DNA of 64,000 nt, from contig NZ_CP015193.1 in the NCBI RefSeq assembly GCF_002214605.1, forward strand, positions 1,860,001 through 1,924,000. The letters are read 5' to 3'. The notes beneath the pieces were generated by a model. That model had not been told where the DNA came from and made no database searches. It saw only the letters and a list, made by a program, of their open reading frames with translations. The stretch comes from Thermococcus chitonophagus (GTDB taxonomy: Archaea; Methanobacteriota_B; Thermococci; Thermococcales; Thermococcaceae). Position 1 is the first letter of the stretch, and every line of letters begins with the position of its first letter. This document shows, piece by piece, positions 1 to 64,000 of the stretch. Both the position numbers and the translations under genes were made by a program.

Positions 1-737
1 TTAATTCCAAACTCTGTGGTGAACGGGTGGGCTGAAACATCTATTCTAGCCCTCACGCCGAGCGGGAAGCCGAACTTCTTGAGAATCCAGAGGTTAACCT
101 TTTCCATCCACTCCCTCTCGTACTTCTCCTTCTCTAAGGGATGCTCCCTAGGGACTTTACCTTCCTCAAGGATTCTATCAAGGAGGGGCTTGAGCTCCTT
201 CTCGAGCTTATCAAACATCCTGATTATATCCCTCGTCCTGAGGCCTTCCTCGTATAAGTCAAGCAGGGCATCATATGGCTCCTCCTCATAGCCCAGGTAG
301 TCAGCGGCCCTCTTTGCTAAGTCAATTATCTTGTCGAGCCAAGGCTCAAACTTGGAGAAGTCATCCTTGGCCTTGGCCTCCTCCCAGGCCTTTGTGGCCT
401 GAGCGGTAACTTCGCTTACCTCCCTCAAGAACTCGGGTGGAAATGCCTTAATTATTCTAATTGATCTGTCGAGAACCCTGACAACTCCCCTCTCGTACTC
501 GTTGAGCTCCTGATCCTTTGCCTTTTCCACCAACTCGAGGAAGTCCGGCCTTAGTAGGAGCTCCTGGGAGAGAACTGATAGCTCGCCCTGGGCTACAGAT
601 CTCTCCATGATGCCCTCTTTGGGCATGTTTACTTCAAGATCCCAGCCGAGAACGCTCTGCGCATGACCTATAGCCCAAATTCTTCTGTATCTAGCCAAAA
701 TCTCCTTAATTATCTCGTTCTGGAAGATACTTTCCAT
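1..737 (-). CDS. M32 metallocarboxypeptidase (carboxypeptidase Taq family), N-terminal half
   Basis: The visible 245 residues match the N-terminal half of the thermostable M32 carboxypeptidases (about 500 residues in Pyrococcus), which remove C-terminal residues from peptides in the cytoplasm using a metal ion. Recognisable stretches are RRIWAIGHAQSVLGWDLEVN and AHPFTTEFGI. The catalytic HEXXH motif lies beyond the window edge, so activity cannot be judged. The start ATG at 737 follows GGTGGTAATC, a good archaeal ribosome binding site. The gene runs off the left edge; no frameshift is seen in the part present. Confidence 0.9.
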   Translation of the reverse strand, partial: MESIFQNEIIKEILARYRRIWAIGHAQSVLGWDLEVNMPKEGIMERSVAQGELSVLSQELLLRPDFLELVEKAKDQELNEYERGVVRVLDRSIRIIKAFPPEFLREVSEVTAQATKAWEEAKAKDDFSKFEPWLDKIIDLAKRAADYLGYEEEPYDALLDLYEEGLRTRDIIRMFDKLEKELKPLLDRILEEGKVPREHPLEKEKYEREWMEKVNLWILKKFGFPLGVRARIDVSAHPFTTEFGI

Positions 738-763
738 GATTACCACCGCTGAATTCTGAAAAC

Positions 764-1840
764 CTAATTTTTATATCTCTTTCGATGGACATCTGAACGA
801 GAGGTCATTCTCTTAAGTATCGGAAGAGGAAGTATAGCCAAGAGCATGAAACCGACCCCGCAAACTTTCCCCTTGGCAGTTGATGTTCCCAGAGTGGAAT
901 AATTGGAAGACGAATAGGAGCTCACGGGAGAAAATGTTGTCGTAGTGTTCTTCCCAATGGCTGTGCCTGTGGTCGTTTTCTCAATATAAGGAGAATTGGC
1001 TTTACAGATCGTTACGTTAACTATTTTGACCTCACTCGGAAACCAGAAGCCCTTTATAGCATTCGTGATATTGACGTAGAAGAGAGTAATGTTTCTCGTC
1101 CAATTACCTTTCCTCAGCGTGAAATAGACTGGAAATTGAGTCCAGTTGACCACCAAGGGGCGCTGATGGGAGAATATCAAGCGGCAGTACTTTGAATTTT
1201 CAACAGTGCGGTTTGGAACGATAAAGAAGTCCGCAGAAGGTGGAATCTTCATAGCCGTTTCGTTAGAAATCCGAACCCAAGTGCCGTTAATGAAAACCTG
1301 CTTAGCCTGAAACTGTCTTGGAATTTCAATCTTCCAGTAGTTAATGGTATATTTCATCCCCCTCGGAAACCCAGAGAGGTAGATATTGGCCCGCTCAATG
1401 CAGAAGTTCCTTGTGTCGAGCTTGAAAACATGGTTCAAGTTTACACCCTCCTGAGAGTCCGCGGAGTAAGCGAAAACGCTCACGTTAACGTACCAAGAAC
1501 CGTTCACGTAGTCTACTGCATTGAAGTGAACCCAACTCACGTTCCTCGGCGCGTAGGGTGGAAGGGCCGAGAGCAATGCTGGGGTAAAGTTGAGGAGGTA
1601 GAGCTGAGAACCATCAAAGAGCAGGAGGTAGTTGTAACTGTCGTAAACCTCGGCCCAGCAATTGTCCATACCACAGGTTATGCCATAATTGTCAACCTCA
1701 GCATTAATTAGGGCAGTTGTTCCGTTTGAAAAGACCGAATACCTTACCTCGTAGAGAAAGCCTCCTTTGTCCACATAATATGTTGCAGAGACGGGAACGG
1801 CGAGGAAGAGGAGGACGATTAGAATTACTAGCCGGGACAT
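764..1840 (-). CDS. Exported Asn-rich surface protein with C-terminal anchor
   Basis: No family is recognised. The 358-residue protein has a signal peptide (LVILIVLLFLAVPVSA), many N-x-S/T sequons, and the motif LLFDGSQLYLLNFTPA, which recurs in the next gene. A Thr/Ser-rich stretch precedes a final hydrophobic segment and a basic tail, the layout of an archaeal surface protein tethered by its C-terminus. I chose the ATG at 1840 because GAGGTG sits just upstream; the GTG at 1849 falls inside that ribosome binding site. It is a longer paralogue of the gene at 1972-2679. Its leader directly abuts the transposon remnant at 1855-1989. Confidence 0.7.
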   Translation of the reverse strand: MSRLVILIVLLFLAVPVSATYYVDKGGFLYEVRYSVFSNGTTALINAEVDNYGITCGMDNCWAEVYDSYNYLLLFDGSQLYLLNFTPALLSALPPYAPRNVSWVHFNAVDYVNGSWYVNVSVFAYSADSQEGVNLNHVFKLDTRNFCIERANIYLSGFPRGMKYTINYWKIEIPRQFQAKQVFINGTWVRISNETAMKIPPSADFFIVPNRTVENSKYCRLIFSHQRPLVVNWTQFPVYFTLRKGNWTRNITLFYVNITNAIKGFWFPSEVKIVNVTICKANSPYIEKTTTGTAIGKNTTTTFSPVSSYSSSNYSTLGTSTAKGKVCGVGFMLLAILPLPILKRMTSRSDVHRKRYKN

Positions 1841-1854
1841 TTTTATCACCTCTT

Positions 1855-1989
1855 CGGTTTTTCAATAGCGCGGGCTGAACCGAAACTGGCGACGGGAGTA
1901 GGTGATGGGCCCGCAAACCAATGAACCCCCTGAAGGGCAGGGTAATGACACCCAAGAGGAACCCCCGCCCCTCAGGGCGAGGAGGTCAG
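1855..1989 (+). mobile_element. Right end of an IS200/IS605-type element with omega-RNA-like structure (remnant)
   Basis: This GC-rich block contrasts with its surroundings and carries nested hairpins: GCGGGC pairs with GCCCGC (about 1875-1914), followed by CCCTGAAGGG and CGCCCCTCAGGGCG, and it ends in GAGGTCAG at 1989. The CGCCC(T)TCAGGGCG...GGAGGTCAG end also occurs at 26837-26871. From memory, such a palindrome-plus-GGAGGTCAG ending is typical of the right ends of archaeal IS605/TnpB elements, where the 3' part is transcribed as the guide RNA of TnpB. No transposase gene and no left end remain. It truncates the exported-protein gene at 1972-2679. Confidence 0.6.
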
Positions 1990-2679
1990 ACTCCTGACCA
2001 GATTTTCCTTTTTATTTTCCTTTTTCAGGAGGAAGTAAACAGGAAAGACACTTGAGTTAACGATCTCAGTCGGGCCGGGAGACCATCTCAATGCTTCCTT
2101 GCTCATCGTTACCCAGGTGTCACTGACATTGGCTTGGCCCCATTTTTCAGAACTCTTCGATTGAAGTACTATTTTCCAGCCATCAATACTGTCTTTGAGT
2201 TCTCCTGTAGGGAGTTGGGGCCAGCTTATGTTCACAGGTTCGATACAGAATTTGCCCGGATTGAAGCGGTAAACGCCAGTAATCTCTGCCAGTGGAGGAT
2301 AAAACGTGATGTTGATATACCAGCTTCCGTTTATGAAGCGCGCATCATGGAGCTGTAAGTCCAGAAGTGAGTAATAGTTGGGGTAGAGCGCTATGACCGC
2401 TGGTGTGAAGTTGAGAAGGTAAAGCTGGGAGCCGTCAAAGTAGAGGAGGAAACTACTGCCACCAAGAACTTCTCCAGTCGTGGCATTGTGGCAGTCTATT
2501 CCCGAGAGGGGCGGACAGTATGGCACGTACGTTAAAATATCAAGAGGGATAAGAGCGTCACTCCCGTTGGACATTACGGCGTACCTAGTCTCAAGAATTT
2601 CTCCCTGAGCGGAGGCTAGTGATGAGAGCATGAGAAGTGCAAGTATGAGAGGAAAAAGATAACCCACCAGTTTGGACAT
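1972..2679 (-). CDS. Exported protein, C-terminally truncated paralogue of the 764-1840 gene
   Basis: The 235-residue product begins with a signal peptide (LFPLILALLMLSSLASA) and shares with its neighbour the motif LLYFDGSQLYLLNFTPAV, followed by similarly spaced NGSWY and FCIE segments. Similarity to the 361-codon paralogue stops near VYFLLKK. The last residues, LTSSP, are encoded by the reversed end of the IS605-type remnant. The Thr-rich stalk and C-terminal anchor are therefore missing, so the product would be released or degraded. The start ATG at 2679 follows GGGGTGATT. Probably a disrupted gene; function unknown. Confidence 0.6.
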   Translation of the reverse strand: MSKLVGYLFPLILALLMLSSLASAQGEILETRYAVMSNGSDALIPLDILTYVPYCPPLSGIDCHNATTGEVLGGSSFLLYFDGSQLYLLNFTPAVIALYPNYYSLLDLQLHDARFINGSWYINITFYPPLAEITGVYRFNPGKFCIEPVNISWPQLPTGELKDSIDGWKIVLQSKSSEKWGQANVSDTWVTMSKEALRWSPGPTEIVNSSVFPVYFLLKKENKKENLVRSLTSSP

Positions 2680-2976
2680 TTTTAATCACCCCTTTAGATG
2701 TTTCCCAAAACAATAAACTCGCCCTCTTCTGTACTCGGGCTTCAACTTTTGTATCATGATGTTACACGGTCCAAAAATATATGGTGCGAACTTTGTCAAT
2801 AGATACTGCCATCACAGGTTACTGTTGAGATATTATAAAAGTTTATTGTATTAAAATTGCAATATTATGTTTAAATGTGCAGGGTAAAATCGATTACTCA
2901 ATATCTAGTTCTTCTCATATATTGAGCAACTGTAAGGTCGTGAATCCAACAAGAGCAGGAGATAGCTAAAAATAGT
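2680..2976. other. AT-rich intergenic region with an inverted repeat
   Basis: No gene is visible in these roughly 300 bases. An inverted repeat, CTCAATAT (2897-2904) and ATATTGAG (2919-2926), could be an operator or a hairpin. The stretch ATATATTTTT near 2800 on the minus strand could serve as a TATA element for the gene at 1972-2679. I found no tRNA, box C/D or CRISPR signature. Confidence 0.4.
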
Positions 2977-3879
2977 TTAGGCCCTCTTCTTTAACACAGC
3001 AACAAGCACTATAAGCAGGATAAGGAACGCTCCAACCACCCAAGAATTCCAACCCCTACAACTGGAAAATTCCACAGTTCTATCCACAACGATATCTGGC
3101 ATTAATTCTGAGTTTCGGTACGTTATCCTGTAAAGCGGGAAAGCTTTCAATTCTTTTCCGTCATAGAAAAATATCGACACGGGAGGCAGTTCATCGATCC
3201 TCGCTATCTTCACCCTAGATAAGTTTTCAATATCAGGGAGCACGACATAAGGGTAGCCCCAGTCCTTACTGCCCATGTAGGAAGCTGGATATATCAAAAT
3301 GCCATTCTTAAGAAATACGGCCCTAAGATCCTCAACGCCGAGAATTGTGTAGTTGAGGAGTTTGTATAAAGGAATTGCATACATCCTTGAGCCGTTAGAA
3401 AATACTACGTTGCCGTCCCTAATCTCCCCAGGAACCCCTTGGATTGGCTTAAAAACTTTAGAACGATTTCCCAAGGGAAGTACACACTTCTTATTAATGT
3501 CCAATAGGTAGTAGTTAGCGTTATGCCCAATTTTAGGAGGATTCTCGCCATAGAGGTAGACGAGCTCTGAACCGTTAAAGCTTATTAGGGAATCGGTATT
3601 TGAAAGCTGTGGTAGGTAGAGGATAGAATTTCCGTCAAAGTAAAAGGTGTAGTAAGTGAAGTTAATTGGGTCTAGAGAACAATTTGAGATGTTTCTCTTG
3701 AGGCCGGGGCACTGTCCATATGCCCCTATAGCCCAAGCAACCACGATAAATGCACTGCTGTTATCCGCGGGATAAACATTTATTGATGTTATAAAGCCAT
3801 CTCCCATGCTAGCCAAGGAAAAAGCTGGATAGATAATCAAAAGAATACAAGAAAAGCAGAGTATGAGTTTATTAAACAT
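2977..3879 (-). CDS. Exported protein with C-terminal membrane anchor
   Basis: No family is recognised. With the ATG at 3879 (preceded by GGTGA) the product is 300 residues: a signal peptide (LILCFSCILLIIYPAFS), an extracellular domain with several sequons, and a C-terminal segment (VVGAFLILLIVLVAVL) ending in KKRA. It contains FYFDGNSILYLPQL, a variant of the FDG-x-x-LYL motif in the two genes downstream. The three are plausibly a small family of surface proteins. The start overlaps the 3' end of the frameshifted gene upstream by 8 bases, so the two are probably co-transcribed. Confidence 0.65.
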   Translation of the reverse strand: MFNKLILCFSCILLIIYPAFSLASMGDGFITSINVYPADNSSAFIVVAWAIGAYGQCPGLKRNISNCSLDPINFTYYTFYFDGNSILYLPQLSNTDSLISFNGSELVYLYGENPPKIGHNANYYLLDINKKCVLPLGNRSKVFKPIQGVPGEIRDGNVVFSNGSRMYAIPLYKLLNYTILGVEDLRAVFLKNGILIYPASYMGSKDWGYPYVVLPDIENLSRVKIARIDELPPVSIFFYDGKELKAFPLYRITYRNSELMPDIVVDRTVEFSSCRGWNSWVVGAFLILLIVLVAVLKKRA

Positions 3880-4821
3880 ATGGCTCACCAAACTTAACGT
3901 TACAATAATTTTGCAGTTTATCAATGACTTCAAGGGCAACGCTGAAGTAGTAGGCTCTATGCTGGAATTTTCTTCCAATAACATCCTTTTGGACACTTAC
4001 ATAATCTCCTGCGTACTTAGTTGCCAGTGTTGGATCTGATACTCTACAGTTTTCCCAGCAAACTCCTATATTACATCTCATATTTTCAGGGCAATCCTGG
4101 TCACTATTACAGTCTATTCCCAAAACTGTCCTATCAGCCTCCATTTCGATATATAGGTCATTTTCATATAACCATTTGGGAATAGTTTTAAACTGATCAT
4201 GGGAGTATGGAACTTGATAATAATTTGGTTGTGGGAAGATATAATCAAAGTACTCTTTTATACTATCCTCATTTTCTCCCAAACTTGAATTATTATCCAA
4301 ATAATCAACACTACGTCCCCTAAGTGCTGGTATCCAGATAAATTCAAGGCCATGGTCTTTAATATACTCTGACATTTCTTTAATTAACTCAGCGCTAACT
4401 TTCTTTCCTTTATCATATCCATAAGTTGTCTGGATTACACTTTCAAGACTCCAATAAAAGCCCACAAAATTTTGAAGATGGAGAGTATCTAAAAAGCCAT
4501 CAATCCATTTTTGCCAATAAGAATTTTGAAATCTACCTTCTGAGTCATCTCTTGGAATTTTGCTATGATACCTATAAAAGGGTATAGGAGCATAAAATTT
4601 ACTGTCACCAATTTCTTTTTTAAGAATTTTGCAAGTTGCCGGCCATCCTCGTATCCATCCTTTGTAAAGTTACATTGTTTTCCTTCCCCATCTAGGGCAA
4701 TAAGACAGTCAAAGCCCCTTTCCTTAAAATCTTCTGTGATTGCTTTTTTATCTCCAAGTTTCATTCTTGATTCATACGTTGTTCCGTTCCATCTAAACCA
4801 CCATAAACTAAAAGTTGTCAT
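3872..4821 (-). pseudogene. DUF4855-like protein interrupted by a single -1 frameshift
   Basis: Two reading frames join into one coherent protein of about 316 residues. The first (from ATG 4821, ribosome binding site GGTGA) runs to LAKFLKK, then continues in the -1 frame as EIGDSKFYAPIPFYRYHSK and onward through GFYWSLES to KFGEPYV. The switch point is the sequence A-AAA-AAG near 4616-4622, in phase with the first frame. Content (aromatic-rich, FYAPIPFYR, GFYWSLES) suggests a DUF4855-type, glycosidase-like fold, but this is a weak recollection. A Cys-rich insert (CNSDQDCPENMRCNIGVC) lies in the C-terminal half. It could be a decayed gene, a sequencing slip in a run of six A, or programmed frameshifting. 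Confidence 0.6.
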
Positions 4822-4835
4822 TTTCTATTCACCTA

Positions 4836-4871
4836 TAATTATTACCTGATAATTAATTATTACATGATAAT
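4836..4871 (-). repeat. Tandem 18-bp direct repeat in the leader of the 3872-4821 gene
   Basis: Two abutting copies, 4836-4853 and 4854-4871, differ at one position (TAATTATTACCTGATAAT and TAATTATTACATGATAAT on the plus strand). On the minus strand they lie between a TATA-like CATTTATATG (about 4876-4885) and the start codon at 4821, at the expected transcription start and leader. A regulator binding site is the simplest reading. Confidence 0.5.
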
Positions 4872-4957
4872 TGAGCATATAAATGTTTTTCCATCTTATT
4901 TCAAACATAGATATTAAATTAGGGATAATAGAAAGTAGGATATTATATCCTACAGTC

Positions 4958-5146
4958 CTATCTCGCCCGCACCTCGATTTTCCTGCCAAGAACCAGCTCG
5001 ACAGCCTTAACTGCTGCTCCACCTGTCCCAACTGCAATCCTAACTTGATCCCTGGGGACGTAAACTATTATCTTCTCTCCATCGAACTCTAAGTCGATTA
5101 TATCAACCCTTAGCATCTCCCTTAACCTTTTGTACATCTCCTCCAT
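4958..5146 (-). CDS. Small KH-domain RNA-binding protein
   Basis: A 62-residue protein consisting of one KH-like unit, with the pattern IIVYVPRDQVRIAVGTGGAAV, in which GTGG takes the place of the GXXG loop that contacts RNA. It resembles the NusA-type KH modules of archaea, but the target RNA is unknown. The start ATG at 5146 is preceded by GGTGGTTGGA. The stop codon of the NMN adenylyltransferase gene ends 9 bases upstream, so the two are co-transcribed. Confidence 0.7.
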   Translation of the reverse strand: MEEMYKRLREMLRVDIIDLEFDGEKIIVYVPRDQVRIAVGTGGAAVKAVELVLGRKIEVRAR

Positions 5147-5155
5147 TCCAACCAC

Positions 5156-5713
5156 CTAATACTCTGGGATCCTTATTGGGGCCTGAAGCTCCTTCTCCGA
5201 GGACTCCAAGTTGGTTGCAAGCATTCTAATCCTCTCAACACCCTTGATCTCCTTTATGTATTCGGCCACGCTCTTGGGGACTAGATCCTCCCAGGGCTCT
5301 CCCTCAATCATCCTCCTCCTGATTTCGGTTGCTGAGAGTATGTCCTTTCTAAACATTGGCTGCACTATAACCTTGTATCCCCTCTCCCTGAAGAGCTCGG
5401 CAACTAGTGAATTTCCCGTGAAAACAACCTCAAACTTTGGAACCATCGCTTCAACATACGGAACCCATATGGAGTTGAAATTTATATCAGGTAGGGGTAC
5501 GAGGTAGTACCTCTTCTTGAAGCCGGCCTCATCTAGGGCCCTGATCAACATCTCCATCCTCTCTCCCGTCGTAAAGGGATTTTTGATGGTGTGGCTTGCT
5601 TGAGCACTCCCGATTCCAATTATCACTTCATCCACTTGAGAGAAAACGAATTCCAGAGCCTTTATGTGGCCATTGTGGACGGGTTGAAATCTACCAACGA
5701 ATAAACCCCTCAT
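5156..5713 (-). CDS. Nicotinamide-nucleotide adenylyltransferase
   Basis: Joins NMN and ATP to make NAD+ in the cytoplasm. The 185-residue protein carries the nucleotidyltransferase signature GRFQPVHNGH near its N-terminus (G-x-x-x-P-x-x-x-GH) and the second motif LSATEIRRRM (ISxTxxR type) near residue 125. The size matches archaeal NMNATs, which are compact and hexameric. The ATG at 5713 follows GGAGGTGAGAAA. It lies between the DUF62 gene (4 bases upstream) and the KH gene, all in one direction. DUF62 enzymes release adenosine from SAM, so an adenosine/NAD metabolic link is possible but unproven. Confidence 0.92.
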   Translation of the reverse strand: MRGLFVGRFQPVHNGHIKALEFVFSQVDEVIIGIGSAQASHTIKNPFTTGERMEMLIRALDEAGFKKRYYLVPLPDINFNSIWVPYVEAMVPKFEVVFTGNSLVAELFRERGYKVIVQPMFRKDILSATEIRRRMIEGEPWEDLVPKSVAEYIKEIKGVERIRMLATNLESSEKELQAPIRIPEY

Positions 5714-5717
5714 TTTC

Positions 5718-6518
<801 letters not shown>

Positions 6519-6564
6519 TCACAAACTTTATTAAATGTCACTCCAAAAATCATGTGGTGAAGTT

Positions 6565-8157
6565 ATGAAATATTTAAAGCTTATTGTGGTAATCCTGATA
6601 TCACTCTCATTTGGATGCCTCATAAAGCCTCCCGCCGAGGTTAAGTTTGAGCTAGATACAAATGTTATAGAGCCAGGGGGCATTTTCCATATCATAGTCA
6701 CGATAAATAATACGGGAAAAGTCGGAATAGTGGGGGCAGACTTGCAGATTGAAGGGGATGATTTTGTAATAGTTCAGTCCCCAAAGTTCCCTTCACCCCT
6801 GAAGGTAGGGGAGTCAACTACACTCATATGGACCCTCAGAGGTCCTATGATCCCAGGAACGTACACCTTAAGAGCCTACTTGGATATAATAGATGAGCTT
6901 CACAGAACCTGGAAGGGCAACATATACGAAGTCACGATAAAGGTTGTCAAAGGAGGAGAAAACTCCGAAATTAACATCAGCTTACCTGGTCAAAATGTAA
7001 CATACGGTGGCAAGGTAGTTGAGATGCCTCTGATTATTAAGAACAACCTTGAAGCCGAAGTTAGGATCACAGATATTGAGGTAAATTCCGGAGATTTAAA
7101 GGTTTTAAAGTTGCCAAAAACGCCAATTATTGTTCCTCCTTCCTCAACTGTTAAAGGGGTCATATCCTTAGAAACACCTCCAAAATTTGAGAAAACAAAG
7201 ATATTCATAATATTAGAGTACAGCTCCAAGTATGGACGTGGGAAGAAAGTGCTGGAGAAAGATGTAACCGTACTTTGGCAACCATGGATGCTTTCAGAAG
7301 AAGAAATAATAGTTGCTTACGGAAACATCAGTAAGTGGATATTCATGAACTCCGTTGTCGATGAGTATTGGGAAAGGTTCTACGGATCAAACTCAACAAT
7401 TAACAGGAGAGAGCTGAGAAACGATGTAGTGCCTTTAATAAATGGATCTAAATCTGACATAGAAGCCGCTAAAGCAATATTTAACTACATCGTTACTCAC
7501 TTCACGTTTGAAGAGAGGGGCATAACAACCCTCAATCCTCAAATTATTCGGAGTTCAGCCACTATATCCCCCATCGAAGCAGACATCCTGGCGGTTGCCT
7601 ACTTCAGATCAATAAACATCCCAGCTAGGCTTCTTGCAGTGTACAATGGTGTTGATTGTACCAAATACCCCTTCGTCGAGGTGTACCTCTCCGGAAGGTG
7701 GTATGTCATAGATTTCAAGCACCTATTCTTTGGCACTAGAGAGGATTACATTTCAAGTAGATGGTATCCTGCAGTGTATCAGGAAATTGGCATATTTGGA
7801 AATGAACTTGTTGCCCTGAAGCCTGATGGAAAAGAGCACAGCCACGAAGACTTAACAAGTGTGTATGTCTCGAACACAGAAAAAACCCTTATGGTCGCCC
7901 TTTACAATAAAGTCGACCCTGAGACGTATAAAAAAATAAAGAACGTGCTAGCTCTACTAGATTCAAAGAACGAAAAGATATTTGCACTCTTTCTATTTAA
8001 CTCCGGGGATCCAAGAGAAGTTGAAGATTTACTAAGTAAGGTAAATGCTCAGAAACTTAGCGGAACAATAAAGGCATTTTATGAGTTCTACTACGACATA
8101 AAATGGGAGGAAGACTTTAGAGTCTACTGGGAGAAGCTACTTATGACGTATAGGTGA
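6565..8157 (+). CDS. Lipoprotein with adhesion-like domains and a degenerate transglutaminase-like domain
   Basis: The 530-residue product starts at ATG 6565 (GGTGAAGTT upstream) with a lipobox-type leader ([11 protein letters not shown]), suggesting a lipid-anchored exported protein. Residues about 25-250 look like two CARDB/Ig-like beta domains ([17 protein letters not shown]). Residues about 300-400 follow the transglutaminase-core pattern, with [13 protein letters not shown] and [17 protein letters not shown]. The usual catalytic Cys position reads SPIEAD and the His position reads YPFVEVY; only the Asp (VIDF) is kept. It is probably non-enzymatic. The stop codon lies 5 bases before the aTrm56 start. 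Confidence 0.7.
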
Positions 8158-8162
8158 TACCC

Positions 8163-8759
8163 ATGATAGTCGTGCTGAGGCTCGGCCACAGACCTGAAAG
8201 AGACAAGAGGATAACTACCCACGTCGCGTTAACGGCCAGGGCCTTCGGAGCTGATGGAGTAGTTATAATAAGTGAAGAAGAGGACGAGAAGGTAAAGGAA
8301 AGCGTGGAGGATGTAGTCAGAAGATGGGGGGGTCCGTTTTTCATTGAATTTGACAGAAGCTGGAAAAAGAGGATTAAGGAGTTCAAAGGGGTTAAAGTTC
8401 ACCTGACAATGTACGGGTTGCATATAGATGACGTCATTGAGGAGCTTAAAGACAAGCTAAGGGAAGGGCAAGACTTTATGGTCATAGTAGGAGCAGAGAA
8501 AGTCCCCAGGGAAGTTTACGAGCTGGCAGACTACAACGTAGCCATAGGAAATCAGCCCCACAGTGAAGTTGCAGCTTTAGCTGTCTTCCTCGATAGGCTT
8601 CTAGAGGGTCAGGGACTCAGAAAGGAATTTAAAAACGCAAAGCTGAAGATAATTCCACAGGCGAGGGGCAAGAAGGTCGTGGAGGTTAAGGGGAATGCTG
8701 AGCAGACTAAGACCGATGGCGAAGAAGTACCTAGAGGGGATAGCAAGCCCCCTGGCTAA
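8163..8759 (+). CDS. trm56: tRNA (cytidine(56)-2'-O)-methyltransferase aTrm56
   Basis: Methylates the ribose of C56 in the T-loop of tRNAs. In archaea this stand-alone SPOUT enzyme replaces the guide-RNA route. The sequence shows [20 protein letters not shown] at the N-terminus, [20 protein letters not shown] and [17 protein letters not shown], the SPOUT knot that binds SAM. Its 198 residues are usual for the family. The ATG at 8163 follows GGTGATACCC. The 3' end overlaps the next gene by about 65 bases in another frame. Confidence 0.92.
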
Positions 8760-9255
8760 GGCTGGGATAACACCAAACCAGCTAACGGTTATTGGACTTT
8801 TAATAACCCTGCTTTCTGCTTATGAATTCTATCTCGGCAATCAAATTCTCGCAGGCTTAATATTGATCTTTGGATCATTTGTTGATGCCCTCGACGGTTC
8901 CCTAGCAAGACTCACAGGTAAGGTTACAAAGTTCGGAGGTTTCCTAGACTCAACTCTCGACAGGATAAGCGATGCGGCAGTTTTATTTGGAATAGCCCTT
9001 GGGGGATTAGTTGACTGGAGAGTAGCTTTTCTAGCTCTTATTGGATCGTACATGGTTAGCTATACTAGATGCAGAGCAGAACTTGCCGGCTCTGGAACAC
9101 TAGCCGTGGGAATAGCCGAGAGGGGAGAGCGATTAATAATACTAATGGTGACGGCCCTAATAAATAGGGTTTGGATTGGGGTGTACATGGTTGCAGTACT
9201 CGCATGGATAACGTTTATACAGAGGGTGATTGAAGCAAAGAAAAGGCTGGAATGA
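8695..9255 (+). CDS. CDP-alcohol phosphatidyltransferase, likely archaetidylinositol phosphate synthase
   Basis: An integral membrane enzyme that transfers a CDP-activated archaeol to a polar alcohol, probably inositol phosphate. It contains the complete catalytic signature D-x2-D-G-x2-A-R-x8-G-x3-D-x3-D as [13 protein letters not shown]...GGFLDSTLD (residues about 63-88). About six hydrophobic segments are present, and the length (186) suits the family. The start at 8695 overlaps trm56; the internal ATG at 8716 is a possible alternative. The substrate is inferred from family size and N-terminus ([12 protein letters not shown]), not shown. The stop codon is embedded in the C box of the sRNA that follows. 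Confidence 0.85.
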
Positions 9256-9302
9256 TGAAATTTGCTACCCCTGAAAGGTGATGAGCCCTGCCGTTACTGA
9301 CC
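9250..9302 (+). ncRNA. Box C/D sRNA
   Basis: All four boxes occur in order with canonical spacing: C box ATGATGA (9252-9258), 12-base guide, D' box CTGA (9271-9274), 3-base spacer, C' box GTGATGA (9278-9284), 12-base guide, D box CTGA (9297-9300). Such RNAs guide fibrillarin 2'-O-methylation with L7Ae and Nop5. The C box includes the stop codon of the gene before it, and the D box overlaps the end of the convergent HAD gene. Guides are AATTTGCTACCC and GCCCTGCCGTTA. The first is partly complementary to the conserved 23S segment GGUAGCGAAAUU, which is only a suggestion. Confidence 0.85.
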
Positions 9303-9995
9303 GCCGAGCTCCTCCACTATCTTTAAAACCTCCCTTAGGTCAGAAATCACGAACTCGCACTCCTTCCAAAGCTCCCTCTTTTCCCCGGTCCTATCCACTA
9401 GAACTGAAAGCATGTCCAGTTGTCTAGCTCCCCCACAGTCCTTAACTGGGTTGTCTCCAACGTATATAGCCTCCTCTCCCTTGACTCCAGCCTTCTTCAA
9501 AGCAACTTCAAAGACCCTGGGATGGGGTTTAAAAAATCCTGCTTCCTCACTCGTCGTTATTGAATCGAACAGATCAAGAATGCCTAAGGCCTCGAGATGA
9601 GCTTTGAGGTAGTCATTGTCGGAGTCAGTAATTAGGCCGACATGATAACCCCCACTCTTCAATTCTTTAAGAACCTCAACAACCTCGGGATAAAGCTTAC
9701 CGTAGGTTTGGTGCATCCTTAAGTGTATCTCCCAAAAGTCCTCAGGAAACTTTATTCCAAACTCCTGGGAAAGTCTCTCCATGATTTCCTCCTCTATGAC
9801 CCTTATCGGCTTGAAGGGCTTCCCTGCATAGCTTGAGAAGGCTTCTCTCGTTAACTTTTCATACTTCTCTAGGAGTTCCTTCGGATCCACATCGGTTCCC
9901 CTTGCAACTTCCTCCATTATCTTGAGGTGAGTTTCAGCTTCAGCTTCATTGCTGAGTAAAGTCCCCACAAAGTCAAAGAACACTGCCTTGATCAT
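9294..9995 (-). CDS. HAD-superfamily phosphatase
   Basis: The 233-residue protein has the HAD motifs in order: DFVGTL (nucleophile Asp near residue 8), the serine/threonine-type motif ITDSDN, a Lys in FFKPHPRVF, and GDNPVKDCGG for Mg2+ binding. A helical cap (residues about 17-95) follows motif I. It hydrolyses a small phosphorylated metabolite, which is not identifiable from sequence. The ATG at 9995 follows TGGTGGTGCT. It is convergent with the phosphatidyltransferase gene, and its 3' end overlaps the box C/D sRNA. Confidence 0.85.
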   Translation of the reverse strand: MIKAVFFDFVGTLLSNEAEAETHLKIMEEVARGTDVDPKELLEKYEKLTREAFSSYAGKPFKPIRVIEEEIMERLSQEFGIKFPEDFWEIHLRMHQTYGKLYPEVVEVLKELKSGGYHVGLITDSDNDYLKAHLEALGILDLFDSITTSEEAGFFKPHPRVFEVALKKAGVKGEEAIYVGDNPVKDCGGARQLDMLSVLVDRTGEKRELWKECEFVISDLREVLKIVEELGGQ

Positions 9996-10034
9996 AGCAC
10001 CACCAGAAATGATAAAGAAAAGGAAGTATTTAAA

Positions 10035-11996
10035 TCAAATGCTCCAATCCACGCCAAGCATCTGACTATAAGCATCGAGAACTTTCTTAAGGTACTCCCT
10101 TGCTGTTCCTATCTTGTCCTTCTCGAATTTCTCAGCCCACTTCTCGTTACCGAACTCCTTGCTACCCGCGGCCACGAGGTCGATAACCCTCATACTGTCC
10201 CAGAAGACTGGGGTGTAACCTGCTTTTCTGGCATAGTCTATTAGTCTCCTGAGCTGCTTCTTGGCATGCTCCTCCATATCAACGTTAACTCCATAAGCTT
10301 CCATGAACAGAGCCTTAAGGACTGGCTTCAGCCACCTTCTGTGGAACCTACACCAACCAATGTTGTCATACCAGAATTCTCCAAGAGCTGAGGAGATTAT
10401 CTTGCTTGCAAGCTCCTCTGGCTCAAGGAAGACGCCAAACTCATAGAACGTCCAGTACCTTCCCTGTATCGGTAGAGGGATGTAGTTTCCAATTGCCCAG
10501 TACATGGTTGGGTTGATTTCACCATCCTCCCCAAGAGGCGTGAAGACTGCGTAGTCCTTGAATGACTCTCCGTAGTTAAGCCTGTCTTTGAACTTCTCGT
10601 CAAGGATTGCACTTGCCTTCCTCTTACCGAGACCAATGATCTTTGCTATTTCGGTCTTCGCAAAGGCAACCGCATGGGCCAATTCAGCTACAAGCTTAGC
10701 GTTAAGCTCACTCGTCTCAATGGGGTTCTGAATCAAGGCATCTTTTGTAAACTCGGGCTTGGCGCTAATTCCGACTTCTTCAGGCTTGAGCAGTCCCCTA
10801 TAGACGAGCTCAAGAACCCATGCTGCAGTTCCACCGAACTCTATCGCATCAAAGCCCATAGCATCGACAGCATGGACGCTTATGTCGCTGGCGTGTAGGG
10901 CAATGCTACCGCTAAGGGGACCATTGGCTTCATAGGGCTCATACTCAACGTGGTGGCCTTTCCTGTGCTTCTTACAGACAACGGGACAGGGCTCTCCACA
11001 CATAGTCCAGTTCTTGGGCTTAATAGCTTCTTCATTGAAGGGTTCCCAGTAGTGCTTCATTATGAGCTCGTGGATTTTTATCCTGTCTTCCTTCGGTATG
11101 TAGGGCATCTGCCAGTTGAGGATGGGTACTAGATCACCCTCTGCTGGATAGTTTCCACCGAAGGTACCACCAGTATTAAGCTTAGGATTGAACCTGTACT
11201 TAACTGTCGCATTGGTTATAACTTCATTGTAGGGCTTCTTATGAACTCCCTCAACGATGCTCTTTGCGTTCTTGAAGTTGCCTATGTCTTCCTTTGGAAA
11301 CTCCCTCTTCCTCTTCTTTCCACCGAAGATTATCGCGACAACGTTGTGTGCCCTTAAAAGGACGCTACCTGAACCTCCTCTCGCCGCCCAGTCCTCACTA
11401 CCAACCATTCTCTTTCCATTTCTCAGTGCCTGGGAGAAAATTGCTCCATAGTTACTGTTCAGAGCGGCCGGGCCAACTACGGCAATCCTGAATTCCATTC
11501 CCTTGAACTGCTCGGCGAAGTTATCAAGGAGGTACTGAGTTAAAGCATAAACACCTTCCTCGCCCTTATAGTCCTTCCATATCTCCATGACCTTTTCAAG
11601 ATCCATCTCATAGAAGTCAACGCTCAAGTTTTCGCCATCGTTCTTGAGTATTATAACCACGGGCTTATCTGCCTTACCGTGGATTTCAACGAAGTCAACA
11701 CCAACGTACTGGAACTGATATGCCGCACCACCCATTGCTGATGGGAAGAGCGTTCCATATAGTGGAGATCTGAAGAAGAACATCAACCTGTGGGATCCTG
11801 GAAGGGCCGAACCTGCAAAAGGCCCCCTCCCCATTATTACAATGTTCCTTGGGTCATAAGGGTCTATCTCGTACGTCTTGAGTTCATTGTGAACGTGTAT
11901 TCCGTAGTCGATTATACCGTAGACGTCTTCCTTCTCGAACTCCTGGAATTCTACTTCCTTCTTTCCCACATCGAGCTTCAGAACTGAGAACTTCAT
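10035..11996 (-). CDS. gor: Glyceraldehyde-3-phosphate:ferredoxin oxidoreductase (tungsten enzyme)
   Basis: GAPOR oxidises glyceraldehyde-3-phosphate directly to 3-phosphoglycerate with ferredoxin as acceptor, the one-step glycolytic bypass of Thermococcales. The 653 residues equal the known Pyrococcus GAPOR length and separate it from AOR and FOR (about 605-620). The [4Fe-4S] ligands are CGEPCPVVC near residue 335 and a later Cys in GWCRFH. Pterin-binding stretches such as GRGPFAGSALPGSHR and GGAAYQFQYVG are intact. The start ATG at 11996 has GGGAGG upstream. A TATA-like TTTAAA lies near 12051, with a degenerate glycolytic motif between it and the start. Confidence 0.93.
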   Translation of the reverse strand: MKFSVLKLDVGKKEVEFQEFEKEDVYGIIDYGIHVHNELKTYEIDPYDPRNIVIMGRGPFAGSALPGSHRLMFFFRSPLYGTLFPSAMGGAAYQFQYVGVDFVEIHGKADKPVVIILKNDGENLSVDFYEMDLEKVMEIWKDYKGEEGVYALTQYLLDNFAEQFKGMEFRIAVVGPAALNSNYGAIFSQALRNGKRMVGSEDWAARGGSGSVLLRAHNVVAIIFGGKKRKREFPKEDIGNFKNAKSIVEGVHKKPYNEVITNATVKYRFNPKLNTGGTFGGNYPAEGDLVPILNWQMPYIPKEDRIKIHELIMKHYWEPFNEEAIKPKNWTMCGEPCPVVCKKHRKGHHVEYEPYEANGPLSGSIALHASDISVHAVDAMGFDAIEFGGTAAWVLELVYRGLLKPEEVGISAKPEFTKDALIQNPIETSELNAKLVAELAHAVAFAKTEIAKIIGLGKRKASAILDEKFKDRLNYGESFKDYAVFTPLGEDGEINPTMYWAIGNYIPLPIQGRYWTFYEFGVFLEPEELASKIISSALGEFWYDNIGWCRFHRRWLKPVLKALFMEAYGVNVDMEEHAKKQLRRLIDYARKAGYTPVFWDSMRVIDLVAAGSKEFGNEKWAEKFEKDKIGTAREYLKKVLDAYSQMLGVDWSI

Positions 11997-12014
11997 GAGG
12001 CCTCCCTCCGATTA

Positions 12015-12031
12015 TACCACTCCCAGTGACG
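12015..12031. promoter_or_regulatory. Degenerate Thermococcales glycolytic motif (TGM) upstream of gor
   Basis: TACCAC-TCCCA-GTGACG matches the TGM consensus TATCAC-N5-GTGATA at 9 of 12 positions. It lies between the TATA-like element (about 12047-12057) and the gor start codon, where the sugar-responsive regulator Tgr/TrmBL1 would block transcription. It is weaker than the site before the glucokinase gene. Confidence 0.4.
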
Positions 12032-12036
12032 TGATT

Positions 12037-13095
12037 TTAATGGAAGTGTTTAAAAGTTTTTGTGCTCAACTTTGCCAAATAGCCATACATGTGCAGCGCA
12101 AAGTAAAAGAGGGCCAAGAACCAGAGCACTATCGGGAAAAGGAGAGCTTCAATGACTTTTCCGCCCTCAAATATAATCGGAAGGAGCATTGTAAAGACTT
12201 CAAACGCTATAAAAGCTAACAGGAATATAAATTCACCTTTTGTTAAGAAAATTATCGGAAGGAGAATATCGAGGAGTGCAATGAAGTCCCCGAGGAGCAA
12301 CATAGTATAGTCCCTAAGCTCGAGGTGAGCGAGATCCCCTAGAAACCACCTCTTCCTCTGCTCCCACAGCTCTCTAAGAGTTATCGGCATTCTCGTGAAA
12401 AGCTTGGCCTTTGGAGCATAAACCACCTTCCCAAACTTCTTCAAAGCTTTTGTTGTCGCGTAGTCTTCGACTTGACTATCCACAATTCCGCCTATCTTGA
12501 GCAAAGCATCCCTCCTGTATGCGGATAGGGGCCCTGGGGCCAAGGTTAGATCATCAAGCTCCCTCGCCCTCCTGTACATCGCGATCCTTAGATGCTCTAT
12601 GTCCTGAACTAACGTAAGGAATGACTCAACGACGACCCTTATCTGGCCGCCAACAGCTAAAACATCCTGAGAGTAGAACCTCTCAAGCAACCTCCTTACG
12701 GCATCCTTCGCCATGAAAGAGTCAGCATCAGTAGTAACTATCACATCCCCAGTAGCGAGCTTGATACCATGATTAAGGGCCCATGCCTTCCCCCCGTGCT
12801 CAACTCTGATTACCTTGACCCTGGGATCCCTAACTGACCTAGCTTTCTCGTACGTTCTATCTTCGCTTCCATCGTCAACAACTATGACCTCCTTAACGGG
12901 GTAGTCCTGGTCAAGAACGGCCCTTATAGCTCTCTCTATGTTTTCCTCCTCATTATAAGCCGGAATCACTACGGAGACTGTAGGATTCCACTCCACAGTT
13001 TTGTAACCTCTAAGCAAACCCAGGATATAGCGGAGGAAGAAGTAGCCATCCCATATAAAAACTATCAAAAGGAGGAGAAGCTCAATCCTCAACAC
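12037..13095 (-). CDS. Membrane GT2-family glycosyltransferase
   Basis: The 352-residue protein has an N-terminal membrane segment, a GT-A catalytic domain and about three C-terminal membrane segments. Signature elements are VSVVIPAYNEEENI, VVDDGSEDRT, the metal-binding TTDADSF, and the processive-type QRKRW. This architecture is that of cellulose/hyaluronan-synthase-like enzymes. The polymer is unknown; surface polysaccharide or N-glycan work is possible. The GTG start at 13095 overlaps the small gene upstream by 14 bases and follows GGGGGT, so translation is coupled to the lonB-linked unit. Confidence 0.85.
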   Translation of the reverse strand: MLRIELLLLLIVFIWDGYFFLRYILGLLRGYKTVEWNPTVSVVIPAYNEEENIERAIRAVLDQDYPVKEVIVVDDGSEDRTYEKARSVRDPRVKVIRVEHGGKAWALNHGIKLATGDVIVTTDADSFMAKDAVRRLLERFYSQDVLAVGGQIRVVVESFLTLVQDIEHLRIAMYRRARELDDLTLAPGPLSAYRRDALLKIGGIVDSQVEDYATTKALKKFGKVVYAPKAKLFTRMPITLRELWEQRKRWFLGDLAHLELRDYTMLLLGDFIALLDILLPIIFLTKGEFIFLLAFIAFEVFTMLLPIIFEGGKVIEALLFPIVLWFLALFYFALHMYGYLAKLSTKTFKHFH

Positions 13096-13342
13096 TTACC
13101 CCCGCCATCTCGTATATCTTCCTCGCTATCTCCTCAGCCTTCTTCTCGTCCCTAAGCTCCTTGATTATTATCTTGCCACTTGGGTAAACGCTAACCTCGT
13201 AGCCCTCAAATTCCGCAACGAGCATTATCCCAGGGATTAAGGTCTTCACCTTGTAGCCTTTGGCTTTCATTTCGTTTGCGAGCTTTGAGACGTCAAGCTT
13301 TATCTCCTTCCAGAGGTACAGCTGAACCAGAACTCCCCCCAT
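13082..13342 (-). CDS. Small conserved protein with a TBP-like half-domain pattern
   Basis: The 86-residue protein (from the ATG at 13342) is not assigned to a family by me. The pattern [20 protein letters not shown] followed by [22 protein letters not shown] recalls one repeat of the TBP fold (beta strands, PSGK turn, long helix). That is inference only. Translation starts inside the 3' end of lonB (50-base overlap) and stops inside the glycosyltransferase start, so the three genes form one transcription unit. The start is uncertain because no clear ribosome binding site is seen. Confidence 0.6.
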
Positions 13343-16250
13343 GCTCGTGCACGGCTTCGCCACCAGCATTTCCGGCAACCCCCATGGGAAGGCTATTCCT
13401 TACCTTCTCAATCAACTTCCTCTTCTTCTCGCTCTCCACGAGGGCTATCTCCAACACTTCATCAATCCTCTCAACCGGGATTATCTTAATCTTTGCCCTC
13501 TTGTCCGAACTTAGGAAGACATCCTTCTCGTTAGCCTTGGGTATTATTACCTCCTTTATTCCAGCTTCTATTGCTGCTTCAATCTTGGGAGTTACACCAC
13601 CAACCGGCAGGACTTCGCCCCTTACGCTCAGAGAACCTGTCATTGCAACGTCCTGCCTCACAGGAATTTCCTCTAAAGCTGAGATTACCGCGGTGGCAAC
13701 GCTTATGCTCGCCGAATCACCTTCAACGCCCTCGTAGGTTTGCAGGAACTGGACGTGGATGTCGTAACGGCTTATATCCTCACCCTTGTACCTCTTTATT
13801 ATAGCGGAAACGTTCTGGACTGCCTCCCTAGCGATCTCGCCAAGCTTTCCTGTTACTATTATCTTACCCTCCTCCTTGCTCGCAGCTGGAGCGACTATTG
13901 CCTCTATCGGAAGAACGATACCGCTCATCTCCCCAATTACGGCCAGACCATTGACCCTACCTACCTCACCGCCCTCAACCCTGATTACTTGGTACTCCTT
14001 CTTCCTCTCTATGTACCAGTCCGCGAGCTGCTTCTCGAGAGGCTTAGCGAGCTTAAGAGCCTCAAGAACATCTTCCCTAGTCACGTACTTCTTGCCCTTC
14101 CTCACCGCTATGTCACCTGCGGCCCTAACAACACCACCAAGGTCTCTGAGCCTTAAGGTGAGGTGGCCCTTCCTTCCCGCTCTCTTTTGGGCCTCCCTGA
14201 TTATCTCCTCCACAGCATCCCTAGTGAAGTGCGGAATCCTCCCGTCCTTCTTGACTTCCTGGGCGACGAACTGGACTAACTTCCTTCTGTTCTCGGGAGT
14301 GTCAGGCATTGTAGTCCTCATGTAAACTTCATAACCGTAACCCCTTATCCTTGAGCGCAGAGCCGGGTGCATCTTCTCTATTGTATCGAGGTTGCCCGCG
14401 GCAACCAAGATGAAGTCGCATGGCACTGGCTCAGTTCTAACCATTGCTCCACTTGAGAGCTCGCTTTGGCCGGTAATCGGGAACTTCTTCTCCTGCATAG
14501 CGGTGAGCAGGCTCTGTTGCATCTTCAGGCTCAAGGTCGCGATCTCATCTATGAAGAGGACTCCCTTGTGGGCCCTGTGGATCATTCCGGGCTCGACCCT
14601 CTCGTGGGCTGGGGTTCCCAATCCTCCTGAGTTCTTAACGAGCAAACCATTGGCCAAGAGGTTGCCGGTCTCTGTTGTTACGTTGTATGTTTCTGAGACC
14701 TGGACTTCAATATCGACATCCTTGAAGTTATCTCGGATTGATTTTATGTATTCAAGCCCCCGAACTAGTTTCTCCGCTTTTTCTTTGTTATACATTGGCA
14801 GTAATTCTTTCAGGAATACCTCCACATTCTTTGGTTTATGGCTAATTAATAGCCTTAAGAGGACATTACCCCTCTCTGTTTTCTTCTCAGATATAGAGTT
14901 TGCCTTTATGCCCAGAACCAACAATAACAGTTTTATCTCTTCAAGGAATTTTCTCCTGTTTTCAACTAAATTGGGAGTCGTTGCTATGCTAAAAGTGAGA
15001 GTCCCCTCAAGGTATCTCTTTTTGCCATAATTATAAACACTACCGTCTGAGTCGAATAATCCTCTCAAAAATTCCCTTATGGTATCTTTTGACACCATAA
15101 CAAATGGAGGAACTTTTATCTCCTGGGTTGTTTTTTTACCTACAGGAAATCCTAATGCAACGAAGAACCTTATTATCCTCCTATCCGTCGTTCTAAAGAT
15201 GTAACTGGTGCCTCTAGCAGAGTCATTTTTCCTTATTTCATAGGGAAACCCCCCAAATATATCAGCGAGATCCTCCTTAATCTTGTTTAATGTATCTACA
15301 TTCGAAGAGATTATCGAGAAGGTATTCATTCTAATGTCAATACTACCATCGCCAAGAGCGTATCCGTAAAGCCGTGCTATTTTTGGTAACCTGGGGTCAT
15401 TTGAATATAAGGGTATCAAATCAAGCTTCTTTAACTCTTCAAGCAATTGCACGCTCTTTGGCTTCATTCCTTGGTACCACCATCTTAGGGTGCTTTCTTT
15501 TATTTTCAAGATCTTAGCAGCTCTCTTATATCCGACCTTAGGGTTCCTTTCCCTGAATTCGAGCCATAGTTTGTACTGCCTGAACTTTGTAAGCTCCTCA
15601 TTACCATAAGTTCTAACTATATCCTCCTCTGTTAGAACTGGGAACTCTGTATATATAAGGGGCTCTCCTGAATAATCTCTAGCCTCGATTAGTCCTTTTT
15701 CTGAATATACCTTATGTTCGGGGGTCAAGATGACTACTTTCCCATTGTACTCCACAGGGACAACATTAAATTCTCCAATTCTCTTATTTACTGCAAGTAC
15801 CTTCGTTTCTTTGAGTTTTCCATTTTCATAGGTATAGACGTAATAGTTCTTATCCCTAATGTCAACTCCTATGTACTTAACTCCATTAATCTCCAGCTCC
15901 CTAACCCTGTCTTTGTATTTACTGATTATTGAGTCCACGAAGTCCCCAATCTTCATTAATCTTATACCTTGTTCCGATTTTATCAACACTATGTCACTTA
16001 CCACGAACGATTGGAAAGGATCGTGACGCACGTCGCCAAGGAGAGCGCCCGCATGGGCTCCTGTAGCGTCGACAAAGGGCGCTTTCTTCCTTCCACAGTT
16101 GTCAACCAACAGCTTTGGAACTAGAGCTTGAGTCTTGAACCTCATGTTAGCTACAGCCATTAAAGCCACGAGAATCACAAAAACTCCAAGGAGGATTGTG
16201 TTTGGATCTCCCTTACTCATGAATATTGCCATTGCGACTACGAAGAACAC
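13293..16250 (-). CDS. lonB: Membrane-bound LonB protease with intein, N-terminally truncated
   Basis: Archaeal LonB is a membrane-anchored ATP-dependent protease. This frame has two membrane segments (about residues 1-35), [20 protein letters not shown], a 460-residue intein, Walker B ([11 protein letters not shown]), and the Lon catalytic Ser in GDSASISVA with its Lys in [12 protein letters not shown]. The normal first 120-140 residues, including the Walker A loop, are absent. Upstream the frame stays open as [17 protein letters not shown] but has no start codon, and the DNA then becomes xpb sequence. ATP-driven unfolding should be lost unless the missing part lies elsewhere. The GTG at 16250 is only a formal start. 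Confidence 0.8.
14631..16010 (-). other. Intein in LonB with LAGLIDADG homing endonuclease
   Basis: It interrupts LonB between HDPFQ and [10 protein letters not shown], within the AAA+ domain, and encodes 460 residues. It begins with Ser (SFVVSDIVL). It has the block B TPEHKVY, two LAGLIDADG motifs ([11 protein letters not shown] and [11 protein letters not shown]), and ends [11 protein letters not shown] before a +1 Ser. The terminal Asn is kept but the usual preceding His is Lys. A helix-turn-helix-like insert ([20 protein letters not shown]) lies before the endonuclease. Splicing is expected to rejoin the Lon halves. Confidence 0.88.
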
Positions 16251-16269
16251 GAAGAACAGCAGGTAAGAT

Positions 16270-16944
16270 TTAATGCTCTCCTGCTCCTTTGCTTGGTAGT
16301 AAGGTGTGAAGGTTATCCGCCCTCTCGGGAAATGCGGTTAATCCCAACCTATAAGGAGCGGCACTCATCTGGGCTATATTCCTGTAGGCCTCTGAGGGAA
16401 GGTGGTGGCATTCGTCAAACACTATAAGGAAGAACTTATCCCCCAGGATTTCAGCGTTTATGTAGGCTGAGTCATAAGTTGTGACCGTTATAGGCTTCAG
16501 CTCCTTTTTCTTTCCCGAGAATTCTCCAACTTCACCGAAAATGCTGAGCCTCTCCTTCCACTGCTCCAGCAGAGCAAGGGTCGGGACGACTACTAGCGTA
16601 GATAGTGACAGCCTTCTTATGATCTCCATGGCAATTATTGTCTTCCCAGAGCCCGTCGGCAGAACTATTATTCCCTTCTTCTCCTTCATCCACTTCTCGA
16701 CAGCTTCAACCTGGTAATCCCTAAGCTCAAACTCAACCTCATCGTACACGGGAGAAGGAATTGCATTCTCGAAGACGTGATCCTCGAATTCAATATTTTC
16801 CTGGGTTAGAAACTCGACTATGTCTCTATACCTGTAACCTAGAGCCCTGTAGCACTTACACCTAGGATCCCACTTGGCGTGAGGTACGTAGCCTTGTCCC
16901 TCTACCCTTATCGTTCCTTTGTCGTAGTAGAGCTTCATCCTCAT
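16270..16944 (-). CDS. xpb: XPB/Rad25 DNA helicase, truncated after the first helicase domain
   Basis: The 224-residue product matches the N-terminal half of archaeal XPB (about 440-450 residues), an SF2 helicase of nucleotide excision repair that works with Bax1. Visible motifs are the damage-recognition N-terminus, Walker A LPTGSGKT, motif II DECHH and motif III LTA (within [11 protein letters not shown]). Homology ends around NLHTLLP. The remaining residues (SKGAGEH) come from the lonB sequence read in another frame. The second RecA domain, with the Arg finger and the thumb, is lost. As written, the protein cannot act as a helicase. Confidence 0.82.
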
Positions 16945-16976
16945 AACCTTTAACTAGCCCAAATTAAACTTTTAGC

Positions 16977-18110
16977 ATGCTTCCAAAGGATCTCCTAGAT
17001 GCGAGAAGGAGAAGTGGTAGGATTTACCTAAATTTCGCAACCCAGGATCACCTAAAATTGGCCAAAGCAGTCATAGTTGCCTTTAAATCAAGCATTGGTC
17101 AAAGCTATGGGGAGCTGCAGGAGAAGTTGAGCCACATGGAGAGGGCCGAAAACTATAGGAAGGTCAGGGGATTTGCTAGGATTATAGAGAGGGAGTGCAG
17201 GTTCGAAAGGCCAACCTCCCTTGATCCCCCAAAAGTTAGGAAGTTGCTTTGGGAGAGGGGGTACGTTACAAGCGAGCTTGAGAGGGCTAAGGTTCTCCAC
17301 GAGGTCGCTGAAAGCTTGGGGGTCAGTATTGAGGAAGTTGAAAGGGCTATGTTCGCTGATCTTGACGAGGAGAAGGTACTAGCGGAGGTTCCCGACATCT
17401 CGCCGGAAGAGCTCATAAGGAGATACAACCTCTCCTTACTGCAAACGCTGATGTTCAACGCCCTAAGGATGACCTTTAAGATCTCATCCAACTTTAAGGA
17501 GGTCTTTAGGGCCATAAAGAGGCTCGGATTAATGTACGAGATTTACGGAGAGAAGATAGAGGTTACCGGACCGGCCTCCCTCCTAAAGCTCACGAGAAAG
17601 TATGGCACCTCGCTCGCAAAGCTGATCCCAGGAATAGTGAAGGCCGAAGAATGGTGGATTTTTGCTGAAGTGCTCGAGGATAAGAGAATTTATAGGTTCG
17701 AGCTCTCAAGCGAGGATGAAGTTTTACTGCCCAAGATGGAAGTTGAGGTGGAGTATGACTCCTCACTCGAGAGGGAGTTCGCCGGAAAGATTAAGAGGAT
17801 CCTGGGGGCCAACGTAATTTACGAGCCTGGGATACTTAAGGCTGGAGACTACATTTATATTCCAGACTTCTTGATCGAGAAGAATGGGAGGAAAGTGTAC
17901 ATCGAGATAGCCGGCTTCTGGACGAGGGAGTACATAAGGAGAAAGCTGAAGAAGCTCAAGGAGTTGGATGAGCCTTTGATAATAATAGCAAATGATGAGC
18001 TGTTGGCAGAGAAGCTCTCCAAGGTCGGTAAGGAAGTAATACTCATGAAGAAGGGCAAGATCCCCTATAAGGAGGTCATCATGAAGATAAAGGAATATCT
18101 CAAATCTTAG
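16977..18110 (+). CDS. bax1: Bax1 nuclease (DUF790), XPB partner
   Basis: The 377-residue protein matches Bax1, the archaeal endonuclease that forms a complex with XPB and incises unwound DNA. The C-terminal part has a PD-(D/E)XK-like core, IPDFLIEKNGRKVYIEIAGF. The N-terminal part is helical, with VRKLLWERG and SLLQTLMFNALRMTFK. The start ATG at 16977 lies 32 bases from the divergent xpb start, so both promoters share this space. bax1 appears intact while its partner xpb is cut. The 3' end overlaps the convergent ASCH gene by 11 bases. Confidence 0.85.
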   Translation: MLPKDLLDARRRSGRIYLNFATQDHLKLAKAVIVAFKSSIGQSYGELQEKLSHMERAENYRKVRGFARIIERECRFERPTSLDPPKVRKLLWERGYVTSELERAKVLHEVAESLGVSIEEVERAMFADLDEEKVLAEVPDISPEELIRRYNLSLLQTLMFNALRMTFKISSNFKEVFRAIKRLGLMYEIYGEKIEVTGPASLLKLTRKYGTSLAKLIPGIVKAEEWWIFAEVLEDKRIYRFELSSEDEVLLPKMEVEVEYDSSLEREFAGKIKRILGANVIYEPGILKAGDYIYIPDFLIEKNGRKVYIEIAGFWTREYIRRKLKKLKELDEPLIIIANDELLAEKLSKVGKEVILMKKGKIPYKEVIMKIKEYLKS

Positions 18111-18672
18111 GCTCCATAATTCCCCTCTTCTTCAGCTCCTCATATGCCTTCCTGAGAACTTCCCTTATCTTGTACCTCTTGTTGAGCCCACCAAGCTTCA
18201 TTGCCGCCTTTCTAAGGCTGCCCTCCTTTAAGAACAGCTTCAACAGGGCAATCTCCTCAAAGCTCAGGTTATCCAAGTGCTTTAATGCGAGCTCAGCTAT
18301 TTCAATCGGATTGTTGCCCTCGTAGGGATAGTCTGCTGAGAGGATTGGCTTGTCAAGTACTTTAACCATCTCAAACTCCACTATCGTTGCCGGGGAGTTA
18401 GGCTTAACGAACTTGTAGTGCTGTCTTAAGGCCTCAATTAATTCCTCCCTATTCCTGAAGCCGTCCTTCCTTGCATCTTCATCCGTTAGTTCAGCTACTG
18501 TCTTTGTTTCAACCCTAGTAATCTTGGCCTTCCCTAGGACGTATCCTCCGGCGTGAACCAAAACTTCTTCTCCTGGCCTTAGGTTTATCTTCTTGCCCAG
18601 CCTTATCGTGGCCTTCTTTCTCCCCGAGAGTATGTCATCCTTGTACCTTCCGTCGAACTTCAGGTTCTTCAC
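18100..18672 (-). CDS. ASCH-domain protein with C-terminal helical domain
   Basis: Residues 1-110 form an ASCH (PUA-like) fold: [21 protein letters not shown] at the start is the typical RNA/nucleotide-binding entry, then [19 protein letters not shown]. Residues about 125-190 ([20 protein letters not shown]) resemble a helix-turn-helix. ASCH proteins bind RNA or act on modified nucleosides; the role here is unknown. It begins 3 bases inside the preceding ASCH gene's stop region, so the two ASCH genes form an operon. Confidence 0.78.
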
Positions 18673-19010
18673 TTTTTACCCCTCCCCAGGATCCTGAACT
18701 TTATTGCGAGAACTCCATAGCGGTACTCCTTCCACTTGGGGTACATGTTATGGAACCTCTTTAGGGCCCTCTCGAAGCTCGGCTCGTCGGGGAAGATCTT
18801 ATCTATGGGTTCCTCTCTGAGTACCTGCCTAAAGGTTTCATAGTGCTTGACCTCTAAGACCTCAGCCGGTATTAGGTCGTTGAATATGATTTTATCCCCC
18901 TTCTTCATTCCCTTAAGCTGAGGATAGGCAACTCTAACCTCTATTCTCTTCTTTCCGGACTTTACCATCTCCAAATATTCATCCCTAAGGTAGAGGCGGT
19001 AAACTCTCAT
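18669..19010 (-). CDS. ASCH-domain protein
   Basis: The 113-residue protein starts [20 protein letters not shown], the N-terminal beta-helix signature of ASCH/PUA-like proteins, followed by [18 protein letters not shown] and a pocket region. The ATG at 19010 was chosen because homology begins there. No Shine-Dalgarno is seen, but a TATA-like TTTATTT lies about 25 bases upstream, so the mRNA is probably leaderless. Ligand unknown. Confidence 0.75.
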
Positions 19011-19042
19011 CGCGCTAAACTTTGCAAATAAAGTTAAAAATG

Positions 19043-20233
19043 CTATGCCAGGCCTGAGACCTTCAGGATCAACCACCAGAGAATGTCACCAAAGAAGTAG
19101 CTCGTGAGAAAGCCCAAGAATAGTGCTGGAGCGAATGGCATGGCCTTTCTAACCAGAAACTCGTTCTCAAGTTTGCCTTCTTTAACTAAAGCACTTAATT
19201 TCTCAATCTGTTCCCTAGTTAGACCCTCAACGCTAAATCCAGCGATTTCCTCACCTTCTATGCTTTCATATTTGCCCTCTTTAAGTAGCCTCGAGAGCTT
19301 ATCAAAGAAGTCCCGCCTGTCTCTAATGACTTCACCATTCACCTTAACTATCCTCTCCCCCAGCACGTCACCTTCCCGGAGCTCTTCAACCCTCTTTACG
19401 TCAACGAGGACCTCCTTTCTCAAGAGCTTAACCGAGGAAAAGAGCAACTTAAACCCGTACAATGTCAAAAACAACTTAGCTAGAGGGTAGACAAAGGATG
19501 TTCCAAGGGCATAGAACCCGTAACCCACCGCCAATGCCCCCAAAATATCACCAACTAACCTGAACTTCGCGAATATCGCCAAGAGCACGAAAGTGAGAAC
19601 CCACCTTATGGCAGGGTAGAGAGATATGCCCATCTTAACCTGCAGGAATACAAAGAGGATTATCGAGAAGACTATCCACAGAGCCAGCTCGACCACTAAC
19701 CTTGAACCCTCCTTAAATAGAAGGAGTAGGTTTCGGACTTTGCCTTTTATTACGAGGCCAAAAAGAGCGTACACAAACAGAAGGGGAAAGATAAGGAGGA
19801 GAGAATTGAAGAGTATTGTGAGAGCATTTAGGGGAAGCAGGGCCGCATAGGGTGCGGGATATTTGGCTGAAGGAGGAGCAAACGGAAGGAGAGCAGAAAA
19901 TGCAGCTAGTATCACCACATCCCCACTCGCCCAACCACCGGTGTAATAGAGGAGCATGCCAAGAAGTGCTCCAACGAAGAGACCAATGATTGGAGAGAGA
20001 GCGTGCAACACATTGCCTTCTCTCAACCCAGCTATGATGTAGTAGAGGATCCCAACCTCCACTAGGGGAATGAAGGGTCCTTTGATTTCGTATTGACAGC
20101 CTCTCCTCTTGCACCACCACTTTGACAACACTGCAACGCTCGGAAAGAAGTGCTCCTCATAAATATAGCTTGTCCTTATGTCGGTATAAGAAGTGACAAG
20201 CCCAACTAACACCCCCAGGATTAAAGGAAGCAT
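19043..20233 (-). CDS. Archaeal type IV prepilin peptidase (aspartic, A24-like)
   Basis: A polytopic membrane protease that cleaves class III signal peptides of pilins. The two catalytic aspartates are in YTDIRTSY (residue about 18) and [11 protein letters not shown] (GxxGD-like, residue about 105). At 396 residues it is longer than FlaK-type archaellin peptidases. A cytoplasmic segment (about residues 270-360, [20 protein letters not shown]) sits before the last membrane segment. The ATG at 20233 follows GGGGGTGA. The tiny pilin gene ends 17 bases upstream, so enzyme and probable substrate are co-expressed. Confidence 0.85.
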
Positions 20234-20250
20234 TAGTTCACCCCCGCTGA

Positions 20251-20415
20251 TTAAAGGTTCTCGAGCAGCTTTCTCCTCATGACCCTAGCGTACTCATCAA
20301 CCGAATTGCTCAGCGTTTTTATGCTGTCCATGACTACCCTTAACACTATCGCAACTAAGATCAGGGTAGCGGCGAGCATTAGGAGGTATTCTATTGCCGT
20401 TTGAGCCCTCTTCAT
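20251..20415 (-). CDS. Tiny type IV pilin-like protein with class III signal peptide
   Basis: This 54-residue product starts MKRAQTAIEYLLMLAATLIL. The short basic leader is followed by Gln at +1 and Glu at +5 of a hydrophobic helix, the class III prepilin pattern cut by EppA/PibD-like peptidases. The remainder is a short amphipathic helix. ATG 20415 follows GAGGAGTT. Its position just before the prepilin peptidase gene supports the call. It could build a pilus core or be a minor pilin. Confidence 0.78.
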   Translation of the reverse strand: MKRAQTAIEYLLMLAATLILVAIVLRVVMDSIKTLSNSVDEYARVMRRKLLENL

Positions 20416-20468
20416 AACTCCTCAAATTTTATTAGGCGAACTTGAATATAAGGATTTTGGAGGTTAAA

Positions 20469-21128
20469 ATGAGACTCATAAAGCAGGGAGCCGAGGCTAA
20501 GATTTACCTTGCAGAGTTTTCCGAGCTCTATTTTGACTATCCGCTCAAGGTCATAGTGAAGGAGAGAGTTAAGAAGAGGTACAGAATCCAAGAAATAGAT
20601 GTGAAGCTGAGGAAGGAGAGAACCATAAGAGAGGCAAGAATTCTCCACAGGGCAAAGGAGTTTGGTGTCAACGTTCCCTATGTTTTTGAAGTTGACACTA
20701 AGAATATGGTAATAGTGATGGAGTACATCGAAGGAGAGAGGTTAAAGGAGCTCTTGGAGAGAATTCCACTTAAAGAGAGGCTTGAAATATGCAGGGAAAT
20801 TGGCAGGCAGATAGGAAGACTGCATGAAGCTGGAATAGTTCACGGTGACTTAACTACCTCGAACATGATAATGAGGGAAAGGAAGATATACCTCATAGAC
20901 TTTGGTCTCGCAGAGTTCGATGATACGCTGGAGGCCCAAGGGGTCGATCTGCACCTCCTCAAGAGGGCTATGGAGAGTACTCACTACAGATGGTTCGAAG
21001 AGGGATTTAGGGCTGTCCTAGAGGGTTACGCTGAAGTTAGAGGGGAAAAGAAAAGAAAAGAGGTTGAGGAGAAGATAAAGGAGATAGAACTAAGGGGTAG
21101 GTACAGGGAAAGAAAGTGGCTAGACTAA
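20469..21128 (+). CDS. bud32: Bud32 kinase/ATPase of the KEOPS complex
   Basis: A 219-residue atypical small protein kinase that supports Kae1 in making the t6A37 modification of ANN-decoding tRNAs. Visible elements are the Lys in [12 protein letters not shown], the catalytic HGDLTTSN and the metal-binding DFGLAEF, followed by the short C-lobe [10 protein letters not shown]. It is stand-alone here, not fused to Kae1. ATG 20469 follows GGAGGTTAAA. The first enzyme of the same pathway, Sua5, is encoded at 30544. The 3' end overlaps the convergent chemoreceptor gene by 9 bases. Confidence 0.92.
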
Positions 21129-22409
21129 CTCTCTAACTTGTTCCTCATGCTCTTTGCTCAGCTTGAACTTGCTAACATGCTCCATGAGGACATTAACGAG
21201 CTTCTCGAACTCCTTAACGCTCTCTCTAACTTCGTTAAGTGCTGCGGTCTGCTCTTCAGCTGCAGCGCTGACCTGCTCAGCTGCAGCCGTGGTTTCTTCA
21301 GCGCTCGCGGCAAGGTTCTCAAGGAACCTCAAACCTTCCTCAATCTTCTCTCCCTCTTGGATGACCTTCTCCTTAAGCTCAGCGGCTTTGGCTTCCATCT
21401 CCTCCATCATGTCCGCTATCTGGGTTAGGTAGGCGACACTCTCCTTAATGACCTCTGTTGAAGTTCCAACTACCTCGGCACCCTGCTGGGTTACCTCAAC
21501 GCTCTCTCCAATCTTGTCAACTATTTGCTTGATCAAGTCTCTAATGTCTTCAGCGGCCTTCTTGCTCTCCTCAGCGAGCTTTCTAATTTCATCGGCAACT
21601 ACTGCGAATCCCTTTCCCGCCTCTCCAGCCCTAGCAGCCTCAATTGCCGCGTTTAATGCCAGAAGGTTGGTCTGCTCAGCTATGTTGCTTATGACGTTGG
21701 TTATGTTCTCTATGTTCTTACCCATCTCCGCGACTCCCCTTACCGTTTCTTCTATCTTGGCCATCATCGTCCTTATCTCCTCTATCTGGGTCACTGCTTC
21801 CCTGCCCTTTTCTCCACCTTCTTTAGCTAGGCCTGCCATCTCCCTCATCGAGGCCTCAAACTCCTCCATTGTTGTTACGGTCTCCTTACCGATTTCATCT
21901 ATGTACCTCATCGTGTCTGTCATCTTGTTTATGTTCTCCTGCTCCCTCTGCGCCTCAATGCTAACCTGGTTTATTGCCTCAGCCACCTGGTTAATTGCAT
22001 CTGCGATCTGCTCAATGTTCTCCCTGATAACCTTAGTGTGGTTCTTAACATCAATGGCCGCGTTCTTGATATCAAGGATTAATTTGCTTAGAGACGTCCT
22101 AAGCTTTTCTATAGCTTGCCTAACCCTTGCAAGTTCACCTGTTGCCGCTGTATCTTCAACACTTAGATCTCCCTGGGCTATCCTCTCAATTATTGCGACG
22201 ACTTCGTCTATTCTCTTCTCTAATTGCTCTTTGAACTCTTCAAGATCTCCATAAACTACCTGCGTAGTTGATTCCCTTTTATTAAGGTATATTGCCACAC
22301 CTGTTCCTATTATTCCCCCCACTGCAGCTCCTACTAGATTCCCAACTGCGGCAGGAACTATCGTTAATATGAAGGGGATTACGGGAGAAACAAGGGAGAC
22401 TCTCACCAC
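21120..22409 (-). CDS. Methyl-accepting chemotaxis protein lacking an external sensor domain
   Basis: The 429-residue receptor has an N-terminal hydrophobic hairpin (about residues 8-42), no sizeable extracellular loop, a HAMP-like linker ([12 protein letters not shown]) and a long coiled coil. The conserved CheA/CheW-binding tip is [20 protein letters not shown]. Glu/Gln pairs in the flanking helices could be methylated. It probably senses an intracellular or membrane-state signal and feeds archaellum control. No che genes are in this window. The GTG at 22409 follows AGGAGGTGGTGTTAA. Confidence 0.88.
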
Positions 22410-22470
22410 TTAACACCACCTCCTTGTCAAAATTTGTGCAAAAAATTATTAGTAAGTTTTGTGTAGGTAC

Positions 22471-24174
22471 CTATGTATGCTCGTTCTTGGTTCCATTTCT
22501 GAACCTACCTAACACCCTTAGTAATATCTCCTTCTCTTCTCCCCTCCCTTTTTTCGCAAGCCTCTCAACTATAAGCTCCGGGGTGCTCCTTCCAATTACT
22601 CCAAACTTTGGTTGCCTATTGACTATCAGATTTAAGTTTTCATCAAGCCCACTAGCCTCTATTCCGTCAACCCTCGCAAAAGGAAGCTCTTTCTTGAGAT
22701 CCTCTCCCAAATGGGAAACTATTATCACGTAGAAGCCCTTTTCATGGGCTATTCTAAGCATCTCAGCTAAGATTTTAACGGCAGCCCCTGGCTCGGTTAT
22801 AGCTTCGAACTCATCTATTAATATCAACTTCCTCCCTTTACCTTTTAGTGATCTAACCAAGGCTTTAAGCGAATTTTCAAAGGCACCAGCTCCGTAAACT
22901 GCCCTTTTCCTCTTGAAAAAGAAGACTTCGTCCAAGGGCTCAATCCAAGCCTCTTTAGCTGGAACTGGAAAGCCCATGTGAGCAAGTATTACTACCTGCA
23001 GGGTGAGCTCAAGTAGGGATGTTTTACCACCGCTATTTGCACCAGTTAAAACCACGATATTTGCTTCCTGAATTCCATTAAATGGGTCTTTGGCTTTACC
23101 TATAAAATAGCTCACCGGCTGTGGGTTCTCTATGAACAGGTTCCTTCCCTCAACGAACCCTATTCCGCCTTCCTCTATCCTGGGGAAGACAAAACCCCGA
23201 GAGAACTCCTTTACGGCGAGGAAGAATTCGAGCTCGTAAGCCCTCTTAATTTCCTCTTTTAACTTTGGAAGAAGGGGCAGAATTTCCTCAACTATCTCCC
23301 TAGACTTGAGGTACAGCTCGATCTTCACTTCTCTTTCAAGCTCCCTCCTTATTCCCTCCACAATGTCAGGGCTAACCTCTATGGGATACTCCCTGGGGAA
23401 GACTTCAACGTAAACTCCCAACTTCTCGCTTATCCTCTCCTCAGCCTTCCTAATCTCATCAAGTATCTCATCATTTAGGCTTGAGAACTTCGAGAGTAAA
23501 AAATCCACATCTCCAGACTTCAAGGCCTTTAAAAATTCAACGAGATCCCTACCGCTCAGCGTTAGCTTGAACTTCTCGAGTTTTTCCTCTATGGCCTCAT
23601 TTAATCTCCTCTCCTCCTCGGCTATAAACTCCTCGATCCTCTCAATGGCCTCCTTCTTTCTCATGACCTCTTCGAGTGGTTCTAAGGCCTCAAGTATCTT
23701 TCCAGCTACACCCCCAGGGAAAAGTTTTGCCAAAGCCTCAAGGACATCCCGGTTCTCCCACAGGGGCATTACGTAAAGTTCGGGAGCAACGTCATAGGGC
23801 TTTAACTCCACCTCAATGCCGTAGCCAATTGTGCTTAAGACAAAGTCGTAACCTTCAACTGGCTCCGTAGAGACCATGCAGAGGCCCAGCTTTTCGGCTT
23901 CCTCAACTTCCTCCTCGCTGACTATGAGAACCCTATCGTGCAGGTAGTCTCTCCTAAACCTTATCGACCTTATCTTCCCTATGTACTCTTTAACCTCCTC
24001 ACTTACATTTTCCATTCCTTTCCTCAAATACTCCTGCCTTCGCAGGATTTCTTCTTTATTAGAGGTTGGAGCAAAATCATCGAGAAGCTTTTTCGCTTCT
24101 TCATGCTTGATTTTATCGAGGATTATTTTCCTTATCGCCTTGTAGATCTCCCTTGCATCTCCCCTGAGCTTCAT
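22471..24174 (-). CDS. MutS-like DNA-binding ATPase (archaeal MutS2-related)
   Basis: The 567-residue protein has the MutS-family ATPase at its C-terminus, with Walker A TGANSGGKTSLLELT and Walker B LILIDEFEAITEPGAA. Ahead of it are long helical core and clamp regions (about residues 150-330). The mismatch-binding domain I and the Smr nuclease tail of bacterial MutS2 are not evident. Such archaeal proteins are thought to act on branched DNA or recombination rather than mismatch repair. It overlaps the eIF2B-like gene by 4 bases (ATGA), giving translational coupling. Confidence 0.82.
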   Translation of the reverse strand: MKLRGDAREIYKAIRKIILDKIKHEEAKKLLDDFAPTSNKEEILRRQEYLRKGMENVSEEVKEYIGKIRSIRFRRDYLHDRVLIVSEEEVEEAEKLGLCMVSTEPVEGYDFVLSTIGYGIEVELKPYDVAPELYVMPLWENRDVLEALAKLFPGGVAGKILEALEPLEEVMRKKEAIERIEEFIAEEERRLNEAIEEKLEKFKLTLSGRDLVEFLKALKSGDVDFLLSKFSSLNDEILDEIRKAEERISEKLGVYVEVFPREYPIEVSPDIVEGIRRELEREVKIELYLKSREIVEEILPLLPKLKEEIKRAYELEFFLAVKEFSRGFVFPRIEEGGIGFVEGRNLFIENPQPVSYFIGKAKDPFNGIQEANIVVLTGANSGGKTSLLELTLQVVILAHMGFPVPAKEAWIEPLDEVFFFKRKRAVYGAGAFENSLKALVRSLKGKGRKLILIDEFEAITEPGAAVKILAEMLRIAHEKGFYVIIVSHLGEDLKKELPFARVDGIEASGLDENLNLIVNRQPKFGVIGRSTPELIVERLAKKGRGEEKEILLRVLGRFRNGTKNEHT

Positions 24175-25001
24175 TGCAAGTCCCTCGGCGGAACTATAAT
24201 CCCGAGCTCTGTTATTATCCCCCTTATGAACCTCCAGGGAGTCACATCAAAGAGAACGTTTCTAACTTCAAACTCACCCCTCCTGAGCGGCCTCTCCAGC
24301 AATTCCACGTCTTCAGCTTTCTGACTTGGGTGGAACTTGTAAGTTTCGGCTGCGACGTAGAAGGGAACGCCATTTTCGTGGCAAGCTAGAGCCAAGAGAT
24401 AAGTGCCGGCTTTGTTAACAACGTAGCCATCTTTGGTCACCATATCCGCTCCAACCAACGCGAGCGTAGCCCTCTTGCAGAACAGGCCTATCTGTGAGTC
24501 TGTTATTATCTCGAAATCTATACCCAGGGATTCTAACTCTTCAGCCAGCTTCAGTCCTTCATAATCAGGGGCGCTCTCGGTGAGGATAACCTTAAACTCC
24601 TTCCCGCGGATTTTTGCGAGCTTAAATATCTCAAGAACCGCTGAAGACAGCGAGTGGGTAATCACCACATCCCCAGGATCGATGAGCTGAGCCCCTATAG
24701 AGGCAAGCTCCCTCTTTGCCTCCTCTATCCTCCTGAGGAACTCCTCGGCCCTTGCAATTATCTTCTCCCTGTCATTGGTTACCGGAAAGAACCTGACGAG
24801 ATTATGTAGGGAAGCCATGCTGGGGTTTACCCTCACGATCTCCTCCTTAAGCTCCCTGATTGCATCCTCCAAGAGGGACTCATCGATCTCCCTCGCGAGA
24901 ACGAGAAAGGCTTCGGCACCTCTCTTTGCTAGCCAGCTCGCTCCCTTTATCCTCTCTTCCATCATCTCCTTGAGTATTGAGAGAACACTATCCGGAAGCA
25001 T
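24171..25001 (-). CDS. eIF2B alpha/beta/delta-like protein (sugar-phosphate isomerase fold)
   Basis: The 276-residue protein shows the family features: an N-terminal helical domain (KGASWLAKRGAEAFLVLA), VVITHSLSSAVLEIF, a Rossmann-like LTESAPDYEGLKLAEEL, and VNKAGTYLLALACHENGVPF followed by AAETYKF. Relatives include archaeal ribose-1,5-bisphosphate isomerase and methylthioribose-1-phosphate isomerase. The length and divergent N-terminus place it in the short 'aIF2B-like' group, whose substrate is unsettled. It lies in an operon with the CinA-like gene (2-base gap) and the MutS-like gene. Confidence 0.78.
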   Translation of the reverse strand: MLPDSVLSILKEMMEERIKGASWLAKRGAEAFLVLAREIDESLLEDAIRELKEEIVRVNPSMASLHNLVRFFPVTNDREKIIARAEEFLRRIEEAKRELASIGAQLIDPGDVVITHSLSSAVLEIFKLAKIRGKEFKVILTESAPDYEGLKLAEELESLGIDFEIITDSQIGLFCKRATLALVGADMVTKDGYVVNKAGTYLLALACHENGVPFYVAAETYKFHPSQKAEDVELLERPLRRGEFEVRNVLFDVTPWRFIRGIITELGIIVPPRDLQ

Positions 25002-25003
25002 GG

Positions 25004-25762
25004 CTACCAGCCTTCCATGAACCTTATCCCCTTGCCCTCCATGAACTCCACGACTTCTTTAACTTTAGCCTCGTCCTCGGCGAATATTATTATCCCAATG
25101 AACTTGCCGAAACCCTTTGGGGAGGAGTGGATCTTAACCCTAAACCTCTCAATGGCCTCATTCAGTATGGGAGCAAGCTTGCTCTCATCTGTTATCTCTG
25201 CCAGAAACTTCTTCTGGATGAACTTCCTCTCTCCTATCCTGGGGAGGACTTCCCTCTCAAGCATAGCCTTCATTTCCCTGGGCATCCCGGGGAGGACGAA
25301 AATCTTAACCCCTTCATATTCTATGTACGCTCCAGGGGCAGCTCCTTCAGTGTTCTCTAGAGGAGTGGCACCCTCCGGGAGGTAGGCCATCTTCTTTCTC
25401 GCCTCGTTAAGCGTTGGATCGTCAATTAAGCCATTCCTGTGAAGTTCTTCATAAAACTGCTTTATCCTCTCCAAGCAATCCTCGCACAGTACAAGATCTC
25501 TACCCAAGGCCTTTGCAACGGCGAGCATGGTTACGTCATCATGGGTCGGCCCTAAACCTCCAGAGATTACGAGAACTGAAGGCTTCCTGTTAAGTATCTC
25601 CCTTATAACACTCATTATTTCCCCAACATCATCACCAACAGTAGTTATCCTCCTAACCCAGTAGCCCCTCTCGGTCAGCCTTTGAGCTATATAAGCGGAG
25701 TTGCTATCAATTGTATTTCCAGTTAAAAGCTCATCACCTATCGTGAGAACCTCAGCGATCAT
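25004..25762 (-). CDS. CinA-like / molybdopterin-binding-fold protein
   Basis: The 252-residue protein matches the COG1058 N-terminal domain of CinA: IAEVLTIGDELLTGNTIDSN, the MoCF-type VISGGLGPTHDDVTM, and GAAPGAYIEYEGVKIFVLPG. It lacks the C-terminal NMN deamidase domain. Related proteins hydrolyse ADP-ribose or similar nucleotides (housecleaning). ATG 25762 follows GGTGGTGCT. First gene of the operon leading to the eIF2B-like and MutS-like genes. Confidence 0.85.
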   Translation of the reverse strand: MIAEVLTIGDELLTGNTIDSNSAYIAQRLTERGYWVRRITTVGDDVGEIMSVIREILNRKPSVLVISGGLGPTHDDVTMLAVAKALGRDLVLCEDCLERIKQFYEELHRNGLIDDPTLNEARKKMAYLPEGATPLENTEGAAPGAYIEYEGVKIFVLPGMPREMKAMLEREVLPRIGERKFIQKKFLAEITDESKLAPILNEAIERFRVKIHSSPKGFGKFIGIIIFAEDEAKVKEVVEFMEGKGIRFMEGW

Positions 25763-25819
25763 AGCACCACCATCCTATTTTAGGCAAGAGCTTTATAATC
25801 CTTTGAGGAACCTAAGCTT

Positions 25820-26590
25820 ATGATATTCAAGGCCAAGTTTGGGGAGCCTAAGAAGGGATGGGTAGTTATAGTGCATGGCCTAGGAGAGCACAGCGGGAGG
25901 TACGCGAAGCTCGTTGAGATGCTAGTTGAGAGGGGCTTTGCGGTATATACATTCGACTGGCCTGGGCATGGAAAGAGTTCAGGGAAGAGAGGACACACAA
26001 GTGTTGAGGAGGCAATGGAGATAATTGACGAAATTATTGAGGAGATCGGGGAAAAGCCGTTTCTATTTGGGCACAGCTTAGGCGGGCTAACTGTCATAAG
26101 GTACGCAGAAACAAGGCCCGAGAAAGTGAGGGGAGTTATAGCTTCTTCACCGGCGTTGGCAAAGAGTCCAAATACCCCAGGATTCCTAGTTGCGTTGGCG
26201 AAGTTCTTAGGTGTGGTGGCCCCAGGAATTACGTTTTCTAATGGGATCAACCCGAGCTTACTCTCAAGGAACAAAGATGCAGTGAGGAGGTACATAGAAG
26301 ATCCCTTAGTTCACGACAAGATAACGGCGAAGCTTGGAAGGAGCATATTCATAAACATGGAGCTTGCCCATAAGGAGGCCAAGAAAATCAAAGTGCCAAT
26401 CCTACTCTTAGTAGGAACCCAAGACGTCATAACGCCCCCCGAAGGAGCCAGAAAATTGTTTGAGAAACTTAGAGTCGAAGACAAAGATATTAGAGAATTC
26501 AAGGGAGCTTACCATGAGATATTTGAGGATCCAGAGTGGGGAGAAGAATTCCATAGGGTGATAGTGGAGTGGCTGGAGAAGCGCAGTTGA
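25820..26590 (+). CDS. Alpha/beta hydrolase, lysophospholipase / monoacylglycerol lipase type
   Basis: The 256-residue protein has the oxyanion motif HGLGEHSGRY, the nucleophile elbow GHSLGG (Ser near residue 94), an Asp in GTQDVITPP and His in KGAYHEIFED, completing the triad. The arrangement is that of cytosolic monoacylglycerol lipases; Pyrococcus homologues act on glycerol esters. The start ATG at 25820 has no strong ribosome binding site, with GAGGAACC somewhat upstream. It is transcribed divergently from the CinA-like gene, with 57 bases between them. Confidence 0.85.
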   Translation: MIFKAKFGEPKKGWVVIVHGLGEHSGRYAKLVEMLVERGFAVYTFDWPGHGKSSGKRGHTSVEEAMEIIDEIIEEIGEKPFLFGHSLGGLTVIRYAETRPEKVRGVIASSPALAKSPNTPGFLVALAKFLGVVAPGITFSNGINPSLLSRNKDAVRRYIEDPLVHDKITAKLGRSIFINMELAHKEAKKIKVPILLLVGTQDVITPPEGARKLFEKLRVEDKDIREFKGAYHEIFEDPEWGEEFHRVIVEWLEKRS

Positions 26591-27325
26591 TCGATACATT
26601 CCAAACGTTCCTAGGGTACTGGGATGGGACGAAGGAAGGATAGTTAAGGTACATTACCAGGTATCCTGAACTATTTGAGAAGATAACATGGGACTATGAA
26701 AAGGTATAAAATCAATTGGAGAGAATACCTCGAAATTGTGACCAGAAAGATAGAGATCGAGAAGTTAAAGGCTGCCCACAATACCCTTATGTCTTCCCTA
26801 AAGGAAGTCCTACCCAAGGCACATGCAATGTTTGATCTGACCTCCTCCCCGCCCTGAAGGGCGAGGCTTTCAAAAGAAAAATGTAAACCAGCGATTCTCT
26901 TCGGACTCGAAGCAATAGCAAATCTCAATTGGACTGAAAGAATAAAAGGCCTAATAGCTCATGAATTCGGACACTTACTTCACTGGCTAATTAGGGGAGA
27001 GAACATAGAGGAAATAGAGGACGAGCAGATAATGTGGCTCTACACTGAAGGATTCGCCCAGAGGAGTGAAGATATCCTCACTGGCAGACCATGGCACTTA
27101 GAAGAGAGGGAGTGGTTTAAGTGGTGTGAAAGGAACGAAAAAATGATAAAATCAGGAGTTCTTAAGGAGAATTAAAAATGGAGAACCTTTAAATCCATTC
27201 TTTGGCTCATGGTACCAATTATTTGGGAAGCAATTTTGGGATACTATTTAGGATATAAATTTATCTTGTGGCTTGAACGCCAGTATGAGCTAATGGAAAT
27301 AGCAAGACTAGAGAAAACACGATAA
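26587..27325 (+). pseudogene. Decayed HEXXH metalloprotease-like gene
   Basis: Several frames must be joined to read one protein: DTFQTFLGYWDGTKE, stop, RYPELFEKITWDYEK, frameshift, WREYLEIVTRKIEIEKLK, the element end at 26837-26871, then AIANLNWTERIKGLIAHEFG with zinc-type HEFGH, a Glu in YTEGFAQRSED, another frameshift near 27174, and finally KFILWLERQYELMEIARLEK. The HEFGH plus downstream Glu suggests a zinc peptidase, otherwise unassigned. At least two stops, two frameshifts and an insertion make it non-functional as one protein. No other gene is seen in this interval. Confidence 0.7.
26837..26871 (-). mobile_element. Solo right end of an IS605-type element
   Basis: On the minus strand the sequence reads GAAAGCCTCGCCC-TTCA-GGGCGGGGAGGAGGTCAG, a short palindrome followed by the GGAGGTCAG terminus, matching the element end at 1989. 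It sits inside the metalloprotease-like pseudogene, whose reading resumes shortly after it. No transposase remains, so this is an excision scar or a very small non-autonomous derivative. Confidence 0.55.
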
Positions 27326-27405
27326 AAGAGAGGATCATGGAATTTTTAACCTAGCTAAGCTAAATTATTTATACTGCCCACGGAAAACTTAAAGAGGTGG
27401 TTATA

Positions 27406-27585
27406 GTGGAAGAGAGAAGACATCTAAAATGTCCCCTCTGCGGGGGAACTAGCTTCAGGGTCGAGGAAGGAAAGCTCGACAGCAAGTGGGGATTTACAGC
27501 CCATAAAGTAAAGATAGTTATCTGCGAAAACTGCGGCTACGTGATGCTATTCTACAAAGGAAGGACTATATGGGACTTCGACTGA
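27406..27585 (+). CDS. Small zinc-ribbon protein
   Basis: The 59-residue protein has two Cys pairs, CPLCGG and CENCGY, separated by about 25 residues, forming one zinc ribbon; the C-terminus is FYKGRTIWDFD. The likely start is GTG 27406, because GAGGTG lies 7 bases before it; the GTG at 27397 is inside that site. A TATA element TTATTTATA is at about 27366. The next gene starts 10 bases after the stop, so the two may be linked. Function unknown. Confidence 0.75.
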   Translation: MEERRHLKCPLCGGTSFRVEEGKLDSKWGFTAHKVKIVICENCGYVMLFYKGRTIWDFD

Positions 27586-27595
27586 GGTGTTTTCT

Positions 27596-28591
27596 ATGTT
27601 TTTTAACAGGGAAAAGGAGCTAGAAGAGCTTGAGAGGTTAACTAGGAATGAACCCAACTTGATAACCTTCGTCTATGGTCCAATAAACTCTGGGAAAACA
27701 TCCCTAATGCTAAAATTCACGAAGAGGGTAAAAAGAGAGCATGTTCCCTTTTACATAAACCTCAGAAGATCCCCAGTTGCAAGCTACGATGACTTCCTTG
27801 AAATTTTATTCTCCATAGACTTTGAGGATAGGGTGAACGTTAGCGAGATAACATCATTAGCTGTCTCAATGGCGGGGGAGCTGTTCGGAATACCCATTCC
27901 GAGAGATATTCTTGAAAAGATAAGGAAGGAAAAGAGGCCGAAGAATGCATTTGAGTACGTTGCTAGGGTTCTTGAGGGTGTAAAAAGAAAAGGAAAGATG
28001 CCAATTTTGATTCTCGACGAACTGCAGGTGATAAAAGATCTAAAGGTCAACGGGCCTCTGATATATGAGCTCTTCAACTTCTTCATTCACCTGACTAAAG
28101 AAGTTCATCTTGCTCACGTTTTCGTAGTAACAAGCGACAGCCTCTTTATCGAAAAGGTTTACAATGAGACGATGCTCCAGGGGAGATCAAGGTACTTCTT
28201 AGTTGATGACTTCGATAAGAAAACGACGATAGAGTTTCTCACTATGAACGGCTTCACAAAAGAAGAAGGTGAGCTCGTCTGGAGTTACATCGGAGGAAAA
28301 CCTGCCTTGCTCGTCGAAGCGGTAAACAACAGGGAAAAGTTGAAAGAATGGTTAGAGACAATACTGAGGCTCTCAACGTACAGAGTTAAGGCCCTATTAA
28401 AGGAGAAAGAGGAATACAGAGAAGTCCTAGAAAAGTTCATAGAGGAGGAAGAGATGCCCTTCGAAGGTTACATTGAAGAGGAAATTAGAGAGCTAATTCA
28501 GGCAAATATCCTATTCTTGGATCCATTAAAAGGGGTAATAAGGCCCCAGGGAAGGCTCGAACTTTTGGCGATAAGGGAGGCTCTCAGATAG
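27596..28591 (+). CDS. Archaeal ATPase of the MNS/STAND-related group
   Basis: The 331-residue protein begins [15 protein letters not shown], the usual entry of archaeal AAA-type ATPases (PF01637), followed by Walker [13 protein letters not shown] and Walker [10 protein letters not shown] sensor-like [10 protein letters not shown] and a C-terminal winged-helix region (about residues 260-330) follow. Such proteins are expanded in Thermococcales; many sit in mobile or stress loci and their targets are unknown. ATG 27596 lies 6 bases after GAGGTG. The 3' end overlaps purA by 8 bases (convergent). Confidence 0.8.
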
Positions 28592-29603
28592 TGTCTCTCC
28601 TGTCTATTATGTGCTCAAGCTCCGGGCCGGTCTTTATCAACCCAACTGGAACACCAACTTTCTCCTCTATCTCCTCGATGAACTCTTTAGCCTTCCTTGG
28701 GAGCTTGTCGTAGTCCGTAACACCAAATGCCTCCTTATCGTACTTGTCGAGCATTGTAACAGCAAGCATCGTTGCCCCGTTGACCCTCGCGGAGTAGCGG
28801 GCCATCTCAAAGTCAAACCAGCCCACCCTCCTCCTTCTTCCAGTAACGGTTCCGTACTCAACCAAGCCAAGCCTATCAGCTTCCTCCATGGGCATCTCCG
28901 TTGGGAAGGGGCCGGCACCAACCCTAGTAGGGAAGCTCTTGAACACTACTATAACCTCATCAACCCTCGTCGGCCCTATTCCTACATCCGCAGCTATCGA
29001 AGAGGCAGAAACATCCTTGGAGGTCACGTACGGATAGGTTCCGTAGTATAGGCTCAGGCCAAATCCCTGGGTTCCCTCCACTAAAACCAAAGCACCCTCA
29101 TCAAGAGCATCATTCACCTCAGCAGCAACATCCGTTAAGTAGGGCTCGAGCTCTTTGATGTCCTTTGCCTGTTTAGCCTTCCTCATAACCCTATCGGCAT
29201 TTGCGGGGCCGCAACCCGAGCCCGTGGTTCCTATCTTCCCGTGGAGGTATCCATTGCTCCTGTCGAGTTCCTTGTGCTTCGGCTCGATTATTGCACAGCG
29301 GTAGTCAATGCCAACCCTCTCCTTGACGTTGAAGTCCTTGAGATGCTCAAGCTCATGGAAGAAAACCTCAGGATCTACCAAAACTCCGGCACCAACCAAA
29401 AGCCTTGCCTTCCTCTGCATAAACCCTGTGGGAAGTTGCCTTACAGCGTATTTCTTTCCGTTTATAAAAACGCTGTGTCCAGCGTTCGTTCCAACACCGC
29501 CCCTCGCTATGATTTCAGGCTCGTCATGCAGGGCGAGGTAGGCTATTATTGAACCCTTACCCTCATCTCCCCATTGACCACCAACAACTATCATGCTTGG
29601 CAT
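28584..29603 (-). CDS. purA: Adenylosuccinate synthetase
   Basis: Condenses IMP and aspartate with GTP to adenylosuccinate, the first committed step to AMP. The 339-residue protein is the short archaeal form, about 90 residues smaller than bacterial PurA. It retains the P-loop [20 protein letters not shown], the IMP-binding [26 protein letters not shown], and the [13 protein letters not shown] region. The start ATG at 29603 is preceded only by a weak site; an internal ATG four codons in is an alternative. Confidence 0.95.
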
Positions 29604-29694
29604 GGTTCTTACCCAACCCTAAGTCAATAACACCCTTAAAACGGTTGCGGATTTGACACTAACATTTAAATCTTGGGAGTGCGAGGAGTGGATA

Positions 29695-30443
29695 TGCACT
29701 ATAGGAGAGTTGAAATCTTAATGAAGAGAGCGGAAGTATTTTGGAGTGCAAGGAGAATATATGATGAAGCAGGAATATTATGATATCGTTGCTTTTAACT
29801 TTGAACAAGCAGTTCAGCTGAAGCTGAAGGCGATTCTACTTGAGTTCACAGGTGATGTCATCAAAACGCACTCCATTAGAACATTGCTTGATGCCCTTGG
29901 AGAAGTCTTAGGCAGAAGAGAGGAGGTCAGAAAGTTCATAAGGGAGCATAGGAATGACATAAAGGTGTTAGAAGATGCCTACGTTGAAACTAGGTACGAA
30001 GCAGTCATATATAGGGACTATGATGCGGAGGCAATAATGAAATCCGCAAAGTTAATACTTGACTTCGTTGAAGAACTGGTGAGGAAAATGGAGAACATTC
30101 AGAGGTGGCTAATAAGGAAGATGGGAAAGAGGTATCAGATGATAAAGAATTACCACAAGTTTCTTCCCCAGATAAAGGAGGCATGTATGGATATCTTTGG
30201 CGAGTGTGAAATTTACGTCTTTGGGAGTGTCGTCGAGGGAAAGTTTACAGCTGAGAGCGACGTTGACATTCTGATTGTTGTGGAGAGTGTTCCAGAGAGT
30301 TTAATGGAGAGAGCCAAGCTTAAGGTGGAAATAGAAGAGAGAGCAGGATTGCCGGAGGTCATCCCTTCGAATTCCACATAGTGGACAAAGAAGAATTTGA
30401 GTGGTATAAAGATGTCCTGAAGGTTAAGCTTAAGCCTGTGTGA
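29695..30443 (+). pseudogene. HEPN-MNT fusion (HEPN plus minimal nucleotidyltransferase), frameshifted
   Basis: Three frames together spell one protein. MHYRRVEILMKRAEVFW begins the HEPN domain. After a shift, EYYDIVAFNFEQAVQLKLK continues it. Further on, the MNT domain has VFGSVVEGKFTAESDVDILI, with the GS and DxD residues of nucleotidyltransferases. A second shift near 30355 is needed to reach HPFEFHIVDKEEFEWYKDVL and the stop at 30441-30443. Separate HEPN and MNT genes form a toxin-antitoxin pair in which the toxin is AMPylated; here both are in one polypeptide. A shortened product from ATG 29761 or 29764 to 30378 remains possible. Confidence 0.7.
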
Positions 30444-30543
30444 TCTGCAGATGAAAAAGGATGAAGAGAAAGAAGAGAGCCAAGCAAGTACGGGGGCATC
30501 TACAAGAGGAGAAAGATTTAGGAGCCTCAGTGAGCTGAGTCAA

Positions 30544-31566
30544 TTAAACCCGCACAATTCTATAGCCAGCCGCCTTTCTCAACCTGTTCATAACGGCCAA
30601 CCCCAGCCCCTTCTCCTCTACCCCTTCAGCCAAAACAACATCAACCCCAGCCCTGTCCATATGCCTTAAGGCCTTGAAAAGGTTCCTAGCTACGTCTTCA
30701 ACGGTGTTCCCCAGGAAGAAGAACTCGTCAGCATTATACCTCCCAGAACCAATAACTCCAACCCTCTTACCTTTCCTCTTAAACTCCGCTATTAGCTCCC
30801 TTATCTTCTCTTCGACTTTCTCTCTGGGCCCTTCAATCACTATTACCTCGGCATTGGGAGCGTAGTGCCGGTACTTCATTCCTGGGGCCTTTGCTAAGTC
30901 CACTTTCTTTCCGTAAACGGCTGGGTGAATCCTTACCTCACCAATGACCTTCTCAATTTCCTCCAGCGGTAAACCTCCAGGCCTGAGAAGCACGGGAGGC
31001 CATTCGGTTAAATCTATGACTGTCGACTCAACACCAATCCTCGTTTCGCCACCATCTATTATACACTCTATCTTCCCGTAAAAGTCATCTACAACATGCT
31101 CAGCGGAAGTGGGACTTGGCTTACCGCTTATGTTTGCTGAAGGAGCAGCTATCGGCCTTTCGCTCAGCTCTATGAGCTTTAAGGCTATTTCATGGGCAGG
31201 CATCCTTATGGCCACGGTATCGAGGCCACCAGTCGTTACTTTTGGAACTACCTCCCTCCTAGGAAGGACAATCGTTAAGGGGCCCGGCCAGAACTTCTTT
31301 GCCAGCATCTCAGCTTCTTCGGGAACCTCTCTAGCTAGCTCATGCACCTGGGAGAAGTCCGCTATATGGACTATCAGGGGATTATCGGCAGGCCTTCCCT
31401 TGGCCTCGAATATCCTCTTCACTGCCCTCTCATTTAGGGCATCAGCGCCTAGCCCATAGACTGTCTCGGTGGGAAATGCTACAAGCTTCCCCTCCCTTAT
31501 TAGTCTTGCAGCTACCTTGAGCTTCCTCTCGTCGATTTTATCCTTCATGTTTATGATGATCGTCAT
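30544..31566 (-). CDS. Threonylcarbamoyl-AMP synthase (Sua5 type)
   Basis: Makes threonylcarbamoyl-adenylate from Thr, bicarbonate and ATP for tRNA t6A37. The 340-residue protein has an N-terminal YrdC domain (GKLVAFPTETVYGLGADA, FEAKGRPADNPLIVH, WPGPLT, PSANISGKPSPT) and the extra C-terminal Sua5 domain beginning APGMKYRHYAPNA. The ATG at 31566 overlaps the preceding glycosyltransferase stop (ATGA). It is the last gene of an operon that also encodes another A37 tRNA enzyme, the TrmO-like protein. Bud32, for the same pathway, is at 20469. Confidence 0.93.
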   Translation of the reverse strand: MTIIINMKDKIDERKLKVAARLIREGKLVAFPTETVYGLGADALNERAVKRIFEAKGRPADNPLIVHIADFSQVHELAREVPEEAEMLAKKFWPGPLTIVLPRREVVPKVTTGGLDTVAIRMPAHEIALKLIELSERPIAAPSANISGKPSPTSAEHVVDDFYGKIECIIDGGETRIGVESTVIDLTEWPPVLLRPGGLPLEEIEKVIGEVRIHPAVYGKKVDLAKAPGMKYRHYAPNAEVIVIEGPREKVEEKIRELIAEFKRKGKRVGVIGSGRYNADEFFFLGNTVEDVARNLFKALRHMDRAGVDVVLAEGVEEKGLGLAVMNRLRKAAGYRIVRV

Positions 31567-32549
31567 CTCACCACCTCCTCGTAAACCTTCTCGACTTCTC
31601 TACACGCCCTCTCAAGTGAATAAAAGGTAGAAATCCTCTTTCCAATCGTGCCCCTTTTAACTCCCTCCTTCCCCTCAAGTAGCTTACTTAAAAACTCAAC
31701 TGCCTCCTCTAGGGTACTAAAGAGGTAACCGTTTTTACCGTGCCTTATCAACTCCCTTATCCCACCAACAGCTCTCCCCAAGACGGGAATGCCAAAGGAG
31801 TTTGCCTCGAGAATTACAAGGCCGAAGCCTTCCCTTCTTGAGGGGAGAACTAAGATCTTTGCCCTGCTCAAAACTTCCTCAGCCCTGACATACCCCAGGA
31901 ACCTCACATTCTCTGGGGCCTTGATCCTGGATCCCTCACCGGCAATTATGAACTCTTCATTGGGGAAGTGCTCTGCGAGCCTTATGAAGTCATTTACACC
32001 TTTATACTTAGCAATCCTACCTAGGAACACGATCGCCTTTCCCTCGGATCTTCCGCTGAGGGTCGTCCAGTTGGGAACAACCTTAACTTCCCTCGCACCT
32101 AGAGCTAGGGCCTTCTTAGCCAAGTAGTGGCTAACGGCTATCACTCTATCGGCCTTGATCAGGGACTCCTTGACGAAGTACCTGCCCAACGGAAGCTTGG
32201 ACATGAACTCAAGATCGCTTCCATGAGCTGTAATCACCACCGGCCTGACGCCAGAGAGGATAGCGGAGTAGCTTGTGGTTCCCACGTAGTGTGCATGAAT
32301 TACGTCGTAGGCATTCTTTTCGTGTAGCCTCCTTATAACCTTCGAGGCCAGCAAAACAAAGGATACCCCCCTAAGCCCAAAGACGTTGGGGACTTTGACC
32401 GAGTAGACTTCTTCCTCACTAACGTTAACCGTCCCATATGTTAGAACGTGAACCTCATGCCTCTCCCTAAGGCACTCAACTAATTCCTTGACGTGCCTCG
32501 CAACACCTCCCCTGTGGGGGGGATAGTGGCCCACCATCAGGATTTTCAC
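31563..32549 (-). CDS. GT4-family (GT-B fold) glycosyltransferase
   Basis: The 328-residue protein starts VKILMVGHYPPHRGGVARHV, typical of GT4 enzymes, with VIHAHYVGTTSYSAIL, HGSDLEFMSKLP, the donor-binding VFLGRIAKYKGVNDFI and the late EGFGLVILEANSFGIPVLG (E-x7-E). It uses an NDP-sugar on an unknown acceptor. I chose GTG 32549 because GAGGTG precedes it; it overlaps the TrmO-like stop as GTGA. It is co-transcribed with tRNA-modification genes, possibly only a shared operon. Confidence 0.85.
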   Translation of the reverse strand: MKILMVGHYPPHRGGVARHVKELVECLRERHEVHVLTYGTVNVSEEEVYSVKVPNVFGLRGVSFVLLASKVIRRLHEKNAYDVIHAHYVGTTSYSAILSGVRPVVITAHGSDLEFMSKLPLGRYFVKESLIKADRVIAVSHYLAKKALALGAREVKVVPNWTTLSGRSEGKAIVFLGRIAKYKGVNDFIRLAEHFPNEEFIIAGEGSRIKAPENVRFLGYVRAEEVLSRAKILVLPSRREGFGLVILEANSFGIPVLGRAVGGIRELIRHGKNGYLFSTLEEAVEFLSKLLEGKEGVKRGTIGKRISTFYSLERACREVEKVYEEVVR

Positions 32550-33172
32550 TCCAGGCACCTCAGCTTGTCCTTGATCTCAACGGGTAGTTCCTCATAAATG
32601 TCTTGGAGAGCCCTAATTAACCTGCATAATTCCTCAGCTGAAAGAACGGTAGTTTTGGGGCCGAGCTCAACTATCAAAGCCTCAAACTCCTCCGGTGATA
32701 CCTCCTCAAGCTCGTCTAGATGCTCTGATTTCCTAGGAATCAAGTTTATCTCCCCTACCTGAAGGCCCCTGCTTATGTCAACCTCCCTCTCCTCGACCTC
32801 ACTCGGACAGTCAAGCCTCTCGACGAATATCCTTATATCGAGGACGGGGGTTCCGTCATAAGCATCGACCCAGGAAATGTAAAGCCTATTCCCCTCAATC
32901 CTCTCTATTCTAACCGTGTATAGTGCAAAGGGATTTGGCCTCAATGGGGAGCGAGTGGCAAAGACCCCGGTTAGGGGGTTCTTCGGGTTACCGTACGGAT
33001 GAACCTTCAATATCTTCCTCTTCTCTGGATTGTCGCTTTCGTGAAGCCACGCCACTACCTTTATCCAGTCCCCCTCCCTTAATCCATCCACCGCCTCCAA
33101 GAACTCGGGGAGTATCTCGATGAACACTTCACTTTCCTTTCTAATGTACCCTATTGGATAGACTGTGAACAA
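32546..33172 (-). CDS. TrmO-like tRNA (N6-threonylcarbamoyladenosine37-N6)-methyltransferase
   Basis: Homology to the TsaA/TrmO family (UPF0066) is clear in FTVYPIGYIRKES, GVFATRSPLRPNPFALYTV and LYISWVDAYDGTPVLDI. Enzymes of this family methylate t6A37 using SAM bound between beta-barrel subunits. The archaeal protein has an extra C-terminal helical part (about 60 residues, EEFEALIVELGPKT). TTG 33172 with GGAGGTGG upstream fits the family N-terminus; a GTG at 33187 is an alternative. Its operon partner Sua5 makes the t6A substrate. Confidence 0.82.
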   Translation of the reverse strand: MFTVYPIGYIRKESEVFIEILPEFLEAVDGLREGDWIKVVAWLHESDNPEKRKILKVHPYGNPKNPLTGVFATRSPLRPNPFALYTVRIERIEGNRLYISWVDAYDGTPVLDIRIFVERLDCPSEVEEREVDISRGLQVGEINLIPRKSEHLDELEEVSPEEFEALIVELGPKTTVLSAEELCRLIRALQDIYEELPVEIKDKLRCLE

Positions 33173-33173
33173 G

Positions 33174-33926
33174 CTACCACCTCCCAACTATGAAGCCCTT
33201 GTTTAACTTTTTCGAGAAACAGATGATCTTTTCAACCTCAACGAAGGGGCCTGACCTGGGTCCAAGCTCGTAAACCTCAACATCATCAGAGAGCGAATAG
33301 GAGAGAGCTCCTTCAAGGATCCTGGGAAGGGAGTCTATGATCTTAACGTAGCCGTCCCTACATTGAAGTGGCCCCTTTAAGTAGCCCAGGAAAAGCTCCC
33401 ACTTCATGAGCTCTCCAGCTATCCTCCAAGGAGCCCCTGTCTTCTCAAGGATTCTCCTAGCCGAGGATACAAGATAGGGGAAAAGCCTGTCCTGAGGGCT
33501 TATGTCGGCACCTAAATTGAAGAGGGGATCTCTAAAATTCTCATACTTTGGAGATTTAGTTGCTAAAAAGAGGTAAGGCTTAACTATCCTGTTGCTCCAG
33601 ATGAGTATTTCCCTTGGCCGGCCAAATCTTCTATCAAGGGAAAAACCCCTCGTAGGGTTAAGATTCTTGAGCAGGTTCAACTGCAGAAGACCCGCTCCCA
33701 GGAAGAGATTCCTATCCCTTAAAAACTCCAAAACACTCAAAAACTCCTCATAGGCCTTCTCAACTTTTTCATCTTCCTCATTGGAGAAGAAGATTAGGGA
33801 TGCATCGGCCAAGCTCTTTATAACGTTGGACTGAAGCAGAAGGAGAGAGTACTCACTAACATCCCCTTCCCTTATCTCCCTAAATGTATCGATTGCCTGC
33901 TTTAAGAAGTGCTTTCCGAGATCCAT
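33174..33926 (-). CDS. Uncharacterised protein, first gene of the TrmO/GT4/Sua5 operon
   Basis: No family recognised. The 250-residue protein is mostly helical in its first half (KHFLKQAIDTFREIREGDVS, a four-helix-like segment), then has NPTRGFSLDRRFGRPREILI and a C-terminal alpha/beta part ending SKKLNKGFIVGRW. No signal peptide or membrane segment is seen. ATG 33926 has no Shine-Dalgarno, so it is perhaps leaderless. It is tightly packed with the TrmO-like gene, which suggests shared expression but not a shared function. Confidence 0.65.
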   Translation of the reverse strand: MDLGKHFLKQAIDTFREIREGDVSEYSLLLLQSNVIKSLADASLIFFSNEEDEKVEKAYEEFLSVLEFLRDRNLFLGAGLLQLNLLKNLNPTRGFSLDRRFGRPREILIWSNRIVKPYLFLATKSPKYENFRDPLFNLGADISPQDRLFPYLVSSARRILEKTGAPWRIAGELMKWELFLGYLKGPLQCRDGYVKIIDSLPRILEGALSYSLSDDVEVYELGPRSGPFVEVEKIICFSKKLNKGFIVGRW

Positions 33927-33962
33927 CAAATGTTAATAAGAAAAGGGGGATAAGAACTTTCC

Positions 33963-35282
33963 TCAGATGAAGAAGTACCTCTCAAGCTCCCACTCGGTGA
34001 CCCTCTTGGTGTCCTTCGGAAGGTGCTTGCTCTCAAGGTAATCCAAGTACTCCTCCCATTCTGCCTTCTTGTACTCGATGAAGTTCCTGTAAGCTCCTCC
34101 TAGGGCCTCCTTGACAACCTTGTCCTTCTCAAGCTCCCCAAGGGCCTCTCCTAGGCTGCTTGGCAAGGTGTCAATTCCAAGCTGGGCCCTCTTCTCGTCG
34201 CTCATCTCGTAAACGTTCTCCTCAACATAGGCGAATGGATCAATCTTGTTCTTGATTCCGTCAAGTCCCGCCTTCAGGATTGCTGCAAATGCAAAGTAGG
34301 GGTTGGCACTTGGGTCTGGGCACCTGTACTCAATCCTTGCTCCGTTGCCCCAGAATGCCGGAACCCTAATGAGGGCACTCCTGTTCCTGTAGCCCCAGCT
34401 TATGTACACTGGGGCCTCATAACCTGGGACGAGCCTCTTGTAGCTGTTCACGGTTGGGTTCGTGATGGCGGTTAGTGCTTTGGCGTGCTTCAGTATTCCG
34501 CCGATGAAGTGGAGGGCAGTTTCACTTAATCCCTCCTCTCCCTTGAATGCATTCTCTCCATCCTTCCAGAGGCTTATGTGGAGATGCATTCCATTGCCAG
34601 GCATTCCGTAGATCGGCTTTGGCATGAACGTGGCGTATAGCCCGTGCATTTCCGCAACAGCCTTAACAACGTACTTGAAGCTTATGATGTTGTCTGCAGT
34701 CTTCAAGGCTTCATCGTACTTGAAGTCGATCTCGTGTTGGGCTTTTCCAACCTCATGGTGGAGTACTTCCGGAGTAAGACCGAAGGCTGGCATGTACTCG
34801 GCTATCTCCCTCTTTATCTCCTTCGCCTTGTCTAGGGTTAAGATGTCAAAGTACCCTCCAACGTCCGGAATTTCAAGTTCCCATGTACCGTTCTTCTTGA
34901 AGAGGTAGAACTCGGGCTCAGGGCCTATGTATGCCTTAAAGCCCTCCTTGGCAAGCTCATCTAAGACGTTCTTGAGGACGCCCCTAGGATCTGCAGGGTA
35001 GGGCTTGTCGTCCTTGTAGATGTAACCGTATACCCTAGCGACGTTGTCCCATGGAACCTCAACGTAGGTGTTTGGGTCTGCCTTGAATATTAGATCGCTG
35101 TCCTCAATACCCTGGAACCCTGGGATTGAAGACCCATCGAAGGATATTCCGGTTTCTACTGCCTCTTCAAGCCTGCTAATTGGCACTTCCATCCCCTTAG
35201 GCACTCCGTTTATGTCGACAAATATCAACTGTACAAACTTGGGCTTCCTCTCAAACTTGTTCATGGCAGCACTAACGTTCAT
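33963..35282 (-). CDS. glnA: Glutamine synthetase type I
   Basis: Makes glutamine from glutamate, ammonia and ATP. The 439 residues fit the GSI-alpha type of archaea, which lacks the adenylylation control of longer enzymes. Signature regions are FVDINGVPKGMEVP, FDGSSIPGFQ, GPEPEFYLF, NGMHLHIS, NPTVNSYKRLVPGYEAP and RCPDPSANPYFAFAAILKA. The ATG at 35282 follows GGAGGTGAAATAA. The leader of about 100 bases contains a TATA box and repeated GTGAAC elements (next entry). Confidence 0.95.
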   Translation of the reverse strand: MNVSAAMNKFERKPKFVQLIFVDINGVPKGMEVPISRLEEAVETGISFDGSSIPGFQGIEDSDLIFKADPNTYVEVPWDNVARVYGYIYKDDKPYPADPRGVLKNVLDELAKEGFKAYIGPEPEFYLFKKNGTWELEIPDVGGYFDILTLDKAKEIKREIAEYMPAFGLTPEVLHHEVGKAQHEIDFKYDEALKTADNIISFKYVVKAVAEMHGLYATFMPKPIYGMPGNGMHLHISLWKDGENAFKGEEGLSETALHFIGGILKHAKALTAITNPTVNSYKRLVPGYEAPVYISWGYRNRSALIRVPAFWGNGARIEYRCPDPSANPYFAFAAILKAGLDGIKNKIDPFAYVEENVYEMSDEKRAQLGIDTLPSSLGEALGELEKDKVVKEALGGAYRNFIEYKKAEWEEYLDYLESKHLPKDTKRVTEWELERYFFI

Positions 35283-35330
35283 TTATTTCACCTCCCCTCT
35301 GAATATCTATCTAATTTTCACCTGCACTCA

Positions 35331-35368
35331 GTGAACGTTTATCCAATATAAGGTTTTAGTCGTGAACA
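35331..35368 (-). promoter_or_regulatory. glnA promoter with flanking direct repeats
   Basis: On the minus strand CCTTATATTGG (35343-35353) is a good TATA box about 60 bases before glnA. Direct repeats TGTTCAC (35362-35368) and CGTTCAC (35331-35337) flank it, 31 bases or three helical turns apart. A nitrogen-responsive regulator could bind both; none is identified. Confidence 0.5.
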
Positions 35369-35434
35369 TTAAACAATAGACAAAATGTGCACGTTGAGAT
35401 TGCACTATACAAGAAGATGTTCAAAATAGGCTGT

Positions 35435-35710
35435 TTAATGTCCAAATATTGACGAGTATATGATGAAAATTCCAGCGAGAAAAAGGGAGATGTAGGCAAG
35501 TAAACTTAGCTTGTAAATTCGAGAATTCCAGAAATGCTCCCGAACTATAAGGCCAACTATCATGAGCATTAGACCATATAAAGTTGAAAATATACCCACG
35601 GCCAGCTTAAGATTAACCCTCATGAGTAGGAGGATTCCAAAGACAGCCCCCGCAAATATCGTCACATGAGGAATCGTGAATGCATAATACCTCAATAGAG
35701 TTTTATCCAT
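35435..35710 (-). CDS. Small membrane protein
   Basis: The 91-residue protein has three hydrophobic segments (about residues 15-32, 37-56 and 68-88) and the short basic stretch REHFWNSRIYKLS between the second and third. No family is recognised. The start lies 3 bases from the stop of the DUF61 gene, so they are co-transcribed. It precedes the glnA promoter region in the same direction but is not obviously related. Confidence 0.65.
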   Translation of the reverse strand: MDKTLLRYYAFTIPHVTIFAGAVFGILLLMRVNLKLAVGIFSTLYGLMLMIVGLIVREHFWNSRIYKLSLLAYISLFLAGIFIIYSSIFGH

Positions 35711-35713
35711 AGG

Positions 35714-36124
35714 CTACCACTCCACTATGAATGCATGAACAGTCGTTGTGGGGAGTTTCCTCCTTATCCTTGGGAGATAATACCTAGGAAGTCTCAGCAC
35801 TGTTCCTTCCTCATACCCCTCTTCCATCCCAAGTACCCTCTTTATTACTCTAACCTCAACTCTTCCCCTAACTATAAAGCTCCCCCTGTCAACTGTACTT
35901 ATCTCAAGCACTATTGGTAGCTTAAGCTTTTCAGCATCTTCCTCATCTAGAATCGACCTTAGAAACATGAGCTCGTCCCGCTTAAAGTAGTGATAGCTAC
36001 CGTCTCTCAGCTGTATCCTAGGATCGTCCATTGAAATAAGCCTCAAAAGACTTTCTCTTCTCCTGGGTAAGTGGGAGTTAATTCTCGCTATCTCGAACTC
36101 AATTATCTTCTCAACTCTCTCCAT
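35714..36124 (-). CDS. UPF0216 (DUF61) family protein
   Basis: The 136-residue cytoplasmic protein matches the archaeal DUF61 family through INSHLPRRRESLLRLI, DGSYHYFKRDELMFL, and the C-terminal LPRYYLPRIRRKLPTTTVHA. Function is unknown for the whole family. It sits 3 bases downstream of the exported 520-residue protein gene and upstream of the small membrane protein gene. Confidence 0.8.
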   Translation of the reverse strand: MERVEKIIEFEIARINSHLPRRRESLLRLISMDDPRIQLRDGSYHYFKRDELMFLRSILDEEDAEKLKLPIVLEISTVDRGSFIVRGRVEVRVIKRVLGMEEGYEEGTVLRLPRYYLPRIRRKLPTTTVHAFIVEW

Positions 36125-36127
36125 GTT

Positions 36128-37687
36128 TCACTTCCTCCCCAGTGGAGATTTTCTCTTTGGCTTTTTCCTTTTTCTCCTCTTTCTCTTTGGATCATTGAAC
36201 CAGCTGTATCCAGCCACAGCACCTATTACAACGACTATAACCAACACTACTATGATGCTCTTCTTAGAAGACGATGCCACAGCTGCCATGGAAGTCGAAG
36301 TTGTTGTATTGGCATATGTCACTAGGGTCTCCGAGGTAGTCGTTTTTTCAGAGGAAGTGGAGCTAACCGAACTCGAAGTTGTCGGTTGAAGTATTGACCC
36401 AATACCCTTGACTTCAACCTCCCTTCCTAGAACATCTAAGATAATAAAGTACCTGAAGTTCCCTCTCTTCGAAAGGTTTACCTGGAAATTGAACTCACCG
36501 GGAGGTAGCATAAGCGTTTCAACTCCCTTAACAACTGATCCATCGCTCCAAATTATACGATACTCGAGAGTTCCAGATAATGAAATTGTATTCGGGTTCG
36601 TAATAACTACGGTTAGTACTTTACCATTTGCTGAGGCATTGAGAGTAGGAAACCCTACAACGAGGTAGCTTCCAGAGGACTCCCCTACCTTCAGCCCTTT
36701 GTATAAAACGCTAACAGTGATATCATGCCTTCCGGGTTTTTCAGTGGGAAGTCTAAGCTTTAGAATGTTAGATCCAGGGGCCACATCATATGTCGTTGAA
36801 TTTGAGAAGGAGAAATCTGGGGCATAAACTCTCAACTGCACTTCAACCGTAGAATATCTGTCCGAAGAAACTACTAAGTATGCAAAATTTTCCTCCCCTT
36901 GAAGGACATTGGTACTTTCTATCGACATATTAACGAGGGAAATACCAATCTCAACCCAGTACTGCTTAGAATACTCATACACCCCCCTCTCATATGATAT
37001 TTCGTATTTTAACTCATAGACACCGGGAGGCAGGGGATCTGGAATTTTTATCTCGAATCTAATAACATTGTCCCCAGGTTCTATTTTTTGCGTAGCGACT
37101 CTCGAGACCACTACTTTGCCAGTCTGAGACAGCAACTGAGCCTTAGCGGTGACATTTATTGGGACGCTTGCCAGATTTCTAACATGAGAGTACACAACAA
37201 TTGTGTCACCTGTTAAAGCGACTTTTGAATTTGGCTTCTCTTTTATGAAAGACATTGCTTCATAAAATACCAGAGGCCTACTCTTTACTTCCACGGGAAC
37301 ATACGCAGAGATAAGATAGAGTTGCCCAGTCTCAGTAAATCCCCACATGAACAGGTACAGTGTGTAATCTCCGGGTTCAACATTCTTGTCTACGTAGAGG
37401 GAGTATCTAATCGGCTTCTTTTCATCGGGAGACCAGAATCTTATTATCATATCTTGAAACTCTATGTCAAATCCTTCAACTTCATTTCCAGCGCTGTCAA
37501 AAAACTTAACCTGCTTTATTGAAACATATGAAAACTTTACCTTAAGACTATTAACTAGGTAAAACTCCCCCGAAGTAGTGGAGCCAGTAAGCCCTATAAC
37601 TTCTCCTTCACACTTAAATTGGCCAAATTGTGCACTTACGAAAGGCATTAAAATAAGAATGATAAGTATGAGCAGAGCCCTCCTCAT
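36128..37687 (-). CDS. Exported surface protein with Ig-like repeats, Thr/Ser stalk and membrane anchor
   Basis: From ATG 37687 (GGAGGGGAAGTG upstream), the 519-residue protein has a signal peptide (LLILIILILMPFVSA) and about four beta-rich domains with the recurrent pattern PGxYxLxxxV (for example EPGDYTLYLFMWG and LPPGVYELKYEISY). A Thr/Ser-rich stalk (TSSSVSSTSSEKTTTSET) precedes a membrane helix (SIIVVLVIVVVIGAVAGY) and a very basic cytoplasmic tail (KRKRRKRKKPKRKSP). The layout is of an archaeal cell-surface protein. The partner and role are unknown. Confidence 0.75.
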   Translation of the reverse strand: MRRALLILIILILMPFVSAQFGQFKCEGEVIGLTGSTTSGEFYLVNSLKVKFSYVSIKQVKFFDSAGNEVEGFDIEFQDMIIRFWSPDEKKPIRYSLYVDKNVEPGDYTLYLFMWGFTETGQLYLISAYVPVEVKSRPLVFYEAMSFIKEKPNSKVALTGDTIVVYSHVRNLASVPINVTAKAQLLSQTGKVVVSRVATQKIEPGDNVIRFEIKIPDPLPPGVYELKYEISYERGVYEYSKQYWVEIGISLVNMSIESTNVLQGEENFAYLVVSSDRYSTVEVQLRVYAPDFSFSNSTTYDVAPGSNILKLRLPTEKPGRHDITVSVLYKGLKVGESSGSYLVVGFPTLNASANGKVLTVVITNPNTISLSGTLEYRIIWSDGSVVKGVETLMLPPGEFNFQVNLSKRGNFRYFIILDVLGREVEVKGIGSILQPTTSSSVSSTSSEKTTTSETLVTYANTTTSTSMAAVASSSKKSIIVVLVIVVVIGAVAGYSWFNDPKRKRRKRKKPKRKSPLGRK

Positions 37688-37755
37688 CACTTCCCCTCCA
37701 GATTCATATCTCAGAGATTTAGGCTAAAATAGTTTATGGACAAGAGGCGAGGAGA

Positions 37756-38868
37756 ATGAAGTATGACGTGCTGATAATCGGAGGGGGTCCTGCAGGTAAT
37801 TACCTCGCAGGGTTACTAGCAGGAAAAATGGATGTTGCAGTAATAGAGAGAAAAGGTTCATTCGGAGGAAAGGCATGTACGGGAATAATTGGAGCGGAAA
37901 TGTACGAAGCTCTGGGATTACCCGAGAAGGCCGTGTTGAACGCATTTAATGGTGCATTTTTTATTTCCAAAAAAACAGTATTTGAAATAAAAAGGCGAAC
38001 ACCTCAAGCCTATTTGGTTGATAGAAAGACCTTGGAGAGAGAACTTGCAAAGAAAGCTATGAGAAAGGGCGCTGAATATTATCTGGCAACTAATTTTCTA
38101 GGGTTCAGGGATGGAAAGGCCATAGTTCAGCATCTTGATTCAAAGTTTGCAATTCGGGCAGACTTCTATGTGGGGGCAGATGGCATAAATAGCACTGTCG
38201 CAAGGGAAATTAACGCCAAAACAGAAGGAGAAGTCCTAAGAGGGTGGGAACTAGAAGTGTTAGGCAACTTCAGGAGAGATAAGGTCGAAGTTTGGGTCAA
38301 CAAGGAAATAAACCCAGAGTTTTTCCTCTGGGTAGCTCCGATAAACGAGGAAGAAGCTAGAGTTGGAACGTTCGGCCCAATAGATTCATTAGCTAAATTC
38401 CTCAAACTCAGGAGACTAGAGGGAGGGAAAATACTTGAATTTAAAACAGGTGCTGTAATTTTAGGATGGCGGAAACCCTGGGTTAAGGAAAACGTTGCCC
38501 TTTTGGGAGATGCAGCTCTCCAGATAAAACCCACAACAGCTGGAGGGATAGTTTTTGGAGCGTATTGTGCTAGGGTTCTTGCACGGGAGATATTAAAGGG
38601 GGATATCTCAAAATACGAAAAAGAATGCTCGTGGGTCAGAAACCAGATCAGCTTTGGGTTAAGAGTCAGGAAACTGTTTGAGAAAATGTCCCAAGAGAGT
38701 ATAGAGGAAGTTTTTGAAATTCTTGGAAGTGAAGAAGCAAGGGAAATCATAGAAAAAAGTGCTAGTTTTGATGATCATGTTCAGACGATAAAAGCCATTT
38801 TAAAAAGCCCAAAGCTTTTAGCCAAGCTCATTAGGATAAGCCCAATGATACTAAGAATGCTACTATAG
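37756..38868 (+). CDS. Geranylgeranyl reductase family flavoprotein
   Basis: The 370-residue FAD protein reduces isoprenoid double bonds, most likely those of archaeal membrane lipids (digeranylgeranylglycerophospholipid). It shows the dinucleotide-binding DVLIIGGGPAGNYLAG, the family Cys motif GGKACTGIIG, VGADGINSTVAR, and the C-terminal FAD motif LLGDAALQIKPTTAGGIVFG. ATG 37756 follows GAGGAGA. Substrate inferred from family. Confidence 0.85.
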   Translation: MKYDVLIIGGGPAGNYLAGLLAGKMDVAVIERKGSFGGKACTGIIGAEMYEALGLPEKAVLNAFNGAFFISKKTVFEIKRRTPQAYLVDRKTLERELAKKAMRKGAEYYLATNFLGFRDGKAIVQHLDSKFAIRADFYVGADGINSTVAREINAKTEGEVLRGWELEVLGNFRRDKVEVWVNKEINPEFFLWVAPINEEEARVGTFGPIDSLAKFLKLRRLEGGKILEFKTGAVILGWRKPWVKENVALLGDAALQIKPTTAGGIVFGAYCARVLAREILKGDISKYEKECSWVRNQISFGLRVRKLFEKMSQESIEEVFEILGSEEAREIIEKSASFDDHVQTIKAILKSPKLLAKLIRISPMILRMLL

Positions 38869-39076
38869 ATGGATTCCAGACTATGAATGTGCACGTGAGA
38901 GAACATGCTCTTCTTTATCTGATAAGGATTACATAAGCCTTCTTAAAGTGCTTCTCAAGCAGAATGATCAAGCTTGGAAGAGAATATTCAGAATGGCTAA
39001 AGACCTAGGATTCCAGAGGTGATTCCCATGGTAGTCAATATATACTCAATAGTGGCACACAAATTGGTGGGTCAAA
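38869..39076 (+). other. Gene remnants before tRNA-Glu
   Basis: About 200 bases without an intact gene. One frame reads RWIPDYECARERTCSS then YISLLKVLLKQNDQAWKRIF without a plausible start, ending at 39020. It looks like the tail of a decayed helical protein. A TATA-like AATATATA at about 39038 precedes the next small gene. No RNA gene is recognised here. Confidence 0.4.
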
Positions 39077-39290
39077 GTGGGCAAAGTGGCCACTCCAGAA
39101 AGGGGCTCTCACAAAAGATGTTTTGGCAAAAAGAGGCGAAAGAAACGCTTACATATCACCCTCGATGAGGAGGTGGTCGGTGCCATGGAGAGTTTTGCTC
39201 TAAACAAGTCCAAATTCATAAACCAAACGTTGAGGTGGATTTTCTTTGGAGAAGATCCTCCAGAAGTTGTTATTGAGAGAATTCTGGTGC
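39077..39290 (+). pseudogene. Ribbon-helix-helix DNA-binding protein, open into tRNA-Glu
   Basis: A GTG start gives a basic leader (KKRRKKR) followed by LHITLDEEVVGAMESFALNK and SKFINQTLRWIF, a typical MetJ/Arc ribbon-helix-helix unit. The frame has no stop before it enters the antisense of tRNA-Glu at 39285 and stays open to 39532, so the native C-terminus is missing. Such regulators are common on archaeal plasmids and integrated viruses, which often use tRNA 3' ends as attachment sites. Truncation at the tRNA suggests a relic of integration or loss of such an element. Confidence 0.5.
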
Positions 39291-39362
39291 CCCGGCCGGG
39301 ATTTGAACCCGGGGCGCGGGCTCGAAAGGCCCGCATGTTTGACCGGGCTACACCACCGGGGC
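39285..39362 (-). tRNA. tRNA-Glu (UUC)
   Basis: The minus-strand sequence GCCCCGGTGGTGTAGCCCGG... folds into a full cloverleaf: acceptor GCCCCGG/CCGGGGC, anticodon stem CGGGC/GCCCG with loop CTTTCGA (anticodon TTC), T-arm with GGTTCAAATCC, and a genome-encoded CCA end at 39285-39287. A TATA-like TTTAAA lies about 30 bases upstream of the 5' end (39391-39396). A truncated RHH gene abuts the 3' end. Confidence 0.96.
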
Positions 39363-39417
39363 AGCCCATTAGCATCTCCCCTAAAACCGATTTAAAAAGT
39401 TTTCGAATAAAAATAGA

Positions 39418-40805
<1,388 letters not shown>

Positions 40806-40835
40806 AAGACAGTAAAAAATTTAAATCTTTGCTCG

Positions 40836-40890
40836 GTGTCAGGGGCCGATTAGCTCATCACAGCTCAGCTACCTACCCTTTCTTCATCCA
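40836..40890 (-). ncRNA. Box C/D sRNA downstream of the signal peptidase gene
   Basis: On the minus strand: C box ATGAAGA (40887-40881, one mismatch to RTGATGA), 12-base guide AAGGGTAGGTAG, D' CTGA, 3-base spacer, C' GTGATGA, 12-base guide GCTAATCGGCCC, D CTGA (40842-40839). Spacing is identical to the sRNA at 9250. The C box overlaps the stop codon of the signal peptidase gene, so the RNA is probably processed from that transcript. Confidence 0.75.
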
Positions 40891-41348
40891 CCAAGACCGA
40901 ATATTTCCCTAAGCTTTATCGATATCCATCCTATCTTAGGAATTACGAGAAGAGCTTTAGCCTCTATCGCCTGCTGGGGCACACAATCCAAAACTCCTGC
41001 GGGTGTTGGATATAAGTCTGGAATGGGATTATTATCCCCCCATGTTACGAAACACAACTCCTCCCTACCATTAACTACTATCTCCTTAATCTCCCTGACC
41101 CTATGGATTATTGGATATTTTGCTAGGGGGCTTTTATACACGACAACATCACCAATCTTAACATCTTCAGGCTTTACTCCCTCAAGAACGACAACATCCC
41201 CCCTATAGAAAACAGGTTCCATAGATCCACTAACCACAACTACCAAAGGCATGTTAGTATGAAGAACGAGCCTAAGGCCAGAGTAAAGCCCAAGGGCCAC
41301 AAGGATTATTAGAGCCGTGGATATAACTTCCTTAACTGCCCCCTCCAT
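40884..41348 (-). CDS. Signal peptidase I (archaeal S26B)
   Basis: Removes signal peptides of exported proteins at the membrane. The 154-residue protein has one N-terminal membrane segment, the catalytic Ser in VVVVSGSMEP, His in YPIIHRVREI (the Ser/His type of archaea and the ER), and the conserved FVTWGDNNPIPD. ATG 41348 follows GGAGG. This is the general housekeeping enzyme; a second, specialised one is at 52626. Its start overlaps the DUF531 gene by 40 bases. Confidence 0.92.
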   Translation of the reverse strand: MEGAVKEVISTALIILVALGLYSGLRLVLHTNMPLVVVVSGSMEPVFYRGDVVVLEGVKPEDVKIGDVVVYKSPLAKYPIIHRVREIKEIVVNGREELCFVTWGDNNPIPDLYPTPAGVLDCVPQQAIEAKALLVIPKIGWISIKLREIFGLGG

Positions 41349-41878
41349 TTTAAAGCCTCCATCAGCGTTCTAATTTTTGCAGGGATTATACCTATAGCAG
41401 TACATGTTTCAAGACTGACTCCTTTTCCGTCAGTTATGTCAAGGTGATACCTTGACATCTTAAGTATTTCCTTTGGTAAACCATGTCTTCCCAACCCTAT
41501 TATCAAGAAGAAGCTTTTTCCACGGAGTGCATCCTCTGCAACTTTCAGAGCACTTATACTCTTTTCAGAGGAAGGAGAAGAGGTTGTAGCAATGGAGATC
41601 CCAAATTGAGGTGGAAAGCCCCTCCTGGGAAATTCTAAGATGTGAAATTTATTTGATTTAGAAAGCTCCAGTAAATACCTACCGCCCTCTCCTATGGTCG
41701 TAGTAGAAGCTACATTCTCCGCTATTATTTTCGGATCATCTTCATTGAAGGGAAATCCAATCAGTGCCAAATGAAAATTAAAAGCATAAGCGACAGGAGC
41801 AGCTCTAGCTATTGCCCTTATATGAGCTTCATGAAGCTTTTTTGTATCATAAGTGTTGTAAAGACCAATCGTCAGCAT
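41309..41878 (-). CDS. DUF531 family protein
   Basis: The 189-residue protein matches the archaeal DUF531 family through LTIGLYNTYDTKKLHEAHIR, GFPFNEDDPKIIAENVAS, and the C-terminal LIIGLGRHGLPKEI...HLDITDGKGVSLETCTAIG. The glycine-rich C-terminal region resembles the knotted SAM-binding part of SPOUT methyltransferases, so an RNA methyltransferase role is plausible but unproven. The ATG at 41878 follows GGGTG. Probably co-transcribed with signal peptidase. Confidence 0.78.
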   Translation of the reverse strand: MLTIGLYNTYDTKKLHEAHIRAIARAAPVAYAFNFHLALIGFPFNEDDPKIIAENVASTTTIGEGGRYLLELSKSNKFHILEFPRRGFPPQFGISIATTSSPSSEKSISALKVAEDALRGKSFFLIIGLGRHGLPKEILKMSRYHLDITDGKGVSLETCTAIGIIPAKIRTLMEALKWRGQLRKLYPRL

Positions 41879-41947
41879 CACCCATTAGTTCACAAATAGA
41901 ACTTAAAGCTTACCGAAGGAGAAGTATTTAATAACTAGAACTGCCAA

Positions 41948-42988
41948 ATGAAAAGCATGGACATTAAGGAAATTGTAAATATGATAGAGAAGGGACTTAT
42001 TGAAGAGGCATTACAATACCTCGATGTGCTTGAAGACATTGAAAAAGTCATTGTCCTAGCTAAAGCAAGCATGGTAACTGGAAACTTTGAGCTTATTGAT
42101 GATGCTCTTTATATTCTGGAGAAGTCTATCAAAAAACCTGATGACAAGATAATTGGATATTCTGAAATAGCGATGGCTCTGGCCAAAATGGGAGATTATG
42201 AAAGCTCAACTGAGTATTTTAATAAAGCCATCGAGCTTTTAAATAAACTTGATCAGTATAGCGCCGCAGTATCTGCAATGCTCATTGGTAATCGACTAGC
42301 AAAAGCGGGTTTTTATGATTCCGCATTTGAAACATTTGAATATTCATTCGACCAGATAATAGACCTGGATATTGAAGTTTCGAGGAAAACAGACCTCATA
42401 TTGAGCTTAGCAGATATAATAGAAAAAACTGGTGACGAATTGCCTTCAGATATTGCACTCAAATTTTATGAGAGGGCTTATGACATATTCGATAAGCTGA
42501 AGGTAGGTCAAAGAGCAGGTGTTCTAGAGAAGAAGATAAGGCTCGCAAAGATATTTTCATTAACTAGGGATCCAGAGATAAGGAAGCTAAGCTATGAAGG
42601 AAGATTCAAACAGGCAATTTACAAAGCCCATGAGAGGTTTAGCAGAGATAAGAGGGGTATTGTCCTTTTGGAAATGACACTTTGGGCAAAAGAAAATAAC
42701 ATGCCAATAAAGCATGAACTACTCGAAATGGCGCTTAAAGAGCTTGAAAATTCAAATACTGAGGACAAGGATATGAAAAGAGCAGTTGAGATTCTTACTG
42801 AACTAGACGAATTCCAGAAAGCGATTGAATTCGCAGAAAAGATAAGAGATCCAAAGGTAAGAGATGAGGCCCTTGCAAAAATAGCTGAAAAACTAGCTGA
42901 ACTAGGAGAAGTCAAGGCAGTTAGGGAGATAATAATACCAAGAATAGAAAGCGAAGAGGTTAAGAGGAGGCTGTTTTCAAAGCTTTAA
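41948..42988 (+). CDS. TPR-like helical repeat protein
   Basis: The 346-residue protein is built of about nine helical hairpins of TPR character (for example AMALAKMGDYESSTEYFNKA, GFYDSAFETFEYSF and EILTELDEFQKAIEFAEKI). No enzymatic motif, signal or membrane segment is seen. It is probably a scaffold for protein contacts. A TATA-like TATTTAATA about 25 bases before ATG 41948 suggests a leaderless mRNA. A related but distinct repeat protein lies at 47628. Confidence 0.7.
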   Translation: MKSMDIKEIVNMIEKGLIEEALQYLDVLEDIEKVIVLAKASMVTGNFELIDDALYILEKSIKKPDDKIIGYSEIAMALAKMGDYESSTEYFNKAIELLNKLDQYSAAVSAMLIGNRLAKAGFYDSAFETFEYSFDQIIDLDIEVSRKTDLILSLADIIEKTGDELPSDIALKFYERAYDIFDKLKVGQRAGVLEKKIRLAKIFSLTRDPEIRKLSYEGRFKQAIYKAHERFSRDKRGIVLLEMTLWAKENNMPIKHELLEMALKELENSNTEDKDMKRAVEILTELDEFQKAIEFAEKIRDPKVRDEALAKIAEKLAELGEVKAVREIIIPRIESEEVKRRLFSKL

Positions 42989-42990
42989 AC

Positions 42991-43833
42991 ATGGAGGAGA
43001 AGACAAGAGCTTCACTAATCCTCCTTAGTCTCTCGGTAATCTGGGGTTCAACGTTTCCTATAATGAAGGTAGCTGTCGCTAGCTTCCCTCCACTTACTTT
43101 CATAGCCCTAAGATTTTGGACAGCTTCAGTAATAATGTTCATTTCCCTAAGAAAGAAGTTGAAAAGACATCAAGTAATTCCTGGGTTAATTTTGGGGATA
43201 ACCCTATTCCTAGGGCATGGTTTTCAGATCGTTGGACTAAAGTACACTACAGCTTCAAACTCGGCCTTTATAACTTCCCTCTACGTCGTTTTTACCCCTT
43301 TTGTCGCTTATTTAATCCTAAGGAAGGGAATAAAGGCCGAAGATTCCATTGCTCTATCTTTAGCCATCATTGGCCTTTACCTAATTTCCAACGCGAGGCT
43401 GTCCTTAAACTATGGGGATCTCCTTACAATGATAGCGGCATTAAGCTTCGCCTTCCAGATAGTTCTCGTGGAGTATTTCAGCAGGTATGGAATAGGAATA
43501 GCCTTTTGGCAGGTCTTTTGGAATGCCATGCTTTCGACGTCCTACGCTCTAATTGTTGAAGGCTTACAAATGCCAAAGGAGAGCGTTCTCCTTGCAATCC
43601 TTTACACCGGAATATTCGCCACGGCATTAGCGTTCTTCGCTCAGGTTAAGTACCAGCCCAAGGTTGAACCCTATAGAGCGGCAATACTCTACTCTGCCGA
43701 ACCTGTATTCGGGCATTTATTCTCCCTTATAACCCTGGGAGAGGTTCTTTCAATAAAAGGCTACTTAGGGGCACTCCTGATAATGTCGGCAATATGGATA
43801 GAATTGTACAAAGAAAAGCTTAATAGGGATTGA
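42991..43833 (+). CDS. DMT-superfamily transporter (EamA)
   Basis: The 280-residue integral membrane protein has ten predicted helices in two EamA repeats. SLSVIWGSTFPIMKV in helix 1 and TTASNSAFITSLYVVFTP in helices 3-4 are characteristic, and the second repeat has LSFAFQIVLVEYFSRYG. These carry metabolites or amino acids; the substrate is unknown. It starts 2 bases after the TPR-like gene stop. Confidence 0.85.
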   Translation: MEEKTRASLILLSLSVIWGSTFPIMKVAVASFPPLTFIALRFWTASVIMFISLRKKLKRHQVIPGLILGITLFLGHGFQIVGLKYTTASNSAFITSLYVVFTPFVAYLILRKGIKAEDSIALSLAIIGLYLISNARLSLNYGDLLTMIAALSFAFQIVLVEYFSRYGIGIAFWQVFWNAMLSTSYALIVEGLQMPKESVLLAILYTGIFATALAFFAQVKYQPKVEPYRAAILYSAEPVFGHLFSLITLGEVLSIKGYLGALLIMSAIWIELYKEKLNRD

Positions 43834-43859
43834 TGCAATTAGGTTTTGGTGATACCGTT

Positions 43860-45722
43860 ATGAGTGGCATCGAATGGAATGAGAAGACCTTTACAAAGTT
43901 CGCATATTTAGGCGACCCCAGAACCAAAGGCAATCTAGCGGCCTACGTACTAACAAAGGCGAACCTTGAAAGCAACAAGTACGAGAGTACGATAGTAATT
44001 GAAGACCTAGAAACTGGAAAGAGAAAGTACATAGAGAACGCCTCAATGCCCAGGATCTCCCCAGATGGAAAGAGAATAGCGTTCATGAGAGCCAACGAGG
44101 AGAAAAAGAAAAGCGAAATCTGGGTTGCCGACATAGAGACCCTTACCGCAAAGAAAGTCCTCGAGGCTAAGAACGTAAAGTCAGTAGAGTGGAACGAAGA
44201 TTCAAGGAGGCTCCTAGTTGTAGGGTTCAAGAGGAGGGACGATGAAGACTTCGTATTTGAGGATGACGTTCCGGTGTGGTTTGACAGGCTAGGCTTCTTT
44301 GATGGGGAGAAGACAACGTTCTGGATCTTAGATACCGAAGCAGAGGAGATAATAGAAGAGTTCGAAAAGCCCAGGTTCTCATTAGGAATATGGCATGGAA
44401 ATTCGATAGTTGTCAACGTTCCGCACAGGAAGGGAATTCCACAGTACTTCAAGTTCTGGGACATATACATCTGGAAGGATGGAGAAGAGGAGAAGATATT
44501 TGAGAAGGTTTCGTTCCAAGCTGTAGACTCCGACGGCAAGAGAATTCTCCTCTACGGAAAGCCAGAGAAGAAGTACATGAGCGAGCACGACAAGCTTTAC
44601 ATCTACGAAGACGGCAAGGTTACCGGAATAATGGAGGAGATCGACAGGGAAGCAGGGCAGGCAAAGATTAAGGATGGAAAAGTCTACTTTACGCTGTACG
44701 AGGAGGGTAGCGTTAACCTTTACGTCTGGGATGGTGAGATTAAGGAGATAGCAAAAGGAAAGCACTGGATAATGGGGTTTGATGTTGATAAGGTAGTTGT
44801 CTATCTAAAGGAAACAGCTACAAGGCTAAGGGAGCTCTACGTCTGGGACGGAGAAGAGAGACAGCTAACGGACTACAACGGGCTGATATTCAAGAAGCTC
44901 AAAACGTACGAGCCAAAGCACTTCCGCTTTAAGTCGCTCGACCTTGAGATAGATGGATGGTACATAAAGCCGGAGATCAAGGAGGGAGAGAAGGCCCCAG
45001 TAATAGTCTTCGTCCATGGTGGACCTAAGGGGATGTACGGTTATTACTTCAAGTACGAGATGCAGTTAATGGCCAGCAAGGGCTACTACATAGTCTTCGT
45101 CAACCCGAGAGGAAGCAACGGTTACAGCGAAGACTTTGCACTGAGAGTTCTAACTAGAACTGGCCTAGAGGACTTCCAGGATATAATGAACGGGATAGAA
45201 GAGTTCTTCAAGCTTGAGCCCCAAGCCGATAGGGAGAGGGTTGGTATTACTGGAATAAGCTACGGAGGATTCATGACCAACTGGGCCCTAACCCAATCCG
45301 AGCTGTTCAAGGCGGGAATAAGCGAGAACGGCATAAGCTACTGGCTGACCAGCTATGCCTTCTCCGATATAGGCCTCTGGTTCGACAAAGAGGTTATAGG
45401 AGAAAACCCACTGGAGAACGAGAACTTTAGGAAGTTAAGCCCATTGTTCTACGCAAAGAATGTCAAAGCTCCAATACTGCTCATACACTCCCTCGAGGAC
45501 TACCGCTGTCCGCTTGATCAGTCGGTGATGTTCTACCACGTGCTCAAGGACTTAGGGAAGGAAGCTTACATTGCGATATTCAAGCGCGGTCCGCACGGCC
45601 ACAGCATCACAGGAAGTCCGAAGCACAGGATGAAGAGGTACAAACTATTCATTGAGTTCTTCGAGAGGAAGCTCAAGAAGTACGAGGAAGGCTTCGACGT
45701 GGAGAAGATAATGAAGGAGTAG
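43860..45722 (+). CDS. Acylaminoacyl-peptidase / S9-family prolyl oligopeptidase
   Basis: A cytoplasmic serine peptidase that removes acylated N-terminal residues from short peptides. The 620-residue protein has an N-terminal beta-propeller (about residues 1-350; repeats such as MPRISPDGKRIAF) and a C-terminal alpha/beta hydrolase with HGGPKGMYGYYF, the nucleophile GISYGGF, an Asp in HSLEDYRCP and a His in RGPHGHSITG. The size matches the Pyrococcus enzyme. ATG 43860 follows GGTGATACCGTT; the earlier in-frame ATG at 43830 overlaps the transporter gene. The stop touches the D-box side of an antisense sRNA. Confidence 0.9.
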   Translation: MSGIEWNEKTFTKFAYLGDPRTKGNLAAYVLTKANLESNKYESTIVIEDLETGKRKYIENASMPRISPDGKRIAFMRANEEKKKSEIWVADIETLTAKKVLEAKNVKSVEWNEDSRRLLVVGFKRRDDEDFVFEDDVPVWFDRLGFFDGEKTTFWILDTEAEEIIEEFEKPRFSLGIWHGNSIVVNVPHRKGIPQYFKFWDIYIWKDGEEEKIFEKVSFQAVDSDGKRILLYGKPEKKYMSEHDKLYIYEDGKVTGIMEEIDREAGQAKIKDGKVYFTLYEEGSVNLYVWDGEIKEIAKGKHWIMGFDVDKVVVYLKETATRLRELYVWDGEERQLTDYNGLIFKKLKTYEPKHFRFKSLDLEIDGWYIKPEIKEGEKAPVIVFVHGGPKGMYGYYFKYEMQLMASKGYYIVFVNPRGSNGYSEDFALRVLTRTGLEDFQDIMNGIEEFFKLEPQADRERVGITGISYGGFMTNWALTQSELFKAGISENGISYWLTSYAFSDIGLWFDKEVIGENPLENENFRKLSPLFYAKNVKAPILLIHSLEDYRCPLDQSVMFYHVLKDLGKEAYIAIFKRGPHGHSITGSPKHRMKRYKLFIEFFERKLKKYEEGFDVEKIMKE

Positions 45723-45778
45723 CTCAGAGCGCGCTACATTCATCATTTTTTCAGACAGGGATGGAGCTCATCATCGCT
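45721..45778 (-). ncRNA. Box C/D sRNA
   Basis: On the minus strand: C box ATGATGA (45774-45768), guide GCTCCATCCCTGT, D' CTGA, four A, C' ATGATGA, 12-base guide ATGTAGCGCGCT, D CTGA (45727-45724). All boxes are perfect. It lies just downstream of the PIN toxin gene on the same strand and end-to-end with the convergent acylaminoacyl-peptidase gene. Targets cannot be named without searching rRNA and tRNA. Confidence 0.87.
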
Positions 45779-45783
45779 TTAGA

Positions 45784-46230
45784 TTATTTTGTTTCAAGAA
45801 ACTCTTCAGGCCTTAAGATTTTTATTCTATGCCCATATATTTGAACTTCCTTGTTTTCATCCCTTAAATCAAGGAGGTCATTATCCAAGGTCACTATGTA
45901 TTCAGCTTTGGCTTCATAAGCTATTTCTAAAAACTTGTTATCCTTCGGATCCCTACATAGAAGAACTTGCTCTTTTGGATTCACTAAGATAACAGAGCTA
46001 TTCACAAAAAGATACGTCAAAATTGCGATTTCCGCATTACCTCCAAGGAGCTTCAGAATCTTATTACTGAAGAGGACGTCATACAATTCTTTCATTGCCT
46101 CGTTCGAAGAATACGCCTCAAATTTTCCAGCAAACATGTGTTTCAAGATCTTCGCCGGCGCCACTTTGGGATTCCCCAATACCGCCGAGACTATAACGCT
46201 TGTATCGACGACAACTCTCTTTCTTTTCAT
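45784..46230 (-). CDS. PIN-domain RNase toxin
   Basis: The 148-residue protein has the PIN acidic residues in order: VVVDTSVIVSA, an acidic site in SSNEAMKELYDVLF, CRDPKDNKFLEIAYEA, and VTLDNDLLDL. These coordinate Mg2+ for single-strand RNA cleavage. It belongs to the toxin group with a C-terminal IYGHRIKILRPEEFL. The start ATG overlaps the stop of the ribbon-helix-helix gene upstream (ATGA), the classic antitoxin-toxin arrangement. Confidence 0.87.
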   Translation of the reverse strand: MKRKRVVVDTSVIVSAVLGNPKVAPAKILKHMFAGKFEAYSSNEAMKELYDVLFSNKILKLLGGNAEIAILTYLFVNSSVILVNPKEQVLLCRDPKDNKFLEIAYEAKAEYIVTLDNDLLDLRDENKEVQIYGHRIKILRPEEFLETK

Positions 46231-46520
46231 TTCCGGACTTCCTCCAGAATTTTAAGAACTTCTTTCTCAGAAAGTTTTGGACTTGCTTCCTCTAGTAACT
46301 CAAAGTACTTCTCAACTAATTCAGGAGTCATCTTAATCCTTACATTTGAAAGATACTCTTTCAGCGTTTCCTGAAGGGCATAGTTAACAAAGTCACTCTT
46401 GTCTTTAAAGAAGCCAAGCTCTACCAATATCTCAATAGCCTTGACGACATTTTCCGGAACTCTAACACTCATGTGTACAGTTTTTCTTGCCGATTTTTTC
46501 TTCTTAATTAAAGTCTTCAT
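46227..46520 (-). CDS. Ribbon-helix-helix antitoxin
   Basis: The 97-residue protein has a basic leader (KKKKSARKTVHMSVRVPENV), an RHH core (KSDFVNYALQETLKEYL) and a C-terminal helical tail (EEASPKLSEKEVLKILEEVR) expected to mask the PIN active site. ATG 46520 follows GGGGAG; the ATG at 46541 would lie upstream of the transcription start predicted from the TATA box at 46554-46560. It is translationally coupled to the PIN toxin. Confidence 0.82.
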   Translation of the reverse strand: MKTLIKKKKSARKTVHMSVRVPENVVKAIEILVELGFFKDKSDFVNYALQETLKEYLSNVRIKMTPELVEKYFELLEEASPKLSEKEVLKILEEVRK

Positions 46521-46540
46521 CTCCCCATCACTGTAGCACA

Positions 46541-46560
46541 TGTGTCACACAAGTTTATAT
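46541..46560 (-). promoter_or_regulatory. Toxin-antitoxin promoter with palindromic operator
   Basis: An 11-base palindrome TGTGT-C-ACACA (46541-46551) abuts the TATA element TATAAA (46554-46560, minus strand). Its position over the promoter fits autorepression by the ribbon-helix-helix antitoxin. Confidence 0.55.
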
Positions 46561-46580
46561 GGCTTTCGACAAAAGAATTA

Positions 46581-47585
46581 TCAGAAGAATCCAGGCTTCC
46601 TAATCTTGATGACCTCCCTGTTCACCAAGGTTGGAGGAACTTCTCCCCTCTTGAATGCTATCAAATTCCTCGCAACCAACTCAGCCATCCCCTCTCTAGC
46701 CCCAAAGGTTGCACTTCCTATATGTGGAGTTAGAACCACGTTCTCAAGGCTGAAGAGCTCCTCATTGTAGTACGGCTCCTCCTCGTAGACGTCAAGTCCA
46801 GCCCCAGCTATCCACCCCTCCTTCAGGGCCTTTATCAATGCCCTAGTATCAACGACCTTGCCCCTAGCTACGTTCACCAGTATTGCCGTAGGCTTCATCA
46901 GCTTAAGCCTCTCCTCGTTTATCATGTACATGGTTTCCTTCGTTAAGGGAACTGCCAAGACAACAAAATCGCTCTCCCTCAAGAGTTCTTCCAAGGGTTT
47001 AAACTCTGCATTCAGTTCTTTCTCCACTTCAGGCTTCCTTGTCCTTGAGTAGTAGAGGATTCTCATTCCGAATCCTTTAGCCCTTCTCGCCACGGCCTGC
47101 CCTATCCTCCCAAAGCCTACTATTCCTATCGTTTTACCATAAACGTCGTAACCCAGGAACCATTTTGGATGCCATGCAATTCCTTTCCTCTTCCACTCTC
47201 CCGTCCTAACGAACTTATCTCCCTTGACTAAGTGCCTTGCCGTTGCCAACAGTAAAGCGAACGCTAGATCGGCCGTTGCATCGGTAAGGACATCTGGCGT
47301 GTTCGTTACATAAATTCCCCTCTTTGTGGCCTCCTCAACGTCGATGTTATCGTAGCCAACTGCGTAATTAGCGACTATCCTAAGCCTCGGGGCATTCTCG
47401 AACACTTCCCTGTCAATTTTCTCGCTTAACATCGTAACTAACGCGTCAACGTCTTTAACCCTCTCCAAGAGCACCTTCCTGGATATCTCCCTTTCTTCCT
47501 CCCATACCTCAACTTCGAACTCTTTCTCAAGCAACTTTATTCCATTCTCTGGAATCTCCCTCGTAATGAAGACCTTCGGCCTCAT
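46581..47585 (-). CDS. gyaR: D-2-hydroxyacid dehydrogenase, glyoxylate reductase
   Basis: Reduces glyoxylate or hydroxypyruvate with NAD(P)H. The 334-residue protein has [20 protein letters not shown], the Rossmann [20 protein letters not shown], catalytic Arg in [10 protein letters not shown], Glu in DVYEEEP and His in [19 protein letters not shown] after the Rossmann motif suggests NADPH preference. ATG 47585 follows GGTGGTGAGG; it is divergent from the TPR-like gene at 47628. Confidence 0.88.
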
Positions 47586-47627
47586 CCTCACCACCAAAAC
47601 ATTTTATTCCTGGAGGGCAAATAAATC

Positions 47628-48644
47628 ATGATGATAGAAGATTTGTTAAAGGTAAAAGAGGCTATTGAGAGTAGAGATATTGATAAAGCACTGTACTTAT
47701 CTGAAAAAATAAAGGATCAATATTGGCGTTCCTACGCCCTAAAGTGGATCTCCCAGGAGTTAGTCAAGAGCGATCCTAAAAAGGCGAGAGAGATAGCTAG
47801 TTCAATCCCAATTACCTCACTTAGGAGCGAAACCCTCCTCTATTTATCCTATGAGCTTTCGAAGATGGAGAAGTTTAAAGATGCCGTTGAGAGCGCCAAG
47901 TTAATTCCAGATTCTTACACAAAGAAGAAAGCCTTAAAGAGGATAAGCTCCGCTATAGCCGATGCTCTTAAGAGCAGGAATATTGTTGAGATAAAACTGA
48001 GCGATTTAGGATTAGATGAGGCAGACATTGAGTTACTCAAGCCCCTTCCAGAGGGAGTCAAGTATGAAAATGGAAAATTCCTAGTAGATGCAGAGATAAT
48101 TAAAACTCCAGAAGAGTTTTTCAATGAAGTCGTCGAAGTGGGAGGAGAAAACGGGAACGTAAAAAGTCCAGAAATGGAAGAGTTGCCAAAGGAGAATCTT
48201 GCTCCTGAACACATTTCTGAACCTTTCAAATCTTCACTTTTAGAGTACATAGCTCTTGAGTACTTAGACAGGGGAGAAGTTGATAAAGCCGTTGAGATTT
48301 TGGAGAGGATAAAGGTAGGAGGGCCACTACCTAGGCTACTCTTTTTCCTGGGGAAGAACCATGATGTTACAAAGGTAGTTAGACCTATAGATAAGGTTCT
48401 TCTGGCTTATAGGCTACTACTCCTGCTCCCAGAAGAAGACTCTTTCCCAATGCTTAATCTCATATTTGAGGACTTAAAGTATAGAAACCCAGGAAAATTC
48501 ATAAGATTACTAAAGTTTTTCTCCTTTGAACTTTTAGAAGAAGGAAAGAGGCTTAACAATTCAAAATTGATAGAAAAGTCAAGAAAGCTATTTAAGGAAG
48601 CTCAGCGCCAGAGCTCAAGCTTTTCTATGAACCTCTTGGCGTAG
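47628..48644 (+). CDS. Helical-repeat protein, related in style to the 41948 gene
   Basis: The 338-residue protein has TPR/HEAT-like hairpins at the N-terminus (VKEAIESRDIDKALYLSEKI, SYELSKMEKFKDAVESAKL), a distinct middle segment (about residues 120-190), and further repeats (YIALEYLDRGEVDKAVEILE). No catalytic motif. The last 43 bases overlap the convergent CBS gene. The role is unknown; Thermococcales carry several such proteins. Confidence 0.65.
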   Translation: MMIEDLLKVKEAIESRDIDKALYLSEKIKDQYWRSYALKWISQELVKSDPKKAREIASSIPITSLRSETLLYLSYELSKMEKFKDAVESAKLIPDSYTKKKALKRISSAIADALKSRNIVEIKLSDLGLDEADIELLKPLPEGVKYENGKFLVDAEIIKTPEEFFNEVVEVGGENGNVKSPEMEELPKENLAPEHISEPFKSSLLEYIALEYLDRGEVDKAVEILERIKVGGPLPRLLFFLGKNHDVTKVVRPIDKVLLAYRLLLLLPEEDSFPMLNLIFEDLKYRNPGKFIRLLKFFSFELLEEGKRLNNSKLIEKSRKLFKEAQRQSSSFSMNLLA

Positions 48645-49780
48645 CGGATGTCCCTCTCAAGTTCAGCTTTCTGGAGGAGCTGCCTCTCAATTGCCCTTAT
48701 GGCATCGTGCACAGCTTGAATGGCACCCCAGGTTTCTCCCTTAGCCACAAAAACTCCCCTGTCGGTAACTACCCTCATCCTTGCCTGATATAGGTGGACT
48801 CCCCTGAACTTCTCGTTGAACCTCCTTATGTAGAGGTAGATTATTCCCTCGTTGCCTAAGAGGTCAGAGTAACCGTCGACGAACCTCTTTATGTCGTTGA
48901 TTATCCTCTCTCTTGTGAACTCGCTCAGGGCTGAAGCGTCACCACCTAGCTGTAAGTAGAATCTAGCCTCCTTCTCGACCATCCTTGATATTGGTAACAG
49001 GAGATCCTTAACCGTGAGCACTCCAACGACCTTGTTGTTCTCATCCACCACAATTAGACCGTCTATGTTGTTGTCCTTCATCGTTGCTACAGCCTCTCTA
49101 ACGGTGGCATCTGGCAGTATAGTTATGACACCCTTTATCATTGCCTCCCTAAGCTTCATGCTAAAGGGAGGTATCTTTTCTCCGACTAGCTCTCCTGCCT
49201 GGGCCCTAAATCTTGGCTTGATGAACCTTATTATTAGGTCGTGGAGCGTTACGAGGCCCTCAAGCTTTCCTTCCTCATCAACCACTGGGATCCTTGAGAT
49301 GCCATGATCTCTCATTGTAGCTAGGGCCTTTGCAACGGTGTCATCTGGGCTCAAGGTTATAACGTCCTTAGTCATGAACTCCTCTACCTTCCTCTTACCG
49401 AACTCTTCAGCGACGACCCTCTCGAGAAGGGCCATATCGCTTATTACACCCATTATCTCCGCCTTGCTTTCACCAACGGGAAGGGATCTTAAATCAGTCT
49501 CAAGCATGAGCTTAGCTGCGTGGCTTAGATCATCGTTAGGCTTAACAACGGGGGCCGGCTTATACACGTCCCTAACCTTTGCCTTAGTTGGATCCCACTT
49601 GAGGTGAGATCTTATAATCAAATCCTGGGTTAGGACGCCTTTGTACACGTTACCATCGAACACAAGAATTAGATCCGGATCCTCCTTCTCGATAATTCCA
49701 ATCGCCTCAGAAAGAGGCGCGTTTATATCTATCTTGGCATACTTGTCGGTCATAACTTCCTGTACTTGTATTCCGACCAT
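48602..49780 (-). CDS. Four-CBS-domain protein with a ribosome-associated (HPF/RaiA-like) C-terminal domain
   Basis: The 392-residue protein has four CBS motifs (VQEVMTDKYAKIDINAPLSE, VRDVYKPAPVVKPND, VEEFMTKDVITLSPDD, LREAMIKGVITILPDA) that bind adenine nucleotides. The last about 110 residues (DIKRFVDGYSDLLGN, YQARMRVVTDRGVFVAKGE, AIQAVHDAIRAIERQL) resemble the beta-alpha-beta fold of hibernation factors. It may link energy state to ribosome activity, which is inference. ATG 49780 follows GGAGGTGACCAGGA. Confidence 0.78.
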   Translation of the reverse strand: MVGIQVQEVMTDKYAKIDINAPLSEAIGIIEKEDPDLILVFDGNVYKGVLTQDLIIRSHLKWDPTKAKVRDVYKPAPVVKPNDDLSHAAKLMLETDLRSLPVGESKAEIMGVISDMALLERVVAEEFGKRKVEEFMTKDVITLSPDDTVAKALATMRDHGISRIPVVDEEGKLEGLVTLHDLIIRFIKPRFRAQAGELVGEKIPPFSMKLREAMIKGVITILPDATVREAVATMKDNNIDGLIVVDENNKVVGVLTVKDLLLPISRMVEKEARFYLQLGGDASALSEFTRERIINDIKRFVDGYSDLLGNEGIIYLYIRRFNEKFRGVHLYQARMRVVTDRGVFVAKGETWGAIQAVHDAIRAIERQLLQKAELERDIRYAKRFIEKLELWR

Positions 49781-49879
49781 TCCTGGTCACCTCCTGACAA
49801 TTATTATTTTGGTTTCTGCTCAATTTAAACCTATTGACTTCAAAGGGGTTTTAGTAAGAAAAGGTTAATAAAACTTTCG

Positions 49880-50296
49880 CTAGACGAGCTCCTTCCCAGT
49901 AGTTGTCATTACAAGTTTGCCGTGCTTAACTCCCTTTAGGCTTAGAAGCCTATCGGCAATCCTCTTTATTTTCTTGGCCTCTCCCTTAACAACCACTACC
50001 TCTAAGCAGTTGTGCTCATCCATGTGAACATGAAGACTTGCCACGATTTCGTCTAGATACTCGTGTTGCAGGTCAAGTAACTCTTTTACAACATCGGCCT
50101 CATCGTGGTTATAAACCATTGTTATCGTTCCTGCAACTTCCTCATTTCCAACTTCCCACTCATACCTTACTATAAAGTCTCTTATTAGATCCCTTATCGC
50201 CTCGCTCCTGTTGGCGTAGCCTTTCTCCTCGATTATCCGGTCGAACTTTTCTAAGAGCTCCTCAGGTATGGAGACTCCAAATCTAACCAAGTTCAT
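49880..50296 (-). CDS. nikR: Nickel-responsive regulator NikR
   Basis: The 138-residue repressor has the N-terminal ribbon-helix-helix ([31 protein letters not shown]) and the ACT-like C-terminal domain with the nickel ligands HEYLD...HVHMDEHNC (His, His, His, Cys). It represses nickel uptake genes when nickel is bound. None of its usual targets lies beside it here. ATG 50296 follows GGTGGTTGC. Confidence 0.93.
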
Positions 50297-50492
50297 GCAA
50301 CCACCATGATAAGTTTCGATAAAGGTTAAATATTTATGCGCATTAAGGTGCCTATTACATCCTCGCTCTAATGGATAAGCAAAACAGAGGACATTTCGAT
50401 GTAACCCTCAAATGAGAGCCACTCAACATGGGGAAAGAAATTAGACGCTGTAACCATTCCGACGTTATAGAATACTAAGATTTTTAGACGAT

Positions 50493-50580
50493 TGGTGCGG
50501 GGGCGGGGATTTGAACCCCGGAACCCCTACGGGAGGGGATCTTGAGTCCCCCGCCTTTGACCAGGCTCGGCAACCCCCGC
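50493..50580 (-). tRNA. tRNA-Leu (CAA)
   Basis: The minus-strand sequence starts GCGGGGGTTGCCGAGCC and ends with an encoded CCA (50493-50495). Acceptor GCGGGGG/CCCCCGC, anticodon loop CTCAAGA between GGGGA and TCCCC (anticodon CAA), a long variable arm (CCCGTAGGGG) and GGTTCAAATCC in the T-loop are visible. A TATA-like TTATAAA is at 50607-50613. Confidence 0.95.
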
Positions 50581-50657
50581 TCCATCATAGAGGGCTCACT
50601 CGGGCCTTATAAATTTTAACCATCCATAAGGATACACTCAGAAGAGCAGAAATTATA

Positions 50658-50733
50658 TGGTAGCCCCGCGGGGATTCGAACCCCGGTCGCGGGATCCAGA
50701 GTCCCGCATGCTTGGCCGCTACACCACGGGGCT
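50658..50733 (-). tRNA. tRNA-Gln (CUG)
   Basis: The minus-strand sequence begins AGCCCCGTGGTGTAGCGGCC and ends with encoded CCA (50658-50660). Acceptor AGCCCCG/CGGGGCT, anticodon loop CTCTGGA between GGGA and TCCC (anticodon CTG), T-loop GGTTCGAATCC. A TATA-like AGTTTAAAAG lies about 30 bases upstream (50763-50772). Confidence 0.95.
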
Positions 50734-50861
50734 ACAGCCATTTTTCTCTCGATAAGCAGGGCTTTTAAACTTTACGGTCCTATCTAGAAAGATAAAAACT
50801 GAAAGTGACTCCAAAAGGTTAATATAAGACCAAAGGGAACTTAAATGAAAGGTGAAACATT

Positions 50862-51317
50862 ATGACATTTCCAATATTGTTCGTTTATGCCCAATCCTCT
50901 AGAACTATTCTAGGTAATGAAAGAAGAATATGGGTAATTGAATGTCTAAAACAGAATCATGGAAAAGCCGAAATTGGAAAGATAGTTGATTATATTGCAG
51001 AGTTAGAAGGGAACAACACGAGAAGACATAGAAAGAGTATATATGTGAGCCTAGTTCAAACTCACCTGCCAAAAATGGAAAGAGAGGGCATAATTAAAGT
51101 TGAGAGAGGGAACGTTGAACTCCTAAAGATCCCACAAGAGGTAGAAAGATACATGAAAACAAGAGATACACTAAATTTCTGGCCAATTATTTATGTAGTG
51201 TTCTCAGGTGCAGCCCTCATCGCTTCCCTCATTAGAAAGAGCAATGACGGCGTTATAATAGCACTTCTCCTTCTTGCTCTTGCAGTTCTTCACTGGATTA
51301 AGGCTTCGGGGCAATAG
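50862..51317 (+). CDS. Winged-helix protein with C-terminal membrane hairpin
   Basis: The 151-residue protein has a winged-helix region (about residues 20-95: RRIWVIECLKQNHGKAEIGK, IYVSLVQTHLPKMEREGIIK) of the DUF7344-like type, then two membrane segments (FWPIIYVVFSGAALIASLI and VIIALLLLALAVLHWI). It is a likely membrane-tethered transcription regulator. ATG 50862 follows AAGGTGAAACATT. It directly precedes, and is co-directional with, the secreted-filament genes, whose promoter carries a perfect inverted repeat, so it is a candidate regulator of them. Confidence 0.7.
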   Translation: MTFPILFVYAQSSRTILGNERRIWVIECLKQNHGKAEIGKIVDYIAELEGNNTRRHRKSIYVSLVQTHLPKMEREGIIKVERGNVELLKIPQEVERYMKTRDTLNFWPIIYVVFSGAALIASLIRKSNDGVIIALLLLALAVLHWIKASGQ

Positions 51318-51373
51318 TTAACATCTTTTTCCTACGGTAACCATTGATTACTTCTTGGTTAATTTAAAACTAC

Positions 51374-51424
51374 CTATATACTTGTTCAGGACTACAATCA
51401 GATTGGACCCATATACGGGTCCAA
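51374..51424 (+). promoter_or_regulatory. Filament-operon promoter with perfect 8-bp inverted repeat
   Basis: TATA element CTATATAC at 51374-51381. At the expected start of transcription lies TTGGACCC (51403-51410), six bases ATATAC, then GGGTCCAA (51417-51424), an exact inverted repeat. It could be an operator or a 5'-leader hairpin protecting an abundant mRNA. The first ribosome binding site (GGAG at 51433) follows at once. Confidence 0.6.
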
Positions 51425-51445
51425 GAGTATTTGGAGATGGAAAAG

Positions 51446-52039
51446 GTGAATAAATTTGGACTTGCCATATTTGGTCTAGTGGCCGTTTTCGGCCTTGTTC
51501 TTGGGGCTGGGGCCACATTTAGCGACTACAATGCCAGCAGAAGCGTACACTGGGACATAGTAACAGATGACACGGAGCTCATTGACTTAACTCCCATACA
51601 GCCCTATTCATATATCAATCAAACTACGGGAAAACTCGTCATAGATTTCTCAACGAACAATCCAAATTACCCAGGATACGGGGACGGCATAAGCCCTGCA
51701 TCAGAGTACAACTTTGATGAAGTTTTTGGAGTAAGCAACCACCTTTGGGAAGACATGGACATCGTAGTAGAAATAAAGTCAACAAACAGCCACATAGAAC
51801 TATACGGGGCAGATGGTGATGTCTATTCAGCATATGATGGTGTAAAAGCATCAGCTAGCGATTCAGCAAGAGACTGGGTCTGTTTTGTAGTTCCTAACAA
51901 TGCCACAGTTAAGATAGGAATTGACTTGTCAGCAAATGGTGACAGTCCAGGTGATACTTGGACCGGAGATATTGAGATTAAAGCATACAGGCTTGGCACT
52001 GAGCCTGCTTACTTGGCAGGCAAGTGCGGGCAGCCATGA
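51446..52039 (+). CDS. DUF1102 secreted protein, putative filament subunit 1
   Basis: The 197-residue protein has a SipW-type leader (hydrophobic helix, then GAGATFSDYNASRSVHW) and a beta-rich body with YPGYGDGISPASEYNFDEVF and VSNHLWEDMD, the DUF1102 core. Comparable leader and body patterns occur in TasA/camelysin-like filament proteins, to which archaeal bundling pili also belong. I infer an extracellular, self-assembling subunit. GTG 51446 has GGAG 9 bases upstream and aligns with the start of its paralogue; ATG 51437 is an alternative. Confidence 0.72.
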   Translation: MNKFGLAIFGLVAVFGLVLGAGATFSDYNASRSVHWDIVTDDTELIDLTPIQPYSYINQTTGKLVIDFSTNNPNYPGYGDGISPASEYNFDEVFGVSNHLWEDMDIVVEIKSTNSHIELYGADGDVYSAYDGVKASASDSARDWVCFVVPNNATVKIGIDLSANGDSPGDTWTGDIEIKAYRLGTEPAYLAGKCGQP

Positions 52040-52053
52040 AGGAGGTATGAGAA

Positions 52054-52584
52054 ATGAATAAATTATTTGGGTTTGCCCTGTTCTTTGCAGGGCTAATGTT
52101 AGCCGTTGGCGCTGGAGCCAACTTCAGGTATTTCGAAGCAAGTAGAGATGTAAATGTCGCTATCGTAGCAGATGACAACGAGCTTATTGACTTGACTCCA
52201 CTTCAGCCTTATGTATATCTGAACAATGGAAAAATGACAATTGAAATCTCATCAAACAACCCACATTACCCAGGATATGGAAGTGGCCTCAGCCCAGACA
52301 GCACGTACGTATTTGAGGAAATGTTTGAGATTAGCAACGAACTATGGGAAAATGCAGATCAAGACTATCCAATTTGTGTAGAAGTGAAGGCCAGTGATGG
52401 AGTACAGGTATTTGCAGGATCATTTGATAACCCAACAGCTGGGCCTGCTGGAAACATTAGTGTTACTGTATATCATGGAAGTCCCGTAAAAATAGGGATG
52501 ATATTCAACAACTATGGAAAGAACCTTGGCAGTGAGCAATTCCAGTTGGATATTAACACCGAAGCAGGTGAATGTACTAGGTGA
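52054..52584 (+). CDS. DUF1102 secreted protein, putative filament subunit 2
   Basis: A 176-residue paralogue of the preceding gene with the same layout: leader (LFFAGLMLAVGAGANFRYFE), ADDNELIDLTPLQPYVYLN, YPGYGSGLSPDSTYVFEEMF and ISNELWENAD. The two share a long conserved core but differ at their C-termini, as expected of major and minor or capping subunits. ATG 52054 follows GGAGGTATGAGAA, a strong site. The stop overlaps a terminator hairpin. Confidence 0.75.
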   Translation: MNKLFGFALFFAGLMLAVGAGANFRYFEASRDVNVAIVADDNELIDLTPLQPYVYLNNGKMTIEISSNNPHYPGYGSGLSPDSTYVFEEMFEISNELWENADQDYPICVEVKASDGVQVFAGSFDNPTAGPAGNISVTVYHGSPVKIGMIFNNYGKNLGSEQFQLDINTEAGECTR

Positions 52585-52605
52585 GGAGCCTTTGCTCCTC
52601 TTTTT
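52583..52605 (+). terminator. Hairpin terminator after the DUF1102 pair
   Basis: GAGGAGC (52583-52589), loop CTTT, GCTCCTC (52594-52600) and five T form a 7-bp stem with a T-run. It would end most transcripts after the two subunit genes and let a fraction read into the signal peptidase gene. Confidence 0.65.
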
Positions 52606-52625
52606 AACTCTTGGTGGTTCAAGCT

Positions 52626-53600
52626 ATGAGGGCCTCCGATATTTTAATTCTAGCAATAATCCTTGGGCTAATAGTTCCCTCGACAATTGGATTCCTAGTT
52701 GGGAGGCCCGTCTTTGTTTCATATGTATACTCTGAAAGCATGTATCCAACTCTAAAGAAATGGGACGTGTTTTTCATAAATCCATTTTCAAAAGGAGACA
52801 TTGGGGATATAATAGTTTTCAACCTTTCTGGCAGATGGACCGTTCACAGAGTCTATGCCATAACTGAGAAAGGATATATAACAAAAGGAGATAATAACGT
52901 CGCAACCGACCAACAAGACGGCAAAAACGCTCCTATACCAAAAAATCAGATAATTGGAAAGGTTATAACTATTGGAGGGAGACCATTAAAGATACCTGGG
53001 CTGGGGAAGTACATTACGTCCTCAGCGACCATGGTTATAGTTGGTGCATTGGGTATACTATCGATTATATCCGATACAGGTATGAAGAGAAAGAAAAGAA
53101 AGAGAATAGTAGTAACAACAGAGCAGATTTACCTAGGGCTTGCTGGGCTCCTTACAATTACAATGATCTTCATAGGTTCAATGAGCTGGGGAGAAGTAGA
53201 GATTACATACGCCTCAACACTCGCAGGAGGACAGAGGGAGGGATGGTATCTACCAGGAAGCACAATTGAAAAGAACTTAACAATAAAGAACCCTTCAATG
53301 ATTCCAATGGTCGTAATAGCTAGTGGAAAGATCATTAACACTACAACGCTTATGTTAAAAGGGCGTGAAGAAGCAACGATACCAGTAAAGATTCTTGTAC
53401 CAAAAGAAACTAGGATATATACAGATAAGGTCAGCATATCCTCATACTATCCAATTCTCCCAATTTCGGTAATAGATAACCTTTACAGGATAAATCCTCG
53501 TCTGCCTCTAATAATTGAGGGTATGCTAGTATTCCTCCTCCTGCTCGCAATAGAACCACTCCTCGGGGATCCCGAGGTAGTATTTACAAGGAGATTTTGA
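52626..53600 (+). CDS. Dedicated signal peptidase (SipW-like S26B) with long C-terminal extension
   Basis: The 324-residue protein begins with a membrane helix and the S26B core: Ser in YSESMYPTLKKWD, His in WTVHRVYAI, and YITKGDNNVATDQQD. Beyond residue about 150 come a membrane helix, a basic loop (KRKKRKR), a second helix, a lumen-side beta domain with sequons and a last helix (LVFLLLLAIEPLL). Ordinary archaeal signal peptidases stop near 150 residues (compare 40884). The extension and location suggest it processes the neighbouring DUF1102 proteins. ATG 52626 follows GGTGGTTCAAGCT. Confidence 0.8.
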   Translation: MRASDILILAIILGLIVPSTIGFLVGRPVFVSYVYSESMYPTLKKWDVFFINPFSKGDIGDIIVFNLSGRWTVHRVYAITEKGYITKGDNNVATDQQDGKNAPIPKNQIIGKVITIGGRPLKIPGLGKYITSSATMVIVGALGILSIISDTGMKRKKRKRIVVTTEQIYLGLAGLLTITMIFIGSMSWGEVEITYASTLAGGQREGWYLPGSTIEKNLTIKNPSMIPMVVIASGKIINTTTLMLKGREEATIPVKILVPKETRIYTDKVSISSYYPILPISVIDNLYRINPRLPLIIEGMLVFLLLLAIEPLLGDPEVVFTRRF

Positions 53601-53602
53601 GA

Positions 53603-53968
53603 ATGATAAGAAAGATATTTGGTTTAGTCCTAATAGTGCTCGCCTTAACTCTCCCAACTTTTTCCACATTTAGCTACTATAGGGCCCAAAGGAAGGTAAC
53701 GATTGAGATTGGAAATGACCCAATGATAAAAGTTGATTGCCTAGGAAATGGGAGTATAAAAGTAACAAACAACATGGATACAATCGTTCATTTACAGGTT
53801 ACTTGCAAACACTGTAAAACAGAAATTGAAACACTATATCCTGGAGAAAACATTACAATTGAGCACTGCCACAAGTATCTTGTGGTTGCAAGCTGGGAGA
53901 ATGGGGGGGCAACAATTAGGGGACACTGTTGCTGTTGTCCCCATAATAAAAGGAGATGCAGAAATTGA
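53603..53968 (+). CDS. Small exported Cys/His-rich protein of the filament cluster
   Basis: The 121-residue protein has a leader helix (IFGLVLIVLALTLPTFS) followed by TFSYYRAQRKVTIEIGND, resembling the leaders of the DUF1102 subunits. It has nine cysteines, including TCKHCK, EHCHK and the tail GHCCCCPHNKRRC. The tail could bind a metal or form disulfides outside the cell. Perhaps a minor subunit or tip. ATG 53603 follows AAGGAGATTTTGAGA. It overlaps the next gene by 13 bases. Confidence 0.65.
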   Translation: MIRKIFGLVLIVLALTLPTFSTFSYYRAQRKVTIEIGNDPMIKVDCLGNGSIKVTNNMDTIVHLQVTCKHCKTEIETLYPGENITIEHCHKYLVVASWENGGATIRGHCCCCPHNKRRCRN

Positions 53969-54891
53969 TTAAGAAAGAACATGCCCTAGGGGCACTATTC
54001 CTGACTTTCCTCCTGCTGAGTGTGGCGGCGTATATGAAGGAGGAGAGCTATAAAGAGACAAAATTGGTGGAACAGATAGTCCAAAAAGGTGAGCTATCTC
54101 ACTCAGCATACCTTACTAATGATACAGTCTATGGCAGGATAGCCAGCTTAGAATACTACCCAACAAGGATACTTGACACGATATATGCTAACTACACCTA
54201 TTCCATAGACCCAAGCGAAGCCGGATCATATTACATTACCGGAATGTCCTCGTACTACGTAACAAAAGGAAAAACTAAGATTTACCTATTAAATGAGACA
54301 ATATTCACAGTTAAAGGGAGATTTTCAAATGGTACATTTACCCAGGGCTTCAAAGTGAATTTGACCGAAATTAGAAACAGAAAGAGCGAGCTTGCAAAGG
54401 CGCTAGAACTTCCTAGGATATCCACCGAGGTAAAGATAATTGCAAGAATTAGAACAAAAGAGGGAGAATTTAAGCAGGAAATGCCAATTATCGAAGATAC
54501 AAGTGGCCTCACGTATATAGGAGAGACGGAGCTTGAGAAAAAGAAGAACATAGTCAACACGGAGACCATTCAAAATTCGTTCCTCGGCATGAAAGTTTCA
54601 ACATCACGGATTGTATTTCCATTGCTCGCATTGGCCTCAGCAGTTGCGCTTCTAATTGTGTGGAAACCGAAACCAAAAAGGAGAATTAATGCAATTGACG
54701 GGACCCCTACTGGCATAACATCTAGGGTTTTCATTGCTAATGAAGGGAGTTTAAAGAAAATTGCAAAAATTATTGGGAGTCCTATAATCCATTATACTAT
54801 AGACGGAGTAGATATCTATGGCGTAATTGATGGGAATGTCATCTATGAATGGTGGGCTATGAAGACCGATGGGCCTGAATCCAAGCAATAA
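53956..54891 (+). CDS. DUF5305 membrane protein of the filament cluster
   Basis: The 311-residue protein has an N-terminal membrane helix (ALGALFLTFLLLSVAAY), an extracellular domain with sequons (residues about 30-215; VNLTEIRNRKSELAKAL is typical of DUF5305), a second helix (VFPLLALASAVALLIVW) and a cytoplasmic domain ending VIYEWWAMKTDG. DUF5305 proteins occur beside archaeal signal peptidase and secreted-fibre genes; an assembly or anchoring role is inferred. The 3' end overlaps the convergent 646-residue gene by 35 bases. Confidence 0.72.
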   Translation: MQKLIKKEHALGALFLTFLLLSVAAYMKEESYKETKLVEQIVQKGELSHSAYLTNDTVYGRIASLEYYPTRILDTIYANYTYSIDPSEAGSYYITGMSSYYVTKGKTKIYLLNETIFTVKGRFSNGTFTQGFKVNLTEIRNRKSELAKALELPRISTEVKIIARIRTKEGEFKQEMPIIEDTSGLTYIGETELEKKKNIVNTETIQNSFLGMKVSTSRIVFPLLALASAVALLIVWKPKPKRRINAIDGTPTGITSRVFIANEGSLKKIAKIIGSPIIHYTIDGVDIYGVIDGNVIYEWWAMKTDGPESKQ

Positions 54892-56797
54892 GGATGATTA
54901 TTCCAGCTCCTATTAGTATCCCTAAGCCTAGACTTAATAAGCTAAACCTTGAGGTCGCTGTAAGGGTTTCAGTTACTATGCTGGTCTTTGAGATCGGCAC
55001 AGTTTTTGTTATTTGAACTGTTTTAGTTGTTGTAATTTTCTTTGTAACAATGGAACTTGATATTGTCACAGTTCTTGTTTTGACTACCGTCTTAGTAACG
55101 GTGGACACCTGGCCACTAGACGTCAGCACTGTTACATTAAAGTTCGCCCTTCCAAGGACTTTTCCATATGCTATTAATTCACCTTTTAGAACATAAGTTC
55201 CTGGAGTCACGGCAACGAGCTTCACTACAGATGTTCCCGGCCCAACAGGTACAACAACATTACCACCAAGAACATGACCATTCGACAATAGACCCATACC
55301 ATTAGGAAGGCTCAACGATAGATTTCCAAAGAATCCCTGAGGTGCTTTTATACTAACCTTAACATCAAAGGGAGACCCAGCTGGAACTTCACGTGGAGCC
55401 GTTATCGCAAAATTAACTGCAAGAGGTTTAACATTCAGCTTCGGCACATTTGATGAGAACTCCATGAATTTAAGTCCTCCACAGGCAAGGGGATACGGAA
55501 TCGGAGCAACACCCTTTACTTTCCCCAAAGCCAGACTGCCCGAAGTGAGAGGAACCACAGTAAACTCAAACACTTTCTCCTTTCCAGGATCAAGAGATGG
55601 GATGTACCTCACGGCCTCATTGAGAACCCTAAATCCAGCCCCAGGAATAAACTCAACTATTCCTCCATATATTGGCCTATTCCCCACATTTCGGACGATC
55701 ACTTGAACTTTAGTTGGTACCAATGCAGTAGAGCTAGATGGAGGTATCACAGTTATGTTCAGAAGTGCCAGATACCCAGGCTTTTCTTTCGGGTTGTAGA
55801 ATGTAATGAAAGTTCCCTTTTCACCATCTTGATCTTCACTGACCTCTACAAGCCCAACACTTAGGCCATCGTAGATTATCGGGCTTATCCATACCTTACT
55901 AGCGTTCAAAACTCCAGACTCGAGCTCATCATAGCAGGAGTTTAAAATAGAGACATACGCCATGTCATCGGCTATTCCGTTTACTCGGAATATGTACGGG
56001 GAAATTACGTAGTCATGCCCCTCATAGACCGTAAACTCACGTGAAGGATCGTAGCTCACGCTGATTCCAAGGGCTCTGAGGTAGACCTCTATAAATATCC
56101 TGGGGTCACACATGTTGTTGACCATTATGCACCTGAACCCGATGTACTTCACTATGAAATCTCCAACTATAGCTGTATCTCCCTCCTCTATCCTGTAACT
56201 CTTCCCAGCATAGCCAACAGTAATAACGCTGTTCGTTTGATTATTCACTAACGTCATGTTTATGCTTTCTATCTCCAGCTTCATGTTTTCGTACGTTATA
56301 TTATCCCCGATCTTTACTTCCCCCTTGAAAACCAACGGCCTTGGAATTATTGTTACAGTGTAATTTGCAAACGTGAAGGTAGAGGTCTTGAAGACCTTGC
56401 TCTCTCCACCATATGAGGCAACAACCTCAAATCCAGTAGGCGTAACATCGCTCACTTTTATTGTTAAGTTGCCCACCCTTACTTCTTGACCAACAAAAAC
56501 AGGAGGAAACGAACCATTGACAAAAAGCTTTACTGGATCGCCTAAAAATACCCTGTAGATGGAAATATTTGCCATAGGGAGATTATAAATCGACCTTGGT
56601 ATTAGTGAGTAGTACATAACTGAATTGTTAACCTCTTCAGCGACATAAATACTCCTCCCAGGATCAACGTCCAAGAAAGCCAGCGTTACGTTCCCATATG
56701 TAACCCTTTCCCCGATATCTATCCAACCAACAAATGAAGACGCCAAAGCCTGAGGAAGGAACATTAGCATTAGTAATATCACAATTGTCTTCTTCAT
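54857..56797 (-). CDS. Large exported Thr-rich protein, last gene of the archaellum operon
   Basis: The 646-residue protein has a signal peptide (IVILLMLMFLPQALA), S-layer-like repeats each starting from a pattern such as IDIGERVTYGNVTLAF or VKIGDNITYENMKLEI, Ig-like COG1361-type domains (about residues 370-560), a Thr/Val-rich stalk (KTVVKTRTVTISSSIVTKK) and a C-terminal membrane helix (LSLGLGILIGAGIIILIAWI). It starts 3 bases after the arlJ stop, so it is co-transcribed with the archaellum. It could anchor or surround the filament in the envelope. Not one of the standard Arl proteins. Confidence 0.72.
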   Translation of the reverse strand: MKKTIVILLMLMFLPQALASSFVGWIDIGERVTYGNVTLAFLDVDPGRSIYVAEEVNNSVMYYSLIPRSIYNLPMANISIYRVFLGDPVKLFVNGSFPPVFVGQEVRVGNLTIKVSDVTPTGFEVVASYGGESKVFKTSTFTFANYTVTIIPRPLVFKGEVKIGDNITYENMKLEIESINMTLVNNQTNSVITVGYAGKSYRIEEGDTAIVGDFIVKYIGFRCIMVNNMCDPRIFIEVYLRALGISVSYDPSREFTVYEGHDYVISPYIFRVNGIADDMAYVSILNSCYDELESGVLNASKVWISPIIYDGLSVGLVEVSEDQDGEKGTFITFYNPKEKPGYLALLNITVIPPSSSTALVPTKVQVIVRNVGNRPIYGGIVEFIPGAGFRVLNEAVRYIPSLDPGKEKVFEFTVVPLTSGSLALGKVKGVAPIPYPLACGGLKFMEFSSNVPKLNVKPLAVNFAITAPREVPAGSPFDVKVSIKAPQGFFGNLSLSLPNGMGLLSNGHVLGGNVVVPVGPGTSVVKLVAVTPGTYVLKGELIAYGKVLGRANFNVTVLTSSGQVSTVTKTVVKTRTVTISSSIVTKKITTTKTVQITKTVPISKTSIVTETLTATSRFSLLSLGLGILIGAGIIILIAWIQAHRSS

Positions 56798-56800
56798 CTC

Positions 56801-58510
56801 TCATCCCCCCAGTAGGTATAAGATTATCTCTCCCCCACCCAAGTGCATGAACTTAGCCATGAGCGTTTGTCCAACGTACATTCCCGCAGCAAAGACCCAT
56901 AGAAGGATTACAAAGTAGTAAAGAGATCCAAGTATGTGCCCACCATCAGCAACCTTTATTGCCATAGCAGAAAGCAGTGAGTGAGCTATCATCATAACCA
57001 GCATTGAAATAGTGAGGAGCTGCATACCGCTTGGAGGAATAACGTGGATTATGTCACCGATGTACTCCGTAGGTATCTGCAACCTGCTGAAAAGGTCATT
57101 GATCGAGACGGCAACCTGGAATGAGGCAGCTAAAGAGAATGCAAACGCACCGGTAAGTCCAAGGATTATACCTATAAAATTCGACACACTTTGCTGCCTC
57201 TTCCTCCTCAGTCTCACCAGCCTCTCAAAGTTCCTACTTATAACCTTACCAACGTAATCTGGTTCAGCACCCAATCTTAGGCTCTCCCTAAATATCTCTG
57301 AGAATATTCCAATTAACCAACTGCCAGTCTCAGCAATGAAGAAGTCCCAAGCCCTCTGACTGTCTACTCTTACAGCTAATCTTCTGTAGAGGGCCCTTAT
57401 ATCCTCAGTTAGAGTTCCAAAGTCGTGAGCACTAAGGTACTTGAGTACGAGAAGTAGGGATGCACCACTTGCAGCAAGGGAAGATGCCAAGCTCCTTATG
57501 AAAGCCGGAAAGTTCTCATCTTTCCTGAATATCGATGCCTCCTCTTTCCTAATAACGTTCCCCACGTACATGAGAGGAGTTAACGTTAAGGCTATGACGA
57601 ACGGGGTAGGAAGAGCGAACCTTGGCCTGATTACAACTAGGTATACAAGCAAAACTACCGGGATCAGGGCAACTGACATTATCAGGGCTTTCTTTATCCT
57701 CTCCTGTCTGGGTGTTTTTACCTTCATCTCAGCCCAAATTGGATCTTCGGGCATCCTGTATTTTATAACCAACAGGGTGCCAATCTCCGCGGCTAAAATC
57801 AAGAAGATAAGGTAAAGAGCCAATCTACCGATGTTCTGGCCGGTAATTAGGGGCCCTATAATTATGAACGCCGCTGCAAACACCACCGAGATTATAATTG
57901 ATTCGTATATCTCCTTGAATATATCGAGATCATAGAGGGCACCTTCATAGAACGTCTGGAAGTCGTCCATAACGGTCTGTTGCTCTTGGAATAGGTAATC
58001 CTTCAGCTCAACACCACTATCCAAAGAGTACGCGAGTCTATCAAGGAAATCAGCAAAAACCCTGCTTGGAGTTCTTCTGGCTAGAAATCTAAAAGCTTCA
58101 GGCATCGAACGGTGGAGCTTGTCAACGATAATGTACACTTTTTTAAGCTCACTCGCTATTGCCCCAAGCTTTGGATCGCTCGCGAGAACCCTGAGCAGGT
58201 CACTCCTCCCAATTTCACTCGTTGAGAGTACCGCGAAATAAGTTATGAAGAACGGCAACTTTGAGTTTATGCTTATCCTCTTGGAATCAGCCATTAGATA
58301 TGGATAAGCAACAACGTAGAGAGCTAGAATAATAGGAATTAAGTACATAAATAGCCTCAAACCAGTAGGGAGAGCCACAAGCCTGTTGAAGATGCTTATG
58401 GCAATAAAGATAACTGCAGAGCCAGCTAGCCCAGGTAACAATATCTTCCTAAGGTACTCCTTTGGATCAACGTCTGCCTTGACGAATATGCTGATCTTCT
58501 CCCCTGCCAT
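56801..58510 (-). CDS. arlJ: Archaellum membrane platform protein ArlJ (FlaJ)
   Basis: The polytopic platform protein of the archaellum motor, homologous to TadC/PilC. The 569-residue protein has about nine membrane helices and two cytoplasmic T2SF-type domains (SELKKVYIIVDKLHRSMPEA...SGVELKDYLFQEQ and SLAASGASLLLVLKYLSAHD). It contacts the ATPase ArlI. ATG 58510 follows GAGGTGAATTTC; the GTG at 58519 is inside that site. Confidence 0.92.
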   Translation of the reverse strand: MAGEKISIFVKADVDPKEYLRKILLPGLAGSAVIFIAISIFNRLVALPTGLRLFMYLIPIILALYVVAYPYLMADSKRISINSKLPFFITYFAVLSTSEIGRSDLLRVLASDPKLGAIASELKKVYIIVDKLHRSMPEAFRFLARRTPSRVFADFLDRLAYSLDSGVELKDYLFQEQQTVMDDFQTFYEGALYDLDIFKEIYESIIISVVFAAAFIIIGPLITGQNIGRLALYLIFLILAAEIGTLLVIKYRMPEDPIWAEMKVKTPRQERIKKALIMSVALIPVVLLVYLVVIRPRFALPTPFVIALTLTPLMYVGNVIRKEEASIFRKDENFPAFIRSLASSLAASGASLLLVLKYLSAHDFGTLTEDIRALYRRLAVRVDSQRAWDFFIAETGSWLIGIFSEIFRESLRLGAEPDYVGKVISRNFERLVRLRRKRQQSVSNFIGIILGLTGAFAFSLAASFQVAVSINDLFSRLQIPTEYIGDIIHVIPPSGMQLLTISMLVMMIAHSLLSAMAIKVADGGHILGSLYYFVILLWVFAAGMYVGQTLMAKFMHLGGGEIILYLLGG

Positions 58511-58524
58511 GAAATTCACCTCAG

Positions 58525-60138
58525 TCAGAGCCTGAAGCTCAGACCCTCGATACCCCTCTGGTAGAAGGCCTTGATCTCCCTATAAACGTCCCAGTAGTTG
58601 AATATCTTCAACTCGACCATCCTCTGTATTATCCTAGCCCTAAGGAAGAGCTCATCGTAAATATCCTTGGGATCTTCGTAACCAGCTATCTCAGCTATCT
58701 TCCTCTCAAGGATGTACGAGTTGTTCATACCTCTGAAGATGTGTTTGTCACTCACAGGATCCCACTCGAAGACGTTCCTAGTTGCGACCCCACCGAGCTC
58801 CTCATAGTACCCCTCGATCTCAACAACCGTTAGAACCCTTCTCAGGAATTTACCCCTAACGTAAACGGCCTGCTGGAATATGGCTATGTTGAGATTGTCT
58901 ATGAACGTTATCGGAACGTTAATTGGAGAACCCGTGAAACGCTGTATCATCTTCTTAACGTCACCGGCGTGGAAAGTACTCATCACTGGGTGACCCGTCT
59001 GCATAGCCTGGAATGCAATAGCACCCTCGGCACCTCTGATCTCACCGACTATGATGTAGTTGGGCCTTGATCTTAATGCTGCCTTAAGCAGATCGAACAA
59101 CGTTACTCTACTCTCTTCAGGACCTCTCTCCCTCGTCACAAGCCTCTGCCATGTGGGATGAGGAACCTGAACTTCGGGGGTATCCTCAGCGGTGAACACT
59201 TTTGATCCGGGCTTTATGAATGGTATTATAGCATTGAGGGTTGTAGTTTTACCTGAAGCTGTCTCACCGCACACGAATATACTCATACCATACTCTATGG
59301 CTAGCCAGAGATACGCTGCAATCTCGGCACTCATGGTTCCCCAGGCAACCAGCTGGGTAATGCTCAGTGGGGTTGCGGCGAATTTTCTTATAGTAGCACT
59401 CGGACCCTTCAATGATATGTCGGGAGAGTAGATTATGTTTATACGCGATCCATCGGGAAGGGAACCATCAACTATTGGGTTCCTGTCACTTACTGGCCTT
59501 CCAATTCTCTCAGAAAGGTTCTTAAAGTAATCAGCTAGTTCAACGTTGTCCTTCCACCTTATGTTCGTTGGTAGGTGCTCGAATATCTTGTGAACTAGAG
59601 AAACGTAGTGGGCGCCTATTATGTGGATATCCTCGATGTATGGATCTCTTGCCAAAGGTTCAAGAGGGCCTATCCCAATGATGTCCCTCTTGATCAGGTA
59701 ACGGAACTTCTCCATCTCCTCCTTGGTTATCGTGATCCCTTTCCTGCCTTTAACAAGAGAAAGAACAGCCTCCTCAAAAAGGGAGTCAAGAAATCTCTCA
59801 AACTCTTCCTGCTCCTCTGGAATATCTCTATTTGGGGCCAACTCAAGGATTCTATCTTTTATCATTCTGTACTTCTCTTCTTCCTCCCTCGTTTCTATCC
59901 TGGGCTCGATAACTATGTACTGCTTCTCGGTCTGGGGGTCACCATAGATGTGAATGAAGATTGGATCACCTACAGGATAGATTATATTTGGGTAGGGAAT
60001 TTCCTTCATATCCCTACTTAGTTGAACGTGAAACTCCGGAACTTTACCATACTTCTTTCTAAACTGCTCAACGTACTTCTTTAGGTGAGGATTTCTCCTC
60101 ATTGCATCCTCCAGTGTCTGGGAAACAGCCTCAGCCAT
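58525..60138 (-). CDS. arlI: Archaellum motor ATPase ArlI (FlaI)
   Basis: Hexameric secretion-type ATPase that powers archaellum assembly and rotation. The 537-residue protein has the Walker A GETASGKTTTLNA, an Asp box around FTAEDTPEVQVPHPTW, Walker B region YIIVGEIRGAEG and His box TGHPVMSTFHAGD. The N-terminal domain (KKYVEQFRKKYGKVPEFHVQ) is of the archaellum type, not of pilus ATPases. ATG 60138 follows GGTGGTGAGG and is preceded by the arlH stop at 60159. Confidence 0.95.
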   Translation of the reverse strand: MAEAVSQTLEDAMRRNPHLKKYVEQFRKKYGKVPEFHVQLSRDMKEIPYPNIIYPVGDPIFIHIYGDPQTEKQYIVIEPRIETREEEEKYRMIKDRILELAPNRDIPEEQEEFERFLDSLFEEAVLSLVKGRKGITITKEEMEKFRYLIKRDIIGIGPLEPLARDPYIEDIHIIGAHYVSLVHKIFEHLPTNIRWKDNVELADYFKNLSERIGRPVSDRNPIVDGSLPDGSRINIIYSPDISLKGPSATIRKFAATPLSITQLVAWGTMSAEIAAYLWLAIEYGMSIFVCGETASGKTTTLNAIIPFIKPGSKVFTAEDTPEVQVPHPTWQRLVTRERGPEESRVTLFDLLKAALRSRPNYIIVGEIRGAEGAIAFQAMQTGHPVMSTFHAGDVKKMIQRFTGSPINVPITFIDNLNIAIFQQAVYVRGKFLRRVLTVVEIEGYYEELGGVATRNVFEWDPVSDKHIFRGMNNSYILERKIAEIAGYEDPKDIYDELFLRARIIQRMVELKIFNYWDVYREIKAFYQRGIEGLSFRL

Positions 60139-60158
60139 CCTCACCACCCCCTCTCGCT

Positions 60159-60857
60159 TCACACTACAGCTGCAATCTCAACTACAAGTCCTACCTTAGG
60201 CTCAACCCTGAAGGGTATAATCTTCTGAAATACACCCTTTGCATTGTTGTACTTCACAATCGTTGCCGAATTCTTTAGGTCGCCACCGAAAACTCTAACG
60301 TTAAGGCGCATAAGCAACGTTGATGCCTCTTCGAGGAGAAATAACACATCCCTGGGGAGCTCCTCTGGGTTAGCGGTGAGTATGATAACCTTACCTAAAC
60401 TTGAGAGCCTCTTTATGTACATGAGGAAGTTTCTAACACTCCTAACCTCCTGCTCTCTCGAAAGGACGGATGAAAAGGAGTCAATCACAACGATATCCTG
60501 TTCCCACAATCTAGGTTCACCCAATAATCTGCTTAAGAACTTCCTCTCCTCACTAACTCCACTAAGTAGAGGGTAAAGTGATACAAATACAAGCTTTTTT
60601 CTTATGAGGAAAGGGATTACATCATAGCTAATCGACATCATCTGCTTGACATATTCAACAGTTGTATATTGAGAGGAGATATAGCTTGCGGTATAACCGT
60701 TCATAAGGAACCCGTATAATAGTCTCTGGGAAAGTATGGACTTCCCTGTTCCCCTGTCACCTTCAATGAGCATTATTGTGCCAGCAGGAATGCCACCGCC
60801 AAGCCTCCTGTGAAGTTCATCGCCTTTTAAGTCAATCCTAAGGAGCTCCTCGACCAA
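60159..60857 (-). CDS. arlH: Archaellum motor regulator ArlH (FlaH)
   Basis: RecA/KaiC-like protein that binds ATP and forms a ring under ArlI. The 232-residue product has Walker A EGDRGTGKSILSQRLL and the Walker B-type DIVVIDSFSSVLSREQ. I chose TTG 60857 (LVEELLRIDLKGDEL) because GGGGGTG lies just upstream and the family begins here; the longer open frame would overlap arlG. The C-terminus (VEPKVGLVVEIA) is typical. Confidence 0.9.
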   Translation of the reverse strand: MVEELLRIDLKGDELHRRLGGGIPAGTIMLIEGDRGTGKSILSQRLLYGFLMNGYTASYISSQYTTVEYVKQMMSISYDVIPFLIRKKLVFVSLYPLLSGVSEERKFLSRLLGEPRLWEQDIVVIDSFSSVLSREQEVRSVRNFLMYIKRLSSLGKVIILTANPEELPRDVLFLLEEASTLLMRLNVRVFGGDLKNSATIVKYNNAKGVFQKIIPFRVEPKVGLVVEIAAVV

Positions 60858-60882
60858 GATGATCACCCCCAGGTTACTGATT

Positions 60883-61365
60883 TTAACTCTTAATCCTGAA
60901 CACCAGAACTCTTCTCTTGCCGTTCTCGAGAACAATCTGAATTCTGTGGGGTACTGTTGTGTCCAATGCTGTGCCAAGTGTCACTGTAATAACTCCAACT
61001 TGGAACGGCTGAAGGCTCGTTATGGGATTGCCAGCTGTATCTGTGAATGTTAGATTTGAGGAAGGTACAAGATCTCCATCGATGAAAACCTGAACTGAAT
61101 CAGGACTAAATGGGAAAGCTATCTTTCCAATGTTTTTGACATAAAACGTGTAATTATAAGGTCCAGTACCCGTGACGACAACAGCGTTTGGATCATTTAT
61201 TATTGCAAATTCTATTTTGAGATCCTCTGCCACCATTGCTCCTCTTACTTTCATGCTGTTCGCTAGATCGTTTGTTACATAGGCAAGAGCTCCGGCAACA
61301 CTGCCGGCTATTATGACAGCAACTATGAACATTATCAGTTCACTTGCTGGTCCGCCTGCAGCCAT
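60883..61365 (-). CDS. arlG: Archaellum stator protein ArlG (FlaG)
   Basis: The 160-residue protein has an N-terminal membrane helix (ELIMFIVAVIIAGSVAGALAY) and a beta-sandwich (IEFAIINDPNAVVVTGTGPY, FYVKNIGKIAFPFSPDSVQV). ArlG forms a filament with ArlF that binds the S-layer, anchoring the motor. The start ATG at 61365 follows GGAGGTGAACTGA, immediately after the arlF stop. Confidence 0.9.
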   Translation of the reverse strand: MAAGGPASELIMFIVAVIIAGSVAGALAYVTNDLANSMKVRGAMVAEDLKIEFAIINDPNAVVVTGTGPYNYTFYVKNIGKIAFPFSPDSVQVFIDGDLVPSSNLTFTDTAGNPITSLQPFQVGVITVTLGTALDTTVPHRIQIVLENGKRRVLVFRIKS

Positions 61366-61836
61366 TCAGTTCACCTCCACTGGACACTGAGTTGAGCTTG
61401 AGTTTACGATATAGCTGGAACCATTGTAATAGTACGTGATGATCAGGAGACATCCATTATCAAAAGCTAAAGTGGCGTAATTTAAGCTCCCACTTGTATC
61501 TGCACCATTCGGTATTGTAACGGCGTAATCGTTTCCAGGAATTAGATATCCCAAATCAACTGAAGCAACATATGCCCCATTATATATGACATCCACATCT
61601 CCCGGAATTGTCTGACCTAGGAATTGAAATTTAACATCAACATCAGTAGCTGAGATATTGTAAACCGAAACTTCGCCAATCTTAAAATTTAGTTGGGAAA
61701 GCTTGAGGGAATACCAAAACTCCCTAGCCGCTTGAACCTCGTTGTAACTATTGTCCCACGCTGTATATAGTGTTCCTACTGCTATCAAAAAAGAGATGAA
61801 GATTATCGCTGCACTCGCTGAAACACTGAACCCCAA
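61366..61836 (-). CDS. arlF: Archaellum stator protein ArlF (FlaF)
   Basis: The 156-residue protein has one N-terminal helix (ASAAIIFISFLIAVGTLYTAW) and a beta-sandwich domain (LNFKIGEVSVYNISATDVDV, GYLIPGNDYAVTIPNGA). It binds S-layer protein outside the cell as the stator with ArlG. TTG 61836 follows GGAGGGATTACTA. The gap to arlG is zero bases. Confidence 0.88.
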   Translation of the reverse strand: MGFSVSASAAIIFISFLIAVGTLYTAWDNSYNEVQAAREFWYSLKLSQLNFKIGEVSVYNISATDVDVKFQFLGQTIPGDVDVIYNGAYVASVDLGYLIPGNDYAVTIPNGADTSGSLNYATLAFDNGCLLIITYYYNGSSYIVNSSSTQCPVEVN

Positions 61837-61851
61837 TAGTAATCCCTCCGA

Positions 61852-63117
61852 TCAGACACCGTAGAACTCATCCAAGGTCTTCTCTAGCATCTTGACTTCC
61901 CTTTCCAGCTTATCAAGGACATCCCTCGTGATCCTCAGACCCCTAAGCCTCTCAATGAACAATAGGCTTATTAGGTGATCCTGAACGGTAAGCTTCTCAG
62001 CAGGCTTCCACTCTGGATCCCTGTGGTGTGGCCTTGTTCCTCTTGCAAACCTCAGCAGTTGATTGAGGACTTTTTCGCTTATCCAGCCGATCTCATAGTA
62101 GAACTCCAGAACTTTCTCGAGGTTCTGCATGCCTACCCTGTCGATGAGGAATCCAAGCCATTTTAGTGCAATCATGATCGAAACTACGTCTTCCGGTATT
62201 TCTTCAAGCCTTGCCTTCTTGGGTTCTTCCTCGAAGAGGATGCTCGCGATGTCCTCTGGGATCTTCATTTTCTCAGCCATTCCAACACCACCCTCCTCAA
62301 TCTTTTCTTCTTCAGGATGAGCGGAAACTTCAATCTCAGGTTTTTCCTCAACTTCAACTTCTTCTTCAGGCTTAACTTCCTCAACAACTTCTTCTTGTGG
62401 GATTTCTTCAATCTCAACTTCTTCCTCTTTAACTTCCTCTTCCTCAGGCTTAACTTCTTCAACAACTACCTCCTCAACCTTCTCTTCAGGCTTAACCTCC
62501 TCAACTTCAGGTTGCTCAGCCTCAGCTTCGAGTTCCTCAACCTTACCGGCAAGCTCTTCAATTTCCTCAGGCTTGACTTCTTCTCCCTTTTCGATCTTTT
62601 CTTCAAGCTCCTCAACTTTTGCTTTTGCTTCCTCAATTTTCTCGCCAGCTATCTTGGCCTCAAGCTTCTCGAGTTTCTCATGTAGTTCCTCAATTTTCTC
62701 AGTTATCTCCTTTGGAACTTTCTCCTCCTTTGGCTTCTCTTCAAGGAGCTCCTCAATCTTCTCTATCTTCTCACTGACCTCAGCAGCTTTCTCGGCAACA
62801 GCCTCAGCCTTCTTCTCATGAACGGCAAACTTCTTCTCTTCCAAGGCCTCAACAAGCCTCGCGAGTTGAGCACTCAGATCACTAAGCTTCTTACCAAGCT
62901 CATCAACCCTCTTGCTTATCTGCTCGTACTTTGCAGCCTGGCTTCCATAAGCATCAAGAACTCTCTTGACGATCTCGTCCAGTTGCTGTGGGGTTAATGA
63001 ATCTTTCTTTGCCATGAGCTTTTCTCTGAGCTCCTCTATGACAACACTAGGAACCTTGCCCTTAAGTTCTGAAAGCTTTGCATTAATCTCTGCATCAGTG
63101 ACATAGCCAACCTCCAT
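61852..63117 (-). CDS. arlD: Archaellum switch-complex protein ArlD/E fusion (FlaD/E) with acidic repeat linker
   Basis: The 421-residue cytoplasmic protein has an N-terminal helical part, a long coiled coil, and a low-complexity acidic linker (about residues 195-285) rich in EVKPEEE and VEVEE-type repeats. The C-terminal ArlE domain has IPEDVVSIMIALKWLGFLID, EIGWISEKVLNQLLRFARGT and ISLLFIERLRGLRI. In Euryarchaeota ArlC/D/E link the CheF-CheY signal to the motor. ATG 63117 lies 3 bases after the arlC stop. Confidence 0.9.
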   Translation of the reverse strand: MEVGYVTDAEINAKLSELKGKVPSVVIEELREKLMAKKDSLTPQQLDEIVKRVLDAYGSQAAKYEQISKRVDELGKKLSDLSAQLARLVEALEEKKFAVHEKKAEAVAEKAAEVSEKIEKIEELLEEKPKEEKVPKEITEKIEELHEKLEKLEAKIAGEKIEEAKAKVEELEEKIEKGEEVKPEEIEELAGKVEELEAEAEQPEVEEVKPEEKVEEVVVEEVKPEEEEVKEEEVEIEEIPQEEVVEEVKPEEEVEVEEKPEIEVSAHPEEEKIEEGGVGMAEKMKIPEDIASILFEEEPKKARLEEIPEDVVSIMIALKWLGFLIDRVGMQNLEKVLEFYYEIGWISEKVLNQLLRFARGTRPHHRDPEWKPAEKLTVQDHLISLLFIERLRGLRITRDVLDKLEREVKMLEKTLDEFYGV

Positions 63118-63120
63118 TGA

Positions 63121-63600
63121 TCACACCTCCGCAAGCACCTCGTAGAGGATCGAGTCTATATCAACACCATAACCCGCGAGCACTTTTATGTCATTCTTGA
63201 CCTTGGCAAGCTCCATCTTGAGTTCGTCGATCTGCTTCTTTAACTCCTGTATCTCACTGCTTAGCGATGACTCCTGACTTAACTGTTCCTTGAAAGGATT
63301 GATTTCTTGAGATACTACTTCATAGAGCATCATGATGTCCTTTATTGTCTTATCAAGTCTCTCAATTTCCTCCCTTAGCTCCTGAATCTGCTTCTTAATG
63401 TTGTCAATACTTATCTTAACCCTCGGAAGATCGTTCTCTATCTCATTGAGTCTCTCCATAATCTGGCTGATCTGTTCATCCTGTTCCCTGTTCTCTACCC
63501 TCTCCTCAAGCTCCTCGACAGTTACTTCCTCAAAGGTTTCTTCAGCTGGTGCTTCCTTCTTTTTCTTTTTGAATAAAGATGAAAGGAACTCAAGAGCCAT
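63121..63600 (-). CDS. arlC: Archaellum switch-complex protein ArlC (FlaC)
   Basis: The 159-residue protein is almost wholly coiled coil (ISQIMERLNEIENDLPRVKI, IQELREEIERLDKTIKDIMM) after a short basic amphipathic N-terminus (FLSSLFKKKKKEAP) that may touch the membrane. It forms the ring around the motor with ArlD/E. ATG 63600 follows GGGGTGAGGCCC; the GTG at 63609 is part of that site. Confidence 0.88.
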   Translation of the reverse strand: MALEFLSSLFKKKKKEAPAEETFEEVTVEELEERVENREQDEQISQIMERLNEIENDLPRVKISIDNIKKQIQELREEIERLDKTIKDIMMLYEVVSQEINPFKEQLSQESSLSSEIQELKKQIDELKMELAKVKNDIKVLAGYGVDIDSILYEVLAEV

Positions 63601-63612
63601 GGGCCTCACCCC

Positions 63613-64000
63613 TCACTGCAACTCGAGTATGTTCTCTGTGTAGGTGCTTGGAGTGGTGAAGTCTATTACACCTCCAGCACCATTCTCTGGAATTACCTTT
63701 CCTATGACTTTAGTTGCAGGCGGGAATCCAAAGCCATTGCTTGGCTTACCATCGTTGTCAAATGGTGTCAACCATAGCAACAGCGCAGCCTTGTCGCCCC
63801 AGCTCAAGCTTGGATGCCTAGCGTCAGCAAGTGAACCATCCCCATCCTGAACAACTGCAATTCCAAAGACCATGAGGCCCTTTTCTGCAATTGCATAATA
63901 CAGGTTCTCCCACACGTCTGCCACAGAGGTAACGTTGGTCCAGTTGGTTATAGGAGTATTTCCATAGGGAACCAAGCTAGAGTTGTAAGCGAATATGTTC
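63613..64000 (-). CDS. arlB: Archaellin ArlB (FlaB), C-terminal part
   Basis: The C-terminal about 128 residues of an archaellin, the filament subunit. Recognisable stretches are IAEKGLMVFGIAVVQDGDGS, LSWGDKAALLLWLTPF, and the ending TKVIGKVIPENGAGGVIDFT with a final TENILELQ. The class III signal and the hydrophobic helix lie outside the window. It is 12 bases upstream of arlC and heads the operon visible here. Confidence 0.92.
   Translation of the reverse strand, partial: NIFAYNSSLVPYGNTPITNWTNVTSVADVWENLYYAIAEKGLMVFGIAVVQDGDGSLADARHPSLSWGDKAALLLWLTPFDNDGKPSNGFGFPPATKVIGKVIPENGAGGVIDFTTPSTYTENILELQ

Follow-up and report, generated by a model that had tools for sequence, protein, structure and literature searches.

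Do the six consecutive genes at positions 50,862 to 54,891 of the window, the 64,000-nucleotide stretch of Thermococcus chitonophagus DNA analysed here, encode a self-contained system for an extracellular filament? The initial annotation had proposed this for a one-directional cluster, and all six ORFs were recovered on the + strand where it had placed them. Fold matches and gene linkage support the proposal: judging from sequences and models, we consider it probable (roughly 0.86) that the product of the operon is a thin filament outside the cell, of the TasA, archaeal bundling pilus (ABP) or Tafi kind and related to fibres that other microbes form in biofilms. The locus contains the following features.

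50862–51317, + strand: winged-helix protein of the DUF7344 family, ending in two membrane helices (residues 103–125 and 127–151)
51336–51352, no strand: palindrome GGTAACCATTGATTACT, consensus RGTAAY-N5-RTTACY, candidate operator
51366–51380, + strand: putative subunit-gene promoter AAAACTACCTATATA, archaeal BRE/TATA-type
51405–51422, + strand: inverted repeat GGACCC-ATATAC-GGGTCC within the leader of subunit gene a
51446–52039, + strand: DUF1102 subunit a, a Sip-type leader followed by a beta-sandwich with a predicted AbpA/Tafi-like fold
52054–52584, + strand: DUF1102 subunit b, with the same leader motif
52583–52605, + strand: hairpin GAGGAGC-CTTT-GCTCCTC with a T-run behind it, separating the subunit genes from that of the peptidase
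52626–53600, + strand: dedicated signal peptidase (S26B type) with conserved S38, H74, D89 and D95 and a 170-residue extension
53190–53447, + strand: predicted outward-facing Ig-like beta-sandwich within the peptidase extension (residues 189–274), between membrane helices
53603–53968, + strand: exported protein with 9 Cys, corresponding to the X protein in the short form of Pyrococcus, which has just the N-terminal beta domain
53956–54891, + strand: DUF5305 protein with membrane helices at residues 9–28 and 214–238, an outer domain between them and a cytoplasmic tail

Gene content and spread of the operon

The operon comprises, in order, a candidate winged-helix (wHTH) regulator, two and at times three DUF1102 subunits (a, b and, where present, paralogue c), a signal peptidase with an extension, another exported protein (X, or its Cys-rich form) and a DUF5305 protein. 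Pfam placed the first ORF in DUF7344 (6.7e-17; the winged helix was read from the sequence) and agreed with the earlier assignment of the second and third ORFs to DUF1102 (4e-56 and 2e-52) and of the last to DUF5305 (4e-7). GTG 51446 is the more probable start of the first DUF1102 gene, given its spacing from GGAG 51433 and the resulting MNK start, which matches that of the second DUF1102; for the peptidase, ATG 52626 is a likelier start than TTG 52611. The fifth protein matched no family. It had been described as a Cys-rich partner; the protein is exported and has its nine Cys, but it is not a separate kind of part, being a shortened version of the DUF11-repeat protein of other genera.

All of the 79 other Thermococcales loci examined kept the operon in the same order, with a, b and the peptidase together in 79/79, DUF5305 in 75/79 and the DUF7344 wHTH gene in first place in 74/79. 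DUF1102 occurs in 87 of 94 Thermococcales genomes, a spread that, combined with the shared operon at 79 loci, excludes chance. The operon is deleted in two complete genomes, one lacking all that lies between the wHTH gene and the end of DUF5305 and another everything upstream of X, and two more genomes are losing it: a third carries an operon full of stops, and in a fourth a, b and most of c are gone. These two deletions and two decaying copies indicate that the operon behaves as a dispensable unit. Our distribution survey covered Thermococci and Halobacteria; a phylum-level search yielded extra relatives only in the class Thermococci, without DUF1102 save for one borderline match. Searches of plasmids with DUF1102b (tblastn) gave no match, and a PHROGs search gave no useful one.

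Leaders and fold of the DUF1102 subunits

The leaders GAGATFSDY (a) and GAGANFRYF (b) read as first annotated, and the underlying pattern, small residues followed by [N/T/S/H]F, is present in 79/79 a, 79/79 b, 66/66 X and 8/8 Cys-rich proteins, but in only 7/35 c. In paralogue c, which is mostly devoid of the cleavage motif, the spacer that follows the membrane helix is also shorter. By inspection, no class III prepilin site was seen in the leaders; a hydrophobic stretch precedes the predicted small-residue cleavage site and a beta-sandwich follows it.

This leader type bears on the archaellum genes beside the cluster (56801–60977), which by our own reading we take to be FlaJ/FlaI/FlaH-like. 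The operon could be an accessory module of this neighbouring archaellum, for example supplying a sheath or anchoring protein, and the archaellum operon is indeed adjacent and convergent in all Pyrococcus loci read. However, the DUF1102 leaders are of Sip type as opposed to the class III type of archaellins, and haloarchaeal loci show no archaellum link. Scored within the ~12 kb read per locus, the adjacency noted in the initial annotation stands here and in 7/7 other Pyrococcus loci, but it does not extend to other genera (0/72 loci). We thus regard an archaellum module as very improbable.

The Bacillus TasA/CalY–SipW systems offer a parallel, with small exported beta-sandwich proteins cut by a co-encoded peptidase of archaeal type, and with Phe at P2', which PMC10269814 gives as a TasA feature handled by SipW. 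In contrast to this likeness, DUF1102 has no Pfam or sequence match to them: the Pfam TasA/camelysin family was not matched, only DUF1102 and one spurious match appearing at E<1, and a PDB sequence search with the DUF1102 profile matched no AbpA or TasA chain. PDB sequence searches with DUF1102, DUF5305 and haloarchaeal subunit queries returned nothing credible. That the DUF1102 proteins might instead be secreted proteases of a camelysin-like metalloprotease system with its own signal peptidase is barely conceivable, since neither matched a peptidase family at E<1 and the invariant columns of DUF1102 (Y54, G81, F90, N98 and C194) hold no His/Glu metal site.

Structural comparison pointed towards filament subunits. 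In the AF2 model of DUF1102a (pLDDT 86), residues 21–40, directly after the predicted cleavage site, are the least confident, as expected for a strand that needs a partner. The filament-type fold suggested at the outset agrees with the two best PDB matches to this model: AbpA (7UEG), the donor-strand subunit of archaeal bundling pili from a hyperthermophile, and the Tafi pilin of Natrinema sp. J7-2 (9P0A). Foldseek ranked 7UEG first (E 1.4e-5, the sole match below 0.001) and 9P0A second. VIA gave the same ranks, with 7UEG at Z 8.4 (119 residues, ~8% identity), a value at the edge of the range reachable by unrelated beta-sandwiches and with MSP/PapD-like folds close behind at ~7, and 9P0A at Z 7.5. 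The subunit of the Sulfolobus acidocaldarius threads (Saci_0406, 7PNB), another donor-strand archaeal filament, matched more weakly (Z 5.8). TasA entries were not among the VIA fold matches listed, an absence that we do not count as evidence.

The extended peptidase and haloarchaeal Tafi loci

By its sequence, the dedicated peptidase is an archaeal/ER-type signal peptidase I (S26B): it matches TIGR02228 sigpep_I_arch (2e-19; 70 bits against a cut-off of 51.85), its best sequence match is SEC11A, and in the alignment S38 and H74 are invariant and D89 and D95 conserved at >90%. With 324 aa against the 154 aa of the housekeeping enzyme (40884–41348), it is longer by the 170 residues originally estimated. 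The Ig-like domain of this extension matched many Ig-like folds at Z ~6, so that no specific relative can be named, and a comparison of DUF5305 with the extension found no similarity. To our knowledge, SipW has no such outward Ig-like extension, unlike the Thermococcales peptidase.

The linkage expected for a dedicated system proved to be conserved across the order, and its peptidase/DUF5305 pair recurs at the haloarchaeal loci of TafA (NF052520), which, going by the names, we presume to be the 9P0A pilin. In stretches of up to 15 kb, TafA loci contain an extended peptidase in 19/20 cases, a count to be read against ~1.1 such peptidases per genome, and DUF5305 in 16/20; a contig scan that used a single TafA protein as query returned just two near-identical loci. 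The TafA loci resemble those of Thermococcales in combining two TafA-like genes with DUF5305 and with an extended signal peptidase whose C-terminal region is the same, and the Tafi subunit leader, G[ST]GAF...A.R.V, resembles those of DUF1102. In Thermococcales, however, all genes run in one direction as a single operon that includes X/Cys and the candidate DUF7344 regulator; TafA loci have part of their genes in divergent orientation and frequently include LamG-type or other proteins. Profile alignment with hhalign gave 99.7% for DUF1102 against haloarchaeal subunits, 98.4% for the latter against TafA, 96.5%, partly from the leader, for DUF1102 against TafA directly, and 98.6% for DUF1102 against X/Cys, compared to 2.5% for an unrelated control pair. 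The DUF1102 proteins are thus homologous to TafA by profile, yet they are not TafA itself, scoring 16.5 and 19.2 bits against NF052520, far below its 190-bit cut-off. Our literature search found no mention of DUF1102 or DUF5305 and no Tafi pilus paper; the ABP paper lay outside this search, so an earlier mention of Thermococcales homologues is possible.

Non-polymerising surface proteins, such as matrix or S-layer-associated adhesins, secreted or cell-bound after SipW-like processing, would also have such leaders and a dedicated peptidase, as these account for export only, and the X proteins carry DUF11 domains, which are common in adhesins. We consider this reading improbable: both closest PDB folds are filament subunits, the nearest haloarchaeal gene neighbourhoods belong to a pilus family that has been solved, and an assembled polymer better accounts for two paralogous subunits accompanied by a variant that lacks the leader motif.

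Proposed assembly and regulation

From the computed operon conservation, fold match, haloarchaeal subunit homology, shared leader motif, unit loss and near-unique candidate operator, we infer polymerisation by donor-strand exchange, a role for each partner, and regulation. Sec would export both DUF1102 subunits and the X/Cys protein. Each would be cut by the dedicated S26B peptidase behind a small residue, with Phe at P2', and the ~10 residues thereby freed at the N-terminus may act as a donor strand, completing the beta-sandwich of the next subunit. The shaft would consist of DUF1102a and b, as major and minor components or in alternation, with X/Cys serving as cap, tip or nucleator. Paralogue c, where present, would be a membrane anchor, and DUF5305 and the outward Ig-like domain of the peptidase would form the membrane site of assembly or anchoring.

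A bolder version, which we hold to be possible but doubtful, makes the peptidase both cutter and assembly platform: its Ig-like domain, possibly with DUF5305, would take the cleaved subunit and direct donor-strand exchange, coupling cleavage to fibre growth. For the Sulfolobus threads, use of the general signal peptidase is predicted (LVA/DV site), unlike the dedicated enzyme here, and neither chaperone nor usher could be assigned in their gene cluster (PMC9715654).

The DUF7344 protein, which combines a DNA-binding-type domain match with two predicted membrane helices, is a candidate regulator of the operon and, while membrane-bound, may act through the palindrome upstream to control the promoter of the subunit genes. 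This promoter was read from the sequence and lies at the same place in other loci, with the palindrome at a fixed position upstream. The palindrome occurs with at most one mismatch in 65 of 74 loci, compared to ~2% of random 60-mers, and is near-unique genome-wide (three sites in this genome; exactly one, at the operon, in several relatives). At other loci the leader of gene a carries differing inverted repeats, and the hairpin after gene b is found in most loci, its stem covarying.

With these genes, so far known by DUF names only, nearly the whole of an order of hyperthermophiles for which genetics is established (Pyrococcus, Thermococcus) gains a probable surface-filament system. It also offers a compact regulatory test case, in which a membrane-bound regulator would act at one near-unique palindrome on a single target promoter. 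If the platform idea were true, the peptidase would do the work of the chaperone and usher apparently missing from archaea, in a manner common to Thermococcales and haloarchaeal Tafi pili. The presence of the peptidase and DUF5305 pair at Tafi loci as well makes the two proteins conserved assembly candidates for archaeal donor-strand pili.

Conservation and natural loss of the operon

The following features were read from the window (positions 1860001-1924000 in a genome of 1.96 Mb that forms a single contig):

50862-54891, all in one direction: six-gene cluster encoding a DUF7344 winged-helix (wHTH) protein with a C-terminal pair of membrane helices, the DUF1102 proteins a and b, a signal peptidase of 324 residues, a small Cys-rich protein that is exported, and a DUF5305 protein that likewise has two membrane helices
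52583-52605: hairpin 3' of gene b
Upstream of the operon: tRNA-Leu and tRNA-Gln genes
Downstream, convergent: 646-residue uncharacterised protein, then archaellum genes

DUF1102 is present in 87 of 94 Thermococcales genomes, and our neighbourhood counts rest on 79 DUF1102 loci. Genes a and b are adjacent in all 79, each of which also has the extended peptidase (a few interrupted by contig ends, one split); DUF5305 accompanies them in 75 and the wHTH gene in 74. The survey of DUF1102 with S26B peptidase and DUF5305 suggested in the initial annotation thus shows conserved linkage. A third DUF1102 gene (c) occurs in 35 loci. The proposed archaellum-adjacent placement holds for the Pyrococcus loci and is confined to them among the loci examined. 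Gene content and relatives suggest that the present genome is itself a Pyrococcus. In every Pyrococcus locus examined, the 646-residue protein lies between operon and archaellum genes; here it is exported (54857-56797, minus strand), with a Thr/Val-rich stalk and a C-terminal membrane helix, and a family search returned no match for it.

The gene between those for the peptidase and DUF5305 encodes X, which is exported, has DUF11 domains and is about 290-480 residues long, or, in Pyrococcus loci and one locus of another genus, a Cys-rich protein of 120-160 residues. Their alignment covers the first domain, in which F23, R30, C46, N56, G101 and C109 are invariant, and they have a W-x-x-G-x-A motif in common; the "Cys-rich partner" described initially is thus indeed exported and Cys-rich, but is a shortened X rather than a separate kind of protein. 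The short Pyrococcus protein at 53603-53968 carries nine Cys in its mature part, four of them consecutive near the C-terminus, possibly for metal binding or disulfides.

Seven Thermococcales genomes lack DUF1102, five of them <85% complete and two complete. In one complete genome (L216, 4942-5211), the wHTH front is fused to the last ~60 codons of DUF5305, everything between being deleted; in the other (L215, 4583-5272), the front of X is fused to the same DUF5305 end and everything upstream is lost. Both retain the housekeeping peptidase only. Locus L214 (2700-7900) has stops or frame changes in peptidase, X and DUF5305, and in L213 (5105-5616) the wHTH gene is fused to the tail of c, with a, b and most of c lost and the remainder kept. 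These losses indicate that the cluster is dispensable and that its genes tend to disappear together, which fits the expectation for a single surface system. The four decays are seemingly separate, and in two the first or fifth gene is joined to the DUF5305 end.

Subunit fold, leaders and extended peptidase

An AlphaFold2 model of DUF1102a (117 input sequences; mean pLDDT 86) was searched with Foldseek. The top match was AbpA, from the bundling pili of Pyrobaculum, with E 1.4e-5 (no other match fell below 0.001); the Tafi pilin of Natrinema came next. VIA gave Z 8.4 for AbpA and 7.5 for the Tafi pilin; MSP/PapD-like sandwiches follow closely at about Z 7, so the evidence is the ranking and not the absolute Z.

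Profile comparison with hhalign related DUF1102 to haloarchaeal subunits (99.7%), and these in turn to the TafA family (98.4%), so that the haloarchaeal subunits bridge DUF1102 and TafA. Direct comparison gave 96.5% for DUF1102 with TafA and 98.6% for DUF1102 with X/Cys, against 2.5% for an unrelated control pair. A peptidase-seeded search uncovered haloarchaeal plasmids on which a subunit gene is followed by genes for the extended peptidase, a small exported protein and DUF5305; in two of the records, the TafA family itself is found next to the peptidase homologue. In the plasmid loci L112 and L116, the subunit and small protein of this four-gene module are annotated as hypothetical. The extended peptidase is present in 19/20 further TafA loci and 15/20 haloarchaeal DUF1102 loci, DUF5305 in 16/20 and 13/20, respectively. 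With 44 extended peptidases in 39 genomes, chance presence in a 15 kb stretch is <1%.

Under a lenient pattern, a hydrophobic stretch ending in small residues and then [N/T/S/H]F was found in 79/79 a, 79/79 b, 66/66 X and 8/8 Cys, in agreement with the SipW-type leaders noted initially, and in 7/35 c. In TasA, a P2' Phe is the property paired with SipW (PMC10269814). From membrane helix to next conserved motif, c has a median of 19.5 residues versus 26, as if a donor strand were missing; we infer that c acts as an anchor.

The peptidase carries the archaeal/ER residue set S38, H74, D89 and D95, and its best PDB sequence match is SEC11. It exceeds the housekeeping peptidase (40884-41348) by the 170 residues initially estimated, and its haloarchaeal counterparts share this extension. 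Its model (pLDDT 80) has a well-predicted beta-sandwich at 189-274, between helices 165-186 and 293-308, resembling Ig-like folds generally (Z about 6). Given a catalytic domain outside, the topology would place the charged loop KRKKRKR inside and the sandwich outside, where the extension might help assembly.

Candidate regulatory elements

In nearly all loci, GGTAAY-N5-RTTACC lies ~36 nt upstream of the first subunit gene's TATA box. GGTAA-TTACC (N3-13) is exact in 43/74 loci and within one mismatch in 65/74, compared with 0.4% and 2% of random 60-mers. RGTAAY-N5-RTTACY has a single genomic copy, at the operon, in the relatives G001, G006, G008, G012, G071 and G093, and three copies in T. chitonophagus. 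Its position upstream of BRE/TATA suggests activation, with the membrane-bound DUF7344 protein as the natural candidate. A precedent is ArnR, a membrane protein of Sulfolobus that regulates motility and pilin genes (PMC10269533). The first subunit's mRNA leader contains an inverted repeat (51405-51422; upstream regions of L032-L111) that varies in sequence among genomes and seems to persist; these leaders are longer in Thermococcus.

The hairpin after b recurs at the same place in most of the 79 loci, with or without a following third subunit gene, and divides a and b from the rest of the operon. Its NTTT loop recurs and its stems vary (GGGGC/GCCCC, GGAGC/GCTCC, GAGGC/GCCTC, GGGAC/GTCCC, AGAGC/GCTCT). 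All five pairs are retained in 15 distinct versions and four change on both sides, a count biased towards pairing by selection on purine/pyrimidine pattern or by eye. Stems of at least 5 occur in 55% of 75-nt stretches at random positions, so shared loop, place and composition mark the hairpin, not the stem alone. It may raise subunit levels and set a subunit excess.

Assignment and likely role

Conservation, fold match, homology, the leader rule, loss as a unit and the candidate operator provide computed support, and a TasA/ABP/Tafi-type filament operon is the best reading, with a probability of roughly 0.86. By analogy with ABP and TasA, the putative filament would likely be used for adhesion or biofilm formation.
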